A stretch of DNA of 64,000 bases from Rubrivivax sp. (GTDB lineage: Bacteria; Pseudomonadota; Gammaproteobacteria; Burkholderiales; Burkholderiaceae_C): positions 94,300-158,299 of the forward strand of contig JAHBZS010000005.1 of NCBI GenBank assembly GCA_019635285.1, written 5' to 3'. The notes beneath the pieces were generated by a model. That model searched no databases. It was not told the origin of the DNA and saw only the letters and a list, made by a program, of their open reading frames with translations. Shown one piece after another: positions 1 to 64,000 of this stretch; the first letter of the stretch is position 1, and each line of letters begins with the position of its first letter. Both the position numbers and the translations under genes were made by a program.

Positions 1-222
1 CACGCCAGCCGCTACCTGAGCCGCACCCTGAGCGCCGAGCGCTACACCGCGCCGGCCATCGTCGACACGATGATGGCCGAGGGCCGCAACGGGCTGAAGA
101 GCGGGCAGGGCTTCTACGACTACCAAGGCATCGACGTCGCCGCCTATCGTCTGGACGTGCTGCGGCGCACGCTGGGCATGCTCAAGCATGCCGGCCTGTT
201 CAGACCCCCCGTCACCGACTGA
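1..222 (+). CDS. 3-hydroxyacyl-CoA dehydrogenase, C-terminal fragment cut by window edge
   Basis: Only the last 73 codons are present, in frame from base 1 to a TGA at 220-222. The peptide contains GLKSGQGFYDY, which matches the glycine-rich GxKSGxGFYxY end of the 3-hydroxyacyl-CoA dehydrogenase C-terminal domain. Such enzymes oxidise 3-hydroxyacyl-CoA with NAD+ in beta-oxidation and related pathways. The TRAP transporter gene follows 16 bases later, so the two may be cotranscribed. The N-terminal Rossmann domain lies outside the window, so the substrate class cannot be judged. Confidence 0.7.
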   Translation, partial: HASRYLSRTLSAERYTAPAIVDTMMAEGRNGLKSGQGFYDYQGIDVAAYRLDVLRRTLGMLKHAGLFRPPVTD

Positions 223-238
223 CCCCACGGAGAAGATC

Positions 239-1210
239 ATGCAAAGACGCAACCTGATCGCCCATGCCTGCGGCCTGGCGCTGCTTGGCGCCGGCAGCGC
301 GGCGCTCGCCCAGGAGGTGACGCTGAAGGCCGTGAACGCCTTCCAGGAAGGCACCTACTTCGCGCGCGGCTTCGAGAAGTTCGTCAAGAAGGTCAACGAC
401 GAAGGCAAGGGGCTGGTGCAGATCAACTACATCGGCGGGCCCAAGGCCATCCCCACCTTCGAGCAGCCGAACGCGCTGCGCGCCGGCGTGGTCGACATGG
501 CCAACACCACCTCGTCCTTCACCGCCGGGCTGGTGCCCGACGGCCTGGCGCTGAACTACACCCACTTGACGCAGGCCGAGATGCGCAAGAACGGCATCTT
601 CGATCAGATCAACGCCAGCTATGCCGACAAGGGCCTGTACTACTACGCGCGCACCGGCGAGGGCGTGCAGTACTACATCTACAGCAACAAGAAGATCGAC
701 AAGGCCGACTTGACCGGCCTGAAGCTGCGCGTGGCGCCGATCTACCGCGACTTCCTGCAGAAGCAGAACGCCACCGTGGTGCAGATGGCGCCGGGCGAGG
801 TCTACACCGCGCTGGAACGCGGCGTGGTCGACGGCTATGCCTGGCCGATGATCGGCATCTTCGACCTGGGCTGGCAGGAGAAGACCAAGTACCGCCTCGA
901 ACCCGGCTTCTACGCCATCGAGCTGGGCGTGGTCTTCAATCTCAACAGCTGGAACAAGCTCAACGCGCAGCAGAAGGCCTTCCTGCAGAAGCAGGCCGAG
1001 TGGCTGGAGGCGCAGAACGTCGAGATGGGCAAGGTCGACGGCCCGGCCGACGCCAAGAAGCAGGCCGACGCCGGCATCCAGGTGCTGAAGCTCGACGACG
1101 CGCAGTCCAAGATCCTGCTCAAGGCGGCCTACGACGGCGGCTGGGAGCAGATCATCAAGGCCAGCCCGACCAAGGGCCCGCAGTTGCGCGCGCTGATGGA
1201 ACCCAAGTAG
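239..1210 (+). CDS. dctP: TRAP transporter substrate-binding protein (DctP family)
   Basis: This is a periplasmic solute receptor of a tripartite ATP-independent transporter. I chose the ATG at 239 because it gives a normal signal peptide: a basic start (MQRRN), a hydrophobic core and an ALA-Q cleavage site near residue 19. An upstream in-frame ATG at 188 would overlap the preceding gene and spoil the signal. The mature protein of about 300 residues has the usual DctP features, including the GLKLRVAP segment and the ALERGVVDGYAWP region that contacts the ligand. It is followed by the small and large permease genes in tight succession. The ligand is probably an organic acid but cannot be read from sequence. 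Confidence 0.92.
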   Translation: MQRRNLIAHACGLALLGAGSAALAQEVTLKAVNAFQEGTYFARGFEKFVKKVNDEGKGLVQINYIGGPKAIPTFEQPNALRAGVVDMANTTSSFTAGLVPDGLALNYTHLTQAEMRKNGIFDQINASYADKGLYYYARTGEGVQYYIYSNKKIDKADLTGLKLRVAPIYRDFLQKQNATVVQMAPGEVYTALERGVVDGYAWPMIGIFDLGWQEKTKYRLEPGFYAIELGVVFNLNSWNKLNAQQKAFLQKQAEWLEAQNVEMGKVDGPADAKKQADAGIQVLKLDDAQSKILLKAAYDGGWEQIIKASPTKGPQLRALMEPK

Positions 1211-1214
1211 CCCG

Positions 1215-1703
1215 ATGCGCAGCACCGCCTGGGGCCGGCTGATGCAGGCCTGCGGCGTGGCCGCCGCGCTGACCATCGGCGTCATGGTCGTGTTCGTCGG
1301 CTACGACGTGCTGGCCCGCAACACCGGCCTGCCCGCCATGGCCTGGGTGGCCGAGCTGAGCGAGTACGGGCTGGCGCTGGCCACGCTGCTGGCTGCGCCC
1401 TGGCTGCTGTGGACCGAGCAGCACGTGCGGCTGGACCTGCTGCAGATGAGCCTGTCGGCACGCGCCTGGGCGCGGCTGTACCGCGCCGCGGCGCTGCTGT
1501 GCCTGCTGATCAGCGCCACGCTGGCCTGGGTGACGCTGGCGGTGATCGCCGACCTGCGCCAGTCCGGCGCGCTGATCATGAAGAGCTTTACCTTCCCCGA
1601 GTGGTGGGTGTACGTGCCGGCGCCGCTGTGCTTCGGCCTGATGATGCTGGAATCCGCCCGGCAGCTGCGCGCCGGGCCGCGGCCCAAGGACGGCACGCCA
1701 TGA
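1215..1703 (+). CDS. dctQ: TRAP transporter small permease (DctQ family)
   Basis: A 162-residue protein with four predicted membrane helices, which is the standard size and topology of the small TRAP subunit. It starts 4 bases after the binding-protein stop, and its stop overlaps the large-permease start as ATGA at 1700-1703, which indicates translational coupling. DctQ stabilises the large permease in the inner membrane. The aromatic segment FTFPEWWVYVPAP before the last helix is typical of the family. Confidence 0.92.
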   Translation: MRSTAWGRLMQACGVAAALTIGVMVVFVGYDVLARNTGLPAMAWVAELSEYGLALATLLAAPWLLWTEQHVRLDLLQMSLSARAWARLYRAAALLCLLISATLAWVTLAVIADLRQSGALIMKSFTFPEWWVYVPAPLCFGLMMLESARQLRAGPRPKDGTP

Positions 1704-3019
1704 TCTGGTGGCAGACGCTGCTGCTGCTGTTCAGCGCACTCACCGCGCTGCTGATGCTGGGCCTGCCGGTGGGCTTCGCCTTCCTGGGCGTCAACCTGGT
1801 GGGGGCGCTGTTCTACCTGGGCGGCGAGCCGGGGCTGATGCAGGTAGTGCGCAACGGCGTCGCCTCGGTCACCAGCTTCTCGCTGACGCCGATCCCCTTC
1901 TTCGTGCTGATGGGCGAGGTGCTGTTCCACACCGGCGTGGCGATGAAGGCCATCGACGCCTTCGACCCGCTGATCTCGCGCGTGCCCGGCCGGCTGTCGG
2001 TGATCGCCATCGTCGCCGGCACGGTGTTCTCGGCGATCTCCGGCTCGACCATCGCCACCACCGCGCTGCTGGGCGGGCTGCTGCTGCCGCAGATGCTCAA
2101 GCGCGGCTACGAGCCGGGCATGGCGATGGGCCCGATCATGGCCATCGGCGGCGTGGACATGCTCATCCCGCCGTCGGCCTTGACGGTGCTGCTGGGCAGC
2201 CTGGCCGGCATCTCGATCACCGGGCTGCTGGTGGCCGGCGTGCTGCCGGGCCTGCTGCTGTCGGCGCTGTTCGTCGGCTACATCGTCATGCGCTGCAGCC
2301 TCAACCCCGCGCTGGCGCCGCGCTTCGAGCAGCAAAGCGTGGTCGGCTGGGCGCGCTGGCGCGCGTTGCTGCTGTACGTGACGCCGCTGGTCGGCATCTT
2401 CGTCGTCGTCGTCGTGGCCATGTCGGCAGGCTGGGCCACGCCCACCGAATCGGCAGCCATCGGCGCGCTGGCCACGGTGGCGGTGTGCGTGGCCTACCGC
2501 TCGCTGAGCTGGCGCGCGCTGCTGGACGCGCTGCGCGGCACCGCGGCCATCTCGGGGATGATCCTGTTCATCATCATCGGGGCGACCACCTTCTCGCAGA
2601 TCCTCAGCTTCTCGGGCGGCACCAACGGGCTGGTGACGCTGGTGCGCGATTCGGGCCTGTCGGCCTTCGGCGTGCTGCTGGTGATGATGGCCATCCTGCT
2701 GGTGCTGGGCTGCTTCATCGACCAGGTGAGCACGATGCTCATCACCTTGCCGTTCTACATGCCACTGGTGCAGCACTACGGTTTCGACCCGCTGTGGTTC
2801 GGCGTGATGTACCTGATCTGCATGCAGCTGGGCCTGCTGACGCCGCCCTTCGGCATGCTGCTGTTCACCATGCGCAGCGTCGCGCCGCCGCACATCAGCA
2901 CGCGCCAGATCTACGCGGCGGTGACGCCGTACGTGGTCTTCGGCATGCTGATGCTGGCCGCCGTGATGGCCGTGCCCGGGCTGGCCACCTGGCTGCCCCA
3001 ATGGTTACTGGCAAAGTAG
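1700..3019 (+). CDS. dctM: TRAP transporter large permease (DctM family)
   Basis: A 439-residue inner-membrane permease with about 12 hydrophobic segments, which forms the Na+-coupled translocation channel. The frame is open upstream to 1409. I chose ATG 1700 because it overlaps the dctQ stop and gives the usual hydrophobic DctM beginning (MIWWQTLLL). Conserved features include the early glycine-rich GLPVGFAFLG segment and the GAISGS-like stretch seen here as FSAISGSTIATTA. The three genes form a complete PQM transporter operon. Confidence 0.93.
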   Translation: MIWWQTLLLLFSALTALLMLGLPVGFAFLGVNLVGALFYLGGEPGLMQVVRNGVASVTSFSLTPIPFFVLMGEVLFHTGVAMKAIDAFDPLISRVPGRLSVIAIVAGTVFSAISGSTIATTALLGGLLLPQMLKRGYEPGMAMGPIMAIGGVDMLIPPSALTVLLGSLAGISITGLLVAGVLPGLLLSALFVGYIVMRCSLNPALAPRFEQQSVVGWARWRALLLYVTPLVGIFVVVVVAMSAGWATPTESAAIGALATVAVCVAYRSLSWRALLDALRGTAAISGMILFIIIGATTFSQILSFSGGTNGLVTLVRDSGLSAFGVLLVMMAILLVLGCFIDQVSTMLITLPFYMPLVQHYGFDPLWFGVMYLICMQLGLLTPPFGMLLFTMRSVAPPHISTRQIYAAVTPYVVFGMLMLAAVMAVPGLATWLPQWLLAK

Positions 3020-3043
3020 CGCCTGAAACTCAGCGGAGACCCC

Positions 3044-4237
3044 ATGGCTACCAGGAAGACCCCCAGCAAAACCACCACGGCGCCGGCCAAGGCACGACCC
3101 GCCGCCCGCAAGACCACCCCCCAGACCGCCGCGAAGAGCCCGGCGAAGGCGCCCGCGAAGGCACGCGCCAAGGCCCCGGTGGCCGCCGCGCCGGCGGCCG
3201 AGGCGCCAGCGCGCAAGACGCCACGGCGCCCGCCCTCGGTGGTCAAGACCGTCGCCAAGGTCATCGAAAGCAGCCCCGTCGGGCAAGCCGGCGCCGTCGC
3301 CAACGCCGTGCTGCGCACGCGCCGCGCCGGCCAGCTGAGCCGACGCGTGCGCAACAAGATCATCGTCGTCACCGGCGCCACCTCCGGCATCGGGCAGGAC
3401 AGCGCGTTGAAGCTGGCCGCGGCCGGCGCCACCGTCATCCTGGCGGCGCGCACGCCGTCCAAGCTGGACGAAACCGTGGAGCGCATCCGCGCCGACGGCG
3501 GCAAGGCCTTCGCCTACGCCTGCGACATCTCCGACATGGCCGACTGCGACCGCTTCGTCGCCAAGGTGCTGGCCGAGCACCGCCACGTCGACATCCTGAT
3601 CAACAACGCGGGGCGCTCGATCCGCCGTTCGGTGAAGTTCTCCTTCGACCGCTTCCACGACTTCGAGCGCACCATGCAGCTCAACTACTTCGGCGCGCTG
3701 AAGCTGATCTTCGGCTTTGCGCCGGTGATGCTGGAGCGCAAGGCCGGGCACATCATCAACATCAGCTCCATCGGCGTGCTGGCCAGCCCGCCGCGCTTTT
3801 CGGCCTATGTCGCGTCGAAGGCCGCGCTGGATGCGTTCTCGTGGTGCGCGGCGCCCGAGTTCGCCGACAGCAACGTGCGCTTCACCACCATCAACATGCC
3901 GCTGGTGCGCACGCCGATGATCGCGCCGACCAAGCTGTATGACGCCTTCCCCACACTGTCGCCGGACGAAGCGGCCGAGCTGGTGATGACCGCGGTGATC
4001 GACAAGCCCAAGCGCGTGGCCACCGGCCTGGGCCTGGCCGGCGCGGTGGCGCAGGCCGTGGCGCCTGGCGTCAGCGAGTTCGTGCTGAACCAGGCCTACC
4101 GGCTGTTCCCCGACTCGGCGGCGGCGCGCGGACTGAGCGACGAAGAAGCCGCGGCCGAGATGGCCAAGGTGCCGAAGTCGCCGGTGGACATGGCGCGCAA
4201 GCTGTTCGCGCAGGTCTTCAACGGCGTGCACTGGTAG
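3044..4237 (+). CDS. Short-chain dehydrogenase with histone-H1-like N-terminal tail
   Basis: A 397-residue protein. Residues 1 to about 75 are almost only Ala, Lys, Pro, Arg and Thr, with repeated AKAPAKA-type units like histone H1 or bacterial H1-like DNA-binding tails. From about 100 it is a classical SDR with TGATSGIG at 110-117, NNAG at 187-190, a serine pair at 241-242, and catalytic Tyr255 and Lys259 in YVASK. NAD(P)-dependent oxidoreduction is therefore likely. The SDR part resembles the reductase domain of bacterial fatty acyl-CoA reductase-type proteins, but the substrate is unknown. The gene begins 24 bases after dctM. A run of seven T at 4260-4266 after a GC-rich stretch may end transcription. 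Confidence 0.85.
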   Translation: MATRKTPSKTTTAPAKARPAARKTTPQTAAKSPAKAPAKARAKAPVAAAPAAEAPARKTPRRPPSVVKTVAKVIESSPVGQAGAVANAVLRTRRAGQLSRRVRNKIIVVTGATSGIGQDSALKLAAAGATVILAARTPSKLDETVERIRADGGKAFAYACDISDMADCDRFVAKVLAEHRHVDILINNAGRSIRRSVKFSFDRFHDFERTMQLNYFGALKLIFGFAPVMLERKAGHIINISSIGVLASPPRFSAYVASKAALDAFSWCAAPEFADSNVRFTTINMPLVRTPMIAPTKLYDAFPTLSPDEAAELVMTAVIDKPKRVATGLGLAGAVAQAVAPGVSEFVLNQAYRLFPDSAAARGLSDEEAAAEMAKVPKSPVDMARKLFAQVFNGVHW

Positions 4238-4301
4238 CGCCGCGCCAAGGGCCCGCCCGTTTTTTTGGCGGCCCACCGCCGCGGTCCGCGCCCGAGCTCA
4301 C

Positions 4302-4697
4302 ATGAACGCCCAGACACGTGCCCTCATCGACGAAGCCGCCCAGGGCTCCAACCAGGGCTGCCTGCACTTCGGCCAGGTCATCGGCCTGCTGGTGCAGGCC
4401 GGCGTCGAGGCCTACAGCGTCGACTACCGCGCCCGGCGCAGCACCTACTACCTGCCGGAAGGCGCGACGCTGGACGTCGACACGCCGATGCCCGACGTGG
4501 CCATCGCGCCGGACTTCGACGCCACGGCGCTGCGCGCCGCGATCCGCGGCGCGCAGCAGGGCGTGGTGATGTACCCGCAGTTCAAGGCGCTGTCGCGGCA
4601 GGCGGGCTGCGTCGGCTACACGGTCTGGATCGCCGGGCGGCACGTCAGCTACTTCGGCCGCCAGGGCGAAACTCACGTCGAGCGCTTCCCCGACTGA
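4302..4697 (+). CDS. DUF1398 family protein
   Basis: A 131-residue soluble protein that I place in DUF1398 (the YbcV-like family) from its N-terminal region on a cysteine-containing helix, the GVEAYSVDYR segment, the YYLPEG strand, and the QQGVVMYPQFK and AGCVGYTVWIAGRHVSYFGR C-terminal core. No biochemical function is established for the family. It stands alone between the SDR gene and the convergent minus-strand operon. Confidence 0.75.
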   Translation: MNAQTRALIDEAAQGSNQGCLHFGQVIGLLVQAGVEAYSVDYRARRSTYYLPEGATLDVDTPMPDVAIAPDFDATALRAAIRGAQQGVVMYPQFKALSRQAGCVGYTVWIAGRHVSYFGRQGETHVERFPD

Positions 4698-4738
4698 GCC
4701 GCCGGCCGGGCCGGGCGTCCGCCCCCCGGCGCGCGGCG

Positions 4739-5290
4739 TCAGCCCGAATCGTCGTCGACGATCTTCAGCACCGACGCCGGCTTGAGGTTGAACTTCAGCA
4801 CGCTCACGCTCTGCACGCCCAGCGCGCTGGCCGGCAGCTGGGTGATGTGCAGGCCGTCCTGCACGTCGATGCCGCCGCGCACTTCCACCTCCACGCTGTC
4901 CACCAGCATGCCGCTGGTCTTCTGGCTCAGCACGTCGGCATTGATGCGGTCCACGTTGACCTTGAACTGGCTGACCAGGTCCTGCACGCCGATCTTCGGC
5001 GGGCTGGTCTGCAGCAGCTTCAGCTTCTCGGACAGGTCCTGCAGGCGGCCGGCCTGGCTGGCCAGTTCCTTGCGCGCCGCGTCCAGTTCGGCGCTGCGGC
5101 TGGCCAGCGCCTTCTGCGCCTCGGCGGCGCGCTGCGACAGTTCCGTGTTCACGCTGGCCAGGCGGTCGATCTCGGTGTCGCGCACCTTCACCGCAGCCAC
5201 CGCTTCGTTGAACTTGGCGCGCACCAGCTCGGGCTTCTGCAGCGTGGCGTCGTCCAGCTTCCCCGGATCGAAGGGCACGAAAGTGGCCAT
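4739..5290 (-). CDS. Coiled-coil protein, last gene of the uncharacterised six-gene operon
   Basis: A 183-residue protein I do not recognise. Residues of about 30-95 form a heptad-rich helix (alternating Leu/Ala with Glu, Arg, Gln) that should be a coiled coil. After a Pro-Pro break comes a beta-rich C-terminal domain ending in a LKFNLKPASVLKIVDD strand. That final 'short strand, K-P, strand' pattern recalls the C-termini of the three genes upstream. The start at 5290 has a good AGGAGA ribosome site 6 bases upstream. It lies 27 bases after the preceding gene, so it is very probably cotranscribed. No signal peptide or membrane helix is seen. Confidence 0.8.
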   Translation of the reverse strand: MATFVPFDPGKLDDATLQKPELVRAKFNEAVAAVKVRDTEIDRLASVNTELSQRAAEAQKALASRSAELDAARKELASQAGRLQDLSEKLKLLQTSPPKIGVQDLVSQFKVNVDRINADVLSQKTSGMLVDSVEVEVRGGIDVQDGLHITQLPASALGVQSVSVLKFNLKPASVLKIVDDDSG

Positions 5291-5317
5291 GGTCTTCTCC
5301 TGCGGGCGGCGGCTTGG

Positions 5318-5689
5318 TCAGGCGCCCGTGTGCGGCGGCACGGGCACGATGCGCAGCTTCAGCGTGCTGCTGCCTTCGGCGGAGAAGCCCAGCACGTTGC
5401 GGTACTTGGTGTTGAAGGGCGCCAGGTACATGCGCGCCGGGCCGGCCGGCTGCGTCTTCTCGAAGTGCAGCGCCATCTTCATTTCCACGCTGGCCTCGGG
5501 AATCTGGTACCAGGTGACCTGGTAGCCCAGCGCCTGCAACTCGGGGTGCTCGGCGGCCAGGCGGGCCTGGTTGTCGATGGCGGCGGCGTCCAGCGCGCGC
5601 TGCGCATCGGCCACGCTGGCGCCGATCTCGCGCACCATCGTGGCCAGCGGCGAGATCAGCACTTCGTTCATGTTCACGTCGGTGGCCAT
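5318..5689 (-). CDS. Uncharacterised operon protein, diverged paralogue
   Basis: A 123-residue protein related to the genes at 5731-6315 and 8033-8680. It shares the N-terminal helical pattern (a buried ...LxxxVxxIxxSVADAQRALD helix), a central EASVEMKMALHF strand where the paralogues have ALIEVKLSV, and an AEGSSTLKLRIVPVPP C-terminus. It is shorter because the middle region is reduced. An AGGAG ribosome site lies 6 bases before the ATG. The family function is unknown. The layout (amphipathic helix, beta core, final proline-rich strand) is loosely like DUF2589 proteins, but I cannot confirm that membership. Confidence 0.78.
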   Translation of the reverse strand: MATDVNMNEVLISPLATMVREIGASVADAQRALDAAAIDNQARLAAEHPELQALGYQVTWYQIPEASVEMKMALHFEKTQPAGPARMYLAPFNTKYRNVLGFSAEGSSTLKLRIVPVPPHTGA

Positions 5690-5730
5690 GGGGGCTCCTG
5701 TGTCGGGCTGCGGGCGCCGGATGCTCTGCG

Positions 5731-6315
5731 CTAGCGCTCGGTGCGCGTCACCACCGGCGGGTTGACCAGGGCATTCACCGTCACCACGTCGGGCGCCAGG
5801 CGCACCGGTGCGGGCACGGGTTTCATGGTCACGCGCAGCAGGCTGGAGCCTTCGGCGGTGTGCGTGTAGGTGCTGGCATTGCGGAAGTTCACCGGCGCGG
5901 CGAAGGCCATGATGCTGCGCTTGCTGAAACCGGGGCGCGTGCTGGTCTGCACCGTGCCGGCTTCCTTGAGGGTCACCGACAGCTTCACCTCGATCAGCGC
6001 TTCGGTGAACTGGTAGAAGGTGGGCAGCAGCCCGGCCTGCAGCAGCGTGGTCTTCACCGGCGTGGTCGGCTGCTGCGTCACGCTGACGCCGGCCACGGCC
6101 ACGTTCTGCCCGTTGACGACGACGTTGCTGTTGTTCGGCGCGATGACCTCCACCACCTCGGGAATCAGGTCGATGGCGTTGGCCTGGTCGGCCAGGAACT
6201 TCAGCGTGTCGATCGACGCGCGGTCCAGCGCCAGCTGGCCTTCGGCCACGGCGCCAGCCAGGTCGCGCACCATGTCGGCGATGGGGACGTCCAGCAGTTC
6301 TTGTCCGATGGCCAT
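5731..6315 (-). CDS. Uncharacterised operon protein, paralogue of 8033-8680
   Basis: A 194-residue protein. There are two in-frame ATGs, at 6321 and 6315. I chose 6315 because GAGGAG sits 7 bases before it and because the resulting N-terminus (MAIGQELLDVP) matches the paralogue's MSIGQELLDVP. Shared blocks are an N-terminal helix with EGQLALDRASIDT, the LLQAGLLPTFYQFTEALIEV block, a short STYTHTAEGSSLLR block and a MKPVPAP-containing end. No catalytic motif, signal peptide or membrane helix is visible. The pattern looks structural or binding rather than enzymatic, which is an inference. Confidence 0.8.
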   Translation of the reverse strand: MAIGQELLDVPIADMVRDLAGAVAEGQLALDRASIDTLKFLADQANAIDLIPEVVEVIAPNNSNVVVNGQNVAVAGVSVTQQPTTPVKTTLLQAGLLPTFYQFTEALIEVKLSVTLKEAGTVQTSTRPGFSKRSIMAFAAPVNFRNASTYTHTAEGSSLLRVTMKPVPAPVRLAPDVVTVNALVNPPVVTRTER

Positions 6316-6338
6316 GGCCATGCTCCTCGAGGGTTGCG

Positions 6339-8012
6339 TCAAGCAGCCGGTGGTCCGTCGCCGGTCGGCGGCTGCAGGCTGTGGAACAGCGCGCGCTGCC
6401 AGGCCAGCTGCCAGCGGTCGGGAAGTAGGCGCGCGCTGCGCGTCCGTTCGGGTCCGGGCGACATGGCGGCTGCGTCGCACCGCGCCAGCCAGCCGATGCC
6501 GCCCTGCTGGCACAGGCGCATCAGGCGGTCGTCGGCCAGCGGATGCCGCGGGTTGGGCTGCCAGCCGTCCAGCAGCAGCGGCGCGCGCAGGCCCCCGGCC
6601 AGGCCCGGCGCACGCGGGGCCTGCGGGCGCACGGCGTCCCACAGCAGGCCGACGCGTGGGTCCGGCAGCGAGGCGCAGGCGCTGCGCGCCGACTCCAGCG
6701 GCAGCCACACGCAGGCCGCCGGGTGCCATGCGCGCAACGCCAGCAGGGCCCGCAGCAGCTTGTCGGCCAGGCGTTCGCGCCCCAGCAACGCGAACATCAC
6801 CGCGCTGTGCCCGGCATAGCGGCGCGCCAGCTTCAGATGGTGACCGTGCAGCCACAGGCGGGCGTCGACGCGCAGCAAGCTGTAGGCGCCGGCCTCGGCC
6901 AGCGCGGCGATGGTCTCGTCCAGCCGCGCCAGGGCCGCGGGCGTGAGTTGCGCCACGACGCGCAGCGGCAGCGACACGCAGCGCTGGCCGGCGGGCACGC
7001 CGGCCATCAGCGCCTGAAGGTCGCACGGCGCGCCGTCGCCTTCACTGCGCAGGCCGATCAGACGCAGCGGCTGGCCGCGGCTGTCGACCAGCGCGCCGGC
7101 GCGGATGGACAACCAAGGCAAGGTCGACGCCGACACCGCCGACGCGCGCGTCCGGGCCGCACCCAGCGCGCGGGTCGCGGCCGGCTTCGCCACCTGGCGC
7201 GCAGGCGGCAGGGCGCCTGCACAACCATCTGCGCCCGCGCCACCGCCTGCGCGCGGGCCGGCCCGGGCGGCGGGGCGGGCGCTGTGTAGGCCGCGTGCCC
7301 GCGCCATGGCTGGGTGGCGCGGCAGGGTGCCGGGCCGTTCGGATGGCGCACCGTGCCTCCTCTTGCTCGACAGGCGCACGCGTCGGGGACGACCGGTCGC
7401 GTGGCGGGGGCGTCGGGCGCACGGTGGACGGGCGCGCGGCGGGCAGGCGGTCGATGATGGGCTTCGCTCGCTCAGGGCGACCGCGCGGCGCCGGCGCGGT
7501 AGGCCGCCCGGGTCGGTCGGCGCGTCCGGCAACATCAACGTGCGGCGCGGTCGGCAGATCTGCTGGCGTCTGGGCTGCTCCGGCCGCAAGGGCTGGGCGG
7601 GAGCCGCCGGCTGCCGCTGCGCGGCGCGCGGTCGGCGCGCGAGCGCCGTGACCGTGCGGGCAGCGCAGGCCGGTGACGCGTGGCGCGGTCGCGCGCCGTG
7701 GTTGCCGGCGGATCGGTGGCGGCACACCGGGCCTGGGCCGGCGGGGTCGCCGGCCGGTGCAGGGCCCTGCCGCGGCATGGCGGTACGTGCGGCCGGCGCC
7801 AGTGGTTTGCGCGACGCGCGTTCCGGCAGCGGCCGCGGCGGCGGCGCGCGCCCCCGCTCCATCGCGGAGCGTTCGCGCGGGCCACCCGCCTTGCGCGTCT
7901 CGTCGTTTGCCGCCTCACGCCCTTGCGCCAGCTCGCGCTGGCGCTGCAGCTGCCGCGCGCGTGCACGCTGCTGCCGCGCCTGCGCGCTGCGTGCCGATCG
8001 AGGCTTGGCCAT
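6339..8012 (-). CDS. Arg/Pro/Ala-rich protein with glycoside-hydrolase-like C-terminal domain
   Basis: The frame is open from 8012 to 6339, giving 557 residues. The first 250-300 are low-complexity Arg/Ala/Pro/Gln sequence, probably disordered. The C-terminal 230 or so start with ALVDSRGQPLRLIGLRSEG, which resembles the opening strand of GH5-type TIM-barrel glycosidases. They continue with barrel-like repeats, but I could not place the two catalytic glutamates. The ATG at 8012 lies 20 bases after the upstream gene's stop, fitting the operon. A shorter form from ATG 7307 (322 residues) is equally possible because neither start has a strong ribosome site. The enzyme may be inactive or a carbohydrate-binding relative. 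Confidence 0.5.
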   Translation of the reverse strand: MAKPRSARSAQARQQRARARQLQRQRELAQGREAANDETRKAGGPRERSAMERGRAPPPRPLPERASRKPLAPAARTAMPRQGPAPAGDPAGPGPVCRHRSAGNHGARPRHASPACAARTVTALARRPRAAQRQPAAPAQPLRPEQPRRQQICRPRRTLMLPDAPTDPGGLPRRRRAVALSERSPSSTACPPRARPPCARRPRHATGRPRRVRLSSKRRHGAPSERPGTLPRHPAMARARGLHSARPAARAGPRAGGGAGADGCAGALPPARQVAKPAATRALGAARTRASAVSASTLPWLSIRAGALVDSRGQPLRLIGLRSEGDGAPCDLQALMAGVPAGQRCVSLPLRVVAQLTPAALARLDETIAALAEAGAYSLLRVDARLWLHGHHLKLARRYAGHSAVMFALLGRERLADKLLRALLALRAWHPAACVWLPLESARSACASLPDPRVGLLWDAVRPQAPRAPGLAGGLRAPLLLDGWQPNPRHPLADDRLMRLCQQGGIGWLARCDAAAMSPGPERTRSARLLPDRWQLAWQRALFHSLQPPTGDGPPAA

Positions 8013-8032
8013 GACGGCCGCCGCTCGCCGCG

Positions 8033-8680
8033 TCAGGCGCCGAAGCTCACCTTGGGTGGCGTCAGGGTCGCGTCCACGGTGATGATGCGCGGGATGATGC
8101 GCGGCGGTGGCGGCACCGGCTTCAAGGTGGTGCGCAACAGGCTGGAGCCTTCGGCCGAGTAGTCGTAGGTCGAACTGCTCTTGTAGTTGACGTGCGAGGC
8201 GAAGGTCGTGCTCACCGAGGTCGACCCGCCAAAGCCGAACAGGCCGCCGTGCGCTTCGGCCTCGGTGCTGATCTCGAACTCGGCGCCGGCCTCGAACTCG
8301 CTCGACGACGAACTGCGGTGGCTGATGGAGATGCGCACCTCGATCAGCGACTCGGTGAACTGGTAGAAGGTGGGCAGCAGGCCGGCCTGCATCAGCGTCA
8401 TGTCCACCGCCTTGGCGGTTTCGGTGCGCACCGCGATGGTCTCCACGTCGCCGGTGTCGGCGCCGGGCAGCGCGACGCCGGCCTCCAGCGTGTCGGAGAT
8501 CTTCTTCTTCTCGACGATCTCGTAAATGTCCGGAATGACCTTGACCTTGGCCTTGGCCAACGCGCGCGCGGTGTCCAGCGACGCCTTGTCCAGCTTGCGC
8601 TGGCCCTGGGCGATGGCGTTGGCCATCTTGTAGATCATGTCCGGGAAGGGGACGTCCAGCAGTTCCTGACCGATGCTCAT
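8033..8680 (-). CDS. Uncharacterised operon protein, longest paralogue
   Basis: A 215-residue protein, the clearest member of the paralogous set. It has an N-terminal MSIGQELLDVPFPDM block, a Gln/Lys-rich helix, the LMQAGLLPTFYQFTESLIEV block, a serine-rich insertion (a run of Ser after HR, then a Gly/Phe-rich FGFGG segment), and an AEGSSLLRTTLKPVPPPP end. It starts 3 bases after the preceding gene's stop with an AGGTG ribosome site. No known enzyme motif is visible. Confidence 0.82.
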   Translation of the reverse strand: MSIGQELLDVPFPDMIYKMANAIAQGQRKLDKASLDTARALAKAKVKVIPDIYEIVEKKKISDTLEAGVALPGADTGDVETIAVRTETAKAVDMTLMQAGLLPTFYQFTESLIEVRISISHRSSSSSEFEAGAEFEISTEAEAHGGLFGFGGSTSVSTTFASHVNYKSSSTYDYSAEGSSLLRTTLKPVPPPPRIIPRIITVDATLTPPKVSFGA

Positions 8681-8683
8681 GGT

Positions 8684-9097
8684 TCACCTCTGCGAAGGTT
8701 GGGTGCGGATGCTCACGCCGGTGGCGCTGGCGGGGTCGTGAAGCGCTGGCCGGTGCCAGACCAGCGGGCGATGGCGCGGGCCCGCCGCCTGCGCCGTGGA
8801 AGCTGTGGGTTCGCGCGTAGCCAGTTGCGCGGCGACGTTGGTGGCGAACAGATGGCGCAGCTTGTGCGCGGCCGCGCCCTGGGGGTCGAGGCTCAAGCCC
8901 CCGCAGAAGGCCACCGCCTCGTGGCGCCGGAACAGCGGCAGCCATTGCTCGTCGAAGGCGGCGATCAGCGCCTCGCGGCCTGCGGCCATCAGCACGAAGC
9001 CGCCCACGCCGTGCACCAGGTCGGCGATGTCGTCGCGCACCGCGTCGTCGTCGCAGTGGCTGGCCTGCAGGCTGACGAGGAAGATCTGATGGGCCAA
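8684..9097 (-). CDS. Uncharacterised first gene of the six-gene operon (TTG start)
   Basis: A 137-residue soluble protein I do not recognise. The start is a TTG at 9097, supported by a perfect GGAGG ribosome site exactly 6 bases upstream (9104-9108 on the plus strand). The first 95 residues look folded, with acidic helices (DDDAVRDDIADLVHG), a hydrophobic strand GGFVLMAAG, and a glycine turn before SLDPQG. The last 40 are His/Pro/Ala-rich and probably disordered. It heads an operon running down to 4739. No promoter could be assigned with confidence in the 180 bases shared with the divergent acuI gene. Confidence 0.72.
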   Translation of the reverse strand: MAHQIFLVSLQASHCDDDAVRDDIADLVHGVGGFVLMAAGREALIAAFDEQWLPLFRRHEAVAFCGGLSLDPQGAAAHKLRHLFATNVAAQLATREPTASTAQAAGPRHRPLVWHRPALHDPASATGVSIRTQPSQR

Positions 9098-9278
9098 GGC
9101 GCGCCTCCGTCGGGGCTGGTGCCATGCTGCGCGATCCGGGCCCGGGGAACATACCTACAACTAGGGAGCGCGCGGCCACGTCGTAGGGGTCGCCGGTGCG
9201 CTGCCGGCGGGGGCTCGCCGCACCCGCACGATGGCCGGGGCATACTTTGAAGCTGCCCTTCGGAACATGGAGCACCCG

Positions 9279-10265
<987 letters not shown>

Positions 10266-10305
10266 AGGCTGGCGCGCGCCGGAGCCCGCTCACGCGGCGC
10301 AGGTC

Positions 10306-10887
10306 CTAGGCGCCCAGCGGGCTGACGCCGAACAGCCAGGCATGCGCCCAGAAGGCGAACAGCGCCCACACCAGCGTGCCGGCGACCACCGCGATCAGCG
10401 TGCCGCGCAGCGTGCCCGGCGGGTAGACGGTGCCGGCGGCGCGGTCGCGCTGCCGCGCCGAGCGGAAGTCCAGCACCGCCCAGACCAGGAAGCTGCCGAA
10501 CAGCAGCAGGTCGGCCAGCGTGTGGTTGGCCAGCAGGTGCGCAAAGGCCCAGACCTTGACGCTCAGCACCATCGGGTGGTGCAGCCGGCTCTTGATGCCA
10601 TTGCGCGGCACGTAGGCCGCCACCAGCAGGATGAAGCTGACGAGCATCAGCAACACCGCCAGGTGCCGCGCCCACAGCTGCGGCGTCCACAGCACCACCG
10701 GCTGCGTGCGCGCCTGACCGTAGCCCCAGACGATGAGGCCGAAGCCGACGATCGACACCACGGTGTACAGGCCCTTCCACGCGCCGGCGCCGCGCCGGGC
10801 GATCTGCGCGGTGCGCCAGTCGTCGGCAAAGATGCGCACCGAATGCGCGCCGAGGAAGAGGATCAGGCCGAGCACGAGCAGCGTCAT
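10306..10887 (-). CDS. NnrU family membrane protein
   Basis: A 193-residue integral membrane protein with about six hydrophobic helices. The early GLILFLGAHSVRIFAD segment and the central HPMVLSVKVWAFAHLLANHTLADLL region mark the NnrU family. NnrU was first described near nitrite/nitric-oxide reduction genes in rhizobia, but no denitrification genes are present here, so that role should not be assumed. It is monocistronic and converges on acuI. Confidence 0.85.
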   Translation of the reverse strand: MTLLVLGLILFLGAHSVRIFADDWRTAQIARRGAGAWKGLYTVVSIVGFGLIVWGYGQARTQPVVLWTPQLWARHLAVLLMLVSFILLVAAYVPRNGIKSRLHHPMVLSVKVWAFAHLLANHTLADLLLFGSFLVWAVLDFRSARQRDRAAGTVYPPGTLRGTLIAVVAGTLVWALFAFWAHAWLFGVSPLGA

Positions 10888-10954
10888 GGGGAAGGGCGGG
10901 GTCGTTGCGACGCGCGCATTCTCGCCCCGCCGCCCGCGCTATGCTCGCCGCACC

Positions 10955-11431
10955 ATGCCAGAAGCCACCCCGCGCAGCCCGCGCCACTACTGGGAAGACT
11001 TCGTCGTCGGCTCGGTGCGCGACTTCGGCGCGATGCCGGTCACGCGCGAGGCGGTGCTGGCCTTCGCGCGCGACTTCGACCCGCAGCCCTTCCACCTGGA
11101 CGACGCCGCCGCGGCGCAGTCGCTGTTCGGCAGATTAGCCGCCAGCGGCTGGCACACCTGCGCCATGGCCATGCGCATGATGTGCGACGACTACGTGCTG
11201 GATTCGGCCAGCCTGGGCTCGCCCGGCATCGACAACCTGCGCTGGCTGAAACCCGTGTTCCCCGGCGACACCTTGAGCATGCGCCTGACCATCCTGGCCG
11301 CGCGGCCGATGAACAGCCGCCCCGGCGTGGGCCTGGTGCAGTCGCGCTGGGAGGTCTTCAACCAGCAGCGCGAGGCGGTGCTGTCGATGGAAGGCTGGGG
11401 CATGTACCGCATGAAAAAAGCCGCGCCGTGA
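10955..11431 (+). CDS. MaoC family dehydratase
   Basis: A 158-residue single hot-dog-fold protein of the MaoC/(R)-specific enoyl-CoA hydratase type. It shows the family's FARDFDPQPFHLDDAAA active-site stretch, with Asp and His of the hydratase motif, and the ASGWHTCAMAMRM helix. Such proteins add or remove water from acyl-CoA thioesters. The last codons and stop (11429-11431) lie inside a perfect hairpin that serves as the terminator of the convergent iron-transport gene. Confidence 0.88.
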   Translation: MPEATPRSPRHYWEDFVVGSVRDFGAMPVTREAVLAFARDFDPQPFHLDDAAAAQSLFGRLAASGWHTCAMAMRMMCDDYVLDSASLGSPGIDNLRWLKPVFPGDTLSMRLTILAARPMNSRPGVGLVQSRWEVFNQQREAVLSMEGWGMYRMKKAAP

Positions 11432-11445
11432 CGCCACGGCGCGGC
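11414..11445 (-). terminator. Rho-independent terminator of the iron-binding protein gene
   Basis: There is an 11-bp perfect stem (11420-11430 with 11435-11445) and a 4-base loop. Read on the minus strand it is followed by six T (A14-A19 of the plus strand, 11414-11419). It sits 25 bases after the minus-strand stop at 11471 and is embedded in the 3' coding end of the MaoC gene. Confidence 0.85.
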
Positions 11446-11470
11446 CCTCGACGGGGCGGCGGCCGCAGAC

Positions 11471-12514
11471 TTACTTGAAGCCCACGCGGTCCAGCATCTG
11501 CTGCACCTGCGTCTGGTTGGCGCCGGCCTGGGCGATGGGCAGCGCGTCCACCTTGAACGTGCCCATGGCTTCCAGCGCCGGGTTCTTCACCTTGATGCCG
11601 GCCACCGCCGGCCATTCGTTGTTGCCGTCGGCGAAGTACACCTGGGCCTCGTCGCTGGCCAGGTACTCCAGGAACTTCTGCGCCTCGGCCGGGTTCTTGG
11701 CGTGTTTGGCCATCGCGCCGCCGGAGATGTTGATGTGCGTGCCCCAGCTGTCCTGGTTGGGGAACACGAAGCCGATCTTCGACATCGTCTCCACGTCCTC
11801 CGGCTTGGTCGAGCGCATCAGCCGCGCCAGGTAGTAGCTGTTGGTCAGCGCGATCTGGCACTCGCCGGTGGCGGCGGCCTTGATCTGGTCGGTGTCACCG
11901 CCCTTGGGCGCGCGCGCCATGTTGTCCACCACACCCTTCAGCCAGGCCTCGGTGGCCGGCGCGCCCAGGTGCTGCAGCATCGCGCCGACGAGCGTCAGGT
12001 TGTAGGGGTGCGAACCCGAGCGCGTGCACACCTTGCCCTTGTTCTTCGGGTCGGCCAGCTTCTGGTAGCTGTCCACGTCGGCGCGCTGCACCGTCGCCTT
12101 GTTGTAGACGATGAGGCGCGCCCGCGTCGAAAAGCCGAACCACTGCGGGCCGCCGCTGGTGTTGTCGCGCAGGTGCGCCGGGATGCGCTGCAGCAGCACG
12201 GGCGAATTCAGCGGCTGGAACATGCCCTCGGCTTCGGCCTTGGTCAGCCGCGCCGCGTCCACCAGCAGGATGACGTCGGCCGGGCTGGCGGCGCCCTCCG
12301 CCTTCAGCCGCGTGATCACGCCGGCGTCGTCCGCGTCGATGCGGTTGATCTTGATGCCGGTGGCCTTGGTGAAGTTGGCGTACAGCGCCTCGTCGGTCTG
12401 GTAGTGGCGCGCCGAGTACAGGTTCAGCACCTTGTCCTGGGCCGTGGCGGCCAGCGACGCGCCGGCCAGCAGCGTGGCCACGATCGAGCGCAGCGTGAAG
12501 GTGAGGTGGGCCAT
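11471..12514 (-). CDS. Fe(3+) ABC transporter substrate-binding protein
   Basis: A 347-residue periplasmic ferric-binding protein of the FbpA/FutA class. ATG 12514 gives a standard signal peptide ending SLAATAQ. The mature protein begins with the typical VLNLYSARHYQTDEALYANF strand-helix, and the tyrosine pair NSYYLARL corresponds to the iron-ligating tyrosines near residue 220. The permease and ATPase genes are not adjacent, so this receptor is either orphan or serves a transporter elsewhere. A Fur-like site lies upstream and a strong terminator lies downstream, making it a single-gene unit. Confidence 0.9.
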   Translation of the reverse strand: MAHLTFTLRSIVATLLAGASLAATAQDKVLNLYSARHYQTDEALYANFTKATGIKINRIDADDAGVITRLKAEGAASPADVILLVDAARLTKAEAEGMFQPLNSPVLLQRIPAHLRDNTSGGPQWFGFSTRARLIVYNKATVQRADVDSYQKLADPKNKGKVCTRSGSHPYNLTLVGAMLQHLGAPATEAWLKGVVDNMARAPKGGDTDQIKAAATGECQIALTNSYYLARLMRSTKPEDVETMSKIGFVFPNQDSWGTHINISGGAMAKHAKNPAEAQKFLEYLASDEAQVYFADGNNEWPAVAGIKVKNPALEAMGTFKVDALPIAQAGANQTQVQQMLDRVGFK

Positions 12515-12554
12515 GCATCCGACTCCAAAGTGAGGAGCGGCGATTCTAATGCGG

Positions 12555-12573
12555 ATGCGAACCATTCCTATTG
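12555..12573 (-). promoter_or_regulatory. Possible Fur box upstream of the ferric-binding protein gene
   Basis: Read on the minus strand the 19 bases are CAATAGGAATGGTTCGCAT. Allowing three changes, this resembles the betaproteobacterial Fur pattern AATGAGAATGATTCGCAT. It lies about 40 bases before the start codon in an otherwise GC-rich region. Iron-repressed expression would fit the gene. The match is imperfect. Confidence 0.35.
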
Positions 12574-12762
12574 CGTTTCATCTGCCGCAGCAGGGTCATG
12601 CCACGGGTGATGATCAACCAATGTCGATGCCAGAACGGCTGGCCTGCCGCGGCGCCGTGCCCTGTGGCGGGCGCGGGCGCGCTGCCCGTCGCGGGTGGCC
12701 GGCGCGGGCGCGACGCGAAGGCTTGCCGCGCCCGGCCTGACGCCGGCATGCGCGGCGCGCGC

Positions 12763-12791
12763 TTGACTTTTATTTAACCGACACCTTAAAT
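12763..12791 (+). promoter_or_regulatory. Sigma-70 promoter of the ArsR operon
   Basis: TTGACT (12763-12768) is separated by 17 bases from TTAAAT (12786-12791). The expected transcription start falls at about 12798, the A of the ATG, so the message is probably leaderless. No ribosome site is present before the ATG, which agrees with this. Confidence 0.65.
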
Positions 12792-12796
12792 AAAAG
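12767..12796 (+). promoter_or_regulatory. Perfect inverted-repeat operator for the ArsR-type regulator
   Basis: CTTTTATTTAA (12767-12777) and TTAAATAAAAG (12786-12796) are exact reverse complements separated by 8 bases. The repeat covers the spacer and -10 of the promoter and ends one base before the start codon. ArsR-family proteins bind such AT-rich palindromes as dimers, so autorepression is the natural reading. Confidence 0.75.
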
Positions 12797-12797
12797 C

Positions 12798-13154
12798 ATG
12801 GATAGCCTCTCCGCCACCTTCGCCGCGCTGGCCGACCCGACGCGGCGCGCCATCCTGGAGCGCCTGGCGCAGGGCGACACGCACGTCGGCGAGCTGGCAC
12901 GGCCCTTCGACATCTCGGCGCCGGCCATCTCGCGCCACCTGCGTGTGCTGGAGGCGGCCGGGCTGGTGCAACGCGAGGTGAATGCGCAGTGGCGCCTGTG
13001 CCGCCTGCGCACGCCCCCGCTGCAGCAGGCGCACGGCTGGCTGCAGCACTACGCCGCGCACTGGGAACACAGCCTCGACCGGCTCAGCGACCTGGTCGAG
13101 GCACGCCACGCACAACGCCCGCGCAAGCCATCCCGCAGGAGCCCGCCCCGATGA
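12798..13154 (+). CDS. ArsR/SmtB family transcriptional regulator
   Basis: A 118-residue winged-helix repressor. The family signature is clear: ALADPTRRAILERLAQGD, then the recognition helix region ISAPAISRHLRVLEAAGLV. No metal-binding CVC motif is present, so the inducer is probably not a metal. The closest group by context is the YdfF/SdpR-like set that is coupled to SRPBCC genes. The stop overlaps the next ATG (ATGA, 13151-13154). It is probably autoregulated through the operator at 12767-12796. Confidence 0.9.
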   Translation: MDSLSATFAALADPTRRAILERLAQGDTHVGELARPFDISAPAISRHLRVLEAAGLVQREVNAQWRLCRLRTPPLQQAHGWLQHYAAHWEHSLDRLSDLVEARHAQRPRKPSRRSPPR

Positions 13155-14236
13155 ACGCCCCCGACCGCTTCGAGCTGCAGCAGACCCGCTTCATCCGCGC
13201 GCCGCGCGAGCAGGTCTTCGACGCTTTCACCGAAGAAGCGCTGCTGCGCCAATGGCACTGCCCGCGCGGCATGCGCGTGCTGCACTGTCGCGCCGAAGCG
13301 CGCGCCGGCGGCGAATGGCAGCTGGGCATGGTGGCGCGCGACGGCACACGCCTGGCGGTGGGCGGCGCCTATCGCGAAGTCAGCCGGCCGCAGCGCCTGG
13401 TCTACACCTGGGCCTGGCAGGGCGAGAACTCGCCGATGGCCGGGCTGCAGACGCTGGTCGAGGTGGACTTCGTGGCGCGCGACGGCGGCACCGAACTGCG
13501 CCTGCGCCACAGCGGCTTCCCGGCGCCGGCGGCCAGCGAAGCGCATGCCGTCGGCTGGCGCTCTACCCTCAACCGGCTGGTCGACCAGGTCGACGAACGC
13601 GGCAGCGCCGCCACGCTGACGCTGCTGGGCGACGTGCGCAGCAGCTACACGCGCACCGTGCGCATGGCGCTGGCCGAAAAGAGCCTGGCCTACAGCTTCC
13701 AGCCCTGCGCGCCGCACTCGCCGCAGGTCCTGGCGCTGCACCCCTTCGGGCGCATCCCCGCGCTGCGCGACGGCGAGACCACGCTCTTCGAAACCAGCGC
13801 CATCGTGCGCTACCTCGACGAAGCCTTCGGCGCCGGCCCCCTGCTGCTGCCCGGCAGCCCGCTGGCCCGCGCGCATTGCGAGCAATGGGTCAGCGCCGTC
13901 AACGCCTACCTCTACGACACCATGGTGCGGCGTTATGTGCTGCCCTACCTCTTTCCCCAAGGGCCGGACGGCCAGCCCGACCGCGGCGTCATCGACGGCG
14001 CGCTGCGCGACATGCCGGCGCAGCTGGCCGCGCTGGACCGAGCCTACGGCAGCAGCGACTGGCTGGCCGGCGGCGCGCTGTCGATGGCCGACCTGTTCGT
14101 CGCGCCGATCCTGGCCGGCGTGGAGCGCATGCCCGAAGGCCCGTCGCTGCTCGCCGCCGTGCCCAACCTGCGGCGCGCACAGGCCACGCTGCGCCGCCGC
14201 GACAGCTTCATGCAGACCGAAGGAACCACGCCATGA
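13151..14236 (+). CDS. SRPBCC (AHSA1-like) / glutathione S-transferase fusion protein
   Basis: A 361-residue two-domain protein. Residues 1-150 are an AHSA1-type SRPBCC fold (RFIRAPREQVFDAFTE; GGAYREVSRPQRLVYTW). From 154 a complete GST follows: a thioredoxin-like N-terminal domain (TLLGDVRSSYTRTVRMAL; FGRIPALRD; ETSAIVRYLDEAFG), then an all-helical C-terminal domain. Ser164/Ser165 sit at the usual catalytic position. SRPBCC genes often follow ArsR genes, but direct fusion to GST is unusual. The role is probably binding or conjugation of a hydrophobic compound sensed by the ArsR protein. It is coupled to its neighbours by ATGA overlaps on both sides. Confidence 0.85.
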   Translation: MNAPDRFELQQTRFIRAPREQVFDAFTEEALLRQWHCPRGMRVLHCRAEARAGGEWQLGMVARDGTRLAVGGAYREVSRPQRLVYTWAWQGENSPMAGLQTLVEVDFVARDGGTELRLRHSGFPAPAASEAHAVGWRSTLNRLVDQVDERGSAATLTLLGDVRSSYTRTVRMALAEKSLAYSFQPCAPHSPQVLALHPFGRIPALRDGETTLFETSAIVRYLDEAFGAGPLLLPGSPLARAHCEQWVSAVNAYLYDTMVRRYVLPYLFPQGPDGQPDRGVIDGALRDMPAQLAALDRAYGSSDWLAGGALSMADLFVAPILAGVERMPEGPSLLAAVPNLRRAQATLRRRDSFMQTEGTTP

Positions 14237-15000
14237 GCCAACCCACCCCTCGTCACCCCGGCAAGTTCGTCTGGTTCGAGCACCTGTCCGGCGACCGCGA
14301 CGCCGCGCGCCGCTTCTATGAGGCGCTGTTCGGCTGGCAGGTCGAAGCGGTGCCGATGGGCAGCGGCGAGCCCTACCTGCGCATCCTCAACCGCGGCGAA
14401 GCCATCGGCGGCCTGCGCAGCGCGCCGCCCGGCGCGCCCAGCCTGTGGATGCCGTACCTGTCGGTGACCGACGTCGACGCGAGCCATGCCACGGCGCTGG
14501 CGGCGGGTGCGAAGTCACTGATGCCGCCGACCGACTTCGCGCCGGTGGGCCGTGGCGCCACCCTGGCCGACCCCACCGGCGCCGCGTTCTCGCTCTGGAC
14601 CAGCGCGCTGGGCGACCGCGCCGACCTGGCCGCTCCGCCGGTCGGCGACTGGACCTGGAACGAGCTGATGACGCCCGACGTGCCGCGCGCGCTGGCCTTC
14701 TACGCGCGGGTCTTCGGCTACCGCCACGACACCCTGGACTCGGGCCCGCAGCGCGAATACCACCTGCTGAAGCAGGGCGAGCGCATGCGCGGCGGCGTGA
14801 TGCCTTCGCCGATGCCCGACACGCCGCCGCTGTGGGTGCCCTACGTCGCGGTGGCCGACTGCGATGCCACCGCCGCCCAGGTACCGGCCTTGGGCGGGCG
14901 GCTCATCGTGCCGCCCACCGACATCCCGCAGGTCGGCCGCTTCGCCGTGCTGCTGGACCCGCAGCAGGCCTGCGTCGCCTTCATCACGGCCGCGGGCTGA
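14233..15000 (+). CDS. VOC family protein with two glyoxalase-like domains
   Basis: A 255-residue protein with two tandem vicinal-oxygen-chelate modules (about 10-125 and 135-252). Each begins with an 'F-x-x-L-x-x-D-...-FYxxVFG' unit (ARRFYEALFGW; ALAFYARVFGY) and ends in a LADPTGAAFSLW-type strand. Proteins of this layout bind or modify small hydrophobic molecules and include antibiotic-resistance and isomerase relatives. It is the last gene of the three-gene ArsR operon. Confidence 0.88.
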   Translation: MSQPTPRHPGKFVWFEHLSGDRDAARRFYEALFGWQVEAVPMGSGEPYLRILNRGEAIGGLRSAPPGAPSLWMPYLSVTDVDASHATALAAGAKSLMPPTDFAPVGRGATLADPTGAAFSLWTSALGDRADLAAPPVGDWTWNELMTPDVPRALAFYARVFGYRHDTLDSGPQREYHLLKQGERMRGGVMPSPMPDTPPLWVPYVAVADCDATAAQVPALGGRLIVPPTDIPQVGRFAVLLDPQQACVAFITAAG

Positions 15001-15067
15001 ACGCGCCCTCGCGCGGGCGAAAGCGCCGCCCGCGGCGGGCCGTGCCGCGCCTGCCTAAGATCCGGCC

Positions 15068-16003
15068 ATGGACCTGAGGCAAATGCGTTACTTCGTCGCG
15101 CTCGCCACCCAGCAGCACTACGGCAAGGCGGCCAGCGTGCTGCACGTGACGCAGCCCGCGCTGAGCCGGCAGATCCGCCTGCTCGAAGAGGAGCTGGGCG
15201 TGCAGCTCTTCGAGCGCCACGCGCGCGGCGCCGCGCCCACCGCCGAGGCCGACCTGCTGCTGGAGCGCGCGGTGTTCCTGCTGCGCTACGCCGAGCAGAT
15301 CAAGGCCGACCTGCTGGCGCGCCAGAGCGCACCCCGCGGCCCGGTGGCCGTCGGCATGTCGCCCGGCCTCGCGCAGCAGCTCACGGTGCTGCTGACGCAG
15401 GCCGTGCGCGAGCAACTGCCCGACGTGCGGCTGCGCCTCATCGAAGGCTTCGCGCCGTCGCTGCAGGACATGCTGGCGCGCGGCGAGGTGGACATCGCGC
15501 TGCTGGTCGACCCCTTCGATCGCTCGAACCTGGTCAGCGTGCCGCTGCTGGACGAACAGATCTGCCTGATCGGCCTGCCGGGGGATGCCCGGCTGCGCAA
15601 GGCGCGGCTGAAGATCCGCGACCTCGCCGGCGTGCCGCTGGTGATGACCGGCCTGGTCAAGTCGGGCGTGCGGCTGAAGCTGGAGGACGCCGCGGCGCGC
15701 GCCAAGGTCGAGCTGCTGCCCGTGGTGGAGGTCGAAACCGCCGAAGTCGCACGCCGCCTGGTGCTGCACGGCGTCGGCCTGACGGTGCACTTCGCCGCTG
15801 CCGTCAAGGAAGACCTCGACGCCGGCCGCCTGCGCGCCGTGCCCATCGAAGGCCTGTCGCTGCATCGCGCCATCGCGCGCGCCGCCGACCGGCCCGTGTC
15901 GCGCGCCACCGATGCCGTGCTCGGCCTGCTGCGCACGGTCATCGAGACGCAGGTGCGCGAAGGCCGCTGGCTCAACACCCGCCTCGATGCCCACCGGTTA
16001 TGA
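15068..16003 (+). CDS. LysR family transcriptional regulator
   Basis: A 311-residue regulator. The N-terminal helix-turn-helix is typical (MDLRQMRYFVALA; AASVLHVTQPALSRQIRLLEEELG), and the LysR substrate-binding domain covers about 90-300. It lies 88 bases upstream of, and on the same strand as, the Bug-hydrolase-monooxygenase-VOC cluster, which it probably controls. A cyclic aromatic or carboxylate inducer is likely from context. Confidence 0.93.
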   Translation: MDLRQMRYFVALATQQHYGKAASVLHVTQPALSRQIRLLEEELGVQLFERHARGAAPTAEADLLLERAVFLLRYAEQIKADLLARQSAPRGPVAVGMSPGLAQQLTVLLTQAVREQLPDVRLRLIEGFAPSLQDMLARGEVDIALLVDPFDRSNLVSVPLLDEQICLIGLPGDARLRKARLKIRDLAGVPLVMTGLVKSGVRLKLEDAAARAKVELLPVVEVETAEVARRLVLHGVGLTVHFAAAVKEDLDAGRLRAVPIEGLSLHRAIARAADRPVSRATDAVLGLLRTVIETQVREGRWLNTRLDAHRL

Positions 16004-16091
16004 GGCCGGTCAGAAAATTGACTTGGACTTGAGCGGCGCCGACACCTAGCCTTCCGACCTCGTCAAGGGACCACGAGGAAGGAGACAAGTC

Positions 16092-17051
16092 ATGCTGCAA
16101 GGCCGCAGGGCATTTCTGGGTGCCGCTGCCGCGGCGACGCTGCTGCCGCGTCTGGCACACGCGCAGGACGGGCAGATGCGCATCGTCGTGCCGTTCGCCG
16201 CAGGCAGCGGCACGGACGTCACGGCGCGCGTCATCGCCGAGGCCGTCGGCAAGAACACCGGCCGCGTCGTCATCGTCGACAACCGCGGCGGCGCCGGCGG
16301 CTCGATCGGCGCCGCGGAGGTCGCGCGGGCCAAGCCCGACGGCAACACGGTGCTCTACACCACCGGCGGCTTCACCACCAATGCGGCACTGTTCAAGTCC
16401 CTGCCCTTCGACCCGATCGCGGATTTCACGCCGGTGACGCTGCTGACGCGGTCTTCGGGCTTCGCCTTGCTGGTCGGCGAGAAGTCGCCCTACAAGACGC
16501 TGGAGCAGTTCGTCGCCGCGGCCAAGAAGGAGCCCGGCCGGCTGAGCTACGGCTCGTCGGGCGTCGGCAACACCACGCATGTGATGGGCGTGCTCTTCGG
16601 CAAGGACGTCGGCGTCGACCTGCTGCACGTGCCGTTCAAGGGCACACCGATCAACGAGCTGATTGGCGGCACGGTCGATTGCGCCTTCATCGGGCCGGCC
16701 ACCGTGGCGCAGCAGATCCGCGCCGGCCAGCTGCGTGCCCTGGGCATCTCCGGGCCGACGCGCTCGAAGCTGCTGCCGGACACGCCGACCTTCGCCGAGG
16801 CCGGCCTGCAGGTGCGGGACATCCCCGGCTGGACCGGCATCTGGGCCCCGGCAAAGCTGCCGCCGGAGGTGCTGGCCGCCCTCTACGAGAAGTTCCAGAA
16901 GGCGGCGCAGACGCCCTTGCTGAGCCACTACGTTCGCGAGAACGGCGGCGACCTGGTGGTCATGCCGCCGGAGCCGTTCAAGGCCTACGTCACCAGCGAG
17001 ATCGAGCGCTTCCGCAAACAGCTGCCGCCGCTGGGCATCCAGCTGGGCTGA
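16092..17051 (+). CDS. Bug/TctC family tripartite tricarboxylate transporter receptor
   Basis: A 319-residue periplasmic binding protein. The signal begins GRRAFLGAAAAATLLP, with a twin-arginine RRxFL motif, and ends AHAQ near residue 25. The mature part has the Bug landmarks RIVVPFAAGSGTDVTAR, VVDNRGGAGG (here IVDNRGGAGGSIGA), and PFKGTP near residue 180. No TctA/TctB membrane genes are nearby, which is common in Burkholderiales. It probably delivers or senses an aromatic or carboxylic substrate for the downstream enzymes. Confidence 0.92.
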   Translation: MLQGRRAFLGAAAAATLLPRLAHAQDGQMRIVVPFAAGSGTDVTARVIAEAVGKNTGRVVIVDNRGGAGGSIGAAEVARAKPDGNTVLYTTGGFTTNAALFKSLPFDPIADFTPVTLLTRSSGFALLVGEKSPYKTLEQFVAAAKKEPGRLSYGSSGVGNTTHVMGVLFGKDVGVDLLHVPFKGTPINELIGGTVDCAFIGPATVAQQIRAGQLRALGISGPTRSKLLPDTPTFAEAGLQVRDIPGWTGIWAPAKLPPEVLAALYEKFQKAAQTPLLSHYVRENGGDLVVMPPEPFKAYVTSEIERFRKQLPPLGIQLG

Positions 17052-17057
17052 CGCGCC

Positions 17058-17834
17058 ATGCCCGACCTCATCGACCTGAACGGCACGCGCACCGCCTTCG
17101 AAGCGGTGGGCAGCGGCCCGCCGCTGCTGATGCTGCACGGCGCCGAAGGCAGCCGCCGGCAGTTCGCGGCCATCCGCCCGGCGCTGAGCGAGCACTACAG
17201 CGTCATCACCTACGACCAGCGCGACTGCGGCGAGACCCTCAACCCGGAATCGCCGGCCACCTTGGCGATGCTCGCCGACGATGCGCACGCGCTGCTGCAG
17301 GCGCTGGGCCATGCGACGGCCTTCGTCTTCGGCACCTCCTTCGGCGGCCGCGTCGCGCAGGCCCTGGCACTGCGCCAGCCCGCGGCGGTGCGGCGCCTGG
17401 TGCTGGCCAGCACCTGGCCCTTGCCGGTGTCGCTGGCCACGGCCAATGCCGAGGTCGCGCAGCAACTGGCGCAGCTGCGTGCGCGCCTGCCGGACAGCGC
17501 GGAGCAGGTCGCCGAGATCTTTTTCCCCGAGGACTTCCTGGCGGCGCAGCCGGCCTTTCGCGCGCACTTCAAGTCGGCGCCGCCGCGCTCGGCGCGCTCG
17601 GAGCGCCGCGCGGCAGCCGTGGGCGACGTGCCGCAGCTGGACCTGGCCGCCATCACGCAGCCGACGCTGCTCATCGCCGGTGCGGTGGATCGGGTGGTGC
17701 CGGCCGCGCTGACGCTGTCGCTGGCGCAGACGCTGCCCGATACCCGCTCGATCGTGCTGCCCGAGGTCGGGCACCTGAGCCTGGCGCAAGTGCCTCAGGT
17801 GGTGGCCGCGCACCTGCGCGAGTTCCTGGTTTGA
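17058..17834 (+). CDS. Alpha/beta hydrolase (possible ring-cleavage product hydrolase)
   Basis: A 258-residue alpha/beta-hydrolase fold enzyme. Visible features are the oxyanion segment LLMLHGAEGSRRQF, the nucleophile elbow GTSFGG with Ser at about residue 95, the acid in GAVDRVVP, and the catalytic His in GHLSLA near 240. The context (FAD monooxygenase and VOC protein next door) suggests it may hydrolyse a meta-cleavage product or an enol-lactone/ester in an aromatic pathway. This is an inference. Confidence 0.85.
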   Translation: MPDLIDLNGTRTAFEAVGSGPPLLMLHGAEGSRRQFAAIRPALSEHYSVITYDQRDCGETLNPESPATLAMLADDAHALLQALGHATAFVFGTSFGGRVAQALALRQPAAVRRLVLASTWPLPVSLATANAEVAQQLAQLRARLPDSAEQVAEIFFPEDFLAAQPAFRAHFKSAPPRSARSERRAAAVGDVPQLDLAAITQPTLLIAGAVDRVVPAALTLSLAQTLPDTRSIVLPEVGHLSLAQVPQVVAAHLREFLV

Positions 17835-17856
17835 ACCAACAAAAGTGGAGTGGTCG

Positions 17857-19473
17857 ATGATCGACGTACCCGTGCTGATCGTGGGCGGCGGCCCGGTGGG
17901 CCTCACCGCCTCGATCTACCTGTCCCATTTCGGCATCCCGTCGCTGCTCGTCGAGCGGCATCCGGGCACCGCCATCCTGCCCAAGGCGCGGGGGCTGAAT
18001 GCCCGCACCATGGAGATGTACCGCCAGATCGGCCTGGAAGCGCCCATCCGCGCCGTGGCCATGCCGGCGCGCTTCGGCCAGATGATCCTGTGGTCCGAAA
18101 GCCTGGCCGGCGCCGAGATCAAGCGGCTGCAGCCGGGCCGCGGCACCGGCGCCAACCAGGTGCTGTCGGTGGCGGCCAACTGCGGCTGTTCGCAGGACCT
18201 GCTGGAGCCGGTGCTGCGGCAGCGCGCCGAAACCGCCGGCCCCGGGCAACTGCGCTTCCACACCGAGCTGACCCGCCTCGACCTGTCGCCCGACGGCGCA
18301 CGCGCCGTGCTGCAGGACGCGATGGGCGGGCGTGACGAGGTGCGGGCGCGCTACGTCATCGCCGCCGATGGCGCGCAAAGCCGCATCCGCGCGCAGCTCG
18401 GCATCGAGCGGCGCGGCGAGCGCGACGTCTACGACAGCGTCAACATCCACCTGCTCGCCGACCTGCGCCCCTGGGTGGACGAGCGGCCGGCGGCGCTTTA
18501 TCTGGTGGAGCAGCCCGAGCTGCGCGGCACCTTCATGACCATCAACGGCACCGACCGCTGGGGTTTCCTCGTCACCTCGCTGTCGCACTACGGCTTCACG
18601 CCCGAGCAGTTCACGCCGGAGTTCAGCGCCGAGATCGTGCGCCGCGCCGTCGGCGTGCCGGCGCTGGACATCGAGGTGCTGGGCGTGGGTGCCTGGAAGG
18701 CGTCGGCGCTGGTCGCCGAGCGCTACCGCGACGGCCCGGTGTTCCTGGCCGGCGACGCGGCGCACGAGATGCCGCCGACCGGCGGCTTCGGCCTGAACAC
18801 CGGCGTGCAGGACGCGCACAACCTGGCCTGGAAGCTGGCCGCCGTGCTGCACGGCCAGGCCGGCGAGGCGCTGCTCGACACCTACGACGCCGAACGCCGC
18901 CCGGTGGGCGAAGCGGTGACGCGCTCGAGCCTGCTCAACGCGCTGTCGATGGGCCGCACCTCACGCCAGGCCGAGCCGGTGCTGCCGCGCAAGGAGTTCC
19001 TCAACGAGATCGGGCTGATCTTCGGCGCGCGCTACGTCTCCGCGGCGGTGCTTCCGGACGGGCAGGCGCTGCCCGCGGGCGACCCGGTGCAGGACTACAC
19101 GCCCAGCGCCACGCCCGGCTGCCGGGCGCCCCACGCCTGGGTGCAGCAGGCCGGCGCGAAGGTCTCGACGCTCGACCTGCTGGGCCGCGAGTTCGTGCTG
19201 CTCACCGCGCCGCAGGGCAGCGCCTGGCGCGAGGCCGCCGCCGCGCTGCCGGCGCCGCGCATCCACAGCGTGGTCATCGACGGCGACGACCCCGAGGCGA
19301 CGACCGGCTGGCAGGCGCTGTATGACATCGACGCCGACGGCGCGGTGCTGGTGCGGCCCGACGGCCATGTGGCCTGGCGCTCGCGCAGCGGCGCCGGCAA
19401 CGATGGCGCCGCGGTGCTGTCCGCCGCGCTCGACGCCGTGCTGTGCCGCAGCGCCGCGGGGAGCGCACGATGA
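17857..19473 (+). CDS. FAD-dependent monooxygenase (aromatic hydroxylase type)
   Basis: A 538-residue group A flavoprotein monooxygenase. It has the Rossmann GGGPVGLTASIYLS at residue 9, the AADGAQSRIRAQLG motif (DG box) near 170, and the GDAAHEMPPTGGFGLNTGVQDAHNLAWKL-type FAD/ribityl motif near 300. A thioredoxin-like C-terminal domain is as in PheA/MhpA-class phenol hydroxylases. The ATG at 17857 is preferred over 17845 because GGAG lies 6 bases upstream. It probably hydroxylates an aromatic ring with NAD(P)H and O2. The stop overlaps the next start (ATGA). Confidence 0.9.
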   Translation: MIDVPVLIVGGGPVGLTASIYLSHFGIPSLLVERHPGTAILPKARGLNARTMEMYRQIGLEAPIRAVAMPARFGQMILWSESLAGAEIKRLQPGRGTGANQVLSVAANCGCSQDLLEPVLRQRAETAGPGQLRFHTELTRLDLSPDGARAVLQDAMGGRDEVRARYVIAADGAQSRIRAQLGIERRGERDVYDSVNIHLLADLRPWVDERPAALYLVEQPELRGTFMTINGTDRWGFLVTSLSHYGFTPEQFTPEFSAEIVRRAVGVPALDIEVLGVGAWKASALVAERYRDGPVFLAGDAAHEMPPTGGFGLNTGVQDAHNLAWKLAAVLHGQAGEALLDTYDAERRPVGEAVTRSSLLNALSMGRTSRQAEPVLPRKEFLNEIGLIFGARYVSAAVLPDGQALPAGDPVQDYTPSATPGCRAPHAWVQQAGAKVSTLDLLGREFVLLTAPQGSAWREAAAALPAPRIHSVVIDGDDPEATTGWQALYDIDADGAVLVRPDGHVAWRSRSGAGNDGAAVLSAALDAVLCRSAAGSAR

Positions 19474-19874
19474 TCCACGTGTCGGCGCTGCATCACGTGA
19501 CCATCGGCTGCGCGCCCGAGGACCTGCCGCGCCTGCTGGCGTTCTACACGACGACGATCGGCCTGCAGCAGGGTTACCGCCCGGCGCTGCGCCATCCCGG
19601 CTACTGGCTGTACGCCGGCGGGCATGCCATCGTGCACCTGAATGCCCTGCTGCCGCAGACGCCGCCGGTGCATGGGCCCGTCGACCATGTGGCGCTGATG
19701 GCGCACGGCCTGGACGCCACGCGCAAGCAGCTTCGGGAGGCGCGCATTCCGTTCGCCGAAACGCCGCTGAAGGGCACCACGCTGTACCAGGTCTTCCTGC
19801 AGGACCCGCTGGGGCTGCGGGTGGAGCTCAACTTCGACCTCAGCGTCGAAGGCGACTCGGCCGGCACGGCCTGA
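19470..19874 (+). CDS. VOC family protein (glyoxalase/extradiol dioxygenase-like)
   Basis: A 134-residue single VOC domain. The metal-ligand positions are kept: His in LHHVTIG, His in VDHVALMA, and Glu in LRVELNFD. This is the 2-His-1-carboxylate arrangement of glyoxalase I and extradiol dioxygenases. It is translationally coupled to the monooxygenase gene. One-domain extradiol-like proteins in such clusters may cleave or isomerise the hydroxylated product, which would complete a short aromatic pathway with the hydrolase upstream. Confidence 0.82.
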   Translation: MIHVSALHHVTIGCAPEDLPRLLAFYTTTIGLQQGYRPALRHPGYWLYAGGHAIVHLNALLPQTPPVHGPVDHVALMAHGLDATRKQLREARIPFAETPLKGTTLYQVFLQDPLGLRVELNFDLSVEGDSAGTA

Positions 19875-19880
19875 GCGGGG

Positions 19881-21080
19881 TCAGATGCGCGCGTCGGCCT
19901 GCAGCAGCGACTCCAGGCACTGCTCACGGATGCCGTAGAAGTCCTTGACCTCGCGCACCTGCGCCAGCAGCGGCGCGGCGTCGCGCGGCTGTGCGCGCTT
20001 CACCGCCAGCAGCATCTTGTTCTTCGCGGTGTGCTCCAGCGACACGAACTCGAAGACCTGGGTGTCGTAGCCGCAGGCGTCGAGCAGCAGCGCACGCAGG
20101 CCGTCGGTCAGCATCTCGGCCTCCTGCCCCAGGTGCACGCCGTGGCGCAGGATCGGCCGCAGCGGGTGCGGCTGCAGCAGCTGCGGGCGCAACTGCTGGT
20201 GGCAGCAGGGCGCGCAGCAGATGATCGCCGCGCCGCCGCGGATGCCCATGTGGATCGCATGATCGGTGGCGGTGTCGCAGGCATGCAGCGCGATCATCAC
20301 GTCCACCGCGCGCGGCGCGTAGCTGCCCACGTCGCCCTGCTCGAAGCGCAGGCCCTGCAGCCCCAGCTGGTCGACGATGCCGTTGCACAGCGCCACCAGC
20401 TCGGGCCGCAGCTCGACGCCGGTGACTTGCGCGTCGCGGCCCAGCGCGTGGCGCAGGTGGTCGTGCAGCGCAAAGGTCAGGTAGCCCTTGCCCGCGCCGA
20501 AGTCCAGCACCTCGATGCGCGTGGCCGCGGCCAGCGGCGACGCGTTCAGCGCGGCGTCGAGGGTCTCGAGGAACTTGTTGATCTGCTTCCACTTGCGCGC
20601 CATCGCCGGCACCAGCCGCTGCTGCGCGTCGGTGACGCCCAGCCGCGCCAGGAAGGGCCGGTCCAGGCTCAGCAGGCGCGCTTTGTCGCGGTTGTGGGCG
20701 GCCGTCAGCGGCGCGGCGGCCTCGCCGCCACGGCGCACCCCGGTGCGCAGGCTGGCGCGGCCCTTGCGGCTGTAGGCCAGCTGCAGCTCCTGCTGCGGCG
20801 TGTGCAGATGGGCGTTGGCGAAGTCGCGGCCGAGCAGGGTGCGCAGCATCTGCCAGCCTTCGGCCAGCGGCAGGTTCTGCGTCTCGTCGCGGCGCGCGTG
20901 GCTGGTGGTGAAGCTCAGTTGCGGCTGGCCGCGCAGCACGATGGCACGCACCGCCACGCGCTTCAGGTCCGGCGACGCGCCGCGGTAGCCGGCCAGCAGC
21001 AGTCGCTCGAAGCGGCCGTCGCGCACCGCCGCCTCGCACGCGGCGATGAAGCGTTCCCGGGTGGCGTCGTCCGTATCCAT
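19881..21080 (-). CDS. SAM-dependent methyltransferase
   Basis: A 399-residue protein with a class I methyltransferase core. Motif I is VLDFGAGKGYLTFALHD near residue 205, followed by VTGVELRPELV (motif II, acidic), and DVMIALHACDTATDHAI, a motif shared with METTL25-like and small-molecule methyltransferases. A cysteine-rich CCAPCCHQQLRP segment follows. The N-terminal 180 residues are family-specific. The ATG at 21080 is chosen because upstream extension would run into the divergent alkB promoter. The substrate is unknown. Confidence 0.85.
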   Translation of the reverse strand: MDTDDATRERFIAACEAAVRDGRFERLLLAGYRGASPDLKRVAVRAIVLRGQPQLSFTTSHARRDETQNLPLAEGWQMLRTLLGRDFANAHLHTPQQELQLAYSRKGRASLRTGVRRGGEAAAPLTAAHNRDKARLLSLDRPFLARLGVTDAQQRLVPAMARKWKQINKFLETLDAALNASPLAAATRIEVLDFGAGKGYLTFALHDHLRHALGRDAQVTGVELRPELVALCNGIVDQLGLQGLRFEQGDVGSYAPRAVDVMIALHACDTATDHAIHMGIRGGAAIICCAPCCHQQLRPQLLQPHPLRPILRHGVHLGQEAEMLTDGLRALLLDACGYDTQVFEFVSLEHTAKNKMLLAVKRAQPRDAAPLLAQVREVKDFYGIREQCLESLLQADARI

Positions 21081-21127
21081 GGGCGAGATGGTGCCAGACG
21101 CCGCGCGTGCGCGTAGAGTGCTCTGCC

Positions 21128-22333
21128 ATGCACAGCCCGAGCTACAGCGCCGTCGATGCATCCCACGGCCACGTGGTCTACCGCGACCGCAAACGCCGGC
21201 TGTGGGCGCTGTCGGTGGTCTACCCGCTGGTGCCCTTCGCCGGCATCGGCCTGCATGCCTGGACCGGCCAGCCGCTGTGGCTGCTGCTGCCGCTGGTCAT
21301 CGGCTACGTCGGCGGGCCGCTGCTCGACGCCTGGCTGGGCGAGGACGAGAACAACCCGCCCGAAGCCGTGGTGCCGAAGCTCGAGGCCGACCGCTACTAC
21401 CGCCGGCTGACCTATGCGGTGGTGCCGTTGCACTTCCTGGCGCTGATCGGCTGCGCGGTGTGGGCCGGCACGCAGCCGCTGCCGTGGTGGGCGGTGGGCG
21501 TGCTGGCCTATGTGGCCGGCACGACCTCGGGCCTGGGCATCAACACCGGCCACGAGCTGGGCCACAAGCACACGCCGCTGGAGCAGTGGCTGGCCAAGCT
21601 GGTGCTGGCGGTGCCGGCCTACGGCCACTTCCGCGTCGAACACAACCGTGGCCACCACGCGTCGGTGGCCACGCCCGAGGACCACGCCAGCGCGCGCATG
21701 GGCGAGAGCATCTACCGCTTCGCGCTGCGCGAGCTGCCCGGCGGCATGCGCCGCGCCTGGCGCCTGGAGACCGAGCGCCTGCGGCGCGAGGGCCGCCACC
21801 CCTTCGGCCCGCACAACGAGCTGCTGCAGAGCTACGCCGTGACGCTGGTGCTGCAGGGCACGCTGATCGCGCTGTACGGCTGGAAGATGGTGGTCTTCCT
21901 GGCCATCCACAACCTGGTCGCCTGGTGGCAGCTGACCAGCGCCAACTACGTCGAGCACTACGGGCTGCTGCGCCTGAAGGGCGCGGACGGGCAATACGAG
22001 CGCTGCCAGCCGCACCATTCGTGGAACGCCAACCACACCTACACGAACCTGGTGCTGTTCCAGCTGGAGCGGCACAGCGACCACCATGCCAACGCCGCGC
22101 GCCGCTACCAGAGCCTGCGCCACTTTCCCGACCTGCCACAGCTGCCCAGCGGCTACTTCGGCATGTTCCCGCTGGCCTACGTGCCGCCGCTGTGGTTCAA
22201 GGTGATGGACCCGCGTCTGCTGGCGCTGCCGCACATCCGCGGCGACTTCGGCCGCATCAACGTCTGCCCGAAGCGCCGCGCGGCGCTGCAGGCGCGTTAC
22301 GCCGCTCAGGCGGCCAGTGCCAGTTCGCCCTGA
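21128..22333 (+). CDS. alkB: Alkane 1-monooxygenase (AlkB-type membrane diiron hydroxylase)
   Basis: A 401-residue integral membrane non-haem diiron enzyme that hydroxylates the terminal carbon of medium-chain alkanes. The histidine clusters are present: HELGHKH at about 142-148, EHNRGHH at 171-177, the NYVEHYG signature near 280, and a HSDHHA cluster near 317. About six hydrophobic helices precede and surround them. No rubredoxin or rubredoxin reductase gene is adjacent, so the electron donors must be encoded elsewhere. The 3' end overlaps the convergent Nudix gene by 28 bases. Confidence 0.93.
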   Translation: MHSPSYSAVDASHGHVVYRDRKRRLWALSVVYPLVPFAGIGLHAWTGQPLWLLLPLVIGYVGGPLLDAWLGEDENNPPEAVVPKLEADRYYRRLTYAVVPLHFLALIGCAVWAGTQPLPWWAVGVLAYVAGTTSGLGINTGHELGHKHTPLEQWLAKLVLAVPAYGHFRVEHNRGHHASVATPEDHASARMGESIYRFALRELPGGMRRAWRLETERLRREGRHPFGPHNELLQSYAVTLVLQGTLIALYGWKMVVFLAIHNLVAWWQLTSANYVEHYGLLRLKGADGQYERCQPHHSWNANHTYTNLVLFQLERHSDHHANAARRYQSLRHFPDLPQLPSGYFGMFPLAYVPPLWFKVMDPRLLALPHIRGDFGRINVCPKRRAALQARYAAQAASASSP

Positions 22334-22788
22334 GGGCCCAGGCGCCGCATCAGGCGCGGCAGGTCGATGCGGCCGTGCAGCACCGCGCTCATCTTGCCGG
22401 TGCACAGCTCGGCGATGCGCTCGAAACCGAACCAGCCGTAGCCGTCCATCTCCGGCAGGCGCCGGCCGGTGCCCAGCTGCGCGAAGTGGCTTTCGCAGTG
22501 CAGCTGCGCCACGTCGAAGCGCGGCATGAGCAGCGCGAACAGGTGCAGGTCCTTCTTCGGCCGGTAGTCGAAGCGGCCCAGCTCCAGCAGCGCCGCGGCG
22601 TCCAGTCGCAGGCCGGTCTCTTCGCGCGTCTCGCGCAGCGCCGCCTGCAGCGGGCTCTCGCCGTCGTGCCGGCCGCCCTTGGGCAGGTCCCAGTGGTCCT
22701 GGCCGGTGACGTGGCACAGCAGCAGCTCGTGCTGCGGGTTCAGGATGAGGATGCCGCAACTCAGGCGGCGGGCGGTGCTCAGGTCCAT
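22306..22788 (-). CDS. Nudix hydrolase
   Basis: A 160-residue pyrophosphohydrolase. The Nudix box is intact: GGRHDGESPLQAALRETREETGL follows the G-x5-E-x7-REUxEExGU rule. The N-terminus SCGILILNP and the LPKGG before the box place it near the bis(5'-nucleosyl)-tetraphosphatase/RppH-like group, but the substrate is unsettled. The start at 22788 (MDLSTARR) avoids a basic upstream extension. It overlaps the 3' end of alkB on the other strand. Confidence 0.88.
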   Translation of the reverse strand: MDLSTARRLSCGILILNPQHELLLCHVTGQDHWDLPKGGRHDGESPLQAALRETREETGLRLDAAALLELGRFDYRPKKDLHLFALLMPRFDVAQLHCESHFAQLGTGRRLPEMDGYGWFGFERIAELCTGKMSAVLHGRIDLPRLMRRLGPQGELALAA

Positions 22789-22889
22789 GGTGGGGTCAAC
22801 GGCCGAAGCTTGCCCGCGGTTGAACCGGATGCTGGCGCGGCTGCATGACAGCCGCACACAAATGCACGGCCTGCGCTGCCGCTGCGGCG

Positions 22890-23360
22890 TCAGCGCAACG
22901 GAATCCTCGTCGCCGGGTCCACCGGCACCACGTCCACGCTGTTCTGCGGCGAGCCTTCGATGACCCGGTCGGAATAGGTCAGGTAGACCAGCGCGTTGCG
23001 CTTGGGGTCGACCATGCGCACCACACGGAGCTTCTTGAAGACCAGCGAGATGCGCTCGGTGAACATGTCCTCCTGCTTGGGCAGGGGCTTGTCGATGCGG
23101 ATCGGCCCCACCTGCTTGCAGGCGATCGAAGCTTCGGCCTTGTCCTCCGCCAGGCCCAGCCCGCCCTTGATGCCGCCGGTCTTGGCACGCGACACATAGC
23201 AGGTGACGCCGGCCACCTTGGGGTCGTCATAGGCGTCGACGACGATCTTGTGGTCCGGGCCGATCCACTGGAACACCGTGTCCACCTCACCGATGGCGTC
23301 GGCGCGGGCCGCCGCGGCGGCCCCGGCCAGCAAAGCCAGGGCGACGAGTTGTTTGTTCAT
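22890..23360 (-). CDS. creA: CreA family periplasmic protein
   Basis: A 156-residue exported protein of unknown function in the CreA family. Signal peptide [22 protein letters not shown] is followed by [27 protein letters not shown] and [19 protein letters not shown], which are hallmark stretches of CreA. Two cysteines could form a disulfide. It is divergent from the DUF169 gene, sharing a 55-base spacer. Confidence 0.9.
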
Positions 23361-23415
23361 GACAGTCCTCCGTTGGGCGCGTAGCCTACTTGCATCGCCC
23401 GCCCAAGGAAGTCCC

Positions 23416-24201
23416 ATGTCCGAAAACACCCGCATCGACTGGCCATCGCTGGTCGACGAACTGAACCGGCTGCTGCGCCTGAAGACCACGCCCATCGGCA
23501 TGAAGCTGTTCGAGCGCGTCGAGGACATGCTCGCCATCCCGAAAGTGCGGCGGCCGGGCGCCATCCACACCACCGACCAGATCGTCGCGCAGGCCGCGCG
23601 CCTGGGCTTCACCGTCGGCATCACGCGCGAGGACCTGGTCGGCGCGCAATGCGGCGCGGTCATCGGCCTGCACCCGCAGGACGAGGACTGGCTGTCCGGC
23701 CGGGCGATGGCCGGCGTGTGGTTCGCCACCGTCGAGGACTCCGCCGCGCACCAGCGCGCGATGAGGGTGGTGCCGCACGGCAAGTACCGGGCGCTGGCGG
23801 TGTCGCCGCTGGCCAGCGGCCGGCTCGACCCGCCGGACATCTGCCTGGTCTATGCCACGCCGGGACAGATGATCCTGCTCATCAACGGGCTGCAATGGGC
23901 CGGCTACCAGCGCTTCGACTGGAGCGTGGTCGGCGAATCGTCCTGCGCCGACAGCTGGGGCCGCGCGCTGGCCACCGGCCAGGCCAGCCTGTCCATCCCT
24001 TGTTATGCCGAGCGCCGCTACGGCGGCGTGCCCGACGACGAGCTGCTGATGGCGCTGCCGCCGGCCGACCTGCCCAAGGCCATCGCGGGCATGCAGGCGC
24101 TGGCCAAGAACGGGCTGCGCTACCCGATCCCGTCCTATGGCATCCAGGCCGATGCGCGCGCCGGCCTGGGCGCCAGCTACCCGGCCAAGAGCGGCGGCTG
24201 A
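23416..24201 (+). CDS. DUF169 family protein
   Basis: A 261-residue soluble protein matching DUF169: an N-terminal helix with PIGMKLF, the conserved [39 protein letters not shown] core, and a cysteine pair region around SSCADSWG and [12 protein letters not shown]. The family has no firm function, though members occur near metal and formate metabolism. AAGGAAG lies 5 bases before the ATG. It stands alone. Confidence 0.85.
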
Positions 24202-24276
24202 AGCCGGCGGATTGCGCCCCGTTTCGGTGCTTGTTCGGCGCAGTGCGGGGGCAGGCGGCGGTCTACGCTGACCGCC

Positions 24277-25596
24277 ATGCTGAACGCCCTGCTCAACCGC
24301 TTTCGCGCCAAGCCGCCGGTGCCTCCACCGCCGCCGCGTTCGGCACCGCCCTTGGCCCGCCCGCAGCCGCAGTCGCAGTCGCAGTCGCAGTCGCTGCGAC
24401 AAGATGTGTCCGCGCCGACCGGCGCCGGCGCGCGCCGGCCACTGGTGTCCGCGCAGGGCCGGTTGGCCGGCTTCGAGTTCCAGCTCGGCAGCGGCATGCT
24501 CGGCCGCCTGCAGGGGCCGGCGGCCGCCGCCTACACCGCCAACCTGCTGGGCGCGATGCGGCTGTGTGCCTCCCAGGGCATGGGCGCGCTGGCCGAGCTG
24601 CCGGCCAGCTGGCTGGCGCGCACGCCCGACCGTGACCTGTCCCGCGGCCTGCACCTGCTGCTGCGCGCCGATGCGCTGTTCGAGGACGCCGACGCCGTCA
24701 GCGACCTGATCACGCGCCTGCGCCGTGCCGGCGTGCTGGTCGGCTGGAGCCCGCGGTCCACGCCGCCCATGCCGCGGGCCGCCGGCCGGCCCGACTTCAT
24801 GCCGCTGCCCGCGCCGGCCGCGCCCGACGAAGCGTCGTGGCGCGCGGCGCTGCAGCAGGCCGCGGAACGCTGGCCCGGCATCCCGCTGGTGCTGCTGGAG
24901 CTGCCGTCGGTGGAGGTGATGGAAGCCGTGCTGGCGCCGCCGGTCGTCTGGGCGGCCTGCAGCCTGGGCGGCTGCACCGAACCGGCGCGCGCCCAGGCTT
25001 TGCCGCCGCACGCGCATCGCGCGCTGCGGCTGCTCAACCGGCTGCTGCACGACGACGACCATGCCGCGGTGGTCGAGGACGTCAAGGCCGACGCCGCGCT
25101 GAGCCTGCGCCTGCTGCAGTACCTGAACAGCGCCGGCGCGCTGCCCGGCCGCGAGCTTGATTCGATCGACCAGGCGGTGATGCTGCTCGGCCGCGACACG
25201 CTGTACCGCTGGGTGGCGCAGATGCTGGTGCGCATGTCGCCGCCGCGCCCCGCGGCGCACGCGCTGCAGGCCTGCGCGCTGGCCCGCGCCCGGCTGTTCG
25301 AGCTGCTGGCGCGTGCCGACCAGGCACCCAACCCGGGCGGGCTGTACCTGCTGGGGCTGGCGACGATGCTGCCGTTGCTGATGTCGTGCAGCATCGAAGA
25401 GGCCGCAGAGGCCATGCACCTGCCGCCGCCGGCGGTGCAGGCGCTGCGCAAGGAAGGCGGCCCCTGGCAACCCTACCTGGACCTGCTGCAGGCGCTGGAA
25501 GCGGGCGACATGGCCGCCATCGAAAACTTGTCCGGCCCCTTCGGCGGGCCGCAGCCGGTGTTCGCCAGCTGGGCCGAAGCCTGGCGCACGGCCTGA
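24277..25596 (+). CDS. Degenerate EAL-like plus HDOD domain signalling protein
   Basis: A 439-residue protein. Residues 1-55 are Pro/Gln/Ser-rich and include a QSQSQSQS run. Residues of about 58-235 follow the layout of a degenerate EAL phosphodiesterase domain (RPLVSAQGRLAGFEFQLG) but lack the EAL metal motif, so c-di-GMP hydrolysis is unlikely. Residues of about 250-430 form an HDOD domain (NRLLHDDDHAAVVEDVKADAALSLRLLQYLNSA). This EAL-HDOD arrangement is the YuxH-like class of signalling proteins. The organism has another HDOD gene at 61382. Confidence 0.82.
   Translation: MLNALLNRFRAKPPVPPPPPRSAPPLARPQPQSQSQSQSLRQDVSAPTGAGARRPLVSAQGRLAGFEFQLGSGMLGRLQGPAAAAYTANLLGAMRLCASQGMGALAELPASWLARTPDRDLSRGLHLLLRADALFEDADAVSDLITRLRRAGVLVGWSPRSTPPMPRAAGRPDFMPLPAPAAPDEASWRAALQQAAERWPGIPLVLLELPSVEVMEAVLAPPVVWAACSLGGCTEPARAQALPPHAHRALRLLNRLLHDDDHAAVVEDVKADAALSLRLLQYLNSAGALPGRELDSIDQAVMLLGRDTLYRWVAQMLVRMSPPRPAAHALQACALARARLFELLARADQAPNPGGLYLLGLATMLPLLMSCSIEEAAEAMHLPPPAVQALRKEGGPWQPYLDLLQALEAGDMAAIENLSGPFGGPQPVFASWAEAWRTA
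24370..24393 (+). repeat. (CAGTCG)4 hexanucleotide microsatellite in coding sequence
   Basis: Four exact CAGTCG units inside the EAL-like/HDOD gene encode Gln-Ser repeats. A hexamer keeps the frame, so copy-number change would alter only linker length. Confidence 0.8.
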
Positions 25597-25614
25597 GCCG
25601 CCGCCACGTGGGCC

Positions 25615-25925
25615 TCAGCCCGCGCTGAGCCGCGCCGGCGGGGCGCGGCGCAGCCAGGCGTAGCTGCCCTGCACCAGGCCGGCGGCCAGGCCCAGCGCCA
25701 CGCCGACCTGCCAGGCCAGCGTGTACGAACCCGCCAGATCGAACACCAGCCCGCCGCCGAAGGCGCCGCCGAGCATGGCCATCCATTTCAGGCCAAAGGT
25801 CTCGGCGATCCAGCCGCTGACCAGCGGCGCCACCCCCAACCACAGGAAGCCCATGATGGCCGCGAAGACCAAGGTGCCGGTGGGCGTGGGCAGCGCGGTG
25901 AAGTACCAGGCCAGCGTCGCGGCCG
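25615..25925 (-). pseudogene. Remnant of an MFS transporter (C-terminal end only)
   Basis: The minus-strand frame encodes roughly the last 100 residues of a major facilitator transporter, with three to four membrane helices (AIMGFLWLGVAPLVSGWIAE; LGGAFGGGLVFDLAGS; WQVGVALGLAAGLVQG). Upstream of about 25925 the frame loses similarity and continues as polar sequence with no start codon suited to a membrane protein. The N-terminal three quarters is missing, so this is a decayed gene. A TTG at 25872 could start a small product, but nothing supports function. Confidence 0.6.
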
Positions 25926-25959
25926 CGCGCGGCGGTCTATCGCCGCCGGGACAAGCGTG

Positions 25960-26166
25960 TCAGTCCGCGGCGCTGGCGGCACGCGCCGCGCCGGCGTCCA
26001 GCGCACTGTGCAGCTTGTCCGTCACCTGGGCTTGTTGCGCACGGGCCTGCTGCGCGCCGGTCGCCGCCAGGCTGCCGGCCGTGGCGGCAGTGCCGGCCAC
26101 CTCGGCACCGCAGGCCGCCAGCAGCATGCAGACCAGGCCGAGGCACGGACGAAGGGCGTTGCGCAT
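25960..26166 (-). CDS. Small Ala-rich lipoprotein
   Basis: A 68-residue protein with a lipoprotein signal: MRNALRPCLGLVCMLLAAC, where the LAAC lipobox places the acylated Cys at residue 19. The mature 50 residues are Ala/Gln-rich and helical, with no Asp at +2, so outer-membrane sorting is expected. Small lipoproteins of this kind occur widely in Burkholderiales without known function. Confidence 0.6.
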   Translation of the reverse strand: MRNALRPCLGLVCMLLAACGAEVAGTAATAGSLAATGAQQARAQQAQVTDKLHSALDAGAARAASAAD

Positions 26167-26298
26167 GGCGTCGATTCTGGCGAGAAGTGCGGCGCGCGGA
26201 TGCGCAACGCAGCCGCGACGCCAAAGAACTTCACGGCCGCGCGGTGCTCGCGCCCGGCAGCGCCGCACGCGCCGGCCGCGGCGCGCAAGAATAGGCGT

Positions 26299-26517
26299 GT
26301 GAAACAGACTCCTCACACCGCGTCCGGACCCGAACGTCGTTCGGGCGGAGACCGCCGACGTAGCGACAGCGGCGCCTCGCCCAACGGCTGGGAGCGACGC
26401 CGCGGCGTCGAGCCACGCCGCCCCGAGGTCGTCGAACTGGAGATGACCGCCTCGCAATGGGACGCGCTGCACGAGGCGCCGACACCCCTCAAAGGCGCGC
26501 CTGGCGGCCAAGCCTGA
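26299..26517 (+). CDS. Small basic conserved protein, GTG start
   Basis: A 72-residue protein from a GTG at 26299. It carries the repeated [10 protein letters not shown] / [19 protein letters not shown] pattern, which I recognise only as a small uncharacterised betaproteobacterial protein. The arginine-rich first half would suit nucleic-acid or membrane-surface binding. It ends 10 bases before queC and may be cotranscribed with it. Confidence 0.55.
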
Positions 26518-26527
26518 ACGCGTGACC

Positions 26528-27244
26528 ATGGACGAAGCGGCGGGCACGCGCGCCCTGGTGCTGTTCTCCGGCGGCCAGGACTCCACCACCTGCCTGGCCT
26601 GGGCGCTGCAGCGCTACGCGCACGTCGAAACCCTGGGCTTCGACTACGGCCAGCGGCACCGCGTGGAACTGGACTGCCGCCTCACCGTGCTGCAGCGCCT
26701 GCGCGACGACTTTCCGGCCTGGGCGCGGCGCCTGGGCGAAGACCACCTGCTGGACCTGTCGGTGCTGGGCCAGGTGAGCGACACCGCGCTGACCAGCGAC
26801 AAGGCCATCGAGCTGCAGGCCAGCGGCCTGCCCAACACCTTCGTGCCCGGGCGCAACCTGCTGTTCTTCACGCTGGCGGCGGCGCTGGCCTACCGGCGCG
26901 GCATCGGCGTGCTGGTGGGCGGCATGTGCGAGACCGACTACTCCGGCTACCCCGACTGCCGCAACGACACGCTGCAGGCGCTGCAGCGCGCGCTGAGCCT
27001 GGGGCTGGACCAGCCGCTGGCGCTGGAAACGCCGTTGATGTGGATCGACAAGGCCGGCACCTGGCGCCTGGCGCAGCAACTGGGTGGCGAGGCGCTGGTG
27101 GCGCTGGTGCGCGACGACACGCACACCTGCTACCTGGGCGACCACCACACCCGCCACGACTGGGGCCTGGGCTGCGGCGACTGCCCGGCCTGCGCGCTGC
27201 GCGCCAAGGGCTACCACGCGTTCCGCGCCGCCGGCGCGGGCTGA
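26528..27244 (+). CDS. queC: 7-cyano-7-deazaguanine synthase
   Basis: A 238-residue enzyme that converts 7-carboxy-7-deazaguanine to preQ0 with ATP and ammonia in queuosine biosynthesis. The ATP-pyrophosphatase PP-loop is [11 protein letters not shown] at residues of about 12-22. FDYGQRH follows, then [15 protein letters not shown], and the C-terminal zinc site has the Cys cluster around CYLG and [10 protein letters not shown] 26528 is preferred over a GTG at 26522. Length fits the family (about 220-240). Confidence 0.93.
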
Positions 27245-27260
27245 CGGCAGGCGGGTTCTC

Positions 27261-27776
27261 TCAGTCCACCAGCCGGATCTCGACGCGGCGCGCTTCTTCC
27301 GGCGGGCCGCCCAGCGCCGTCTGTTCCGGCTTGCGCAGCTGCACGTGCGTCGCGTCGACCCCCAGCGCAACCAGCGCCAGGCGCACGGCGACGGCGCGGC
27401 GCTTGGCCAGGTCGGCGTTGTGGGCGGCGTCGCCGCTGGGGTCGTGGAAGCCGGCGAGGATCAGCTTCTTGGCCGGCTCGTCGGCCAGCGCCTTCACCGC
27501 CGGGGCCAGCGCCGCGGAGGCGTCGGACGGCAGATCGGCCTTGTCCAGCTCGAAGAACACGCGCGCCACGACCACGCCGCTCAGCGGCACGTCGACCAGC
27601 ACGTCGGTCTCGGCCGCCGCCGCGGGCGCGGCCGCCGCGGCCATCGCCGCCGGCTTGGCCTGCTTGGCATGCATGCTGCGGATCACCAGCCCGCCGATCA
27701 GCCCGAAGAGCAGCAGCGTGATGATGCCCAGCGTCACCCACAGCCCGACCTTGGCGCCGTCGTCTTGTTCGTCCAT
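27261..27776 (-). CDS. OmpA-like domain protein with N-terminal membrane anchor
   Basis: A 171-residue protein. Residues of about 11-32 form one membrane helix (VGLWVTLGIITLLLFGLIGG). An Ala-rich linker follows, then an OmpA-type C-terminal domain from about 75. That domain contains FELDKADLPSD, a LILAGFHDPSGDAAHNADLAKRRAVAV stretch (the peptidoglycan-binding segment) and a VEIRLVD end. It probably ties the inner membrane to peptidoglycan. It converges on queC with a 16-base gap. Confidence 0.85.
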   Translation of the reverse strand: MDEQDDGAKVGLWVTLGIITLLLFGLIGGLVIRSMHAKQAKPAAMAAAAAPAAAAETDVLVDVPLSGVVVARVFFELDKADLPSDASAALAPAVKALADEPAKKLILAGFHDPSGDAAHNADLAKRRAVAVRLALVALGVDATHVQLRKPEQTALGGPPEEARRVEIRLVD

Positions 27777-27979
27777 CGGGTCTTCCGGGCCGCGGCCCGC
27801 TCCTCGTTGTTGAATCAACCCGCGATTTTGCCAGCCGCAGTGCGGCGGGGTTGGCGGCCCCGGGGCGGCGCGACCAGACTGCGGATGCGCGCGTCAGCGA
27901 CCGCCGACGCGGCGCACAGGATGCCGGAACGCGGCTGGTATCCGGCGTCCGGCCCTAGCAGGGCCGCTGCCGCGCCAGA

Positions 27980-28372
27980 CTACTTCGGCCGATGCAGCGC
28001 GCAGAGCTTGTTGCCGTCCGGGTCGCGCACGTAGGCCAGGTGCATCGCGCCCATCTTGCCTTCGCGCAACCCCGGCGGGTCTTCGATCGACGTGCCGCCG
28101 TGCGCCACGGCGGTGTCATGGAACTGCCGCACCTGCTCGGGCGAATGGCACTTGAAGCCGATGGTGCCGCCGTTGGCAAAGGTCGCCGACTCGCCGTCGA
28201 TCGGCTCGCTGACGCAGAAAGTGCTGCCGTCGTGCCGGTAGAACAGCCGAGTCTGGCCGGTGGCGTTCTGGTTGCGCAGCGGCTCGCCCGCCCCGAGCAC
28301 CCCGAGCAGCGCGTCATAGAAGCGCTTCGAACGCTCGATGTCGTTCGATCCGATCATCACGTGGCTGAACAT
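27980..28372 (-). CDS. VOC family protein (glyoxalase-like)
   Basis: A 130-residue single VOC domain: MFSHVMIGSNDIERSKRFYDALLG at the start, and LAYVRDPDGNKLCALH at the end. The first metal His (SHVMIG) is kept. The usual terminal Glu is replaced by Cys/Ala in NKLCALH, so metal catalysis is doubtful and a binding role is possible. It lies 87 bases downstream of gyrB on the same strand. Confidence 0.85.
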   Translation of the reverse strand: MFSHVMIGSNDIERSKRFYDALLGVLGAGEPLRNQNATGQTRLFYRHDGSTFCVSEPIDGESATFANGGTIGFKCHSPEQVRQFHDTAVAHGGTSIEDPPGLREGKMGAMHLAYVRDPDGNKLCALHRPK

Positions 28373-28459
28373 GCGGTGGTCTCCGTGCTGTGGGCGGTTG
28401 ACTTCGGTCGCGGTGGCGGCATTCTGCCGTGCGCTCGGTGAGGTCCTCGTCGTCGTCCG

Positions 28460-32135
<3,676 letters not shown>

Positions 32136-32368
32136 TGAGGTTCTCTTTTAAGCCTGGTGGTCGTAGTAGGGGTTCACAGGGACTGTGGAAAACGCCATTT
32201 TCGCCTGTTCCATCAAAGGGTTAGAAAGGGGCGAACCCTGTGGGCCGGTCTGTGGCCGACGCTGGGACGCTTTGCTAGCAACTTTGCCGCGTCGCGCCCG
32301 TCTGTGGATGACGGTCCAGTTGGCAGAAAGTTGTCCCCAGGCTTGTGCCTTGACAGCGTGTCGATTCC
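32136..32368. other. dnaA-dnaN intergenic region with DnaA-box-like sites
   Basis: This 233-base gap contains TGTGGAAAA at 32184-32192 and TGTGGATGA at 32303-32311, the latter one mismatch from the box complement TGTGGATAA. It is relatively AT-richer than the surrounding genes. It may be part of the replication origin and/or the DnaA-controlled dnaN promoter. No coding sequence fits here. Confidence 0.5.
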
Positions 32369-33805
32369 TTATCCCTTGAGCGTCTGTTCCAGCACGTGCA
32401 GCTGCTGGTTCAGTTCGCTGTTCTTGCCGCGTTCGCCGCCGATCTTGCGCACCGCATGCAGCACCGTCGTGTGGTCGCGCCCGCCGAAGAGCTCGCCGAT
32501 CTCGGGCAGGCTCTTCTGCGTCATCTCCTTGGCCAGGTACATGGCGATCTGCCGCGGCCGGGCGATGCTGGCCGGGCGCTTCTTGCTGTACATGTCGGCG
32601 ATCTTGATCTTGTAGAAGTCGGCCACCGTCTTCTGGATGTTTTCCACCGACACCTGGCGGTTCTGGATCGACAGCAGGTCCTTCAGCGCTTCGCGCGCCA
32701 GGCCGATGTTGATGTCCTTATGGCTGAAGCGGCTGTAGGCCAGCACCTTGCGCAGCGCGCCTTCCAGCTCGCGCACGTTGGCGCGCACGTTCTTGGCGAC
32801 GAAGAAGGCCACCTCCTCCGGCATGGCGGCGCCTTCGGCTTCGGCCTTGCGGATCAGGATGGCCACGCGCATCTCCAGCTCGGGCGGCTCGATGGCCACC
32901 GTCAGCCCGGCGTCGAAGCGGCTGGTCAGCCGCTCGTCGATGTCGGCCAGCCCCTTGGGATAGGTGTCGCTGGTCATGATGATGTGCGCGCGCTTGGCCA
33001 GCAGCGCCTCGAAGGCGTTGAAGAACTCCTCCTGCGTGCGCTCCTTGCCGGCAAAGAACTGCACGTCGTCGATCAGCAGCAGGTCCAGGCTGTGGTACTT
33101 GGCCTTCAGCTCGTCGAAGGTCTTGCGCTGGTAGTTCTTGACCACGTCGCTGATGAACTGCTCGGCATGCAGATACAGCACGCGCGCGTCCGGGTTGTCC
33201 TGCAGCAGCGCATTGCCCACCGCATGCACCAGGTGCGTCTTGCCCAGGCCGACACCGCCATAGATGAATAGCGGGTTGTACATCTGCCCCGGCGCACCGG
33301 CCACGTGCAGCGCGGCGGTGCGCGCCATCTGGTTGGCCCGGCCGGGCACCAACGAGTCGAAGGTCAGCGCCGGGTTGAGCTTGTGGCGTGGTGCGGGCGC
33401 GGCGGCCGCCTGCGATGCGCGCTCGCGCCCGTCGACGGCGGGTGCGCCCGGGCCGACCTGCGGCAGCGGCAGCGCCGACACGGCATGCGTCGCGCAGTTG
33501 GCATGCCGCCGTTCCAAGGCCATCGCCGGCGCACGCGCCGGTACCTCGCGGGCGGCCAGGCTCAACTCCAGGCGCACCGGCCCGGCCGCCAGGTCGGCAA
33601 GCACCGATTCGATCAGGCTGGCGTACTGCGCGCGGATCCAGTCGAGCTTGAAGCGATTGGGCACGCGCACGCAAACCACGGTCGGCTCGCCCGCGCCTTG
33701 CTGCAGTTCGGCCGGCGGGAGCGGGCGGATCCAGGTGTTGAACTGGTGTTCCGGCAACTGCTCTGCAAGGCGGTCGCAGGCCAGCTGCCACAGGTCGGGC
33801 GTCAT
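32369..33805 (-). CDS. dnaA: Chromosomal replication initiator protein DnaA
   Basis: A 478-residue initiator ATPase. The ATG at 33805 gives the standard N-terminal domain I ([25 protein letters not shown]). A variable Ala/Pro linker spans about 85-145. The AAA+ domain has Walker [10 protein letters not shown] and Walker [11 protein letters not shown]. The C-terminal DNA-binding helix-turn-helix is marked by [14 protein letters not shown] and [11 protein letters not shown]. It is transcribed away from rpmH. A TTTTCCACA box lies immediately before the start codon, suggesting autoregulation. Confidence 0.98.
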
Positions 33806-34073
33806 TGTGGAAAACTTGTCTCTTTTGACCTCGTATTGTAGGGTCTGCGCAAGCGCAGAGGCAGGGTTATTCACAGTTTCATGGCCAAGATCAATAGCGC
33901 CCCAGCGCACGCGGCGGCGGCCCAAGTGATTGACCCGAAAGGGGTTTTTTGATGTAATCGTGGGTTTCCCGAGGCACAGGGTCGGGCGCAATGTGTGGCT
34001 GAGTCGCCGCGCGCGCACGGACGCACCCCCGCTAGTCGCACCCTGCTGCTGCCCATTTGGACCAGGAACCAGC
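33806..34073. other. dnaA-rpmH divergent region, probable part of oriC
   Basis: The gap between the initiator gene and rpmH has a DnaA box TTATTCACA at 33867-33875 (plus strand). A box-like TTTTCCACA, read on the minus strand, touches the dnaA start (33806-33814). Short AT-rich stretches and the rpmH promoter are also here. The origin in related bacteria lies beside dnaA, and the scattered boxes continue into rnpA. The exact unwinding element was not identified. Confidence 0.5.
33930..33958 (+). promoter_or_regulatory. Sigma-70 promoter of the rpmH-rnpA-yidD-yidC operon
   Basis: TTGACC (33930-33935) is separated by 17 bases from TGTAAT (33953-33958). It points toward rpmH and leaves a leader of about 110 bases. 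Confidence 0.6.
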
Positions 34074-34208
34074 ATGAAACGCACCTATCAGCCCTCCAAA
34101 GTTCGCCGTGCCCGCACGCATGGCTTCCTGGTGCGCATGAAGACACGCGGCGGCCGCGCCGTGATCAGCGCGCGCCGCGCCAAGGGCCGCAAGCGCCTCG
34201 GCCTCTGA
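34074..34208 (+). CDS. rpmH: 50S ribosomal protein L34
   Basis: A 44-residue, highly basic protein, [19 protein letters not shown] onward, ending KGRKRLGL. This is the invariant L34 sequence pattern and length. The open frame extends upstream, but only ATG 34074 gives the family start. It leads the classical rpmH-rnpA-yidD-yidC-mnmE order. Confidence 0.98.
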
Positions 34209-34229
34209 GGCCGGGCTCCGGCGCCGGCC

Positions 34230-34661
34230 ATGATCGGCCGCCTGCTGCGCAAGTCCGATTTCGAACGCCTGCTCGCCGTGCCGCCCTGTTCGCGGAGTGC
34301 CCACTTCGCCGTGCACTACCTGCACACGCGGCCCGACGCCGGTCCCGGTGTCCGGGAACCCAGTTTATGCACAGGCGATGCACCGGACCGGACAGATTCT
34401 GTGGATAACTTTGCCGCGGAATGGTGGTTGGGAACGGTCGTGCCCAAGCGCCATGCGCCGCGCTCGGTGACACGCAATATGCTGCGCCGCCAGGTCCGTG
34501 CCGCCATGCAGAGGCACCAGCCACGGCTGCGGCCCGGCTTGTGGCTGGTGCGCCTGCGCCAGCCGTTCCCGCGCAGCAGCTTCGTGTCGGCGGACTCGCC
34601 GGCGCTGCGCTGCACCGCCGCGGACGAACTCGATCGCCTGTTCCAGCGGGCCGCCGCATGA
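34230..34661 (+). CDS. rnpA: Ribonuclease P protein component
   Basis: A 143-residue protein subunit of RNase P, longer than the usual 115-120. The start LLRKSDFERLL and the RNR-like VVPKRHAPRSVTRNMLRRQVR motif are characteristic. The extra length is an insertion at about residues 35-65 between the first strands. The DNA of that insertion (residues 46-60) contains two exact DnaA boxes facing each other. The stop overlaps the yidD start (ATGA). Confidence 0.95.
   Translation: MIGRLLRKSDFERLLAVPPCSRSAHFAVHYLHTRPDAGPGVREPSLCTGDAPDRTDSVDNFAAEWWLGTVVPKRHAPRSVTRNMLRRQVRAAMQRHQPRLRPGLWLVRLRQPFPRSSFVSADSPALRCTAADELDRLFQRAAA
34365..34408. promoter_or_regulatory. Convergent pair of perfect DnaA boxes inside rnpA
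   Basis: TTATGCACA (34365-34373, plus) and TGTGGATAA (34400-34408, the complement of TTATCCACA) both match TTATNCACA exactly and are separated by 26 bases. They lie in the variable insertion of rnpA, where the protein is free to change, about 0.6 kb from the dnaA start. Confidence 0.7.
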
Positions 34662-34987
34662 CGAGCATTGCCCGCCGCGCCCTGGCTGCGCTGTGGCGGC
34701 TGCCGCAGCGCCTGCTGGTGCTGCTGGTGCAGGCCTATCGGCTGCTGCTGAAGCCTTGGCTGGGCCAGTCCTGCCGCTTCGAGCCGACCTGCTCGGCCTA
34801 TGCGCTGCAGGCTCTGCAGCAACACGGTGCGCTGGCTGGCGCCACGCTCAGTGCCGGGCGCCTGCTGCGCTGTCAGCCCTGGTGCGACGGCGGCTGCGAC
34901 CCGGTGCCGGCGCAGCCCCCGCGACTCTTCACGCGACTGGGCCTCGGCCGGCGCGACCCTCACTTCGACAACAAGAAGCTCACATGA
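34658..34987 (+). CDS. yidD: Membrane protein insertion efficiency factor YidD
   Basis: A 109-residue protein with the YidD signature: LVQAYRLLLKPWLGQSCRFEPTCSAYALQALQQHG and a second Cys motif CQPWCDGGCDPVP. An amphipathic N-terminal helix associates with the inner membrane, where it assists YidC/Sec insertion. It overlaps rnpA by 4 bases and yidC by 4 bases, so the operon is translationally coupled. Confidence 0.95.
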   Translation: MTSIARRALAALWRLPQRLLVLLVQAYRLLLKPWLGQSCRFEPTCSAYALQALQQHGALAGATLSAGRLLRCQPWCDGGCDPVPAQPPRLFTRLGLGRRDPHFDNKKLT

Positions 34988-36750
34988 CGGATATGCGCCG
35001 CACCCTGCTGTGGGTGGTCTTCACCATGTCCCTGGTGTTGCTGTGGGACAAATGGACGGTGCACAACGGCCAGCCGTCGATGTTCGGTGGCAGCCCACGA
35101 CCCGCGGCCACCACCCCCGTCACCGCGGCGGCCAGCCAGCCCGGCGTGGCGGCCACTCCGCCGGCGGTGGGTGTGCCGTCGCCCAGCGCGGCCGCCGTGC
35201 CGGGCGCGGCGCCGGCCGCGTCGGCGCCAGCGACGCCTGCGCCCACCACGGCGGCGGCCGGCAGCGAGAAGATCACGCTGACCACGGACGTCGTCAAGGC
35301 CACCTTCGACAGCCAGGGCGGCACGCTGGTGCACCTGGAACTGCTGGGCTACAAGGACTCGGTGCACCGCAAGTGGTACGAGGCCTTCCTGGACGTGTTC
35401 TCCTCCCGGCCGGCCGCGCAGGACACGCCGAACATCGTGCTCTTCGACCAGACGGCCAAGCGTGTCTACCTGGCGCAGACCGGGCTGATCACGGCGCAGC
35501 CCGGCGTGACGCTGCCCACCCACCTGACGCAGATGAAGCCGGTGGTCAGCGAGCGCTCGCTCAAGGACGGCAGCAATGAGCTGCAGATCCGCTTCGAATC
35601 GCCCGCGGCCGACGGCCTGCGCCTGGTGAAGACCTACACGCTCAAGCGCGGCGAATACACCATCGGCGTCAAGCACGAGTTCATCAACGACAGCGCGCAG
35701 CCGGTGACGCCGCAGCTGTACCTGCAGCTGGCGCGCGACGGCAACCCGCCCGAGGGCGAATCGTCGTTCTACTTCACCTTCACCGGCCCGGCGATGTACA
35801 CCGAGGCGGGCAAGTTCCACAAGATCGACTTCAAGGACATCGAGAAGGGCAAGGTCGACATCCCGAAGAGCGCCGACAACGGCTGGGTGGCGATGGTGCA
35901 GCACTACTTCGCGTCGGCCTGGGTGTTGGCCGGCAACGAGCCGCGCGATTTCCGTGTGCAGAAGGTCGGCGACAACCTGTACTCGATCGCCATGGTGGTG
36001 CCGCTGGGCGAGGTGGCCGCCGGCGGCCGCAAGGAGCTGCAGTCCACGCTGTTCGCCGGCCCGCAGGAAGAGAACAAGCTTGCCGCATTGGCCCCGGGCC
36101 TGGAGCTGGTCAAGGACTACGGCTGGTTCACTCCGCTGGCCAAGCCGCTGTTCTGGCTGCTGACGAAGCTGCACGCGGTGCTCGGCAACTGGGGCTGGTC
36201 CATCGTCGCCCTGGTGGTGCTGCTGAAGATCGCCTTCTACTGGCTCAACGCCAGCGCCTACCGCTCGATGGCCAAGATGAAGGCGGTGGCGCCGCGCGTC
36301 ACCGAATTGCGCGAGCGCTACAAGGACAAACCGCAGCAGATGCAGCAGGAAATGATGCGCATCTACCGCGAGGAGAAGGTCAACCCGCTCGGCGGCTGCC
36401 TGCCGATCGTCGCGCAGATGCCCTTCTTCATCGCGCTGTACTGGGTGCTGCTGTCCAGCGTGGAGATGCGCGGTGCGCCCTGGATCCTGTGGGTCCACGA
36501 CCTGTCGCAGCCCGACCCGTACTTCATCCTGCCGCTGCTGATGACGGCGTCGTCGCTGTTCCAGACCTGGCTCAACCCGACGCCGCCCGACCCGGTGCAG
36601 GCGCGCATGATGTGGATCATGCCGCTGGTGTTCTCGGTGATGTTCTTCTTCTTCCCGGCCGGCCTGGTGCTGTACTGGCTGACGAACAACATCCTGTCGA
36701 TCGCCCAGCAGTGGTTCATCAACAAGAAGCTCGGCGTGCTGGGCAAATAG
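34984..36750 (+). CDS. yidC: Membrane protein insertase YidC
   Basis: A 588-residue insertase of the Gram-negative type. It has an N-terminal signal anchor (LLWVVFTMSLVLLWDKW) and an Ala/Pro/Thr-rich linker at about 35-95. A large periplasmic P1 domain extends to about 380. The conserved five-helix core begins at GWSIVALVVLLKIAFYWL, with the Arg-containing coiled-coil hairpin MKAVAPRVTELRERYKDKPQQMQQEMM and PLGGCLPIVAQMPFFIALYW. It inserts proteins into the inner membrane alone or with SecYEG. Confidence 0.98.
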   Translation: MTDMRRTLLWVVFTMSLVLLWDKWTVHNGQPSMFGGSPRPAATTPVTAAASQPGVAATPPAVGVPSPSAAAVPGAAPAASAPATPAPTTAAAGSEKITLTTDVVKATFDSQGGTLVHLELLGYKDSVHRKWYEAFLDVFSSRPAAQDTPNIVLFDQTAKRVYLAQTGLITAQPGVTLPTHLTQMKPVVSERSLKDGSNELQIRFESPAADGLRLVKTYTLKRGEYTIGVKHEFINDSAQPVTPQLYLQLARDGNPPEGESSFYFTFTGPAMYTEAGKFHKIDFKDIEKGKVDIPKSADNGWVAMVQHYFASAWVLAGNEPRDFRVQKVGDNLYSIAMVVPLGEVAAGGRKELQSTLFAGPQEENKLAALAPGLELVKDYGWFTPLAKPLFWLLTKLHAVLGNWGWSIVALVVLLKIAFYWLNASAYRSMAKMKAVAPRVTELRERYKDKPQQMQQEMMRIYREEKVNPLGGCLPIVAQMPFFIALYWVLLSSVEMRGAPWILWVHDLSQPDPYFILPLLMTASSLFQTWLNPTPPDPVQARMMWIMPLVFSVMFFFFPAGLVLYWLTNNILSIAQQWFINKKLGVLGK

Positions 36751-37080
36751 GCGCGCAGTGCTCCCCCGCGTTCGCGGGATGACAAGCGGCGCGCGACTGC
36801 CGAGCATGTGCGCAAAGGCACATCGCGCCGGCGGATGCGGCTCAAACACCGCGGCCGAAGGTCGATGAAGCCTGCGGGCCGGCTCACCGGCCCACCGATC
36901 ATGCGGGGCTGACCCGGCCCTCCGCGTGACCCGACGGGCCAGCACACGCCCGGCGGGCCCACACGCGGCAGCCGGCTCGCGGAGCGTGAACCCGGCGCCG
37001 CCTTGCCAGGCGGTCCGGCGCTCCTCCCCGCGCCACCTTGCCGCGGCGGCACGTGCGGCGGCGCAGGCTACGATGCCTGC
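36751..37080. other. yidC-mnmE intergenic region with two hairpins
   Basis: This 330-base GC-rich gap has no convincing gene. A hairpin of stem CCCGC/GCGGG (36765-36769 with 36774-36778) lies just after yidC and could attenuate or end transcription, though no T-tract follows. A second perfect 7-bp hairpin with loop CTCA is at 36876-36893. No clear promoter for mnmE was found. Confidence 0.5.
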
Positions 37081-38445
37081 GTGCTGTCGCGCCGTGCCAT
37101 GCCCATTGCCGCCGTTGCCACCGCGCCGGGACGCGGCGCGGTCGGCATCGTCCGGCTGTCGGGCCGTGGGCTGCAGCCGCTGGTCGACGTGCTGCTGGGC
37201 ACCCCGCTGGTCCCGCGCCAGGCCACGTTGCTGCCCTTCCGCGATGCCGCTGGCGGCGTCATCGATCAGGGACTGGCGCTGTGGTTTCCGGCGCCGCAGT
37301 CCTATACCGGCGAAGACGTGCTCGAGCTGCAGGCGCACGGCGGGCCGGTGCTGCTGCAGATGCTGCTGGCGCGCTGCCTGCAGGCTGGCGAGGGCCTGGG
37401 TGTGCGCCTGGCCGAGCCCGGCGAGTTCACCGAGCGGGCGTTCCTGAACGGCAAGCTCGACCTGGCACAGGCCGAAGCCGTGGCCGACCTGATCGACGCG
37501 AGCACCGAAGCGGCCGCTCGCTCCGCAGGCCGCTCGCTGGCCGGTGCGTTCTCCCAGCAGGTGGATGGCCTGCGCGAGCGCCTCGTGCGCCTGCGCATGC
37601 TGGTCGAGGCGACCTTGGATTTCCCTGAAGAGGAGATCGACTTCCTGCAGCAGGCCGGCGCCAGCGCGCAGCTGCACGAGATCGCCGCGGCGCTGGACGC
37701 GCTGCTGGACGGAGCGCAGCAGGGCGCGCTGCTGCGCGACGGCATCCATGTGGTGCTGGCGGGGCAGCCCAACGTCGGCAAGAGCTCGCTGCTGAACGCA
37801 CTGGCCGGCGCCGAGCTGGCCATCGTCACGCCGGTGCCGGGCACCACGCGCGACCGCATCAGCCAGACCATCCAGATCGAGGGCGTGCCGCTGCATGTGA
37901 TCGATACCGCCGGGCTGCGCAGCCAGACCGACGACGAGGTCGAGCGCATCGGCATCGCGCGCAGCTGGGACTCGATCGCCGATGCCGACAGCGTGCTGTT
38001 CCTGCATGACCTGACGCGCATCGGCCAGCCGGACTACGACGCGGCCGAAGCGCAGATCGCCGCGCGCCTGCCGGCGGACGCCAGGCTGCTGCACGTGTAC
38101 ACCAAGCGCGACCTGGCCGCCACCCTGCCGGCCGACGCGCTGTGCCTGTCGGCACGCAGCGGCGAAGGGCTGCAGCGGCTGCGCGAGCTGCTGCTGCAGC
38201 GTGTGGGCTGGCATGCCGCGCCCGAAGGCCTGTTCATCGCCCGGGCCCGGCACGTGCATGCGCTGCAGCGCGCGCGCCAGCACCTGCTGCAGGCGCGCCG
38301 GCGCTGCGACGAACCCCAGGCCGCGCTGGAGCTGCTGGCCGAGGAGCTGCGTCTGGCGCACGACGCGCTGGCCGAGATCACCGGCGCCTTCTCGGCCGAC
38401 GATCTGCTGGGGGAGATCTTCAGCCGCTTCTGTATCGGGAAGTGA
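37081..38445 (+). CDS. mnmE: tRNA uridine-5-carboxymethylaminomethyl modification GTPase MnmE
   Basis: A 454-residue GTPase that, with MnmG, modifies the wobble uridine of tRNAs. The N-terminal formyl-THF-binding domain begins [20 protein letters not shown]. The G domain has the P-loop [17 protein letters not shown] (G2), and DTAGLR (G3). The protein ends FCIGK, the invariant C-terminal CIGK with its catalytic Cys. The GTG at 37081 is preferred because it gives the family-like seven-residue lead; ATG 37099 is the alternative. The last codons form the attachment site of the genetic element that follows. Confidence 0.96.
38430..38445 (+). other. attL core site at the mnmE 3' end
   Basis: The last bases of mnmE, CTGTATCGGGAAGTGA, are matched imperfectly by TTGTATCGCAAGTGA at the far end (53437-53451). 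TGTATCG is identical in both (38431-38437 and 53438-53444). The mnmE 3' end is the known target of Salmonella genomic island 1-type integrases, which use the last 18 bases of the gene. The role here is inferred. Confidence 0.55.
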
Positions 38446-38559
38446 CATGGATTCCTAGACCGTCCAACGGAATCTAAATTCAGCACTTAAGCCAGCAACA
38501 CAGCGGGAGTTTTTGTTCCTACAATGTCCTAGTTGACTCACCACAAGCCGAGGGTTGGC

Positions 38560-38618
38560 GTGTCCAAGTAAGTGTCCAAGCGGGCACTTGGACACAGGAT
38601 TCGCGGTTACTTGGACAC
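38560..38618. repeat. Four integrase arm-type sites (GTGTCCAAGT) before the integrase gene
   Basis: Two direct copies, GTGTCCAAGT at 38560-38569 and GTGTCCAAG at 38572-38580, are followed by two inverted copies, ACTTGGACAC at 38586-38595 and 38609-38618. They lie between the mnmE end and the integrase start. The same decamer occurs twice at the other end of the element. Repeats of this kind bind the integrase N-terminal domain. Confidence 0.75.
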
Positions 38619-38630
38619 AGGGGCGGGGAC

Positions 38631-39842
38631 ATGGCACTGACCGACACAGCGCTGAAGGCGCTGAAGCCCAGGGAAAAGGTGTTCACGGTGGCCGACAACC
38701 GGGGGCTGTACGTGGAGGTGTTCCCCACGGGCGGCGTGGTCTGGCGCTACCGCTACCGGCTGAACGGCAAGCTGGAGAAGCTGACCCTGGGCAAGTACCC
38801 GGCCCTGACGCTGAAGAACGCCCGCTTCAAGCGCGACGAGGCCGCCCAGGCAGCGGCAATGGGCACGTCACCGGCCGAGCAGAAGCGGCTTGCCAAGGTC
38901 GCGGCAGCCGATGCAACGACCGTGGCCGAGTTCGGCGAACGCTTCTTCCGCGAGATCGTGGCGAAGGACCGCGCCGACCTGACCATGCCGCGCCGCTACT
39001 TCGACAAGGCCATCTTGCCCGCCATTGGCGCCAAGCCGGTGCGCGACGTGACGACCGAGGACGTGCGGGCGATCATCTGGCGCAAGAAGGACGAAGGCTT
39101 CGACGCCGCGGCCGGGCAGATTCGCGGCGTGCTGAAACGTCTGTTCGACTACGCCGCGACGGCGGGGCTGGTGACGACGAATCCCGTGCTGGCGCTGCCC
39201 ATGCGCCACGTCCACAAGGCCAAGGCCCGCGAGCGCGCGCTGTCGCCCGAGGAAATCAAGACCTTCCTGCGCGCCGCTTTTGAGTCCAACATCCGCCGGC
39301 AGTTCAAGATCGCCTTGCACCTTGTCCTGTTGACGATGGTCCGCAAGTCCGAGCTGCTCTTGGCGCGTTGGGAGCATGTGGACTTAGAGCATGCCGAATG
39401 GCACATCCCGGCCGAGCACTCGAAGACCGGCAAGCCGCACATCGTGTTCCTGTCGCGCCAGGCCGTCGCGCTGTTCAAGGAGCTACACATCCTGGCCGGC
39501 GGCAGCGATCTGGTGCTGCCTGGGCGCGGCAGCCTGACCAAGCCCTTCGCCCACAACGCGATCAACAACGCGCTGAAGGTCGCGCTTCGCGGGCAGCCGA
39601 TCCCGGCCTTCACGATCCACGACCTGCGGCGCACCGCGTCGACGCTGCTGCACGAAAGTGGCTGGCCGTCGGATGTGGTCGAGAAGGCGCTGAATCACAC
39701 AATCGGCGGCGTGCGCGGGGTCTACAACCGGGCCGAGTACGCGCCCAAGCGACTCGAGATGTTGCAGTTCTGGGCCGACTTCATCGAACAACTGACGACC
39801 ACCGGTCAAGTGATCCTCGGCCGTTTCAAGCAGGTGGCATGA
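38631..39842 (+). CDS. Tyrosine recombinase / integrase (P4 type)
   Basis: A 403-residue site-specific recombinase. The N-terminal arm-binding DUF4102 domain (MALTDTALKALKPREKVFTVAD) is followed by a core-binding domain at about 95-190 and the catalytic domain. The active-site set is complete: Arg238 (MVRKSELLLARW), Lys265 region, His330-x-x-Arg333 (IHDLRR), His356 and Tyr365 (GVYNR). It is oriented away from mnmE, directly beside the arm repeats and the attL core, as in many islands. Confidence 0.95.
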   Translation: MALTDTALKALKPREKVFTVADNRGLYVEVFPTGGVVWRYRYRLNGKLEKLTLGKYPALTLKNARFKRDEAAQAAAMGTSPAEQKRLAKVAAADATTVAEFGERFFREIVAKDRADLTMPRRYFDKAILPAIGAKPVRDVTTEDVRAIIWRKKDEGFDAAAGQIRGVLKRLFDYAATAGLVTTNPVLALPMRHVHKAKARERALSPEEIKTFLRAAFESNIRRQFKIALHLVLLTMVRKSELLLARWEHVDLEHAEWHIPAEHSKTGKPHIVFLSRQAVALFKELHILAGGSDLVLPGRGSLTKPFAHNAINNALKVALRGQPIPAFTIHDLRRTASTLLHESGWPSDVVEKALNHTIGGVRGVYNRAEYAPKRLEMLQFWADFIEQLTTTGQVILGRFKQVA

Positions 39843-39855
39843 GTAACGAGAGCAG

Positions 39856-40383
39856 ATGAGCCACACCACGCTGATCCTGAGAGCGGCTGCGTTCGCCGCC
39901 CGCAAACACCGAGACCAGCGACGCAAGGACGCCGAAGCCTCGCCCTACATCAATCACCCTCTGGAACTCGCGCGAGTGCTGGCGGAAGTGGGGGGCGTGA
40001 CCGACGCTGCCACGCTGTGCGCTGCGCTGCTGCATGACACGATCGAGGACACCGACACGACGGTGGAGGAACTGACGCGCGAGTTCGGGCCGGAGGTCGC
40101 GGCGATCGTCGCTGAAGTCACCGACGACAAGACCCTGGCAAGGGCAGAGCGCAAGCGACGCCAAGTCGAGCACGCGGCCACGATCTCGGACCAGGCCAAG
40201 CGCGTCAAGCTGGCCGACAAGATCTGCAACCTGACGGACGTGGCCTCCTCCCCGCCTGCCGACTGGTCGCTGGATCGGCGCCGAGAGTACTTCGACTGGG
40301 CGCAGCAGGTGATCAACCGCCTGCGTGGGGTCAATGCGGTTCTGGAAGCCGCGTTTGACAAGGCCTATTCGGCTCGGCCATGA
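39856..40383 (+). CDS. MESH1-like HD domain protein (single-domain alarmone hydrolase)
   Basis: A 175-residue stand-alone HD hydrolase of the RelA/SpoT hydrolase type, with no synthetase domain. The metal and catalytic positions are all present: His34 in [12 protein letters not shown], His60-Asp61 in [10 protein letters not shown], Glu64/Asp65, and Asp121 in [12 protein letters not shown]. The spacing nearly equals that of MESH1. It should hydrolyse (p)ppGpp or a related nucleotide. It begins 13 bases after the integrase and overlaps the next gene as ATGA, so all three may share a transcript. Confidence 0.85.
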
Positions 40384-41018
40384 GCACCGAACCCTGCCGC
40401 ACAGCGCGCAGCCTGGTGCTGATGACGCGCCCGCCTGGCGTCGAGCAGGGACGGGCCGAACCGCTGATCGTCTGGATGAGCGCCGCGGTGGCCGCAAGGC
40501 TCCGTGCCCTAGGCTTCGAGCAGCCGGTGGAGTTGGATACGCTGCCAGGCCAGTGGTGGACCATCCTGGCCGACCTTGCCGCGTTGGGGACGGTGAGCGA
40601 GCCAGGCTGTGGCTTCGGCCGAACCATGGCGTCCACCGAGGCCATCGCGAGCCACTACTGTCTGTATTGGCGAGAGATCGTGGCTGGCCCATTCGAGCGA
40701 GCCGAAGACAGCCAGGCCGTCTTTCTCGCTGCGCCCGAAGTCAATGTCGCCTGGCTCGGCGAGGGCGTGACCGTGGTCAGGATCGCGCCCTGGATATCGC
40801 GAGGCCTTAGCGAGCGCGGCATCGCCCAGCCCGTGCCGCTGACAAGGCTGGCCGGGATGTATTGGGTTTGCGGCATGGGTGGAGGCTGGTGTTCCACCGC
40901 CGAGTTGGAGAGCCGAATTCGTCGTGATCCGCAGACCGTGCGAATCACGCACGGACCCTTCGATTGCGAGGAAGACGCGCAATACGCCTTCGACGTGATG
41001 TGGGAGTCGCCCGAGTAG
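40380..41018 (+). CDS. Uncharacterised protein with an internal tandem duplication
   Basis: A 212-residue soluble protein I do not recognise. It consists of two repeats, about residues 30-117 and 132-209. Matching pairs are [13 protein letters not shown] (48-60) with [13 protein letters not shown] (150-162) and [13 protein letters not shown] (103-115) with [13 protein letters not shown] (192-204). The start overlaps the alarmone hydrolase stop by 4 bases, so translation is coupled and a joint function is likely. No membrane segment or known motif is seen. Confidence 0.75.
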
Positions 41019-41042
41019 GTGGGCCTGAGGGTGCGGTCGGAG

Positions 41043-44000
41043 TCAATGCATCCGGTGTGCAGCGGCGGAATGCGCGCCGTGTGCATGGATAAACTGCCAC
41101 ACCGCCTCGACCTTCCGGTCCCACACTTCCTGCGGATACGGCTCCTCCGGTAGGTCGTTGAGCTTGACGCGGATCTCCGAGTACACCTGCGCCCGAGTCT
41201 GTTGGTTCTGGCGCCAGAACTCCACTCGCAGCGCCTGTAACCTCTCCAGCAGGTCGCGCGCGACCTTCTTCACCTCGGCCTCCTGCGCCTTCGTCAGCTT
41301 CGGCTCAGGGCGGGTGAGCAGATCGAAGATCGCCAGCTCCTCCTCGGTCAACTGCTCGCGGGCTGCGCGGCGCTCCTCGTCCTCCATCTGCTCGATCAGC
41401 TTCTTCAGCGCCGCGAAGAAGGCTTCGGCGTCGAGCGTGCCCAGGTTGTAGGCGTCGACCAGTTGCTCCAGCTTCTCGGCCAGGTGCAGCCGCGTCGGGT
41501 TGGCCTGCACGAGTTGCTGCACCTTGGTCTGGGCCTTGGCGCGCATCTGCTCGTTCGCCGTGCGGGGCTTGGCCTGGAACAGCTTGGCCAGCTTCTCGAA
41601 GTCGATGTCGGTCAGGTCCACGCGGCCGCCGCGCTCGTCGCCTTCGATGATGGGTGCCGTGATGGCCACGCCTTCCACGCGCTCGTCCAGCAGCGCGTCG
41701 ATGCGGCCGATGATGGCTGAGATGTCCACCGGCCCCAGCTTGCCGCGAATGGCCTCGGCCACGATGTGCACCGCCGCCACCGGCCGCAGGAAGGGCGCCG
41801 CTCGTTCATCGGGCAGCAGCGCCTTGTAGGCCCGGCCCACGGCCGAGGCGCGGCGCAGGAAGTCGCGGCGGCGCTCATCGGGCGCGATCAGTGCCTCCAC
41901 CGCGTCGCCGATCAGCTTCAGGCGCTGCAGCTTCTGTGCGGCCGTGATGGCGTCCACGTCCACTCCCACGCCGGCGCAGAAGGCTCGCGCATCGGCCAGA
42001 GCCTCGTTCAGTTCCTCGACCAATCCGTCCTTGCTCTGGATCGGCTTGTCCCCGCCCTTGCCGGTAGCCGCATAGATGGCCAGCGCCTTTTGCAGGTTCT
42101 GGAACACGCCCACGTAGTCCACCACCACGCCCGCCGCCTTGCCCGGCGCGCGGCGGTTGGCGCGCGCGATGGTCTGCATCAGCGTGTGGTTCTTCATCGG
42201 CTTGTCCAGGTACACCGTGCTGCAGGTGGGCACGTCGAAGCCGGTGATCCACATCGCGCACACGAACACCAGCCGCAGCGGGTCGTTCGGGTTCTTGAAC
42301 TTCGTCTCCAGGTCGTCTTCCTGCATGCGCTTGCGGTGCGGCAGGATGTCCAGGCCCTTGGCCTTCAGCTCGGCAATCTCGTTCTGGCCCTGGCTCACCA
42401 CCACCGCGCAGTCCAGCGCCTGCATCCACGCCAGGCGCTCCGCCATCGCGGCGCGTGCCTCGGGCGGTGTCGCGGCCACGCGCTGCGCGTGTTCGGCCAG
42501 CAGCGCCGCCCACTGAACGCGGAACTTGTCATGCATGCGCACCGCCGTGGCCTTGTCGATGGCCACGAACATGGCCTTGCCCAGGTAGCCGCGGGCCGCG
42601 AAGTGGCACGCCAGGTCGGCTGCGATCTGGTCCAGCCGGTCTTCGCGCGTGATCAGGTGGTACTGCCGCGCAAACTCGCGCTGCAGCTTTTTCTCCTGCT
42701 CGTCGTCGAGCATGGCGGCGTCGAGCAGCTCGTCCAGGTCGTCGCGCAGCGTGTCGGCGTCGGCCAGTTGCAGCTCGGGCTTGCGCGCCTCGTAGTACAG
42801 CGGCACCGTGGCGCCGTCGGCCACCGACTGCGCGAAGTTGTAGATCGACACGTAGTCGCCGAACACCTCGCGCGTGCGCTCTTCCTGCCCAGCGATCAGC
42901 GGCGTGCCGGTGAAGCCGATGAAGGCCGCGTTCGGCAGCGCGCGCCGCATGTTGGCGGCGAGCTGGTCGTACTGGCTGCGGTGCGCCTCGTCGGTGATGA
43001 CGATGATGTCGCGCCGGTCGCTCAGCACCGGAATCGCCTCGCCGCGCTCGGTGCCGAACTTGTGGATCAGCGTGAAGACGTAGCGCTCCTGCCCGGCCAG
43101 CAGCTCGCGCAGGTGGGCGCGGCTCTGCGCCTGCGCTTGCTTGATGTCCTTGGTGAGCGCGCCCGTCGCTGCAAAGGTGCCGGCGATCTGGTCGTCCAGT
43201 TCCTGCCGGTCGGTCACCACCACGAAGGTCCAGTTGCCGCCCAGGCGGCGTAGCGCCTTCTCGGCGAATATCACCATCGACAGGCTCTTGCCGCTGCCCT
43301 GCGTATGCCAGAACACGCCCAGCCGGCCGCGGTTGTGCTCGATCTGCCGAACCGCCTCGATGGCCCGGTTCACGCCCAGCACCTGGTGGTACTTGGCCAG
43401 CACCTTGCGCAGGCCGCCGCGCGCCTCCTCGAACAGCGTGAAGTTCTCGATCAGGTCGAGAAAGCGCGCCGGCTCGCAGGTGGCGCGCAGCAGGGTGGCC
43501 AGCTCCACGCTCTCGGGGCCGTCTTCATCCAGCCGCTTCCAGGGCGCGAAGGCCTCGAAGGGCGCGTGGCTGGCACCCATCAGCGCCTGCAGGCCGTTGC
43601 TCAGCACGACGAAGCCATTGGCGTCGAACAGCCGCGGCACCGTGTCGCGGTAGTCGGCCAGGTTGGCGTCGTAGGCTTCCTGCACGCCCTGGCTAGGCGC
43701 CTTCCACTCGCACAGCAGCAGCGGCAGGCCGTTGACGAAGCCCAGCGCGTCGGGCCGGCGCTTGTACAGCTCGCTCGCCACCCAGGTCTGCGAGGCGACG
43801 AAGAAGTCGTTCGCGCCAGGATCCACCCAGTCGATCACGCGCACCCGGTCGGGCTTCAGCGACCCATCAGGCTGCCGCAATTCCACGGCCACGCCTTCGC
43901 GCAGCAGCCGCCACAGCTCGCGGTTGGCCGCCACCGGCAGCATGGCCGAGCGGTCCAAGGTCAACTGCACTTCGGCCTGCTGCAGCGCATCCGGTGGCAG

Positions 44001-44219
44001 CGCCGGGTTCAGCCGGGCCAGCGCGGCATGCAGGCGGGCAGGCAGCACCGCTTCGCGCCAGCTCAGGCGGCCGGTGGGGTTGGTCGGCCCCGGCACCTCC
44101 GTCATCAGGTCGCCGTGCGTCCAGCCCAGCTCCTGCAGCAGTTCCAGGGCGGGCTGCTCCACCAGCGACAGCTCGGTGTAGCTGACGGACGGTTCCTTCG
44201 CCTTCACCGCTGGCGCCAT
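41043..44219 (-). CDS. hsdR: Type I restriction enzyme, HsdR (restriction/translocation) subunit
   Basis: A 1058-residue motor-nuclease subunit. The N-terminal nuclease region shows GFVNGLPLLLCEWKAP, the ExK part of the PD-(D/E)xK site. The translocase has Walker A FWHTQGSGKSLSMV near residue 310, DEAH in VITDEAHRSQ and the SAT-like FTGTPL. A helical HsdM-binding C-terminus follows. All motor motifs look intact. It needs HsdM and HsdS to act. It is separated from hsdS by an opposing toxin-antitoxin pair. Confidence 0.95.
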   Translation of the reverse strand: MAPAVKAKEPSVSYTELSLVEQPALELLQELGWTHGDLMTEVPGPTNPTGRLSWREAVLPARLHAALARLNPALPPDALQQAEVQLTLDRSAMLPVAANRELWRLLREGVAVELRQPDGSLKPDRVRVIDWVDPGANDFFVASQTWVASELYKRRPDALGFVNGLPLLLCEWKAPSQGVQEAYDANLADYRDTVPRLFDANGFVVLSNGLQALMGASHAPFEAFAPWKRLDEDGPESVELATLLRATCEPARFLDLIENFTLFEEARGGLRKVLAKYHQVLGVNRAIEAVRQIEHNRGRLGVFWHTQGSGKSLSMVIFAEKALRRLGGNWTFVVVTDRQELDDQIAGTFAATGALTKDIKQAQAQSRAHLRELLAGQERYVFTLIHKFGTERGEAIPVLSDRRDIIVITDEAHRSQYDQLAANMRRALPNAAFIGFTGTPLIAGQEERTREVFGDYVSIYNFAQSVADGATVPLYYEARKPELQLADADTLRDDLDELLDAAMLDDEQEKKLQREFARQYHLITREDRLDQIAADLACHFAARGYLGKAMFVAIDKATAVRMHDKFRVQWAALLAEHAQRVAATPPEARAAMAERLAWMQALDCAVVVSQGQNEIAELKAKGLDILPHRKRMQEDDLETKFKNPNDPLRLVFVCAMWITGFDVPTCSTVYLDKPMKNHTLMQTIARANRRAPGKAAGVVVDYVGVFQNLQKALAIYAATGKGGDKPIQSKDGLVEELNEALADARAFCAGVGVDVDAITAAQKLQRLKLIGDAVEALIAPDERRRDFLRRASAVGRAYKALLPDERAAPFLRPVAAVHIVAEAIRGKLGPVDISAIIGRIDALLDERVEGVAITAPIIEGDERGGRVDLTDIDFEKLAKLFQAKPRTANEQMRAKAQTKVQQLVQANPTRLHLAEKLEQLVDAYNLGTLDAEAFFAALKKLIEQMEDEERRAAREQLTEEELAIFDLLTRPEPKLTKAQEAEVKKVARDLLERLQALRVEFWRQNQQTRAQVYSEIRVKLNDLPEEPYPQEVWDRKVEAVWQFIHAHGAHSAAAHRMH

Positions 44220-44248
44220 GCCGAAGCCCCCCGCGCCGTGAATTTTCG

Positions 44249-44294
44249 TTGACTTCGCTCGATTCGTTCGTTTCGAATAGGTGCTACATTCGTT
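44249..44294 (+). promoter_or_regulatory. Possible promoter/operator of the toxin-antitoxin pair
   Basis: A TTGACT -35-like hexamer (44249-44254) and two direct ATTCGTT repeats (44262-44268 and 44288-44294, 26 bases apart) lie in an AT-rich stretch between hsdR and the antitoxin gene. The antitoxin has a DNA-binding domain, so the repeats may be its operator. The -10 is not clear. Confidence 0.3.
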
Positions 44295-44317
44295 GCAGCA
44301 CCCCAGGAGACCCCACC

Positions 44318-44791
44318 ATGGCCGCGCAGAACCGCCGCCCGCCCCGCTTGCCCACCGACGACGAAATCACCCAGGCCCGCGAGGCCAGCCGCCAGCTGGC
44401 CCGCCTGCTGCCCGCGGGGGGCGACGACGCGGCGGCAGCAGCGCCTGCGCTGCGCCTGGTGACCGACGACAACCAGCACGAGATGATCGCCATCCCGCCC
44501 GGCGCGCTGCGCCTGCTGGTGGACATGCTCACACAGTTGGGCCAGGGCCGCGCGGTGACGCTGCTGCCGCAGAACGCCGAACTCACCACGCAGGAAGTGG
44601 CCGACTATCTGAACGTGTCGCGCCCCTACGTGGTGAAGCTGATCGAGGAAGAGAAGCTGCCCGCGCGCAAGGTGGGCACGCGCCGCCGCGTGGCCTTCGA
44701 AGACCTGCTGCGCTACGACGAGCAGCAACGCGCCCGGCAACGCGCCGCGCTGGATGAGCTGGCCCGCATCGACCAGGAACTGGGGCTCTGA
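44318..44791 (+). CDS. Antitoxin with excisionase/MerR-type helix-turn-helix domain
   Basis: A 157-residue protein. The N-terminal half is disordered and acidic. The C-terminal half holds an excisionase-family DNA-binding domain (ELTTQEVADYLNVSRPYVVKLIEEEKLPARKVGTRRRV). AGGAGA lies 7 bases before ATG 44318, a strong ribosome site. A PIN gene follows 21 bases later. This HTH-PIN pairing is a recognised toxin-antitoxin type in which the first protein neutralises the toxin and represses the promoter. Confidence 0.85.
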   Translation: MAAQNRRPPRLPTDDEITQAREASRQLARLLPAGGDDAAAAAPALRLVTDDNQHEMIAIPPGALRLLVDMLTQLGQGRAVTLLPQNAELTTQEVADYLNVSRPYVVKLIEEEKLPARKVGTRRRVAFEDLLRYDEQQRARQRAALDELARIDQELGL

Positions 44792-44812
44792 GCCCGGGCC
44801 GGCGCGCCGCGC

Positions 44813-45382
44813 ATGAGCCACTTCACCGCGCTGCTGGATGCCAATGTCCTGCACAGCCAACCCATCACCAGCCTGCTGCTGGAACTGGCCGAGGCGCGGC
44901 TGTACCGCCCGGCCTGGAGTGCAGATATCCACGCCGAGTGGCGCCGCTCGGTGCTGCGTGCGCGGCCCGACATCGACGCGGCCGCGCTGGACCGGCGCCG
45001 CGCCGCGATGGACAACGCGCTGCCCGACGCCTGCGTCAGCGGCTACGCGCCGCTGATTCCCGGCCTGACGCTGCCCGACCCCGACGACCGCCATGTGCTG
45101 GCCGCCGCCATCCGCGCCAAGGCGCAGGTGATCGTCACCTTCAACGAAGCCGACTTTCCGGCCGACACGCTGGCCGGCTTCGACATCGTGGCGCAGCATC
45201 CGGACCTGTTCCTGCGCCACCTGGTTGACCTGAACCCGGCCATCGTGCGCGCGCGGGTGGCGCAGATGCTGCAGCGCTGGCGCCAGCCGCCGAACACGCC
45301 CGAGGCCTTCATCGGCGCACTGGAGCGCACCGGCCTGCCCGAAGCCGCCGCGGCGCTGAGGGAGCTGTTCGCGGCGGGGTGA
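44813..45382 (+). CDS. PIN domain toxin
   Basis: A 189-residue PIN-fold ribonuclease. The acidic metal-binding residues are visible: Asp9 in LLDANVL, an acidic residue in the DIHAEWRRS helix, Asp near 94-96 in LPDPDDRHVL, and Asp near 116 in TFNEADFP. It is longer than VapC (about 130), with a helical C-terminal extension. It probably cleaves RNA when the antitoxin is lost, stabilising the element or acting in defence. Confidence 0.87.
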   Translation: MSHFTALLDANVLHSQPITSLLLELAEARLYRPAWSADIHAEWRRSVLRARPDIDAAALDRRRAAMDNALPDACVSGYAPLIPGLTLPDPDDRHVLAAAIRAKAQVIVTFNEADFPADTLAGFDIVAQHPDLFLRHLVDLNPAIVRARVAQMLQRWRQPPNTPEAFIGALERTGLPEAAAALRELFAAG

Positions 45383-45387
45383 GGACA

Positions 45388-46647
45388 TCAGGCGGCGGCC
45401 TCCAGTTCGCGCTCGGCGGCAGTGGCCGGGAGGTCGCCGGATATGAGACGGGGGAGTAGGAGATCGCGGGAGGCTGCGAGTTGCTGGTTCGCTCGCACCA
45501 AGTTCTGCGCTAGGACGTAGCTCGAGGAAGCGAAGTCTTCGAATCGCTTCGCCAGCGCTGGAGGTGGCACCAGGGTCCGATGCGCGAGAACCGAATCCGC
45601 CCGAAGGCCGAGAACGGTCGCACCGTTGGCGTGCCCGCGAGCGTAGCTCTTGAAGCGCGGAGAGTTCAGCCACTGACACAGGTAGTGCCGACCGACCGGC
45701 GAGCCACCTAGCGGCCGAACAGCGAACAGGTGGTGCGTGATTGCGATCCGCCCTGCCCGGTCGATCATTGGCACGAGCGCGGCATTGCCGATCACGCCGC
45801 CAGATGGGGTCAAGTCGGTATTGGCCATCACCAGATCGCCAGGCACGACGCAGTGCCGCGCTTTGACCTCGCCCGAATACCACTTCAGGCCATCCGTCCG
45901 AAAGCCGCCGCCTGCCAAGATGTTTTTCAGGTTGACCAAGGGGTCGCCATCTGGCGTCAAACCGTCGCCCGAGTAGGAGACACCCTTGTCGAGTTGGATC
46001 AACTCCCCGAGCCTCTGCATCGACCAGCCGGTGGGCAGCGGTCCTTCGCCGTCGTCGGTTGCGGTCCCGGCCGCGACGCGAACGAACCATTCCTCGAACA
46101 GCCGCCGCGCCATCTCCTCCAGCACCGCGATCCGGCGCCGGTTCACCTCGATCAGGTCGTCGTAGGCGCCGAGAATGGAGGCAATGCGCAACTGCTCCCC
46201 GGGAGGAGGTAGCTGTACGGTCACCTTTGCCAACTGCTCCGACGGCAGGTGCTTGATAGTCGCGCCGGTGAAGAGGTACTCCAGCTCCCCAGCTCGACCC
46301 TTCGCGAACAGGCTGTAGAAGAGGAACCGGGCGTCAACGCCCTGGCGAGCGCGAACGCGATGCAAGGCCTTCTGCAGCATCGTGCCCGGTACGTCGCCTT
46401 TCCATAGCGCGCAACGCCCGGGCTCGCCACCTTCACACATTACGATGTCGCCGACACGAAGTCCGTAGCGCTCGGCCTCATGCGGCTCGAAACGCATCTC
46501 GCGAAGGTCCGACAGGTCGAATGAACCCCAACGGACATTGACGTTGGCAAGGTATGGTCGCGGCTCGCCCTTGTTCTTTTTCTGGTCCAGCATCTTGCCC
46601 AGCGTCAACTCGGCAATCGCAGACAACTTGTGGGTAGTCCAGATCAC
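45388..46647 (-). CDS. hsdS: Type I restriction enzyme specificity subunit HsdS (GTG start)
   Basis: A 419-residue specificity subunit with two target-recognition domains, about 1-150 and 210-370. Each is followed by a conserved helical spacer (LGAYDDLIEVNRRRIAVLEEMARRL and a matching C-terminal helix). The start is GTG 46647, overlapping the hsdM stop as GTGA. It sets the bipartite recognition sequence of the complex. Both recognition domains look complete. Confidence 0.93.
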   Translation of the reverse strand: MIWTTHKLSAIAELTLGKMLDQKKNKGEPRPYLANVNVRWGSFDLSDLREMRFEPHEAERYGLRVGDIVMCEGGEPGRCALWKGDVPGTMLQKALHRVRARQGVDARFLFYSLFAKGRAGELEYLFTGATIKHLPSEQLAKVTVQLPPPGEQLRIASILGAYDDLIEVNRRRIAVLEEMARRLFEEWFVRVAAGTATDDGEGPLPTGWSMQRLGELIQLDKGVSYSGDGLTPDGDPLVNLKNILAGGGFRTDGLKWYSGEVKARHCVVPGDLVMANTDLTPSGGVIGNAALVPMIDRAGRIAITHHLFAVRPLGGSPVGRHYLCQWLNSPRFKSYARGHANGATVLGLRADSVLAHRTLVPPPALAKRFEDFASSSYVLAQNLVRANQQLAASRDLLLPRLISGDLPATAAERELEAAA

Positions 46648-48074
46648 GCGAGCAACTCCGCCACGTTCTCCGCAATCCGCGCCTGCAAACCCGCAGCCTC
46701 GGCATTGAGCGCTTCAAGTTCCTCCTGCAGCGCCTCCAGCTTGCTGCGGAACTCCTCGTCCTCCACCACCTGGCCCGGCGCCACGCCGACATAGCGACCC
46801 GGGTTCAGGCTGCCATCCTGTGCCGCAATCTCGGCGCGAGTGGCGGCCTTGCACAGCCCCGGCATGTTGCGATAGCGACCACCCGGGAAGGCCTCGGCCA
46901 GCCGCTCGCCGCTGCCGGCTTCGGTCTCCACCGCTTCCCCGCGCCACAGCCGCACGATGTTGGCAATGAACTCCACATGCTCGGGGTTGAACACGCGCAG
47001 CGCCCGCGTCACCTGCCGGTACAGGTGCCGCGCATCGATGAACAGCACCTGGTCGGCGCGCGGCCCCTTGCTCTTGCCGCGGTCAAGGAACCACAGCGTC
47101 ACCGGCAGCGTCACGGTGAAGAACATGTTCGGCCCTACGGCCACGATCACGTCCACCGCGCCGGTGTCGAGCAGCTTCTTGCGCAGCTCGCGTTCGCTGC
47201 CGCCGGCGTCGCTGGCGCTGTTGGCCATCACGAAGCCAGCGCGGCCGCTGGGCTTCAGCGCAGCGTAGAACAGGCCGATCCACAGGTAGTTGGCGTTGTT
47301 CACCGTCGGCAGGCCGAACGGAAAGCGCGCGTCCACCTGGCCGGCCTCGTTCACCAGCCGGGCACGGTCCACCTCGCTCTGGTTGAAGGGCGGGTTGGCC
47401 ATCACGTAGTCGAAGCGGCCAGCCAGTTTGTGCGGGTCGTCGTAGTAGGTGTTGGCCTCGCGGATTTCGCCCGACAGGCCGTGCACCGCCAGGTTCAGCC
47501 GCGCCAGGCGCAGCGTGTCGGCCATCTTCTCCACGCCGTGCACACTGATCTCGCGCTCGGGTGCCTTGCGATGCCGGCGCACGAAGTCGGCCGAGTGCAC
47601 GAACATGCCGCCCGAGCCGCAGGCGGGATCGAGGATGGCGCCGTGGTAGGGCTCGATCACTTCCACGATGAGCTTCACGATGGACGCCGGGGTGAAGTAC
47701 TCGCCGCCCTTCTGCATGCTGCTGGCGGCGAACTGGCCCATGAAGTATTCGAAGATCAGGCCGTAGGCGTCGCCCTCCACCTGCAGCGGCGCCAGCGTGC
47801 GCAGCAGCTCGCGCAGCACGTCGCCGGGCAGCGCGGCGTAACCCTGAGGCAGCGCACCGGCCAGGTCGGGGTTGGCGTCGGCCACGGCCTTCATCGCGGC
47901 GTTCAGCTCGGCGCCCAGGTCGGCCGTGCCAGGCAGCGCCAGCAGGCGCGAGAAGCGCGCCACCTCGGGCAGGTAGATGGCGCCACGCGCCTGGTAGTCG
48001 GCCGGTTTGGCCTTCAGGCGGCCGGTGAACCTGGGCGCGATCTCGGCGTGCACGGCCTCGAAGCGGGCTTCCAT
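46644..48074 (-). CDS. hsdM: Type I restriction enzyme HsdM, N-terminally truncated
   Basis: The adenine methyltransferase core is complete: SAM motif I DPACGSGGMFVHS, the catalytic NPPF in VMANPPFNQ, and a GGEYFTP entry. But the N-terminal helical domain typical of HsdM (about 45 residues ending in a tASEY...PVLGLIFLRHA-type segment) is cut. The similarity starts abruptly at LPVLALIALRQMEARFEAV, encoded up to about 48110. The next in-frame sequence is unrelated and overlaps a different gene on the other strand. The first ATG is 48074; GTG 48101 or TTG 48128/48131 could add residues. Without this domain the complex may be inactive. Confidence 0.85.
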   Translation of the reverse strand: MEARFEAVHAEIAPRFTGRLKAKPADYQARGAIYLPEVARFSRLLALPGTADLGAELNAAMKAVADANPDLAGALPQGYAALPGDVLRELLRTLAPLQVEGDAYGLIFEYFMGQFAASSMQKGGEYFTPASIVKLIVEVIEPYHGAILDPACGSGGMFVHSADFVRRHRKAPEREISVHGVEKMADTLRLARLNLAVHGLSGEIREANTYYDDPHKLAGRFDYVMANPPFNQSEVDRARLVNEAGQVDARFPFGLPTVNNANYLWIGLFYAALKPSGRAGFVMANSASDAGGSERELRKKLLDTGAVDVIVAVGPNMFFTVTLPVTLWFLDRGKSKGPRADQVLFIDARHLYRQVTRALRVFNPEHVEFIANIVRLWRGEAVETEAGSGERLAEAFPGGRYRNMPGLCKAATRAEIAAQDGSLNPGRYVGVAPGQVVEDEEFRSKLEALQEELEALNAEAAGLQARIAENVAELLA

Positions 48075-48132
48075 CTGGCGCAGCGCGATCAGCGCCAGCA
48101 CGGGCAGCGCGCGCGTGCGCAGGCGCAACAAG

Positions 48133-48912
48133 ATGACGGCAGCGGGGAAGGCCACTTTGAAGGACGCCCGAGAAGCCCGTGAGAAGGACGACGAGGCCTG
48201 GCGCAAGGCGATGGTGCGGTGGTTGTTGACCCCGGAGAGAGGAAAGCTGTCCCCTGAGGAATGGGGTTCGCTGTCGAACGATGAGAAGGTCACCGCCTGG
48301 CTGGCCGGACGCGCCCCGGATCCCACGCACGAGGAAGACCTGCAGAGCCTGGTTGGGTGGTACGACGCGACCGTGAGGGCCGACTACTGGTTCAGGCTTG
48401 CGAGCGTCACCGGGGTCGAAGCGGCACAACTCTTGTCGTGCGAGAACCCACACGATTCGGCTGCCAAGACCTGGCTCGAGAAGACGAGCGAGCAAATGAA
48501 CCCCGAAGCGCGACGCGAGCTGCTGCGAGGCTTCGAGGACGAGGGCGGCACGCGATCGTTAACCGAGTGGCTGCAGCGCGCCAAGAGCCGCGGGTGGCGC
48601 TACGACCCGTGGGTTGACGAGTACATCAAAGCCGCCGGCATGGTGCCCGCGGCTTCGGCGACTGACGCCCCGGGCTCAACAAGGCCCCTGCCGCGTGCGA
48701 GAGCACAGGAGAACGCGATCCTTGCCAAGTTCAGGGAACTCGGGGTTGACCCAATGAGGCTGCCGAGGCCGAAACCCGGAAAGTCGTCTCCGCCAGTAGC
48801 AAAGGTGCGCGCCGCGCTGGGGGCTGCCTACACGCCCGACGTGATGCAGAAGGCGATGACACGCTTGTTCAAAGACGGCAGCGCCGCCTACGGCGACACC
48901 TCCGCCGACTGA
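48133..48912 (+). CDS. Uncharacterised element protein, possibly 5'-truncated
   Basis: A 259-residue soluble protein from ATG 48133. It is rich in Trp and charged helices, with a WDPWVDEY-like RYDPWVDEYIKAAGM segment and a basic, proline-rich stretch near 190-230 (MRLPRPKPGKSSPP). The Trp-rich 'YW-x-RLASV-x-VEAAQLL' and 'L-x-W' layout resembles uncharacterised proteins of integrated elements. No ribosome site is found, and the start abuts the broken hsdM end, so a recombination joint may have removed its original 5' end. Confidence 0.6.
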   Translation: MTAAGKATLKDAREAREKDDEAWRKAMVRWLLTPERGKLSPEEWGSLSNDEKVTAWLAGRAPDPTHEEDLQSLVGWYDATVRADYWFRLASVTGVEAAQLLSCENPHDSAAKTWLEKTSEQMNPEARRELLRGFEDEGGTRSLTEWLQRAKSRGWRYDPWVDEYIKAAGMVPAASATDAPGSTRPLPRARAQENAILAKFRELGVDPMRLPRPKPGKSSPPVAKVRAALGAAYTPDVMQKAMTRLFKDGSAAYGDTSAD

Positions 48913-49019
48913 CCTCCGCCAAACTGGCGGCCGGCGGACGTAGCGGCGGCGGAGGTTGCATCTAGAAAGTGCGAAGCCATGTTCCCGGATGGGCCGGGAA
49001 CGCCTAACGAGGGCGATAC

Positions 49020-49283
49020 ATGGCGCACGACCTGGAAGCTGCAGTGATCCTGCGGCGCAAGCAAGTGGAGGCCGCGGGCTGCGGCAGCCGCTCGACGATC
49101 TACCTGCGGATCGAGCAGGGGCTGTTCCCCAAGCCGGTGAAACTCGGCGCGCGCGCGGTGGGCTGGCCGGCGCGCGAGGTGGCCGCGATCAACGCGGCGC
49201 GGATCGCAGGCAAGTCTGACGACGACATCCGCAAGCTGGTGCAGCGGCTGCAGGCCGCGCGCAGCGAAGGGGCCACGCAATGA
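49020..49283 (+). CDS. alpA: AlpA-family helix-turn-helix regulator
   Basis: An 87-residue AlpA/phage regulatory-type protein. It shows the family pattern: VILRRKQVEAAGCGSRSTIYLRIEQGLFPKPVKLGARAVGWPAREV (recognition helix, then 'W...EV' wing). AlpA-type proteins activate excision and integrase genes in P4-like elements. The stop overlaps the next start by 4 bases (ATGA). It heads the plus-strand operon running to about 53331. Confidence 0.88.
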   Translation: MAHDLEAAVILRRKQVEAAGCGSRSTIYLRIEQGLFPKPVKLGARAVGWPAREVAAINAARIAGKSDDDIRKLVQRLQAARSEGATQ

Positions 49284-49555
49284 CGGCGCCCAACAAAGGC
49301 GAAAGCCCGGAGGGGGCCGGGCTGACGCGGGAACAAGGCAAAACGGACGACCAGGATTTTGCCAAGGCACCGAGCGCGGCGCACGCGCTGCGCGTGATCG
49401 AAGGCGAACGCAAGGCGCACGAGTACCTGGCCCGGCTGCAGGCCAGCCAAGTCGATCCCGACGAGCTGGCGCTGATCGTGTCCATGCTCTACGGCGCCGT
49501 GTTGCGCGGCTTCTGCGCCGTCATCACGAAAGCGCTGCGCGGGGGCGCGGCATGA
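49280..49555 (+). CDS. Small uncharacterised element protein
   Basis: A 91-residue protein with a disordered, charged first half and a helical second half with the conserved-looking RVIEGERKAHEYLARLQASQVDPDELALIVSMLYG. It is linked by ATGA overlaps to both neighbours. I do not recognise a function. It is probably a replication or regulatory accessory of the element. Confidence 0.65.
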   Translation: MTAPNKGESPEGAGLTREQGKTDDQDFAKAPSAAHALRVIEGERKAHEYLARLQASQVDPDELALIVSMLYGAVLRGFCAVITKALRGGAA

Positions 49556-50508
49556 ACGACCCAGTGCAAGCCTTCAAGCTGGCGATGCTGGCCGCGCTGG
49601 GCCATGCGCCTGAGCTGATCGAGCCGGGCCGGCTGCAGCGCTTCGCCACGTCCGATAAGCGCGGCGACTCGGCCGGCTGGTGCAAGCTGTTCGTCGACCT
49701 GCGCGGCGGTGTGTACGGCTGCAACCGGGCTGGCGTTTCGGAGGCCTGGAAGGCCGACCGCGACCGACCGATGACGCGCCAGCAGCGCGCCGAGCTGGCA
49801 CGGCAGATTGGCCAGGCCACGGCCGAGCGCGAGTCCGAGCAGCGCCAGCAATGGGCCGTGAACGCCGAACGCATCAAGCGCCTGTGGGCACAGTGCGTGC
49901 CGCTGGTGCCGGGCGACCCGGTGACGCTGTACCTGAAGCGGCGGGGTTTCGGCGGCGTGTGGCCGCTGCCGGCATGCCTGCGCCTGCATCGTGCGCTGCC
50001 CTGCTGGAACGGCGACGAGAAGATCGGGGTGTTCCCGGCGATAGTGGCGCCCTTGGTTGCGCCCGGTGGCCGAGTCGTTTCGTTGCATCGCACGTACCTG
50101 GCGGTGGACGGTCGCAAAGCGGACCTGCCCAGTCCCAAGAAGCTGACCGCGACGGCGGGGCCACTGGCCGGCGCCTGCATTCCGCTGCACGAGCCGCAGC
50201 GCGGCGTGATCGGCATTGCCGAGGGCATCGAAACCGCCCTGGCTGCCTGGCTGGCGTCCGGCGTGCCCACGGTGGCCGCCTACTCGGCGGGCAACCTGGC
50301 GGCGTGGCAGTGGCCGGTGAGCGTGCAGCGGCTGGCGATCTTTGCCGACAACGACCGGGCCGGGCGGGAAGCCGCCGATGAGCTTCGCGCGCGCGCGCTT
50401 TCTGCCGGCATCGGCTGCGAGGTGCTGACCCCGAGCGACGACGGCGCCGACTGGTGCGACGTGTTGGCGCAGCACGGTGCCGTCACCATCGAAGGGACGA
50501 CGGTATGA
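49552..50508 (+). CDS. Toprim domain-containing primase-like protein
   Basis: A 318-residue protein. The C-terminal half carries a Toprim domain, with the glutamate in GIAEGIETALAAW near 228 and the DxD-type acidic pair in IFADNDRAGREAA near 266-270. Before it lies the segment with PVTLYLKRRGF and PCLRLHRALPCW, typical of the DUF7146/primase family of integrative elements. It probably primes replication of the excised element. It overlaps both neighbours. Confidence 0.85.
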   Translation: MNDPVQAFKLAMLAALGHAPELIEPGRLQRFATSDKRGDSAGWCKLFVDLRGGVYGCNRAGVSEAWKADRDRPMTRQQRAELARQIGQATAERESEQRQQWAVNAERIKRLWAQCVPLVPGDPVTLYLKRRGFGGVWPLPACLRLHRALPCWNGDEKIGVFPAIVAPLVAPGGRVVSLHRTYLAVDGRKADLPSPKKLTATAGPLAGACIPLHEPQRGVIGIAEGIETALAAWLASGVPTVAAYSAGNLAAWQWPVSVQRLAIFADNDRAGREAADELRARALSAGIGCEVLTPSDDGADWCDVLAQHGAVTIEGTTV

Positions 50509-52088
50509 GCGCGATGCACGACCTGGCACGCATGCGTGCAACGACCGTGGCCCTGGCCGCGAGCGACTTCGCCCCGGCCAGTGCCGATGTCCTGCAACCT
50601 GACGTAGCAGTCCCCAAGCCCTTGCCCGATGAGCTGCTGCCGGTGGAAGCCTTCCCGCTGCCGGCGCTGCCCGAGGCTTTCCGGCCGTGGGTGGCCGACG
50701 TGTCGCAGCGCATGAACTGCCCTCCCGACTTCGTGGCGGTGCCGTTGATCGTGGCGGCGGCATCGTTGGTGGCGCGCCTTGTCGGCATCCGGCCGCAGGC
50801 GCGAACCGACTGGATCGAGCGCGGCAACCTGTGGGCGCTGATCGTGGGTCGGCCCGGAATCATGAAGTCGCCCGCGATGGCGCAGGCCCTGGCACCGATG
50901 GAACGTCTGGAAGCGCGAGCGGCCGAGGACTACCGCAGGGCACTCGACGACTTCACGGATGCCAAGCCGCTGCGCGAGCTGCGCGCCGAGGCCGGCAAGA
51001 AGGCGGCGCGTGCGGCGCTGAAGAAGGACGCGCAAGCCGACGTGTCCGACCTGCTGAGGCGCGAGGCCGACGACGACGAGCCGATCCGCAGGCGCTACGT
51101 GGTGGCCGATGCCACTTATGAGAAGCTGGGCGAAATCTTCGTCAGCAATCCGGGCGGCGTGCTGTCGGTGCGCGACGAGATGCGCGGACTGTTCCTGCAC
51201 TTGGCGCGCGAGGAATCGGCGACGGCGCGGGCCTTCTACCTGCAGGCATGGAGCGGCGGCAGTTACCACTTCGACCGCATCGGGCGCGGCACGGTGACAG
51301 TGGACGACGCGCGGCTTTCGATGATCGGCGGCATCCAGCCGGGCCCGCTGTCCGACCTTATGCTGCAAGCCCGGCGCGGGGCGGCCGACGACGGGATGAT
51401 CGAGCGCTTCCTGATCGCCTGGCCCGACTCGCCAGGCGCGTGGCGCGACGTGGATCGCTGGCCCGACAACGACGCCAAGCGCAAGGCATGGGAAGCCTTC
51501 GACCGCCTGGACGGCATCACGCACGAAGCCCTGCAGGCCGAGGTGCAAACCGGCTTCGATGGTGAACCGCAGGGGCTGCCGTACCTGCGCTTTGCCGACG
51601 ATGCGCGCGAAGCCTTCGCCGAGTGGCGCGCCGACCTGGAAGCCAAGCTGCGCGGCGCCGACCTGGGAAGCCTGGAAGGCGCGCTGTCCAAGTTCCGGCA
51701 TCACATTCCCGCCCTGGCGCTGGCGCTGCATGTGGTGGACGGCGGCACCGGGCCGGTGACGCTGGCGCCGACAACGCGCGCGCTTGCGCTGGCCGACTAT
51801 TTCGAGTCGCACGCCCGGCGCCTGCATGCCAGTGGCCGGCGCGTGGCCGTGCGCGGCGCGCGGGCGCTTCTGGACAAGGCGCGGGCCGGCGACCTGCCCG
51901 ACCCCTTCACGGCGCGCGACGTGTACCGAAACCAGTGGGCGGGCCTGGCCGACCGCGCGACGGTGGCCGACGCGCTCGACCTGCTGGCGGCGCACGGGTG
52001 GCTGGCGGAAGCGGCCATTGCCACGGGTGCCGATGGCGGCAGGCCGACGACGACCTACAGCCTGACCGAAGGGGCGCGCCGTGGGTAA
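50505..52088 (+). CDS. DUF3987 domain protein (element replication helicase-like)
   Basis: A 527-residue protein matching DUF3987. The conserved beginning FPLPALPEAFRPWVADVSQRMNCPPDFVAVPLIVAAASLV is followed by a Walker A-like GRPGIMKSPAM near residue 120, then VVADATYEKLGEIF and LSVRDEMRGLFLHL (Walker B-like). Such proteins pair with Toprim primases in phage-like islands and are presumed replication ATPases. The start overlaps the primase stop (ATGA). Confidence 0.85.
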   Translation: MSAMHDLARMRATTVALAASDFAPASADVLQPDVAVPKPLPDELLPVEAFPLPALPEAFRPWVADVSQRMNCPPDFVAVPLIVAAASLVARLVGIRPQARTDWIERGNLWALIVGRPGIMKSPAMAQALAPMERLEARAAEDYRRALDDFTDAKPLRELRAEAGKKAARAALKKDAQADVSDLLRREADDDEPIRRRYVVADATYEKLGEIFVSNPGGVLSVRDEMRGLFLHLAREESATARAFYLQAWSGGSYHFDRIGRGTVTVDDARLSMIGGIQPGPLSDLMLQARRGAADDGMIERFLIAWPDSPGAWRDVDRWPDNDAKRKAWEAFDRLDGITHEALQAEVQTGFDGEPQGLPYLRFADDAREAFAEWRADLEAKLRGADLGSLEGALSKFRHHIPALALALHVVDGGTGPVTLAPTTRALALADYFESHARRLHASGRRVAVRGARALLDKARAGDLPDPFTARDVYRNQWAGLADRATVADALDLLAAHGWLAEAAIATGADGGRPTTTYSLTEGARRG

Positions 52089-52551
52089 GTGGCTGGCCCG
52101 GCTGGCGGCACTCGATGACGCGGGGGACAAAGAAAACTTCGCATCCCCCTTCCCGTCGCACTGTCAAAACCGACAAAACCCGGTTCTGTCAGTTTTGGCA
52201 GGGGGCCGGGAGAGGGGTAGCGCAGAAATTTCTGTGGTGCGAGAGGCGCCCGCAGCGCTGCCGCATCCGCTGTGCTGGGGCTGGGGTGACGCAGACATCG
52301 CGCGCTTCCACGCCCGGCGGGCGCGGCTGCTGCGCTGGGGCTGGCCCGCCGATCAAGCCGAGGCACTGGCGGACTGGCTGACCTGCCGCGACGTGGTGGG
52401 CGACGACGACCGCGTGAGCTGCACCGACTGCAGGCACTACCGGCCCGGCCGCTGCGGCAACCATCGGCGCGCCGGGCTTCAATCGGCCGAGCTGGGCCGC
52501 GACCTGGCCGGGATGCCGCAGCGCTGCCCCGGCTTTCAATCCGAGGGGTGA
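52081..52551 (+). CDS. Cys-rich small element protein (GTG start)
   Basis: A 156-residue protein from GTG 52081, overlapping the DUF3987 gene by 8 bases. The first 55 residues look unstructured. From about 60 it carries WGWGDADIARFHARRARLLRWGW, then a cysteine cluster (CTDCRHYRPGRCGNHRRAG ... RCPGF) that may bind zinc. The DNA for residues 27-41 is an imperfect 20-bp inverted repeat. It is a common companion of DUF3987 genes with no assigned role. Confidence 0.7.
   Translation: MGKWLARLAALDDAGDKENFASPFPSHCQNRQNPVLSVLAGGRERGSAEISVVREAPAALPHPLCWGWGDADIARFHARRARLLRWGWPADQAEALADWLTCRDVVGDDDRVSCTDCRHYRPGRCGNHRRAGLQSAELGRDLAGMPQRCPGFQSEG
52161..52201 (+). repeat. Imperfect inverted repeat inside the element operon
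   Basis: CTGTCAAAACCGACAAAACC (52161-52180) is nearly mirrored by CGGTTCTGTCAGTTTTGGCAG (52181-52201). About 17 of 20 positions can pair, with no separate loop. The tract is AT-richer than its surroundings. It could form a hairpin in the operon mRNA or be a protein-binding site. Confidence 0.55.
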
Positions 52552-52553
52552 CG

Positions 52554-53210
52554 ATGGCGACGAAGAAGCAGGCTGCGACGGCGGCAGGGAAGAGGGAAGC
52601 GAGGCCCGCAGCGGCGCCCGACCGCGCGAAGTCCGAGCTGGTGGCGAAGATGGCCCTGCGCCCGAGCGTGAACGCGGCGGCCGTGATGGTGAGCTACGGG
52701 AAGCCGCTGGGTATCGAGCAGGACGACATTGGCGCCCTGATGGATCGGCTGGCCGATGACGTTAAAGGCGTGTGGGCCGGCGACATGAAGCGGGCCGAGG
52801 CGATGCTGTTCGGGCAGGCGCACGCGCTGCAGGCCATCTTCACGAACCTGGCCCGGCGGGCGCCGACCCAGGAGTACATGAAGAACTGGGAAGCCTACCT
52901 GCGCATGGCACTGAAGGCGCAGAACCAGTGCCGCATGACGCTGGAAACCCTGGCGACGATCAAGAACCCGCCCGTGGTGTTCGCAAGGCAGACGAACATC
53001 AACAACGGCGGGCAGCAGCAGGTGAACAACGGCGCGGCGCCGGCCCCAGGGCAGGGCCCCACGCGCGCGGCGAACGTGCAGACCGCGCCGACCGGACTAT
53101 TGGAGCAGCAACATGGCGAATGGTTGGACACCGGAGCGGCGGGCAAGGCAGGCGGCGCTGATCCGCACCTGGCGCCCGTGGGAGAAGTCCACCGGCCCGC
53201 GAAGCGATGA
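52554..53210 (+). CDS. Uncharacterised element protein
   Basis: A 218-residue protein with a basic Lys/Ala-rich first 25 residues and a long helical middle (LMDRLADDVKGVWAGDMKRAEAMLFGQAHALQAIFTNLARRA). A RQTNINNGGQQQVNNG segment then leads to a low-complexity end. The middle resembles phage or island proteins of unknown role. GAGGGG lies before ATG 52554. Its 3' end overlaps the next gene by 98 bases in another frame. Confidence 0.7.
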   Translation: MATKKQAATAAGKREARPAAAPDRAKSELVAKMALRPSVNAAAVMVSYGKPLGIEQDDIGALMDRLADDVKGVWAGDMKRAEAMLFGQAHALQAIFTNLARRAPTQEYMKNWEAYLRMALKAQNQCRMTLETLATIKNPPVVFARQTNINNGGQQQVNNGAAPAPGQGPTRAANVQTAPTGLLEQQHGEWLDTGAAGKAGGADPHLAPVGEVHRPAKR

Positions 53211-53331
53211 AGGCAAGGCGCGCACGTCGCGCAACGGGTTCAAGGGCGGGCACCGGGCCATGCTGCGCGAGCTGGCACGCACGCTGAACGAGGCGCTGCG
53301 GGAGCAACGCGAGGCGCTGCGGCGGCGGTGA
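53113..53331 (+). CDS. Small basic element protein
   Basis: A 72-residue basic protein of the 'WTPERRARQAALIRTWRPWEKSTGPRSDEGKARTSRNGFKGG' type. I recognise it only as a short conserved protein found at the ends of many proteobacterial islands and prophages. It overlaps the preceding gene by 98 bases. It is the last gene before the right arm repeats. Confidence 0.7.
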   Translation: MANGWTPERRARQAALIRTWRPWEKSTGPRSDEGKARTSRNGFKGGHRAMLRELARTLNEALREQREALRRR

Positions 53332-53355
53332 TCGAGCGAGACACGCGCAGGCCGT

Positions 53356-53377
53356 GTGTCCAAGTTTGTGTCCAAGT
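53356..53377 (+). repeat. Two integrase arm-type sites (GTGTCCAAGT) at the right end
   Basis: Exact copies at 53356-53365 and 53368-53377 match the four copies beside the integrase 14.8 kb away. They lie about 60 bases inside the right core site and mark the element's right end. Confidence 0.75.
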
Positions 53378-53436
53378 ACCGCACGCGAAGGTCACATACC
53401 TAGCATTCATGCGGGTTCCAGGCCGATTGCTACATC

Positions 53437-53451
53437 TTGTATCGCAAGTGA
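53437..53451 (+). other. attR core site of the element
   Basis: TTGTATCGCAAGTGA resembles the mnmE 3' end CTGTATCGGGAAGTGA with one base missing. TGTATCG (53438-53444) is shared exactly. Beyond it the sequence returns to core-type genes. The element thus spans about 38431 to 53444, near 15.0 kb. Confidence 0.5.
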
Positions 53452-53565
53452 GCGCGGTGGTCCCCTGGCCCCCACAGGTGGGCGATTGCCGCGCGGCGCG
53501 AAGGGCCTGCACAATGCCTGCAAGCAAAAAGACGCCGCTCAGGCGCCGAATCCGAGCGCACGACG

Positions 53566-54033
53566 ATGGACATCACCACATTGGTCCAGGCTGTGCAGAC
53601 CTCGAAGGCAGGCGATGCCCTGCGCACGGGTCTGGGCGCGCAGCAATGGCAGACGCTGGCGCCCTACATGACGCGTCATGACCTGCGTGCTGGCGAGTTG
53701 CTGATGCGCCAGGGGGACGTCGGCCGCAGCGCCTACTTCGTCGAGCAGGGCAACCTGCAGGTCTTCGTCACCGGCGGGCCGCCCGGCCGGCAGCGCATTG
53801 CCGTGCTGCAACCGGGGTCGCTGGTGGGTGAGCCGGGGCTGTTCGCCGAGGTGCCGCGCAGCGCCAACGTCGAGGCGATGACGCCCTGCGTGGTCTGGGG
53901 CCTGAACGCATCGCAACTCGAGAGGATGTGCACGAGCGTGCCCACGCTGGCGCTGCAGCTGATGCGCGGCGCCGGCGCGGTGATGGCCACGCGCATGCGC
54001 GCCAACATCGAACGTGGCATGCCGCTGGTCTGA
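53566..54033 (+). CDS. Cyclic nucleotide-binding domain protein
   Basis: A 155-residue single cNMP-binding (CAP_ED) domain. The core contains LRAGELLMRQGDVGRSAYFVEQGNLQVFV and LQPGSLVGEPGLFAEVPRSANVEAM, which is the phosphate-binding-cassette region but with a changed GE-x-x-L...RSA pattern. No helix-turn-helix follows, so it is not a transcription factor. It may be a stand-alone sensor. It is the first chromosomal gene after the element. Confidence 0.85.
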   Translation: MDITTLVQAVQTSKAGDALRTGLGAQQWQTLAPYMTRHDLRAGELLMRQGDVGRSAYFVEQGNLQVFVTGGPPGRQRIAVLQPGSLVGEPGLFAEVPRSANVEAMTPCVVWGLNASQLERMCTSVPTLALQLMRGAGAVMATRMRANIERGMPLV

Positions 54034-54042
54034 GCCCGCCGT

Positions 54043-54056
54043 ACTGAGCGCTCAGT
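54043..54056. other. 14-bp perfect palindrome between convergent genes
   Basis: ACTGAGCGCTCAGT is self-complementary and includes the apt stop codon (54052-54054). It sits 10 bases after the cNMP-binding gene. It lacks a loop and a T-tract, so a terminator role is uncertain. Confidence 0.35.
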
Positions 54057-54591
54057 GGCCCTCGAAGTCGACCAGCGTGAACAGCGGCAGGCCCGCCGCA
54101 CGCAGGCGCTGCGAGCCTTTCAGCTCGGGCAGGTCGACGATCGCCGCGCCCTCGATCACCTGCGCCCCCAGGCGCTGCAGCAGGCGCAGCCCGGCGAGCA
54201 TCGTGCCGCCGGTGGCGATCAGGTCGTCGATGAGCACCACGCGGTCGCCCGGGCCGACCGCGTCGGTATGCATCTCCACCGCGCCTGAGCCGTATTCCAG
54301 CTCGTAGCTCTCCTGCACCGTGGTGAAGGGCAGCTTGCCCTTCTTGCGGATCGGCACGAAGCCGACGTTCAGTTCGTAGGCCAGCACCGAGCCGATGATG
54401 AAGCCGCGCGCGTCCAGCCCGGCGACGGCGCTGGGCCGGCTGTCGAAGTAGCGGTGCACGAACTGGTCGATGAGCACGCGGAACACGCGCGGGTTCGACA
54501 ACAGCGGCGTGATGTCGCGGAACATCACGCCCGGGCTCGGCCAGTCGGGCACGGTGCGGATGTGGCTGCGGATGATCTCGATCGCGCTCAT
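54052..54591 (-). CDS. apt: Adenine phosphoribosyltransferase
   Basis: A 179-residue purine-salvage enzyme that makes AMP from adenine and PRPP. The PRPP-binding motif [14 protein letters not shown] is at about 120-133, and [17 protein letters not shown] and [10 protein letters not shown] are family-typical. The length is standard. It lies 13 bases downstream of the Kef-type antiporter gene on the same strand, so cotranscription is likely. Confidence 0.96.
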
Positions 54592-54604
54592 CGTGTCTCC
54601 TTGT

Positions 54605-56605
54605 TCAGCCGCCGCCCAGCAGCTTGGCCTCGGCCAGCGCCAGCGGCTCGGGCAGGCCGGACAGCACCAGCGTGTCGCCGGCCTTCAACGCCATCTCGTC
54701 GTCGGCATCGCGCACCTGACCGGCGGCCAGGCGCACCGAGACCACGCGCACCCCCACCGCATGCAACGCCAGGTGGCCCAGCTTGGCGCCGACGCAGGCC
54801 GCGGCGGCGGGCAAGGTGACGCTCAGCAGCCGCTCCTGCTGCAGCTCCTCGACCGTGTCGTCGTCGGCGCCGTGGAAATAGCCGCGCAGCAGCGTGTAGC
54901 GCGCATCGCGTGCGTCGCGGGTCATCTGGATGACGCGGCGCATCGGCACGCCGACCAGCACCAGCGCATGGCTGGCGAGCATCAGCGACCCTTCGATGGC
55001 TTCGGGCACCACGGCGGTGGCGCCGGCCTCGCGCAGCCGTTCCAGGTCGGCGTCGTCGAGCGTGCGCACCACCACCGGCACCTTGGGCGCGTGCTCGCGC
55101 ACCAGGCGCAGGATCTTCAGTGCCGACGCGGTGTCCGGGTAGCTGACCACCACCGCGCTGGCGCGCGCCAGGCCGGCGGCCATCAGGCTCTGCAGGCGCG
55201 CGGCGTCGCCGAAGACCACGCTCTGGCCGGCCGCCGCGGCCTGGCGCACGCGGTCCGGGTCCAGGTCCAGCGCCATGTAGGGCATGTGCTCCTTCTCCAG
55301 CAGCCGCGCCAGGTTCTGCCCGCTGCGCCCGTAGCCGCAGATGATGACGTGGCCCTGCGTGGTGATGGCGCGCTTGGCGATGCTCGTCAGCTGCACCGAC
55401 TGCAGCAGCCAGTCGCTGGACGACAGGCGCATGACGATGCGGTTGCTGTAGATGATCAGGAACGGCGCGATGAGCATCGACAGCACCATGCTGGCCAGCA
55501 CCGGGCTGACCCATTGCGGCGCGATCAGGTTGTTCTGCGCACCCAGCGCCAGCAGCACGAAGCCGAACTCGCCGGCCTGCGCCAGGTACAGGCCGGTGCG
55601 CAGCGCCACGCCCGGCGTCGCGCCGAACAGCCGCGTCAGCGCGGCCACCAGCACGAACTTGGCGACCACCGGCAAGCTGGTCATGGCCAGCACCAGGAAC
55701 CACTGGTCGATGATCGGCCGCCAGTCCAGCTTCATGCCGATGGTGATGAAGAACAGGCCCAGCAGCACGTCGTGGAAGGGCCGGATGTCGGTTTCCACCT
55801 GGTGCTTGTATTCGGTCTCGGCCACCAGCATGCCGGCGACGAAGGCGCCGAGCGCGAGCGACAAGCCGGCATGCTCGGTCAGCCAGGCCAGGCCCAGCGT
55901 GATGAGCAGCAGGTTCAGCATGAACAGCTCTTCGCTCTTGCGCCGCGCCACCAGCGTGAGCCACCAGCGCATGACGCGTTTGCCGCCCACCAGCAGCAAC
56001 GTCAGCAGCACCGCGGCCTTGACCATGGCCAGCGCGATCGCCATGGCCAGGCCGCGGCCGCTTTCGTGCAGCGCCGGGATCAGCACCAGCAGCGGCACCA
56101 CCGCCAGGTCCTGGAACAGCAGCACGCCGATGACGCGGCGGCCGTGCTCGGTCTCGATCTCCAGGCGCTCGGCCATCATCTTGACGACGATCGCGGTGCT
56201 GGACATGGCCATCGCGCCGCCCAGCACCAGCGAGCCCTGCCAGCTCATTTCCCACGGCGTGTCGGTGAAGGAGAAGATCCACACCAGCACGCCGTGGCCG
56301 AGCGCCGTGCCGAGCATGGTCAGCGCCACCTGCGACAGGCCCAGCCCGAAGACCAGCGAGCGCATGCTGCGCAGCTTGGGCAGGTTGAATTCCAGCCCGA
56401 TGACGAACATCAGGAAGACCACGCCGAACTCGGCCAGGTACTTGATGCCGGCCGTGTCCTTGGCCAGGGCCAGCGCGTTCGGCCCGATCAGCACGCCCAC
56501 CACCAGGTAGCCGAGCATCGGCGGCAACTTCAGCGAGCGGCAGACCACCACGCCGAGCACTGCGGCGACAAGGTACAGCAGCGCAAGGTCGAGGGTGGTG
56601 GCCAT
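54605..56605 (-). CDS. Kef-type monovalent cation:proton antiporter (CPA2 family)
   Basis: A 666-residue inner-membrane antiporter. About 12 helices (to residue 385) carry the CPA2 pattern, including [12 protein letters not shown] and the [21 protein letters not shown] segment. A cytosolic RCK/TrkA-N domain starts at [17 protein letters not shown] (about 418), followed by a TrkA-C domain. It exports K+ or Na+ in exchange for protons and is usually gated by nucleotide or glutathione binding. KefB, KefC and YbaL are not distinguishable here. Confidence 0.9.
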
Positions 56606-56668
56606 GGACGACCCGACCGCATGCCGCGGCGGCTCCTAGAATGCCCCGATGCTATCGGAGCCATCGAC

Positions 56669-57658
56669 GTGAATGCCGAACGCAGCTTCGACCCGCAGCG
56701 TGCGCTGCAACTGGCGGCCCAGACCTTCGACATCGAGGCGCGGGCGCTGCAGGCACTGGCGGCGCGCCAGGGCCAGGGTTTCACGCGCAGCGTGCAGGCC
56801 ATGCTGCAGTGCCGCGGCCGGGTCATCGTCATGGGCATGGGCAAGAGCGGCCATGTGGGGCGCAAGATCGCCGCCACGCTGGCGTCCACGGGCACGCCGG
56901 CGTTCTTCGTGCACCCGGCCGAGGCCAGCCATGGCGACCTGGGCATGGTCACGCCCGGCGACGTGGTGCTGGCCATCTCCAACAGCGGCGAAAGCGAAGA
57001 GCTCGCGGCCATCCTGCCGGCGCTGCGGCGCATCGGCGTGACGCTGCTGGCGATGTCGGGCAACGCCGGCTCGACGCTGGCGCGCCATGCCGACCATGTG
57101 CTCGACAGCAGCGTCGACCAGGAGGCTTGCCCGATGAACCTGGCGCCCACCGCCAGCACCACCGCGCAGATGGCGCTGGGCGACGCGCTGGCCGTGGCGC
57201 TGCTGGACGCGCGTGGCTTCCGCGAGGATGACTTCGCCCGCTCGCATCCCGGCGGCAGCCTGGGCCGCAAGCTGCTGATGCACGTGCGCGACCTGATGCG
57301 TTCGGGCAGCGCGCTGCCGCGCGTCGGCCCGCGCGCCAGCTTCCTCGAGATGCTCGGCGAGATGACCGGCAAGGGCCTGGGCTTCGCCGCCATCGTCGAC
57401 GACGACGGCCGGGCCGTCGGCATCTTCACCGACGGCGACCTGCGGCGGCTGATCGAACGCGGCGCCGATCTGCGCGGGCTGCATGCCGAGGACGTGATGC
57501 ACCGCCAGCCACGCTCGCTGAGCGCCGATGCGCTGGCGGTGGACGCGGCCGAGGTGATGGAGCAGCACCGCGTGACCAGCGTGCTGGCCGTCGACGGCCA
57601 GGGCCGGCTGGTGGGCGCACTGAACACCAACGACCTGATGCGCGCCAAGGTCATCTGA
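56669..57658 (+). CDS. kdsD: Arabinose-5-phosphate isomerase (GTG start)
   Basis: A 329-residue enzyme interconverting ribulose-5-phosphate and arabinose-5-phosphate, the first step to Kdo. The SIS domain has VMGMGKSGHVGRKIAATLASTGTPAFFVHPAEASHGDLG and ISNSGESEE. Two CBS repeats follow from about 210. GTG 56669 has CGGAG upstream and gives the family N-terminus (NAERSFDP). A longer ATG start at 56621 is less likely. The stop overlaps the kdsC start (TGATG). Confidence 0.93.
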   Translation: MNAERSFDPQRALQLAAQTFDIEARALQALAARQGQGFTRSVQAMLQCRGRVIVMGMGKSGHVGRKIAATLASTGTPAFFVHPAEASHGDLGMVTPGDVVLAISNSGESEELAAILPALRRIGVTLLAMSGNAGSTLARHADHVLDSSVDQEACPMNLAPTASTTAQMALGDALAVALLDARGFREDDFARSHPGGSLGRKLLMHVRDLMRSGSALPRVGPRASFLEMLGEMTGKGLGFAAIVDDDGRAVGIFTDGDLRRLIERGADLRGLHAEDVMHRQPRSLSADALAVDAAEVMEQHRVTSVLAVDGQGRLVGALNTNDLMRAKVI

Positions 57659-58233
57659 TGCCGGCGCTGCACTTCCCCGCGCAGCTGCTGCTCAAGGCGC
57701 AGGGCCAGGGCCAGGGCCTCGGCCTGCGCTGCGCGATCTTCGACGTCGACGGCGTGCTGACGGACGGGCGCCTGTACATCGGCGAACACGGCGAGACGGT
57801 GAAGGCCTTTCACGTGCTCGACGGCCACGGTCTGAAGCTGCTGCAGCGCGGCGGCATCACGCCGCTGGTCATCACCGGCCGCGACTCGGCCGCGGTGCGG
57901 CGGCGCGTCGCCGACCTGGGACTGCAGCATGCGGTCTACGGCGCGCAGGACAAGCTGGCCGCGGCGCAGGCGCAGCTCGCCGCGCTGGGCGTGGGCTGGG
58001 CCGAGACCGCGGCCATCGGCGACGACTGGCCCGACCTGCCGCTGCTGCACCGCGCCGCCTTCTCCTGCGCCAGCGCCAACGCCCATGCCGAGGTGCGCGC
58101 CGTCGTCGACCACGTGACCGCGCTGCCCGGCGGCCAGGGCGCGGCGCGCGAGTTCTGCGACCTGCTGCTGGTGGCCAGCGGCCGCTACGCGGCGCTGCTG
58201 GAAGCCGAGACGCGCACGCTGGACGCGCGCTGA
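57658..58233 (+). CDS. kdsC: 3-deoxy-D-manno-octulosonate 8-phosphate phosphatase
   Basis: A 191-residue HAD-superfamily phosphatase without a cap domain. Motif I is FDVDGVLTDG (Asp nucleophile at about residue 31), motif II is VITGRDS, and the acidic motif IV is AIGDDWPDLPLL. It removes the phosphate from Kdo-8-phosphate. It is coupled to kdsD by overlap and followed by lptC after 2 bases, the usual LPS gene order. Confidence 0.95.
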   Translation: MPALHFPAQLLLKAQGQGQGLGLRCAIFDVDGVLTDGRLYIGEHGETVKAFHVLDGHGLKLLQRGGITPLVITGRDSAAVRRRVADLGLQHAVYGAQDKLAAAQAQLAALGVGWAETAAIGDDWPDLPLLHRAAFSCASANAHAEVRAVVDHVTALPGGQGAAREFCDLLLVASGRYAALLEAETRTLDAR

Positions 58234-58235
58234 GC

Positions 58236-58943
58236 ATGGCCATCGAACTGCATCTGCCGGACCTGACGGAAGGCTCGATCGAGCTCGGCCCGGTGCCGCC
58301 GCGCGGCCCGCGGCCGCGTCAGCGCCTGCCGTGGCACCAGCGCCTGCGTGAGCTGCTGGCCACCTACCTGCCGCTGCTGCTGATGCTGCTGCTGGCGCTG
58401 GGCACCTGGTGGCTGGTGAAGAACACGCCGCGTGCCGAAGAGCCGCGCGAAGCCGGCGCGCCGCGGCAGGAGCCCGACTACACGATGCAGGACTTCGTGG
58501 TCGAGCGCTTCGACAAGGACGGTCGGCTCAAGGCGCGCCTGCAGGGCGACCAGTTGCGCCACTATGCCGACCGCGACCTGATCGAAGTCGACCATGCGCG
58601 CCTGCGTGCCGTGTCCAGCGAAGGCCGTGTGCTGCTGGCGCAGGCCCTGCGCGCGGTCACCAACGGCGACGGCAGCGAGTTTCAGCTGATCGGCGACGCG
58701 CGGGTCGACAGCACCGACGCGCGCGGCGAACCGGTGCAGTTCCGCGGCGAGTTCCTGCATGTCTTCGTCAACACCCAGCGCGTGCGGTCGCACCTGCCGG
58801 TGGTGGTGGTGCGCGACGGCAGCGAGATCCGCGCCGCCGGCATGGAGTACGACCACCTCAGCGGGTTGCTGCAACTGCAGGGCAAGATGCGCGCGCTGCT
58901 GCAGCCGCAGGCCCGCGCGCCATCGGGAAAACAGAGCCCATGA
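58236..58943 (+). CDS. lptC: LPS export ABC transporter periplasmic protein LptC
   Basis: A 235-residue bitopic protein. A longer cytosolic N-terminus (about 40 residues, Pro/Arg-rich) precedes one membrane helix (LPLLLMLLLALGTWWLV). The periplasmic beta-jellyroll follows, with DYTMQDFVVERFDKDGRLKARLQGDQLRHYADRD. It receives LPS from LptBFG and passes it to LptA. In this genome lptA and lptB are not directly downstream; an SDR gene overlapping by 4 bases follows instead. Confidence 0.9.
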   Translation: MAIELHLPDLTEGSIELGPVPPRGPRPRQRLPWHQRLRELLATYLPLLLMLLLALGTWWLVKNTPRAEEPREAGAPRQEPDYTMQDFVVERFDKDGRLKARLQGDQLRHYADRDLIEVDHARLRAVSSEGRVLLAQALRAVTNGDGSEFQLIGDARVDSTDARGEPVQFRGEFLHVFVNTQRVRSHLPVVVVRDGSEIRAAGMEYDHLSGLLQLQGKMRALLQPQARAPSGKQSP

Positions 58944-59725
58944 ACACGCAGGCCGCCCCGCTCGTCTTCATCACCGGCGCGTCCAGCGGCATCGGCCAGG
59001 CGCTGGCGCTGCGCTTCGCGCGCGCCGGCTGGCGGCTGGCGCTGGTGGCGCGGCGCGGCGCCGAGCTGCAGGCCTGGGCCGACGCGCAGGGACTGACCGG
59101 TGAGCAGGTCAGCGTGCATGCCGCCGACGTGCGCGACGTGCCGGCCATCGTCGAGGCCGGTCGCCGCTGCGTGGCGCAGCAGGGCCTGCCCGACGTGGTG
59201 GTGGCCAACGCCGGCATCAGCATCGGCATGGAGACCGCCGACTTCGACGACCTGGAGGTCATGCGCGCCACCTTCGAGACCAACAACCTCGGCATGGCGG
59301 CGACCTTTCATCCCTTCGTGGCCGCCATGCGCGAGCGTGGCAGCGGCTGCCTGGTCGGCATCGCCAGCGTGGCCGGCATCCGCGGCCTGCCCGGGCACGG
59401 CGCGTACTGCGCCAGCAAGGCGGCGGCCATCAGCTACTGCGAGAGCCTGCGCGGCGAATGCGCGCCCTCCGGCGTCAAGGTGGTGACGATCCTGCCCGGC
59501 TACATCGACACCCCGTTGACGCGCGGCAACCGCTATTCGATGCCCTTCCTGATGCCGGCCGACGCCTTTGCCGACCGCGCCTACGCGGCCATCGTCGCCG
59601 GAGACAGCTACCGCGTCATTCCGTGGCAGATGGGGTGGGTGGTCAAGCTGCTGCGTCTGCTGCCCAACGCGCTGTTCGACCGGGCCTTCGCGAAGCGCCA
59701 GCGCAAGCGCCGCCAAGCGCGCTGA
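58940..59725 (+). CDS. SDR family oxidoreductase
   Basis: A 261-residue classical short-chain dehydrogenase: TGASSGIG at about 12-19, VANAGIS (NAG), a catalytic Ser in VGIASVAG, and YCASK with Tyr/Lys near 155-159. The basic C-terminus ends RQRKRRQAR after a hydrophobic helix (VVKLLRLLPNALFDRAF), so it may sit at the membrane. The ATG overlaps the lptC stop, placing it in the kdsD-kdsC-lptC operon. Its substrate is unknown. Confidence 0.9.
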   Translation: MNTQAAPLVFITGASSGIGQALALRFARAGWRLALVARRGAELQAWADAQGLTGEQVSVHAADVRDVPAIVEAGRRCVAQQGLPDVVVANAGISIGMETADFDDLEVMRATFETNNLGMAATFHPFVAAMRERGSGCLVGIASVAGIRGLPGHGAYCASKAAAISYCESLRGECAPSGVKVVTILPGYIDTPLTRGNRYSMPFLMPADAFADRAYAAIVAGDSYRVIPWQMGWVVKLLRLLPNALFDRAFAKRQRKRRQAR

Positions 59726-59745
59726 AAGGCGCGCCCACAAAGGCA

Positions 59746-59776
59746 AAGGGCGCGGATGCGAGGCATCGGCGCCCTT
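59746..59776. terminator. Bidirectional hairpin terminator between convergent genes
   Basis: The outer stem AAGGGCGC (59746-59753) pairs with GCGCCCTT (59769-59776). Inside it, GATGC pairs with GCATC around a GAG loop, giving a 31-base, nearly continuous stem. It lies between the converging SDR and RRM genes. A second perfect 8-bp hairpin with loop AGA follows at 59782-59800. T-tracts are short, so strength is uncertain. Confidence 0.65.
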
Positions 59777-59819
59777 CAGAGGCCGCGCCAGAGGCGCGGC
59801 GCTGTGTCAGAACCGGCGT

Positions 59820-60254
59820 TCAGTAGCCGCCGCGGCCACCGCCGCCGCCACCGTAGCCGCCACGGCCACCGCCGCCGCCACCACCGCCGTAGGGGCTGCG
59901 ACCGCCGCCGCCGCTGCCGTAGGGGCTGCGGCCACCACCGCCGCCACCACCGCCGTAGCCACCGCCGCCGCTGCGGCCACCGCCGCCGAAGCCACCCGGG
60001 CGCTCTTCGCGCGGGCGGGCCTCGTTGACGACCACGGCGCGGCCTTCCAGCGCCTGACCGTTCATGCCGTTGATGGCCGACTGCGCTTCCGCATCCGAAC
60101 CCATCTCGACGAAGCCGAAGCCCTTGGAGCGGCCGGTGTCACGGTCCATCATGACCTTGGCGGACGTGACGGTACCGAACTGCGAAAAGGCCTGGTGCAG
60201 CGAATCGTCACGCACCGAATAGGCAAGATTGCCGACGTAAAGTTTGTTTCCCAC
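59820..60254 (-). CDS. Glycine-rich RNA-binding protein (RRM), GTG start
   Basis: A 144-residue protein with one RNA recognition motif (residues 2-80) and a Gly/Tyr/Arg-rich tail. RNP2 is LYVGNLAYSV and RNP1 is KGFGFVEM, both with their aromatic residues. The start is GTG at 60254, preceded by AGAGGG 7 bases upstream. The annotated extension to 60332 lacks such a site. These proteins resemble cyanobacterial and plant cold-responsive RRM proteins. The long 5' region (60255-60467) would suit post-transcriptional control. Confidence 0.9.
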   Translation of the reverse strand: MGNKLYVGNLAYSVRDDSLHQAFSQFGTVTSAKVMMDRDTGRSKGFGFVEMGSDAEAQSAINGMNGQALEGRAVVVNEARPREERPGGFGGGGRSGGGGYGGGGGGGGRSPYGSGGGGRSPYGGGGGGGGRGGYGGGGGGRGGY

Positions 60255-60467
60255 GGGGGAGCCCTCTATCAAAAACAACGAACCATGTGGAGCTTCAACC
60301 CAGCGAGAACCGTTCAGGCGAAGGCGCTGCATCCGACATACGCGTAGCCATTATCTGAGCATCCCGCAAGAGGGCGCAAAGGCGCGAAGTGGTTTTTGTT
60401 GTTTTGTTGTCTACTGGCTAACCCGTAGCTCGAATTTGGTGCGTTCGGCGCCACCGTAGCATCGGGC

Positions 60468-61109
60468 ATGGATCTGGTCAAACCGCTGATCACCTTGTTG
60501 GCCATCGTCAACCCGATTGGCGTGGTGCCCTTCTTCATCCACTTCACCCAGGGACTCAACGTCGCGCAGCGCCGGCACACCGCGCGGGTCAGCGCGTTCA
60601 GCGCCTTTGCGGTGATCGCCGTCAGCGCGCTGGCCGGCCAGAAGATCATCGGCTTCTTCGGCATCTCGATCGCCTCGTTCCAGGTGGGCGGCGGCATGCT
60701 GCTGCTGATCAGCTCGCTGCAGATGCTCAATGCGCAGCCGGCCGAGAGCAAGCCGGCCGACCTGAGCGAGGGCAACGCCAAGCTCGACGCCGGCGCCAGC
60801 ATCGCCGTGGTGCCGCTGACCATTCCGCTGCTCACCGGCCCCGCGACCATTTCGACGATGGTCATCTTCGCCCAGCGCTCGCATCACTGGTGGGAGGTGC
60901 TGGTGCTGGTGGGCTATGGCGTGGTGGTCGGCCTGGTGGTGTACCTGGCCTTCGCCGCGTCGGGCCGCATCAGCCGGCTGCTCGGGCGCACCGGCATCAA
61001 CATCATGACGCGGCTGATGGGGCTGATCCTGGCCGCGCTGGCGGTGGAGATCATGGCCGTCGGCCTGGCCGAGCTGTTTCCGGTGCTGGGCAGCGAAAAG
61101 CTGCGCTAG
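60468..61109 (+). CDS. MarC family integral membrane protein
   Basis: A 213-residue protein with six predicted helices. The family start LLAIVNPIGVVPFFIHFT and the repeated ASFQVGGGMLLLISSLQML and VPLTIPLLTGPATIS segments identify MarC/UPF0056. Despite the name, no role in antibiotic resistance is established. It diverges from the RRM gene across about 210 bases. Confidence 0.9.
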   Translation: MDLVKPLITLLAIVNPIGVVPFFIHFTQGLNVAQRRHTARVSAFSAFAVIAVSALAGQKIIGFFGISIASFQVGGGMLLLISSLQMLNAQPAESKPADLSEGNAKLDAGASIAVVPLTIPLLTGPATISTMVIFAQRSHHWWEVLVLVGYGVVVGLVVYLAFAASGRISRLLGRTGINIMTRLMGLILAALAVEIMAVGLAELFPVLGSEKLR

Positions 61110-61136
61110 GCACGGCCGGCGACCGGGAAAACACGG

Positions 61137-61165
61137 TTGACGGTGCCGGAGCCGGTGCCTAGATT
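61137..61165 (+). promoter_or_regulatory. Sigma-70-like promoter of a candidate small RNA
   Basis: TTGACG (61137-61142) is separated by exactly 17 bases from TAGATT (61160-61165). Transcription would start near 61172. No open reading frame starts close behind it, and an intrinsic terminator lies about 125 bases downstream. Confidence 0.6.
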
Positions 61166-61171
61166 CCACCC

Positions 61172-61296
61172 CCTCGGCAACGCCGGCCCCGCAGGGCGTC
61201 GGCGCCGGCCTCGGAAGCGAGGAGACAGGCCGCCACCGGCGGCGCGTGTGACGACAAGAACCAAGGGCGTGCGTGGTCGCAACGCCCTTCTCTTTT
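61172..61296 (+). ncRNA. Candidate structured small RNA between marC and an HDOD gene
   Basis: The predicted transcript carries successive perfect hairpins: CCTCG-GAAG-CGAGG (61209-61222), GCCGCC-ACC-GGCGGC (61229-61243), and the terminator stem AAGGGCGT/ACGCCCTT (61263-61289) followed by CTCTTTT. A further ACGCC/GGCGT pairing is possible near 61180-61198. With its own promoter and terminator it is a coherent, about 125-nt RNA unit. I do not recognise a known family. It could instead be a long leader of the HDOD gene that terminates conditionally. Confidence 0.5.
61263..61296 (+). terminator. Rho-independent terminator of the candidate small RNA
   Basis: An 8-bp perfect stem (61263-61270 with 61282-61289), an 11-base loop, and a CTCTTTT tail at 61290-61296. 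Confidence 0.7.
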
Positions 61297-61381
61297 GCGC
61301 GCACGGCGTCACCGTTGCACACCCGTGGCAACACGATGCCGGGCTACCATCGCCCTGTCCTCTTCGGATCCCCATCCCGCC

Positions 61382-62200
61382 ATGGCCGTCGACCCCGAAC
61401 TGCGCACCCTGCAAATCGACATTCCGGCGCGGCCCGAGTCGCTGGTGCAGCTGTCGCTGCTGATGGCCGACGACGACATGAACCTGCAGGCCGCGTCGCG
61501 GCTGATCGAAGACGACATGGCGCTGGCCGCGGCGGTGATGAAGGCCGTGAACTCCTCGCTGTACGGCCTGAAGGGGCGCGTGCAGAGCGTGCATCAGGCC
61601 ATCACCTACCTGGGCATGCGCGAGGTGGCGGCCATCACCTTCGAGATGGGCCTGCGCGCGGCCTTCCCGCCGGCGGCCGAGCTGGAGCCGATCTGGGCGC
61701 GCGCCGCGCAGCGCGGGCTGATCATGGGCCGGCTGGCGGCGGCCTTCGGCCAGGACGCCTGGGCGGCCCATTCGGCCGGGCTGTTCGAGGAATGCGGCAA
61801 GGCGGTGCTGTTCCGCCATGCCCCGGACCACTACCCGGCGATGCTGCGTGCCGCGCGCGACGATGCCGAACTGGTCTCGCTGGAGACCGCCGGCTTCGGC
61901 GTCAGCCACGACGCGCTGGGTGCGGCCCTCTGCGAAAGCTGGGGGCTGGGCGCGGCGGCGGTGGCCAGCGTGCGCCACCACGTGCAGGCGCAGGCCGGCG
62001 GCGATCTGCCCGAGCCGCCGCCGCGTCGCGCCATCACGGCGCTGTCGGTGATCGCCCACGCGGCGATGCGCACCCCGGAGCAGGTGGACGACGTGGTCAC
62101 GCGCATTGCCCCGCTGGCCGGCGTCGACCTGACGCTGGCGCTGCGTTCCACGCGCCGCGTGCTGGACGAGCTGCAGCAGGCGGCGGCCCGCGCACGCTGA
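61382..62200 (+). CDS. HDOD domain protein
   Basis: A 272-residue protein that is almost entirely an HDOD domain (about 10-215): LVQLSLLMADDDMNLQAASRLIEDDMALAAAVMKAVNSSLYG and ITYLGMREVAAITFEMGLR. HDOD proteins lack the HD metal residues as a rule and act in signalling rather than hydrolysis. It is the second HDOD gene of the window. A structured RNA unit lies directly upstream. Confidence 0.88.
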   Translation: MAVDPELRTLQIDIPARPESLVQLSLLMADDDMNLQAASRLIEDDMALAAAVMKAVNSSLYGLKGRVQSVHQAITYLGMREVAAITFEMGLRAAFPPAAELEPIWARAAQRGLIMGRLAAAFGQDAWAAHSAGLFEECGKAVLFRHAPDHYPAMLRAARDDAELVSLETAGFGVSHDALGAALCESWGLGAAAVASVRHHVQAQAGGDLPEPPPRRAITALSVIAHAAMRTPEQVDDVVTRIAPLAGVDLTLALRSTRRVLDELQQAAARAR

Positions 62201-62297
62201 ACGCGCCATCCTCGCTTGCGGGAAGCCCTGCTGTACGCCGGGCGGCAGTTTGGCTAGCCTCCGTATCCCTATCGACCGCAAGATGGAAAGCAAGCAC

Positions 62298-63980
62298 ATG
62301 GCCTCGTCCGCTAAGCCGGAAACCCTCGCGCTGCAGCGCCTGTACCACTGGGAGAAGACCTCGCCCGACAAGCTGGTCTTCACCCAGCCGATGGGCGGTG
62401 GCGTGGTCAAGGAGTACACGTGGAAGCAGGCGCTGGCCGAGGTGCGGCGCATGGCCGCGTACCTGAAGAGCCTGAACCTGGAGCCAGGCACGCGCATTGC
62501 GCTGCTGGCCAAGAACACCGCCCACTGGATGATGGCCGACTGGGCCATCTGGATGGCCGGCCACGTGTCGGTGCCGCTGTACCCCACGCTGGCCGCCAGC
62601 ACGGTGCGGCAGATCCTGGAGCACAGCGAAGCCAAGCTGCTGTTCGTCGGCAAGCTCGACGTCTGGGCGGAGATGCAGCCCGGTGTGCCCGAAGGCCTGC
62701 CGATGATCACGCTGCCGCTGGCGCCCAAGGTGCCCGGTGCCGCCACCTGGGACGAGATCGTCGCCAAGACCGCGCCGATGACCGACAGCCCGGTGCGCCC
62801 GGCCGACGAGCTGTGCACGCTGATCTACACCTCCGGCACCACCGGCATGCCCAAGGGCGTGATGCACAGCTTCGGCACCTTCGCCTGGTCCATCACCTCG
62901 GGCCTGAAGCGCGTCAAGCTGGATGCCAGCGGCCGCATGCTCAGCTACCTGCCGCTGGCCCACGTGGCCGAGCGCATGCTGGTCGAGCACGGCCTGCTGG
63001 CCACCGGCATGCACGTGTTCTTTGCCGACAGCCTGGAGACCTTCGTCGCCGACATCCAGCGCGCGCGGCCGACGGTGTTCTTCTCGGTGCCGCGGCTGTG
63101 GGTCAAGTTCCAGCAGGGCGTGCAGGCCAAGATGCCGGCCGAGAAGATGGCCAAGCTGCTGCGCATCCCCATCCTCGGGGGCATCGTCAAGAAGAAGGTC
63201 CTCACCGGGCTGGGGCTGGACCAGGTGCAGTTCGCCGCCGGCGGCGCCGCGCCGATGCCGACTTCGCTGCTCAACTGGTACCAGAGCCTGGGCCTGCAGA
63301 TCGTCGAGGTCTACGGCATGACCGAGAACTGCGGCCTGTCGCATGCGACCCTGCTGGGCAAGCCCCGGCCCGGCACCGTGGGCACCCCCTACGACGGCGT
63401 GCAATGCCGCATCGACAAGGACAGCGGCGAGATCCAGGTCAAGGGCGAATGCCTGATGCTCGGCTACTACAAGCAGCCCGACGCAACCAAGGCCACCTTC
63501 ACCGACGACGGCTGGCTGAAGACCGGCGACAAGGGCACCATCGACGCCGAGGGCAACCTGAAGATCACCGGCCGCGTCAAGGACCTGTTCAAGACCGGCA
63601 AGGGCAAGTATGTCGCGCCCGCGCCCATCGAGGACAAGCTGGCCACGCACCCGGCCATCGAGGCCATCTGCGTCACCGGCGCCAACCTCGGCCAGCCGCT
63701 GGCGCTGCTGATGCTCAACCCGGAAGCCGCCGCCAAGGCCAAGGACAGCAGCGCGCGCACGGCGCTCGAGGCCTCACTGGCCGAGCACCTGAAGAAGGTC
63801 AACGAACAGCTCGACCCGCACGAGCAGATGGACTGCCTGGTCATCACGGCCGAAGCCTGGAGCGTGGAGAACGACATCCTGACGCCGACCATGAAGGTCA
63901 AGCGCAACAAGATCGAGGACGTCTTCTCGGCGAACTACGAGCGCTGGGTCGGCCAGAAGAAGAAGGTGCTCTGGGCCTAG
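62298..63980 (+). CDS. Long-chain acyl-CoA synthetase (AMP-binding enzyme)
   Basis: A 560-residue adenylate-forming enzyme that activates fatty acids to acyl-CoA. Motifs are the P-loop-like YTSGTTGMPKGVMHS near residue 175, VYGMTENCG near 340, and GWLKTGDKG near 400. The hinge and Lys-containing C-terminal domain lie near NEIEDV... (seen as KRNKIEDVFS). I prefer ATG 62298 because GGAAAG lies 8 bases upstream; 62283 is possible. Length and the FAA1-like VKKKVLTGLGLDQVQFAAGGAAPM segment fit long-chain substrates. Confidence 0.9.
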   Translation: MASSAKPETLALQRLYHWEKTSPDKLVFTQPMGGGVVKEYTWKQALAEVRRMAAYLKSLNLEPGTRIALLAKNTAHWMMADWAIWMAGHVSVPLYPTLAASTVRQILEHSEAKLLFVGKLDVWAEMQPGVPEGLPMITLPLAPKVPGAATWDEIVAKTAPMTDSPVRPADELCTLIYTSGTTGMPKGVMHSFGTFAWSITSGLKRVKLDASGRMLSYLPLAHVAERMLVEHGLLATGMHVFFADSLETFVADIQRARPTVFFSVPRLWVKFQQGVQAKMPAEKMAKLLRIPILGGIVKKKVLTGLGLDQVQFAAGGAAPMPTSLLNWYQSLGLQIVEVYGMTENCGLSHATLLGKPRPGTVGTPYDGVQCRIDKDSGEIQVKGECLMLGYYKQPDATKATFTDDGWLKTGDKGTIDAEGNLKITGRVKDLFKTGKGKYVAPAPIEDKLATHPAIEAICVTGANLGQPLALLMLNPEAAAKAKDSSARTALEASLAEHLKKVNEQLDPHEQMDCLVITAEAWSVENDILTPTMKVKRNKIEDVFSANYERWVGQKKKVLWA

Positions 63981-64000
63981 CCTGGATCTTTCACCAGCAG

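What the first reader, a model, noticed from the sequence alone, without database searches (positions are those of the whole stretch)
4739..9097. Uncharacterised six-gene operon with at least three paralogous small proteins
Six minus-strand genes are packed with gaps of 3-41 bases, most with strong ribosome sites. Two (8033-8680 and 5731-6315) share the xIGQELLDVP start, the LLPTFYQFTExLIEV block and the AEGSSLLR...KPVP end. A third (5318-5689) keeps only the ends, and a coiled-coil gene closes the set. None matches a function I know. Gene duplication inside one operon suggests subunits of one assembly, perhaps with the glycosidase-like protein as the active part.
Basis: partly seen in the sequence, partly recalled or inferred. 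Interest (0 to 1): 0.72.

Follow-up and report, generated by a model that had tools for sequence, protein, structure and literature searches.

The report
Unknown multi-part protein assembly operon
The six packed genes are one version of an uncatalogued bacterial gene cluster, found in scattered species of several phyla, that probably builds a soluble multi-part protein assembly from duplicated helix-plus-hairpin subunits; its job is still unknown, and its sugar-enzyme-like part looks catalytically dead.

Summary
In detail: six minus-strand genes (4739-9097), gaps 3-41 bp, three true paralogues (g2/g5 44% identical; g5/g6 BLASTP 6e-12 along all of g6). No window gene passes a Pfam, NCBIfam or PHROGs cut-off, but a pattern scan of 84,980 species genomes gave 69 loci in nine named phyla. 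The window's six-gene order is complete in 6 of 6 uncut relatives. A related cluster (order kept in 32 of 33 loci) adds an L7/L12-like and a TPR protein, OmpA and PASTA domains and a basic linker protein. In a 129-row tree 11 of 15 operon positions form single lineages, across phyla where tested, and one subunit class was duplicated separately in four cluster types: the mark of a hetero-oligomer. g7 is the coiled-coil partner. g4 is an Arg/Pro-rich chain plus a GH5-cellulase-like barrel; the acid/base Glu is lost in 11 of 11 homologues and the window lacks both catalytic Glu. No signal peptide by hydrophobicity, no phage or defence match, no fold match. Distant kin: DUF2589 (hhalign 2e-5). Best reading: a cytosol-built structural particle or ring that displays glycan- or wall-binding domains. 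The assembly idea is supported by evolution only; the active-glycosidase idea is not supported.

The parts
8684..9097 (-). g1, 137 aa (TTG start): small protein with a conserved core; role unknown
   Evidence: homologues in 12 of 70 sources (window counted), all of the window type; 44-68% identity; no family match above cut-off; weak profile match to the first small gene of L021/L042 (hhalign E 4e-4, prob 34)
8033..8680 (-). g2, 215 aa: paralogous subunit of class c0, the most conserved gene (73-91% identity to full-length orthologues)
6339..8012 (-). g4, 557 aa, pI 11.9: N-terminal ~290 aa (about 7143-8012) Arg/Ala/Pro-rich and basic; C-terminal ~267 aa a GH5-like barrel relative without catalytic glutamates
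   Evidence: composition; GH5 by chain window-type rows -> L010/L016 (E 7e-31, 1e-35) -> L017 (E 9e-16) -> PF00150 (E 5.6e-16); catalytic residues
5731..6315 (-). g5, 194 aa: paralogous subunit of class c0, sister of g2
   Evidence: g2+g5 clade SH-aLRT 98; AlphaFold2 model: helix 12-42 plus long strands, pLDDT 76
5318..5689 (-). g6, 123 aa: minimal paralogous subunit, class c1
   Evidence: BLASTP vs g5 6e-12; falls with the other c1 rows, 31 in all, one change on the tree; AlphaFold2 model: helix 7-47 plus strands 60-71 and 107-117, pLDDT 76
4739..5290 (-). g7, 183 aa: coiled coil plus a C-terminal ~74-aa domain (4772-4993) that matches the inner domain of gene C5 of the ten-gene cluster
   Evidence: homologues in 18 of 70 sources; hhalign of the C-terminal domain against C5 E 5.5e-6, prob 86; against the paralogue core E 0.003, prob 10, suggestive only
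4302..4697 (+). flanking gene, PF07166 (DUF1398), opposite strand: boundary, not part of the operon
   Evidence: Pfam E 1e-7
9231..10265 (+). flanking oxidoreductase-like gene (by eye), opposite strand: other boundary; 90% identical in G016, where other genes fill the slot

Best explanation
The six genes encode a soluble, cytosol-built hetero-oligomeric assembly carried on an accessory operon that moves between lineages. Its walls or ring are made of paralogous subunits (g2 and g5 of class c0, g6 of class c1), each an N-terminal helix of about 30-40 residues followed by a long beta-hairpin with a Ser/Thr-rich flexible tip; distinct paralogues hold distinct positions. g7, a coiled coil with its own small strand-rich domain, ties the subunits together or spans the assembly. 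g4 carries a long basic arm, expected to bind the acidic subunits, and a catalytically dead GH5-like barrel that would serve as a sugar-binding head. In sister clusters the same kind of subunits carry OmpA-type and PASTA domains, both typical wall-binding modules, which suggests that the finished particle engages peptidoglycan or another glycan. SHOWN: homology, operon conservation, largely position-specific orthology, loss of both catalytic residues in the window copy, no signal-like N-terminus by hydrophobicity, charge split in the window and ten-gene types. INFERRED: that the proteins touch each other, the ring or wall geometry, glycan binding, the cell-envelope target.
For: Three paralogues. 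256 paralogue ORFs in 69 of 70 sources. Six-gene order complete in 6 of 6 uncut window-type loci (L004, L006, L008, L010, L011, L012; L004 and L006 are both titled Xenophilus aerolatus), and the two halves found on separate contigs of four more records (L003/L013, L005/L015, L007/L014, L009/L016; L005 is the same strain E41 as L004). Ten-gene order in 32 of 33 loci in which both the first gene and C5 were called; the exception, L048, lacks only a called TPR gene. Tree of 129 rows from 33 of 70 sources: 15 position groups need 15 label changes (least possible 14, shuffled mean 93); 11 of 15 groups are one side of a branch, posA, posB and posD need two changes and g6type three; c0/c1 split one change; g2+g5, posC+posD, the two Bacillota c0 genes and the two c0 genes of L021/L042 are sister sets at SH-aLRT 95-98. 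Of 433 ORFs in 11 roles 0 pass a signal-like N-terminal hydrophobicity cut and 5 a membrane-segment cut; paralogues and g7 acidic (median pI about 5), g4 and ten-gene linkers basic (median 11.9 and 10.8). OmpA, PASTA in C5 and c1, L7/L12 CTD, GH5 chain, dead sites.
Confidence: 0.5

Rival explanations
1. The assembly is a pore: the long Ser/Thr-rich hairpins of the paralogues insert together as a beta-barrel into a membrane, and the accessory domains dock it at the envelope.
For: Hairpin segments are 31% Ser+Thr against 17% for the whole proteins (69 of 129 rows could be parsed); the g2 tip region is rich in Gly and Phe; the non-significant Foldseek lists contain pore-forming proteins (pneumolysin domain E 0.97; an aerolysin-like protein E 2.2).
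Against: No fold match is significant; Ser/Thr-rich loops are common; no signal-like N-terminus; I recognised no immunity gene, but did not search for one.
Confidence: 0.13
2. It is a reduced contractile-tail or injection device (tailocin, eCIS, T6SS kin), which would explain wall-binding domains on proteins without signal peptides, and paralogous rings.
For: OmpA, PASTA and PG_binding_1 domains in clusters without signal-like N-termini; the large last gene of L022 and of L023 has an HExxH motif (by eye), and that of L022 matched eCIS_core at E 0.09, below cut-off, that of L023 not.
Against: No sheath, tube, baseplate or AAA+ match in Pfam for the proteins scanned; no convincing PHROGs match for the six window proteins or 61 family members (best E 0.004, single members); no match in 50,697 phage records with g2 or, with one peptide pattern, in IMG/VR.
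Confidence: 0.1
3. It is a cytosolic condensate, storage body or regulatory scaffold; the L7/L12-like and TPR genes of the larger version point to translation or proteostasis rather than to the envelope.
For: L7/L12 C-terminal-domain match (E 4e-6) and TPR open the ten-gene cluster; acidic subunits beside one basic chain in the window and ten-gene types.
Against: Genes of those two clusters were not seen in window-type loci; OmpA and PASTA domains are hard to explain.
Confidence: 0.17
4. One reading: an enzyme complex in which the glycosidase-like protein is the active part.
For: g4 is GH5-related by a homology chain.
Against: Acid/base Glu lost in 11 of 11 homologues; nucleophile Glu kept in 1 of 11 (L017) and replaced by Gly in the window; the g4 profile finds nothing in the ten-gene, Rhodobacteraceae and Bacillota loci.
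Confidence: 0.04

Closest known systems
DUF2589 (PF11655), uncharacterised family
   Same: Similar length and layout, N-terminal helix then strand-rich part; full-length profile alignment, hhalign E 1.9e-5, prob 77, 164 columns (E 1.7e-5 over 50 columns with three rows), against 0.36-0.54 for unrelated profiles. Also in tandem: two copies in 2 of 3 genomes with hits, of 150 searched; a 2014 paper mentions a region of 'short, DUF2589 related genes (AF0414-AF0417)' in Archaeoglobus fulgidus (PMC3949148, one passage seen).
   Different: No window paralogue matches PF11655 at E <= 1; of 61 family members one matches, at E 0.053; the c1-centred profile is weaker (E 2.8e-4, prob 41; 0.012 with three rows); the FYQF and AEGSSLLR blocks are not seen in the DUF2589 rows; different neighbours.
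Glycoside hydrolase family 5 (PF00150)
   Same: C-terminal half of g4 belongs to a lineage whose L017 member is GH5 (E 5.6e-16; PDB 4hty E 8e-13)
   Different: Both catalytic glutamates absent in the window; long basic arm; no signal-like N-terminus
Ring-building assemblies such as FliF RBM3/beta-collar and SpoIIIAG
   Different: Z far below a reliable match; no membrane segment found

Membership tests
DUF2589 (PF11655) | Score above Pfam's gathering cut-off | tested here: not met
   0 families at E <= 1 for g2, g5 and g6; best of 61 members E 0.053
DUF2589 (PF11655) | Colinear homology over the domain | tested here: inconclusive
   hhalign E 1.9e-5, prob 77, 164 columns; with A8 E 2.8e-4, prob 41; controls 0.36, 0.54, 0.38
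GH5 cellulase | Barrel homology | tested here: met
   by chain through L010/L011/L016 and L017; not directly for the window copy
GH5 cellulase | Acid/base Glu (NEP, recalled and seen in the 4hty alignment) and nucleophile Glu | tested here: not met
   window has Arg and Gly at these columns; acid/base lost in 11 of 11, nucleophile in 10 of 11
Contractile tail / eCIS / T6SS | Sheath, tube, baseplate or AAA+ components in the cluster | tested here: not met
   none in Pfam or PHROGs for the proteins scanned; not every gene of every locus was scanned
Known anti-phage defence systems (PADLOC-DB 2.0.0) | Match of operon proteins to a system's models | tested here: not met
   10 proteins scanned, nine of L036 and g7; five matches' worth of rows at E 0.001-0.008 that look like chance, OmpA or coiled coil
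Beta-pore-forming proteins | Fold and prestem arrangement | tested here: inconclusive
   no significant fold match; models of middling confidence
Ring-building motif proteins (FliF RBM3, SpoIIIAG) | Shared fold | tested here: inconclusive

The most novel reading that the evidence does not exclude
A so far undescribed class of self-assembling bacterial machine, built in the cytosol from position-specific helix-plus-hairpin paralogues (with DUF2589 tandem clusters of bacteria and archaea as its distant branch), which forms a giant ring, tube or shell and docks to or crosses the cell wall through swappable OmpA, PASTA or sugar-binding heads.
Probability: 0.27. Interest if true: 0.88.

Novelty: categorically new. 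Interest (0 to 1): 0.62.

Why it matters
A gene order of about ten genes kept in Pseudomonadota, Bacteroidota, Gemmatimonadota and SAR324 loci, with most paralogue positions forming separate lineages, is what one expects of a machine; yet 61 members of the subunit family matched no Pfam, NCBIfam or PHROGs family convincingly and no solved structure was found. If the assembly is real it is a new complex to solve, and its modular wall-binding parts make its target testable. It would also give a functional handle on DUF2589.

Tried and rejected
Direct family searches gave only chance or coiled-coil matches for the window genes (Pfam, NCBIfam, PHROGs; PADLOC, with g7 and nine L036 proteins); member-by-member scans of 61 family rows gave single-member matches that look like chance. 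A3 against PDB sequences: best E 0.87. Fold searches gave nothing significant: PDB for g5 and g6 and viral models for g5 only (best E 0.076, prob 0.75, TM 0.30, an unnamed 178-aa protein). Red copper protein, Fanconi complex and ribosomal rows were rejected as common arrangements. Phage origin: no phage record with g2; 13 pattern hits but no relative in IMG/VR with A3. Plasmids: one record with g2, Sphaerotilus sulfidivorans. A homology of g7's end to the paralogue core is suggestive only (hhalign E 0.003, prob 10; with A3 E 0.038; g6/g7 z 4.0, g5/g7 z 0.7). g1 shows no likeness to g2 or g6 (z -0.7 and -0.4). Promoter scan 0 sites, terminator scan 2 against 1.6 expected, Rfam 0. Literature: 'DUF2589' 1 paper, 'DUF2589 domain-containing' 0, 'PF11655' 0, and four combined-domain queries 0; 'AF0414' gave 19 papers, 5 listed, none of those five relevant by title. 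Subscription papers are not held, so 'not in print' is claimed only for these searches.

Limits: the 69 loci came from two peptide patterns centred on the g2/g5 start and are a lower bound; many are contigs of metagenome-assembled genomes, where a contig can be binned wrongly. Several loci are two contigs of one record set (L003/L013, L005/L015, L007/L014, L009/L016, L017/L069), and L004 and L005 are one strain. Gene maps come from a crude caller that missed genes; L033, L049, L063, L066 and L070 look like partial or miscalled ten-gene loci and are outside the 33. The signal test is a hydropathy cut on the longest ORF start, not a signal-peptide predictor. In one search at most 8 candidates per genome were scored. 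The tree used the quick method and warned of long branches among c1 rows. The E-values are for a set size of 1000.
Full report
WHAT IS THERE. Six minus-strand ORFs between 9097 and 4739 are separated by 3, 20, 23, 41 and 27 bases. Five of six have a GGAG/GAGG-like ribosome site; g4 has none visible. g2 (8033-8680) and g5 (5731-6315) are 44% identical, and their common blocks show even as DNA repeats of 72-134 nt at 71-88% identity. The genes on both sides are on the other strand.

NOT A GENUS TRAIT. Of 60 relatives, 36 of them of the same genus, none has g2. In a sample of its family 9 of 399 genomes match, own included, and in a sample of the phylum only the own genome of 398 (at most 8 candidates scored per genome). 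G016, a same-genus genome with both flanks on one contig, has the flanking genes at about 90-91% identity, 5.55 kb apart, with different genes between them and no tblastn match to the operon, so this is a variable slot. g2 is 80% identical in Plastoroseomonas arctica and 73% in a record titled Acetobacteraceae, both alphaproteobacteria as I recall, which fits horizontal transfer.

A WIDE FAMILY. One scan of 84,980 species genomes with two peptide patterns from g2/g5 gave 142 stretches, 71 of them relatives, in 69 loci: Pseudomonadota 51, Bacillota 5, Bacteroidota 4, Actinomycetota 2, Acidobacteriota 2, one each of Thermodesulfobacteriota, Chloroflexota, Planctomycetota and Gemmatimonadota, and one unplaced, titled SAR324. 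Iterated profiles find 256 paralogue ORFs in 69 of 70 sources, g1 in 12, g4 in 13 and g7 in 18. Several cluster types appear. (i) Window type: g1-c0-g4-c0-c1-g7, complete and in order in all six uncut loci, two of them one species; four more record sets carry the two halves on separate contigs, and the Acidobacteria pair L017/L069 has a rearranged version with a second coiled-coil gene. (ii) Ten-gene type: L7/L12-like, TPR, first paralogue (long in many), three more c0, linker, sixth paralogue-like gene, C5, c1; order kept in 32 of the 33 loci in which the first gene and C5 were called. (iii) Small types: c1-coiled coil-c0 in Rhodobacteraceae; two c0 with further small genes in L021 (Chloroflexota), L042 (Actinomycetota) and on a Sphaerotilus plasmid; and in Bacillota c1-coiled coil-c0-c0-linker, with, in L022, L023 and L025, a last protein of about 1460-1580 aa.

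DOMAINS OF THE RELATIVES. The first gene of the ten-gene type begins with an L7/L12 C-terminal-domain-like stretch (profile of 16 rows against PDB 1ctf, E 4e-6); the next is TPR (one protein scanned). The long first paralogue has an OmpA domain in 3 of 3 proteins scanned; in 11 aligned copies the Asp of the peptidoglycan-binding motif (recalled) is kept in 10 and the Arg in 11. In the Amphritea, Oceanobacter, SAR324 and Gemmatimonadota loci this gene is short. C5 ends in PASTA (one protein; a 17-row profile), c1 has a C-terminal PASTA in 4 of 4 ten-gene-type copies scanned, and the coiled-coil gene of L018 has three. g7's C-terminal domain matches C5's inner domain (hhalign 5.5e-6), so g7 is read as the slim counterpart of C5.

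POSITION-SPECIFIC PARALOGUES. A tree of 129 rows from 33 of 70 sources separates c1 from c0 in one change; the 15 position labels need 15 changes together, one above the least possible, against 93 for shuffled labels. Eleven of 15 groups are one side of a branch; posA, posB and posD need two changes each and g6type three, so the fit is close but not perfect. g2+g5 (98), the Bacillota pair (95), posC+posD (98) and the L021/L042 pair (98) are sister sets. So c0 and c1 look like old partners, and c0 was duplicated separately in several lineages and then held in a fixed place. That pattern fits a hetero-oligomer with distinct positions better than redundant copies.

THE GLYCOSIDASE-LIKE GENE. g4 itself reaches no GH5 model at E <= 1 and no PDB chain. 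The link is a chain: window-type rows find L016 and L010 at E 1e-35 and 7e-31 and L011 at 1e-9; L010/L011/L016 find L017 at 9e-16; L017 is PF00150 at 5.6e-16 and aligns with PDB 4hty. The step from window-type rows straight to L017 fails (E 1.9). In the alignment of 11 homologues the acid/base Glu is absent from all 11 and the nucleophile Glu from 10; the window has Arg and Gly. It is best read as a binding module; binding was not tested.

DISTANT KIN. Profiles align the family with DUF2589 over its length (E 1.9e-5, prob 77; c1-centred profile 2.8e-4, prob 41), while three unrelated comparisons give 0.36-0.54. By Pfam's cut-off it is not a member. DUF2589 genes too come in tandem in 2 of 3 genomes with hits, of 150 searched, and stand near genes annotated as peptidoglycan-binding in two plasmids.

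READING. I commit to a soluble hetero-oligomeric particle with interchangeable glycan- or wall-binding heads (0.5). Assembly is inferred from evolution, not shown; the envelope target is borrowed from relatives. Pore, tail-like device and condensate remain open. 'Categorically new' rests on the absence of any catalogued family, fold or system in the collections named, and on eight searches of an open-access library; a description elsewhere could change it.

Noticed in passing
window 28460-34084: Minus-strand genes that read as gyrB, dnaN and dnaA (names recalled, no family search run) lie about 20-25 kb from the operon, so the operon probably sits near the chromosome origin.
   Followed up: no
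L022 13541-18052, L023 13567-18303: Rumen Bacillota clusters end in proteins of 1503 and 1578 aa with an HExxH motif near the N-terminus (by eye); the first matched eCIS_core at E 0.09, below cut-off, the second did not.
   Followed up: partly
L064 13313-17292: The SAR324 cluster is followed by two related proteins of 666 and 660 aa with a PG_binding_1 match (E 3e-4, below cut-off, and 3e-6) and no signal peptide by eye.
   Followed up: partly
L105, L106, L107: DUF2589 genes stand in tandem or beside small unknown genes; in L106 they are followed by genes that by eye look like an amidase and a DUF2235-like hydrolase.
   Followed up: partly
   Followed up: partly
G574 C1 665695-667327: A genome of the window's family with four paralogue matches close together, perhaps the ten-gene type in this family.
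   Followed up: no
window 11471-12565; L067 9751-10782: A gene for a periplasmic-binding-type protein of one sequence cluster lies two genes from the operon in the window and directly after the mini-cluster in L067; perhaps chance.
   Followed up: no
L017 2078-3373: In the Acidobacteria relative a coiled-coil gene carries two DUF11 repeats (E 8e-34), another swap of the outer domain.
   Followed up: partly
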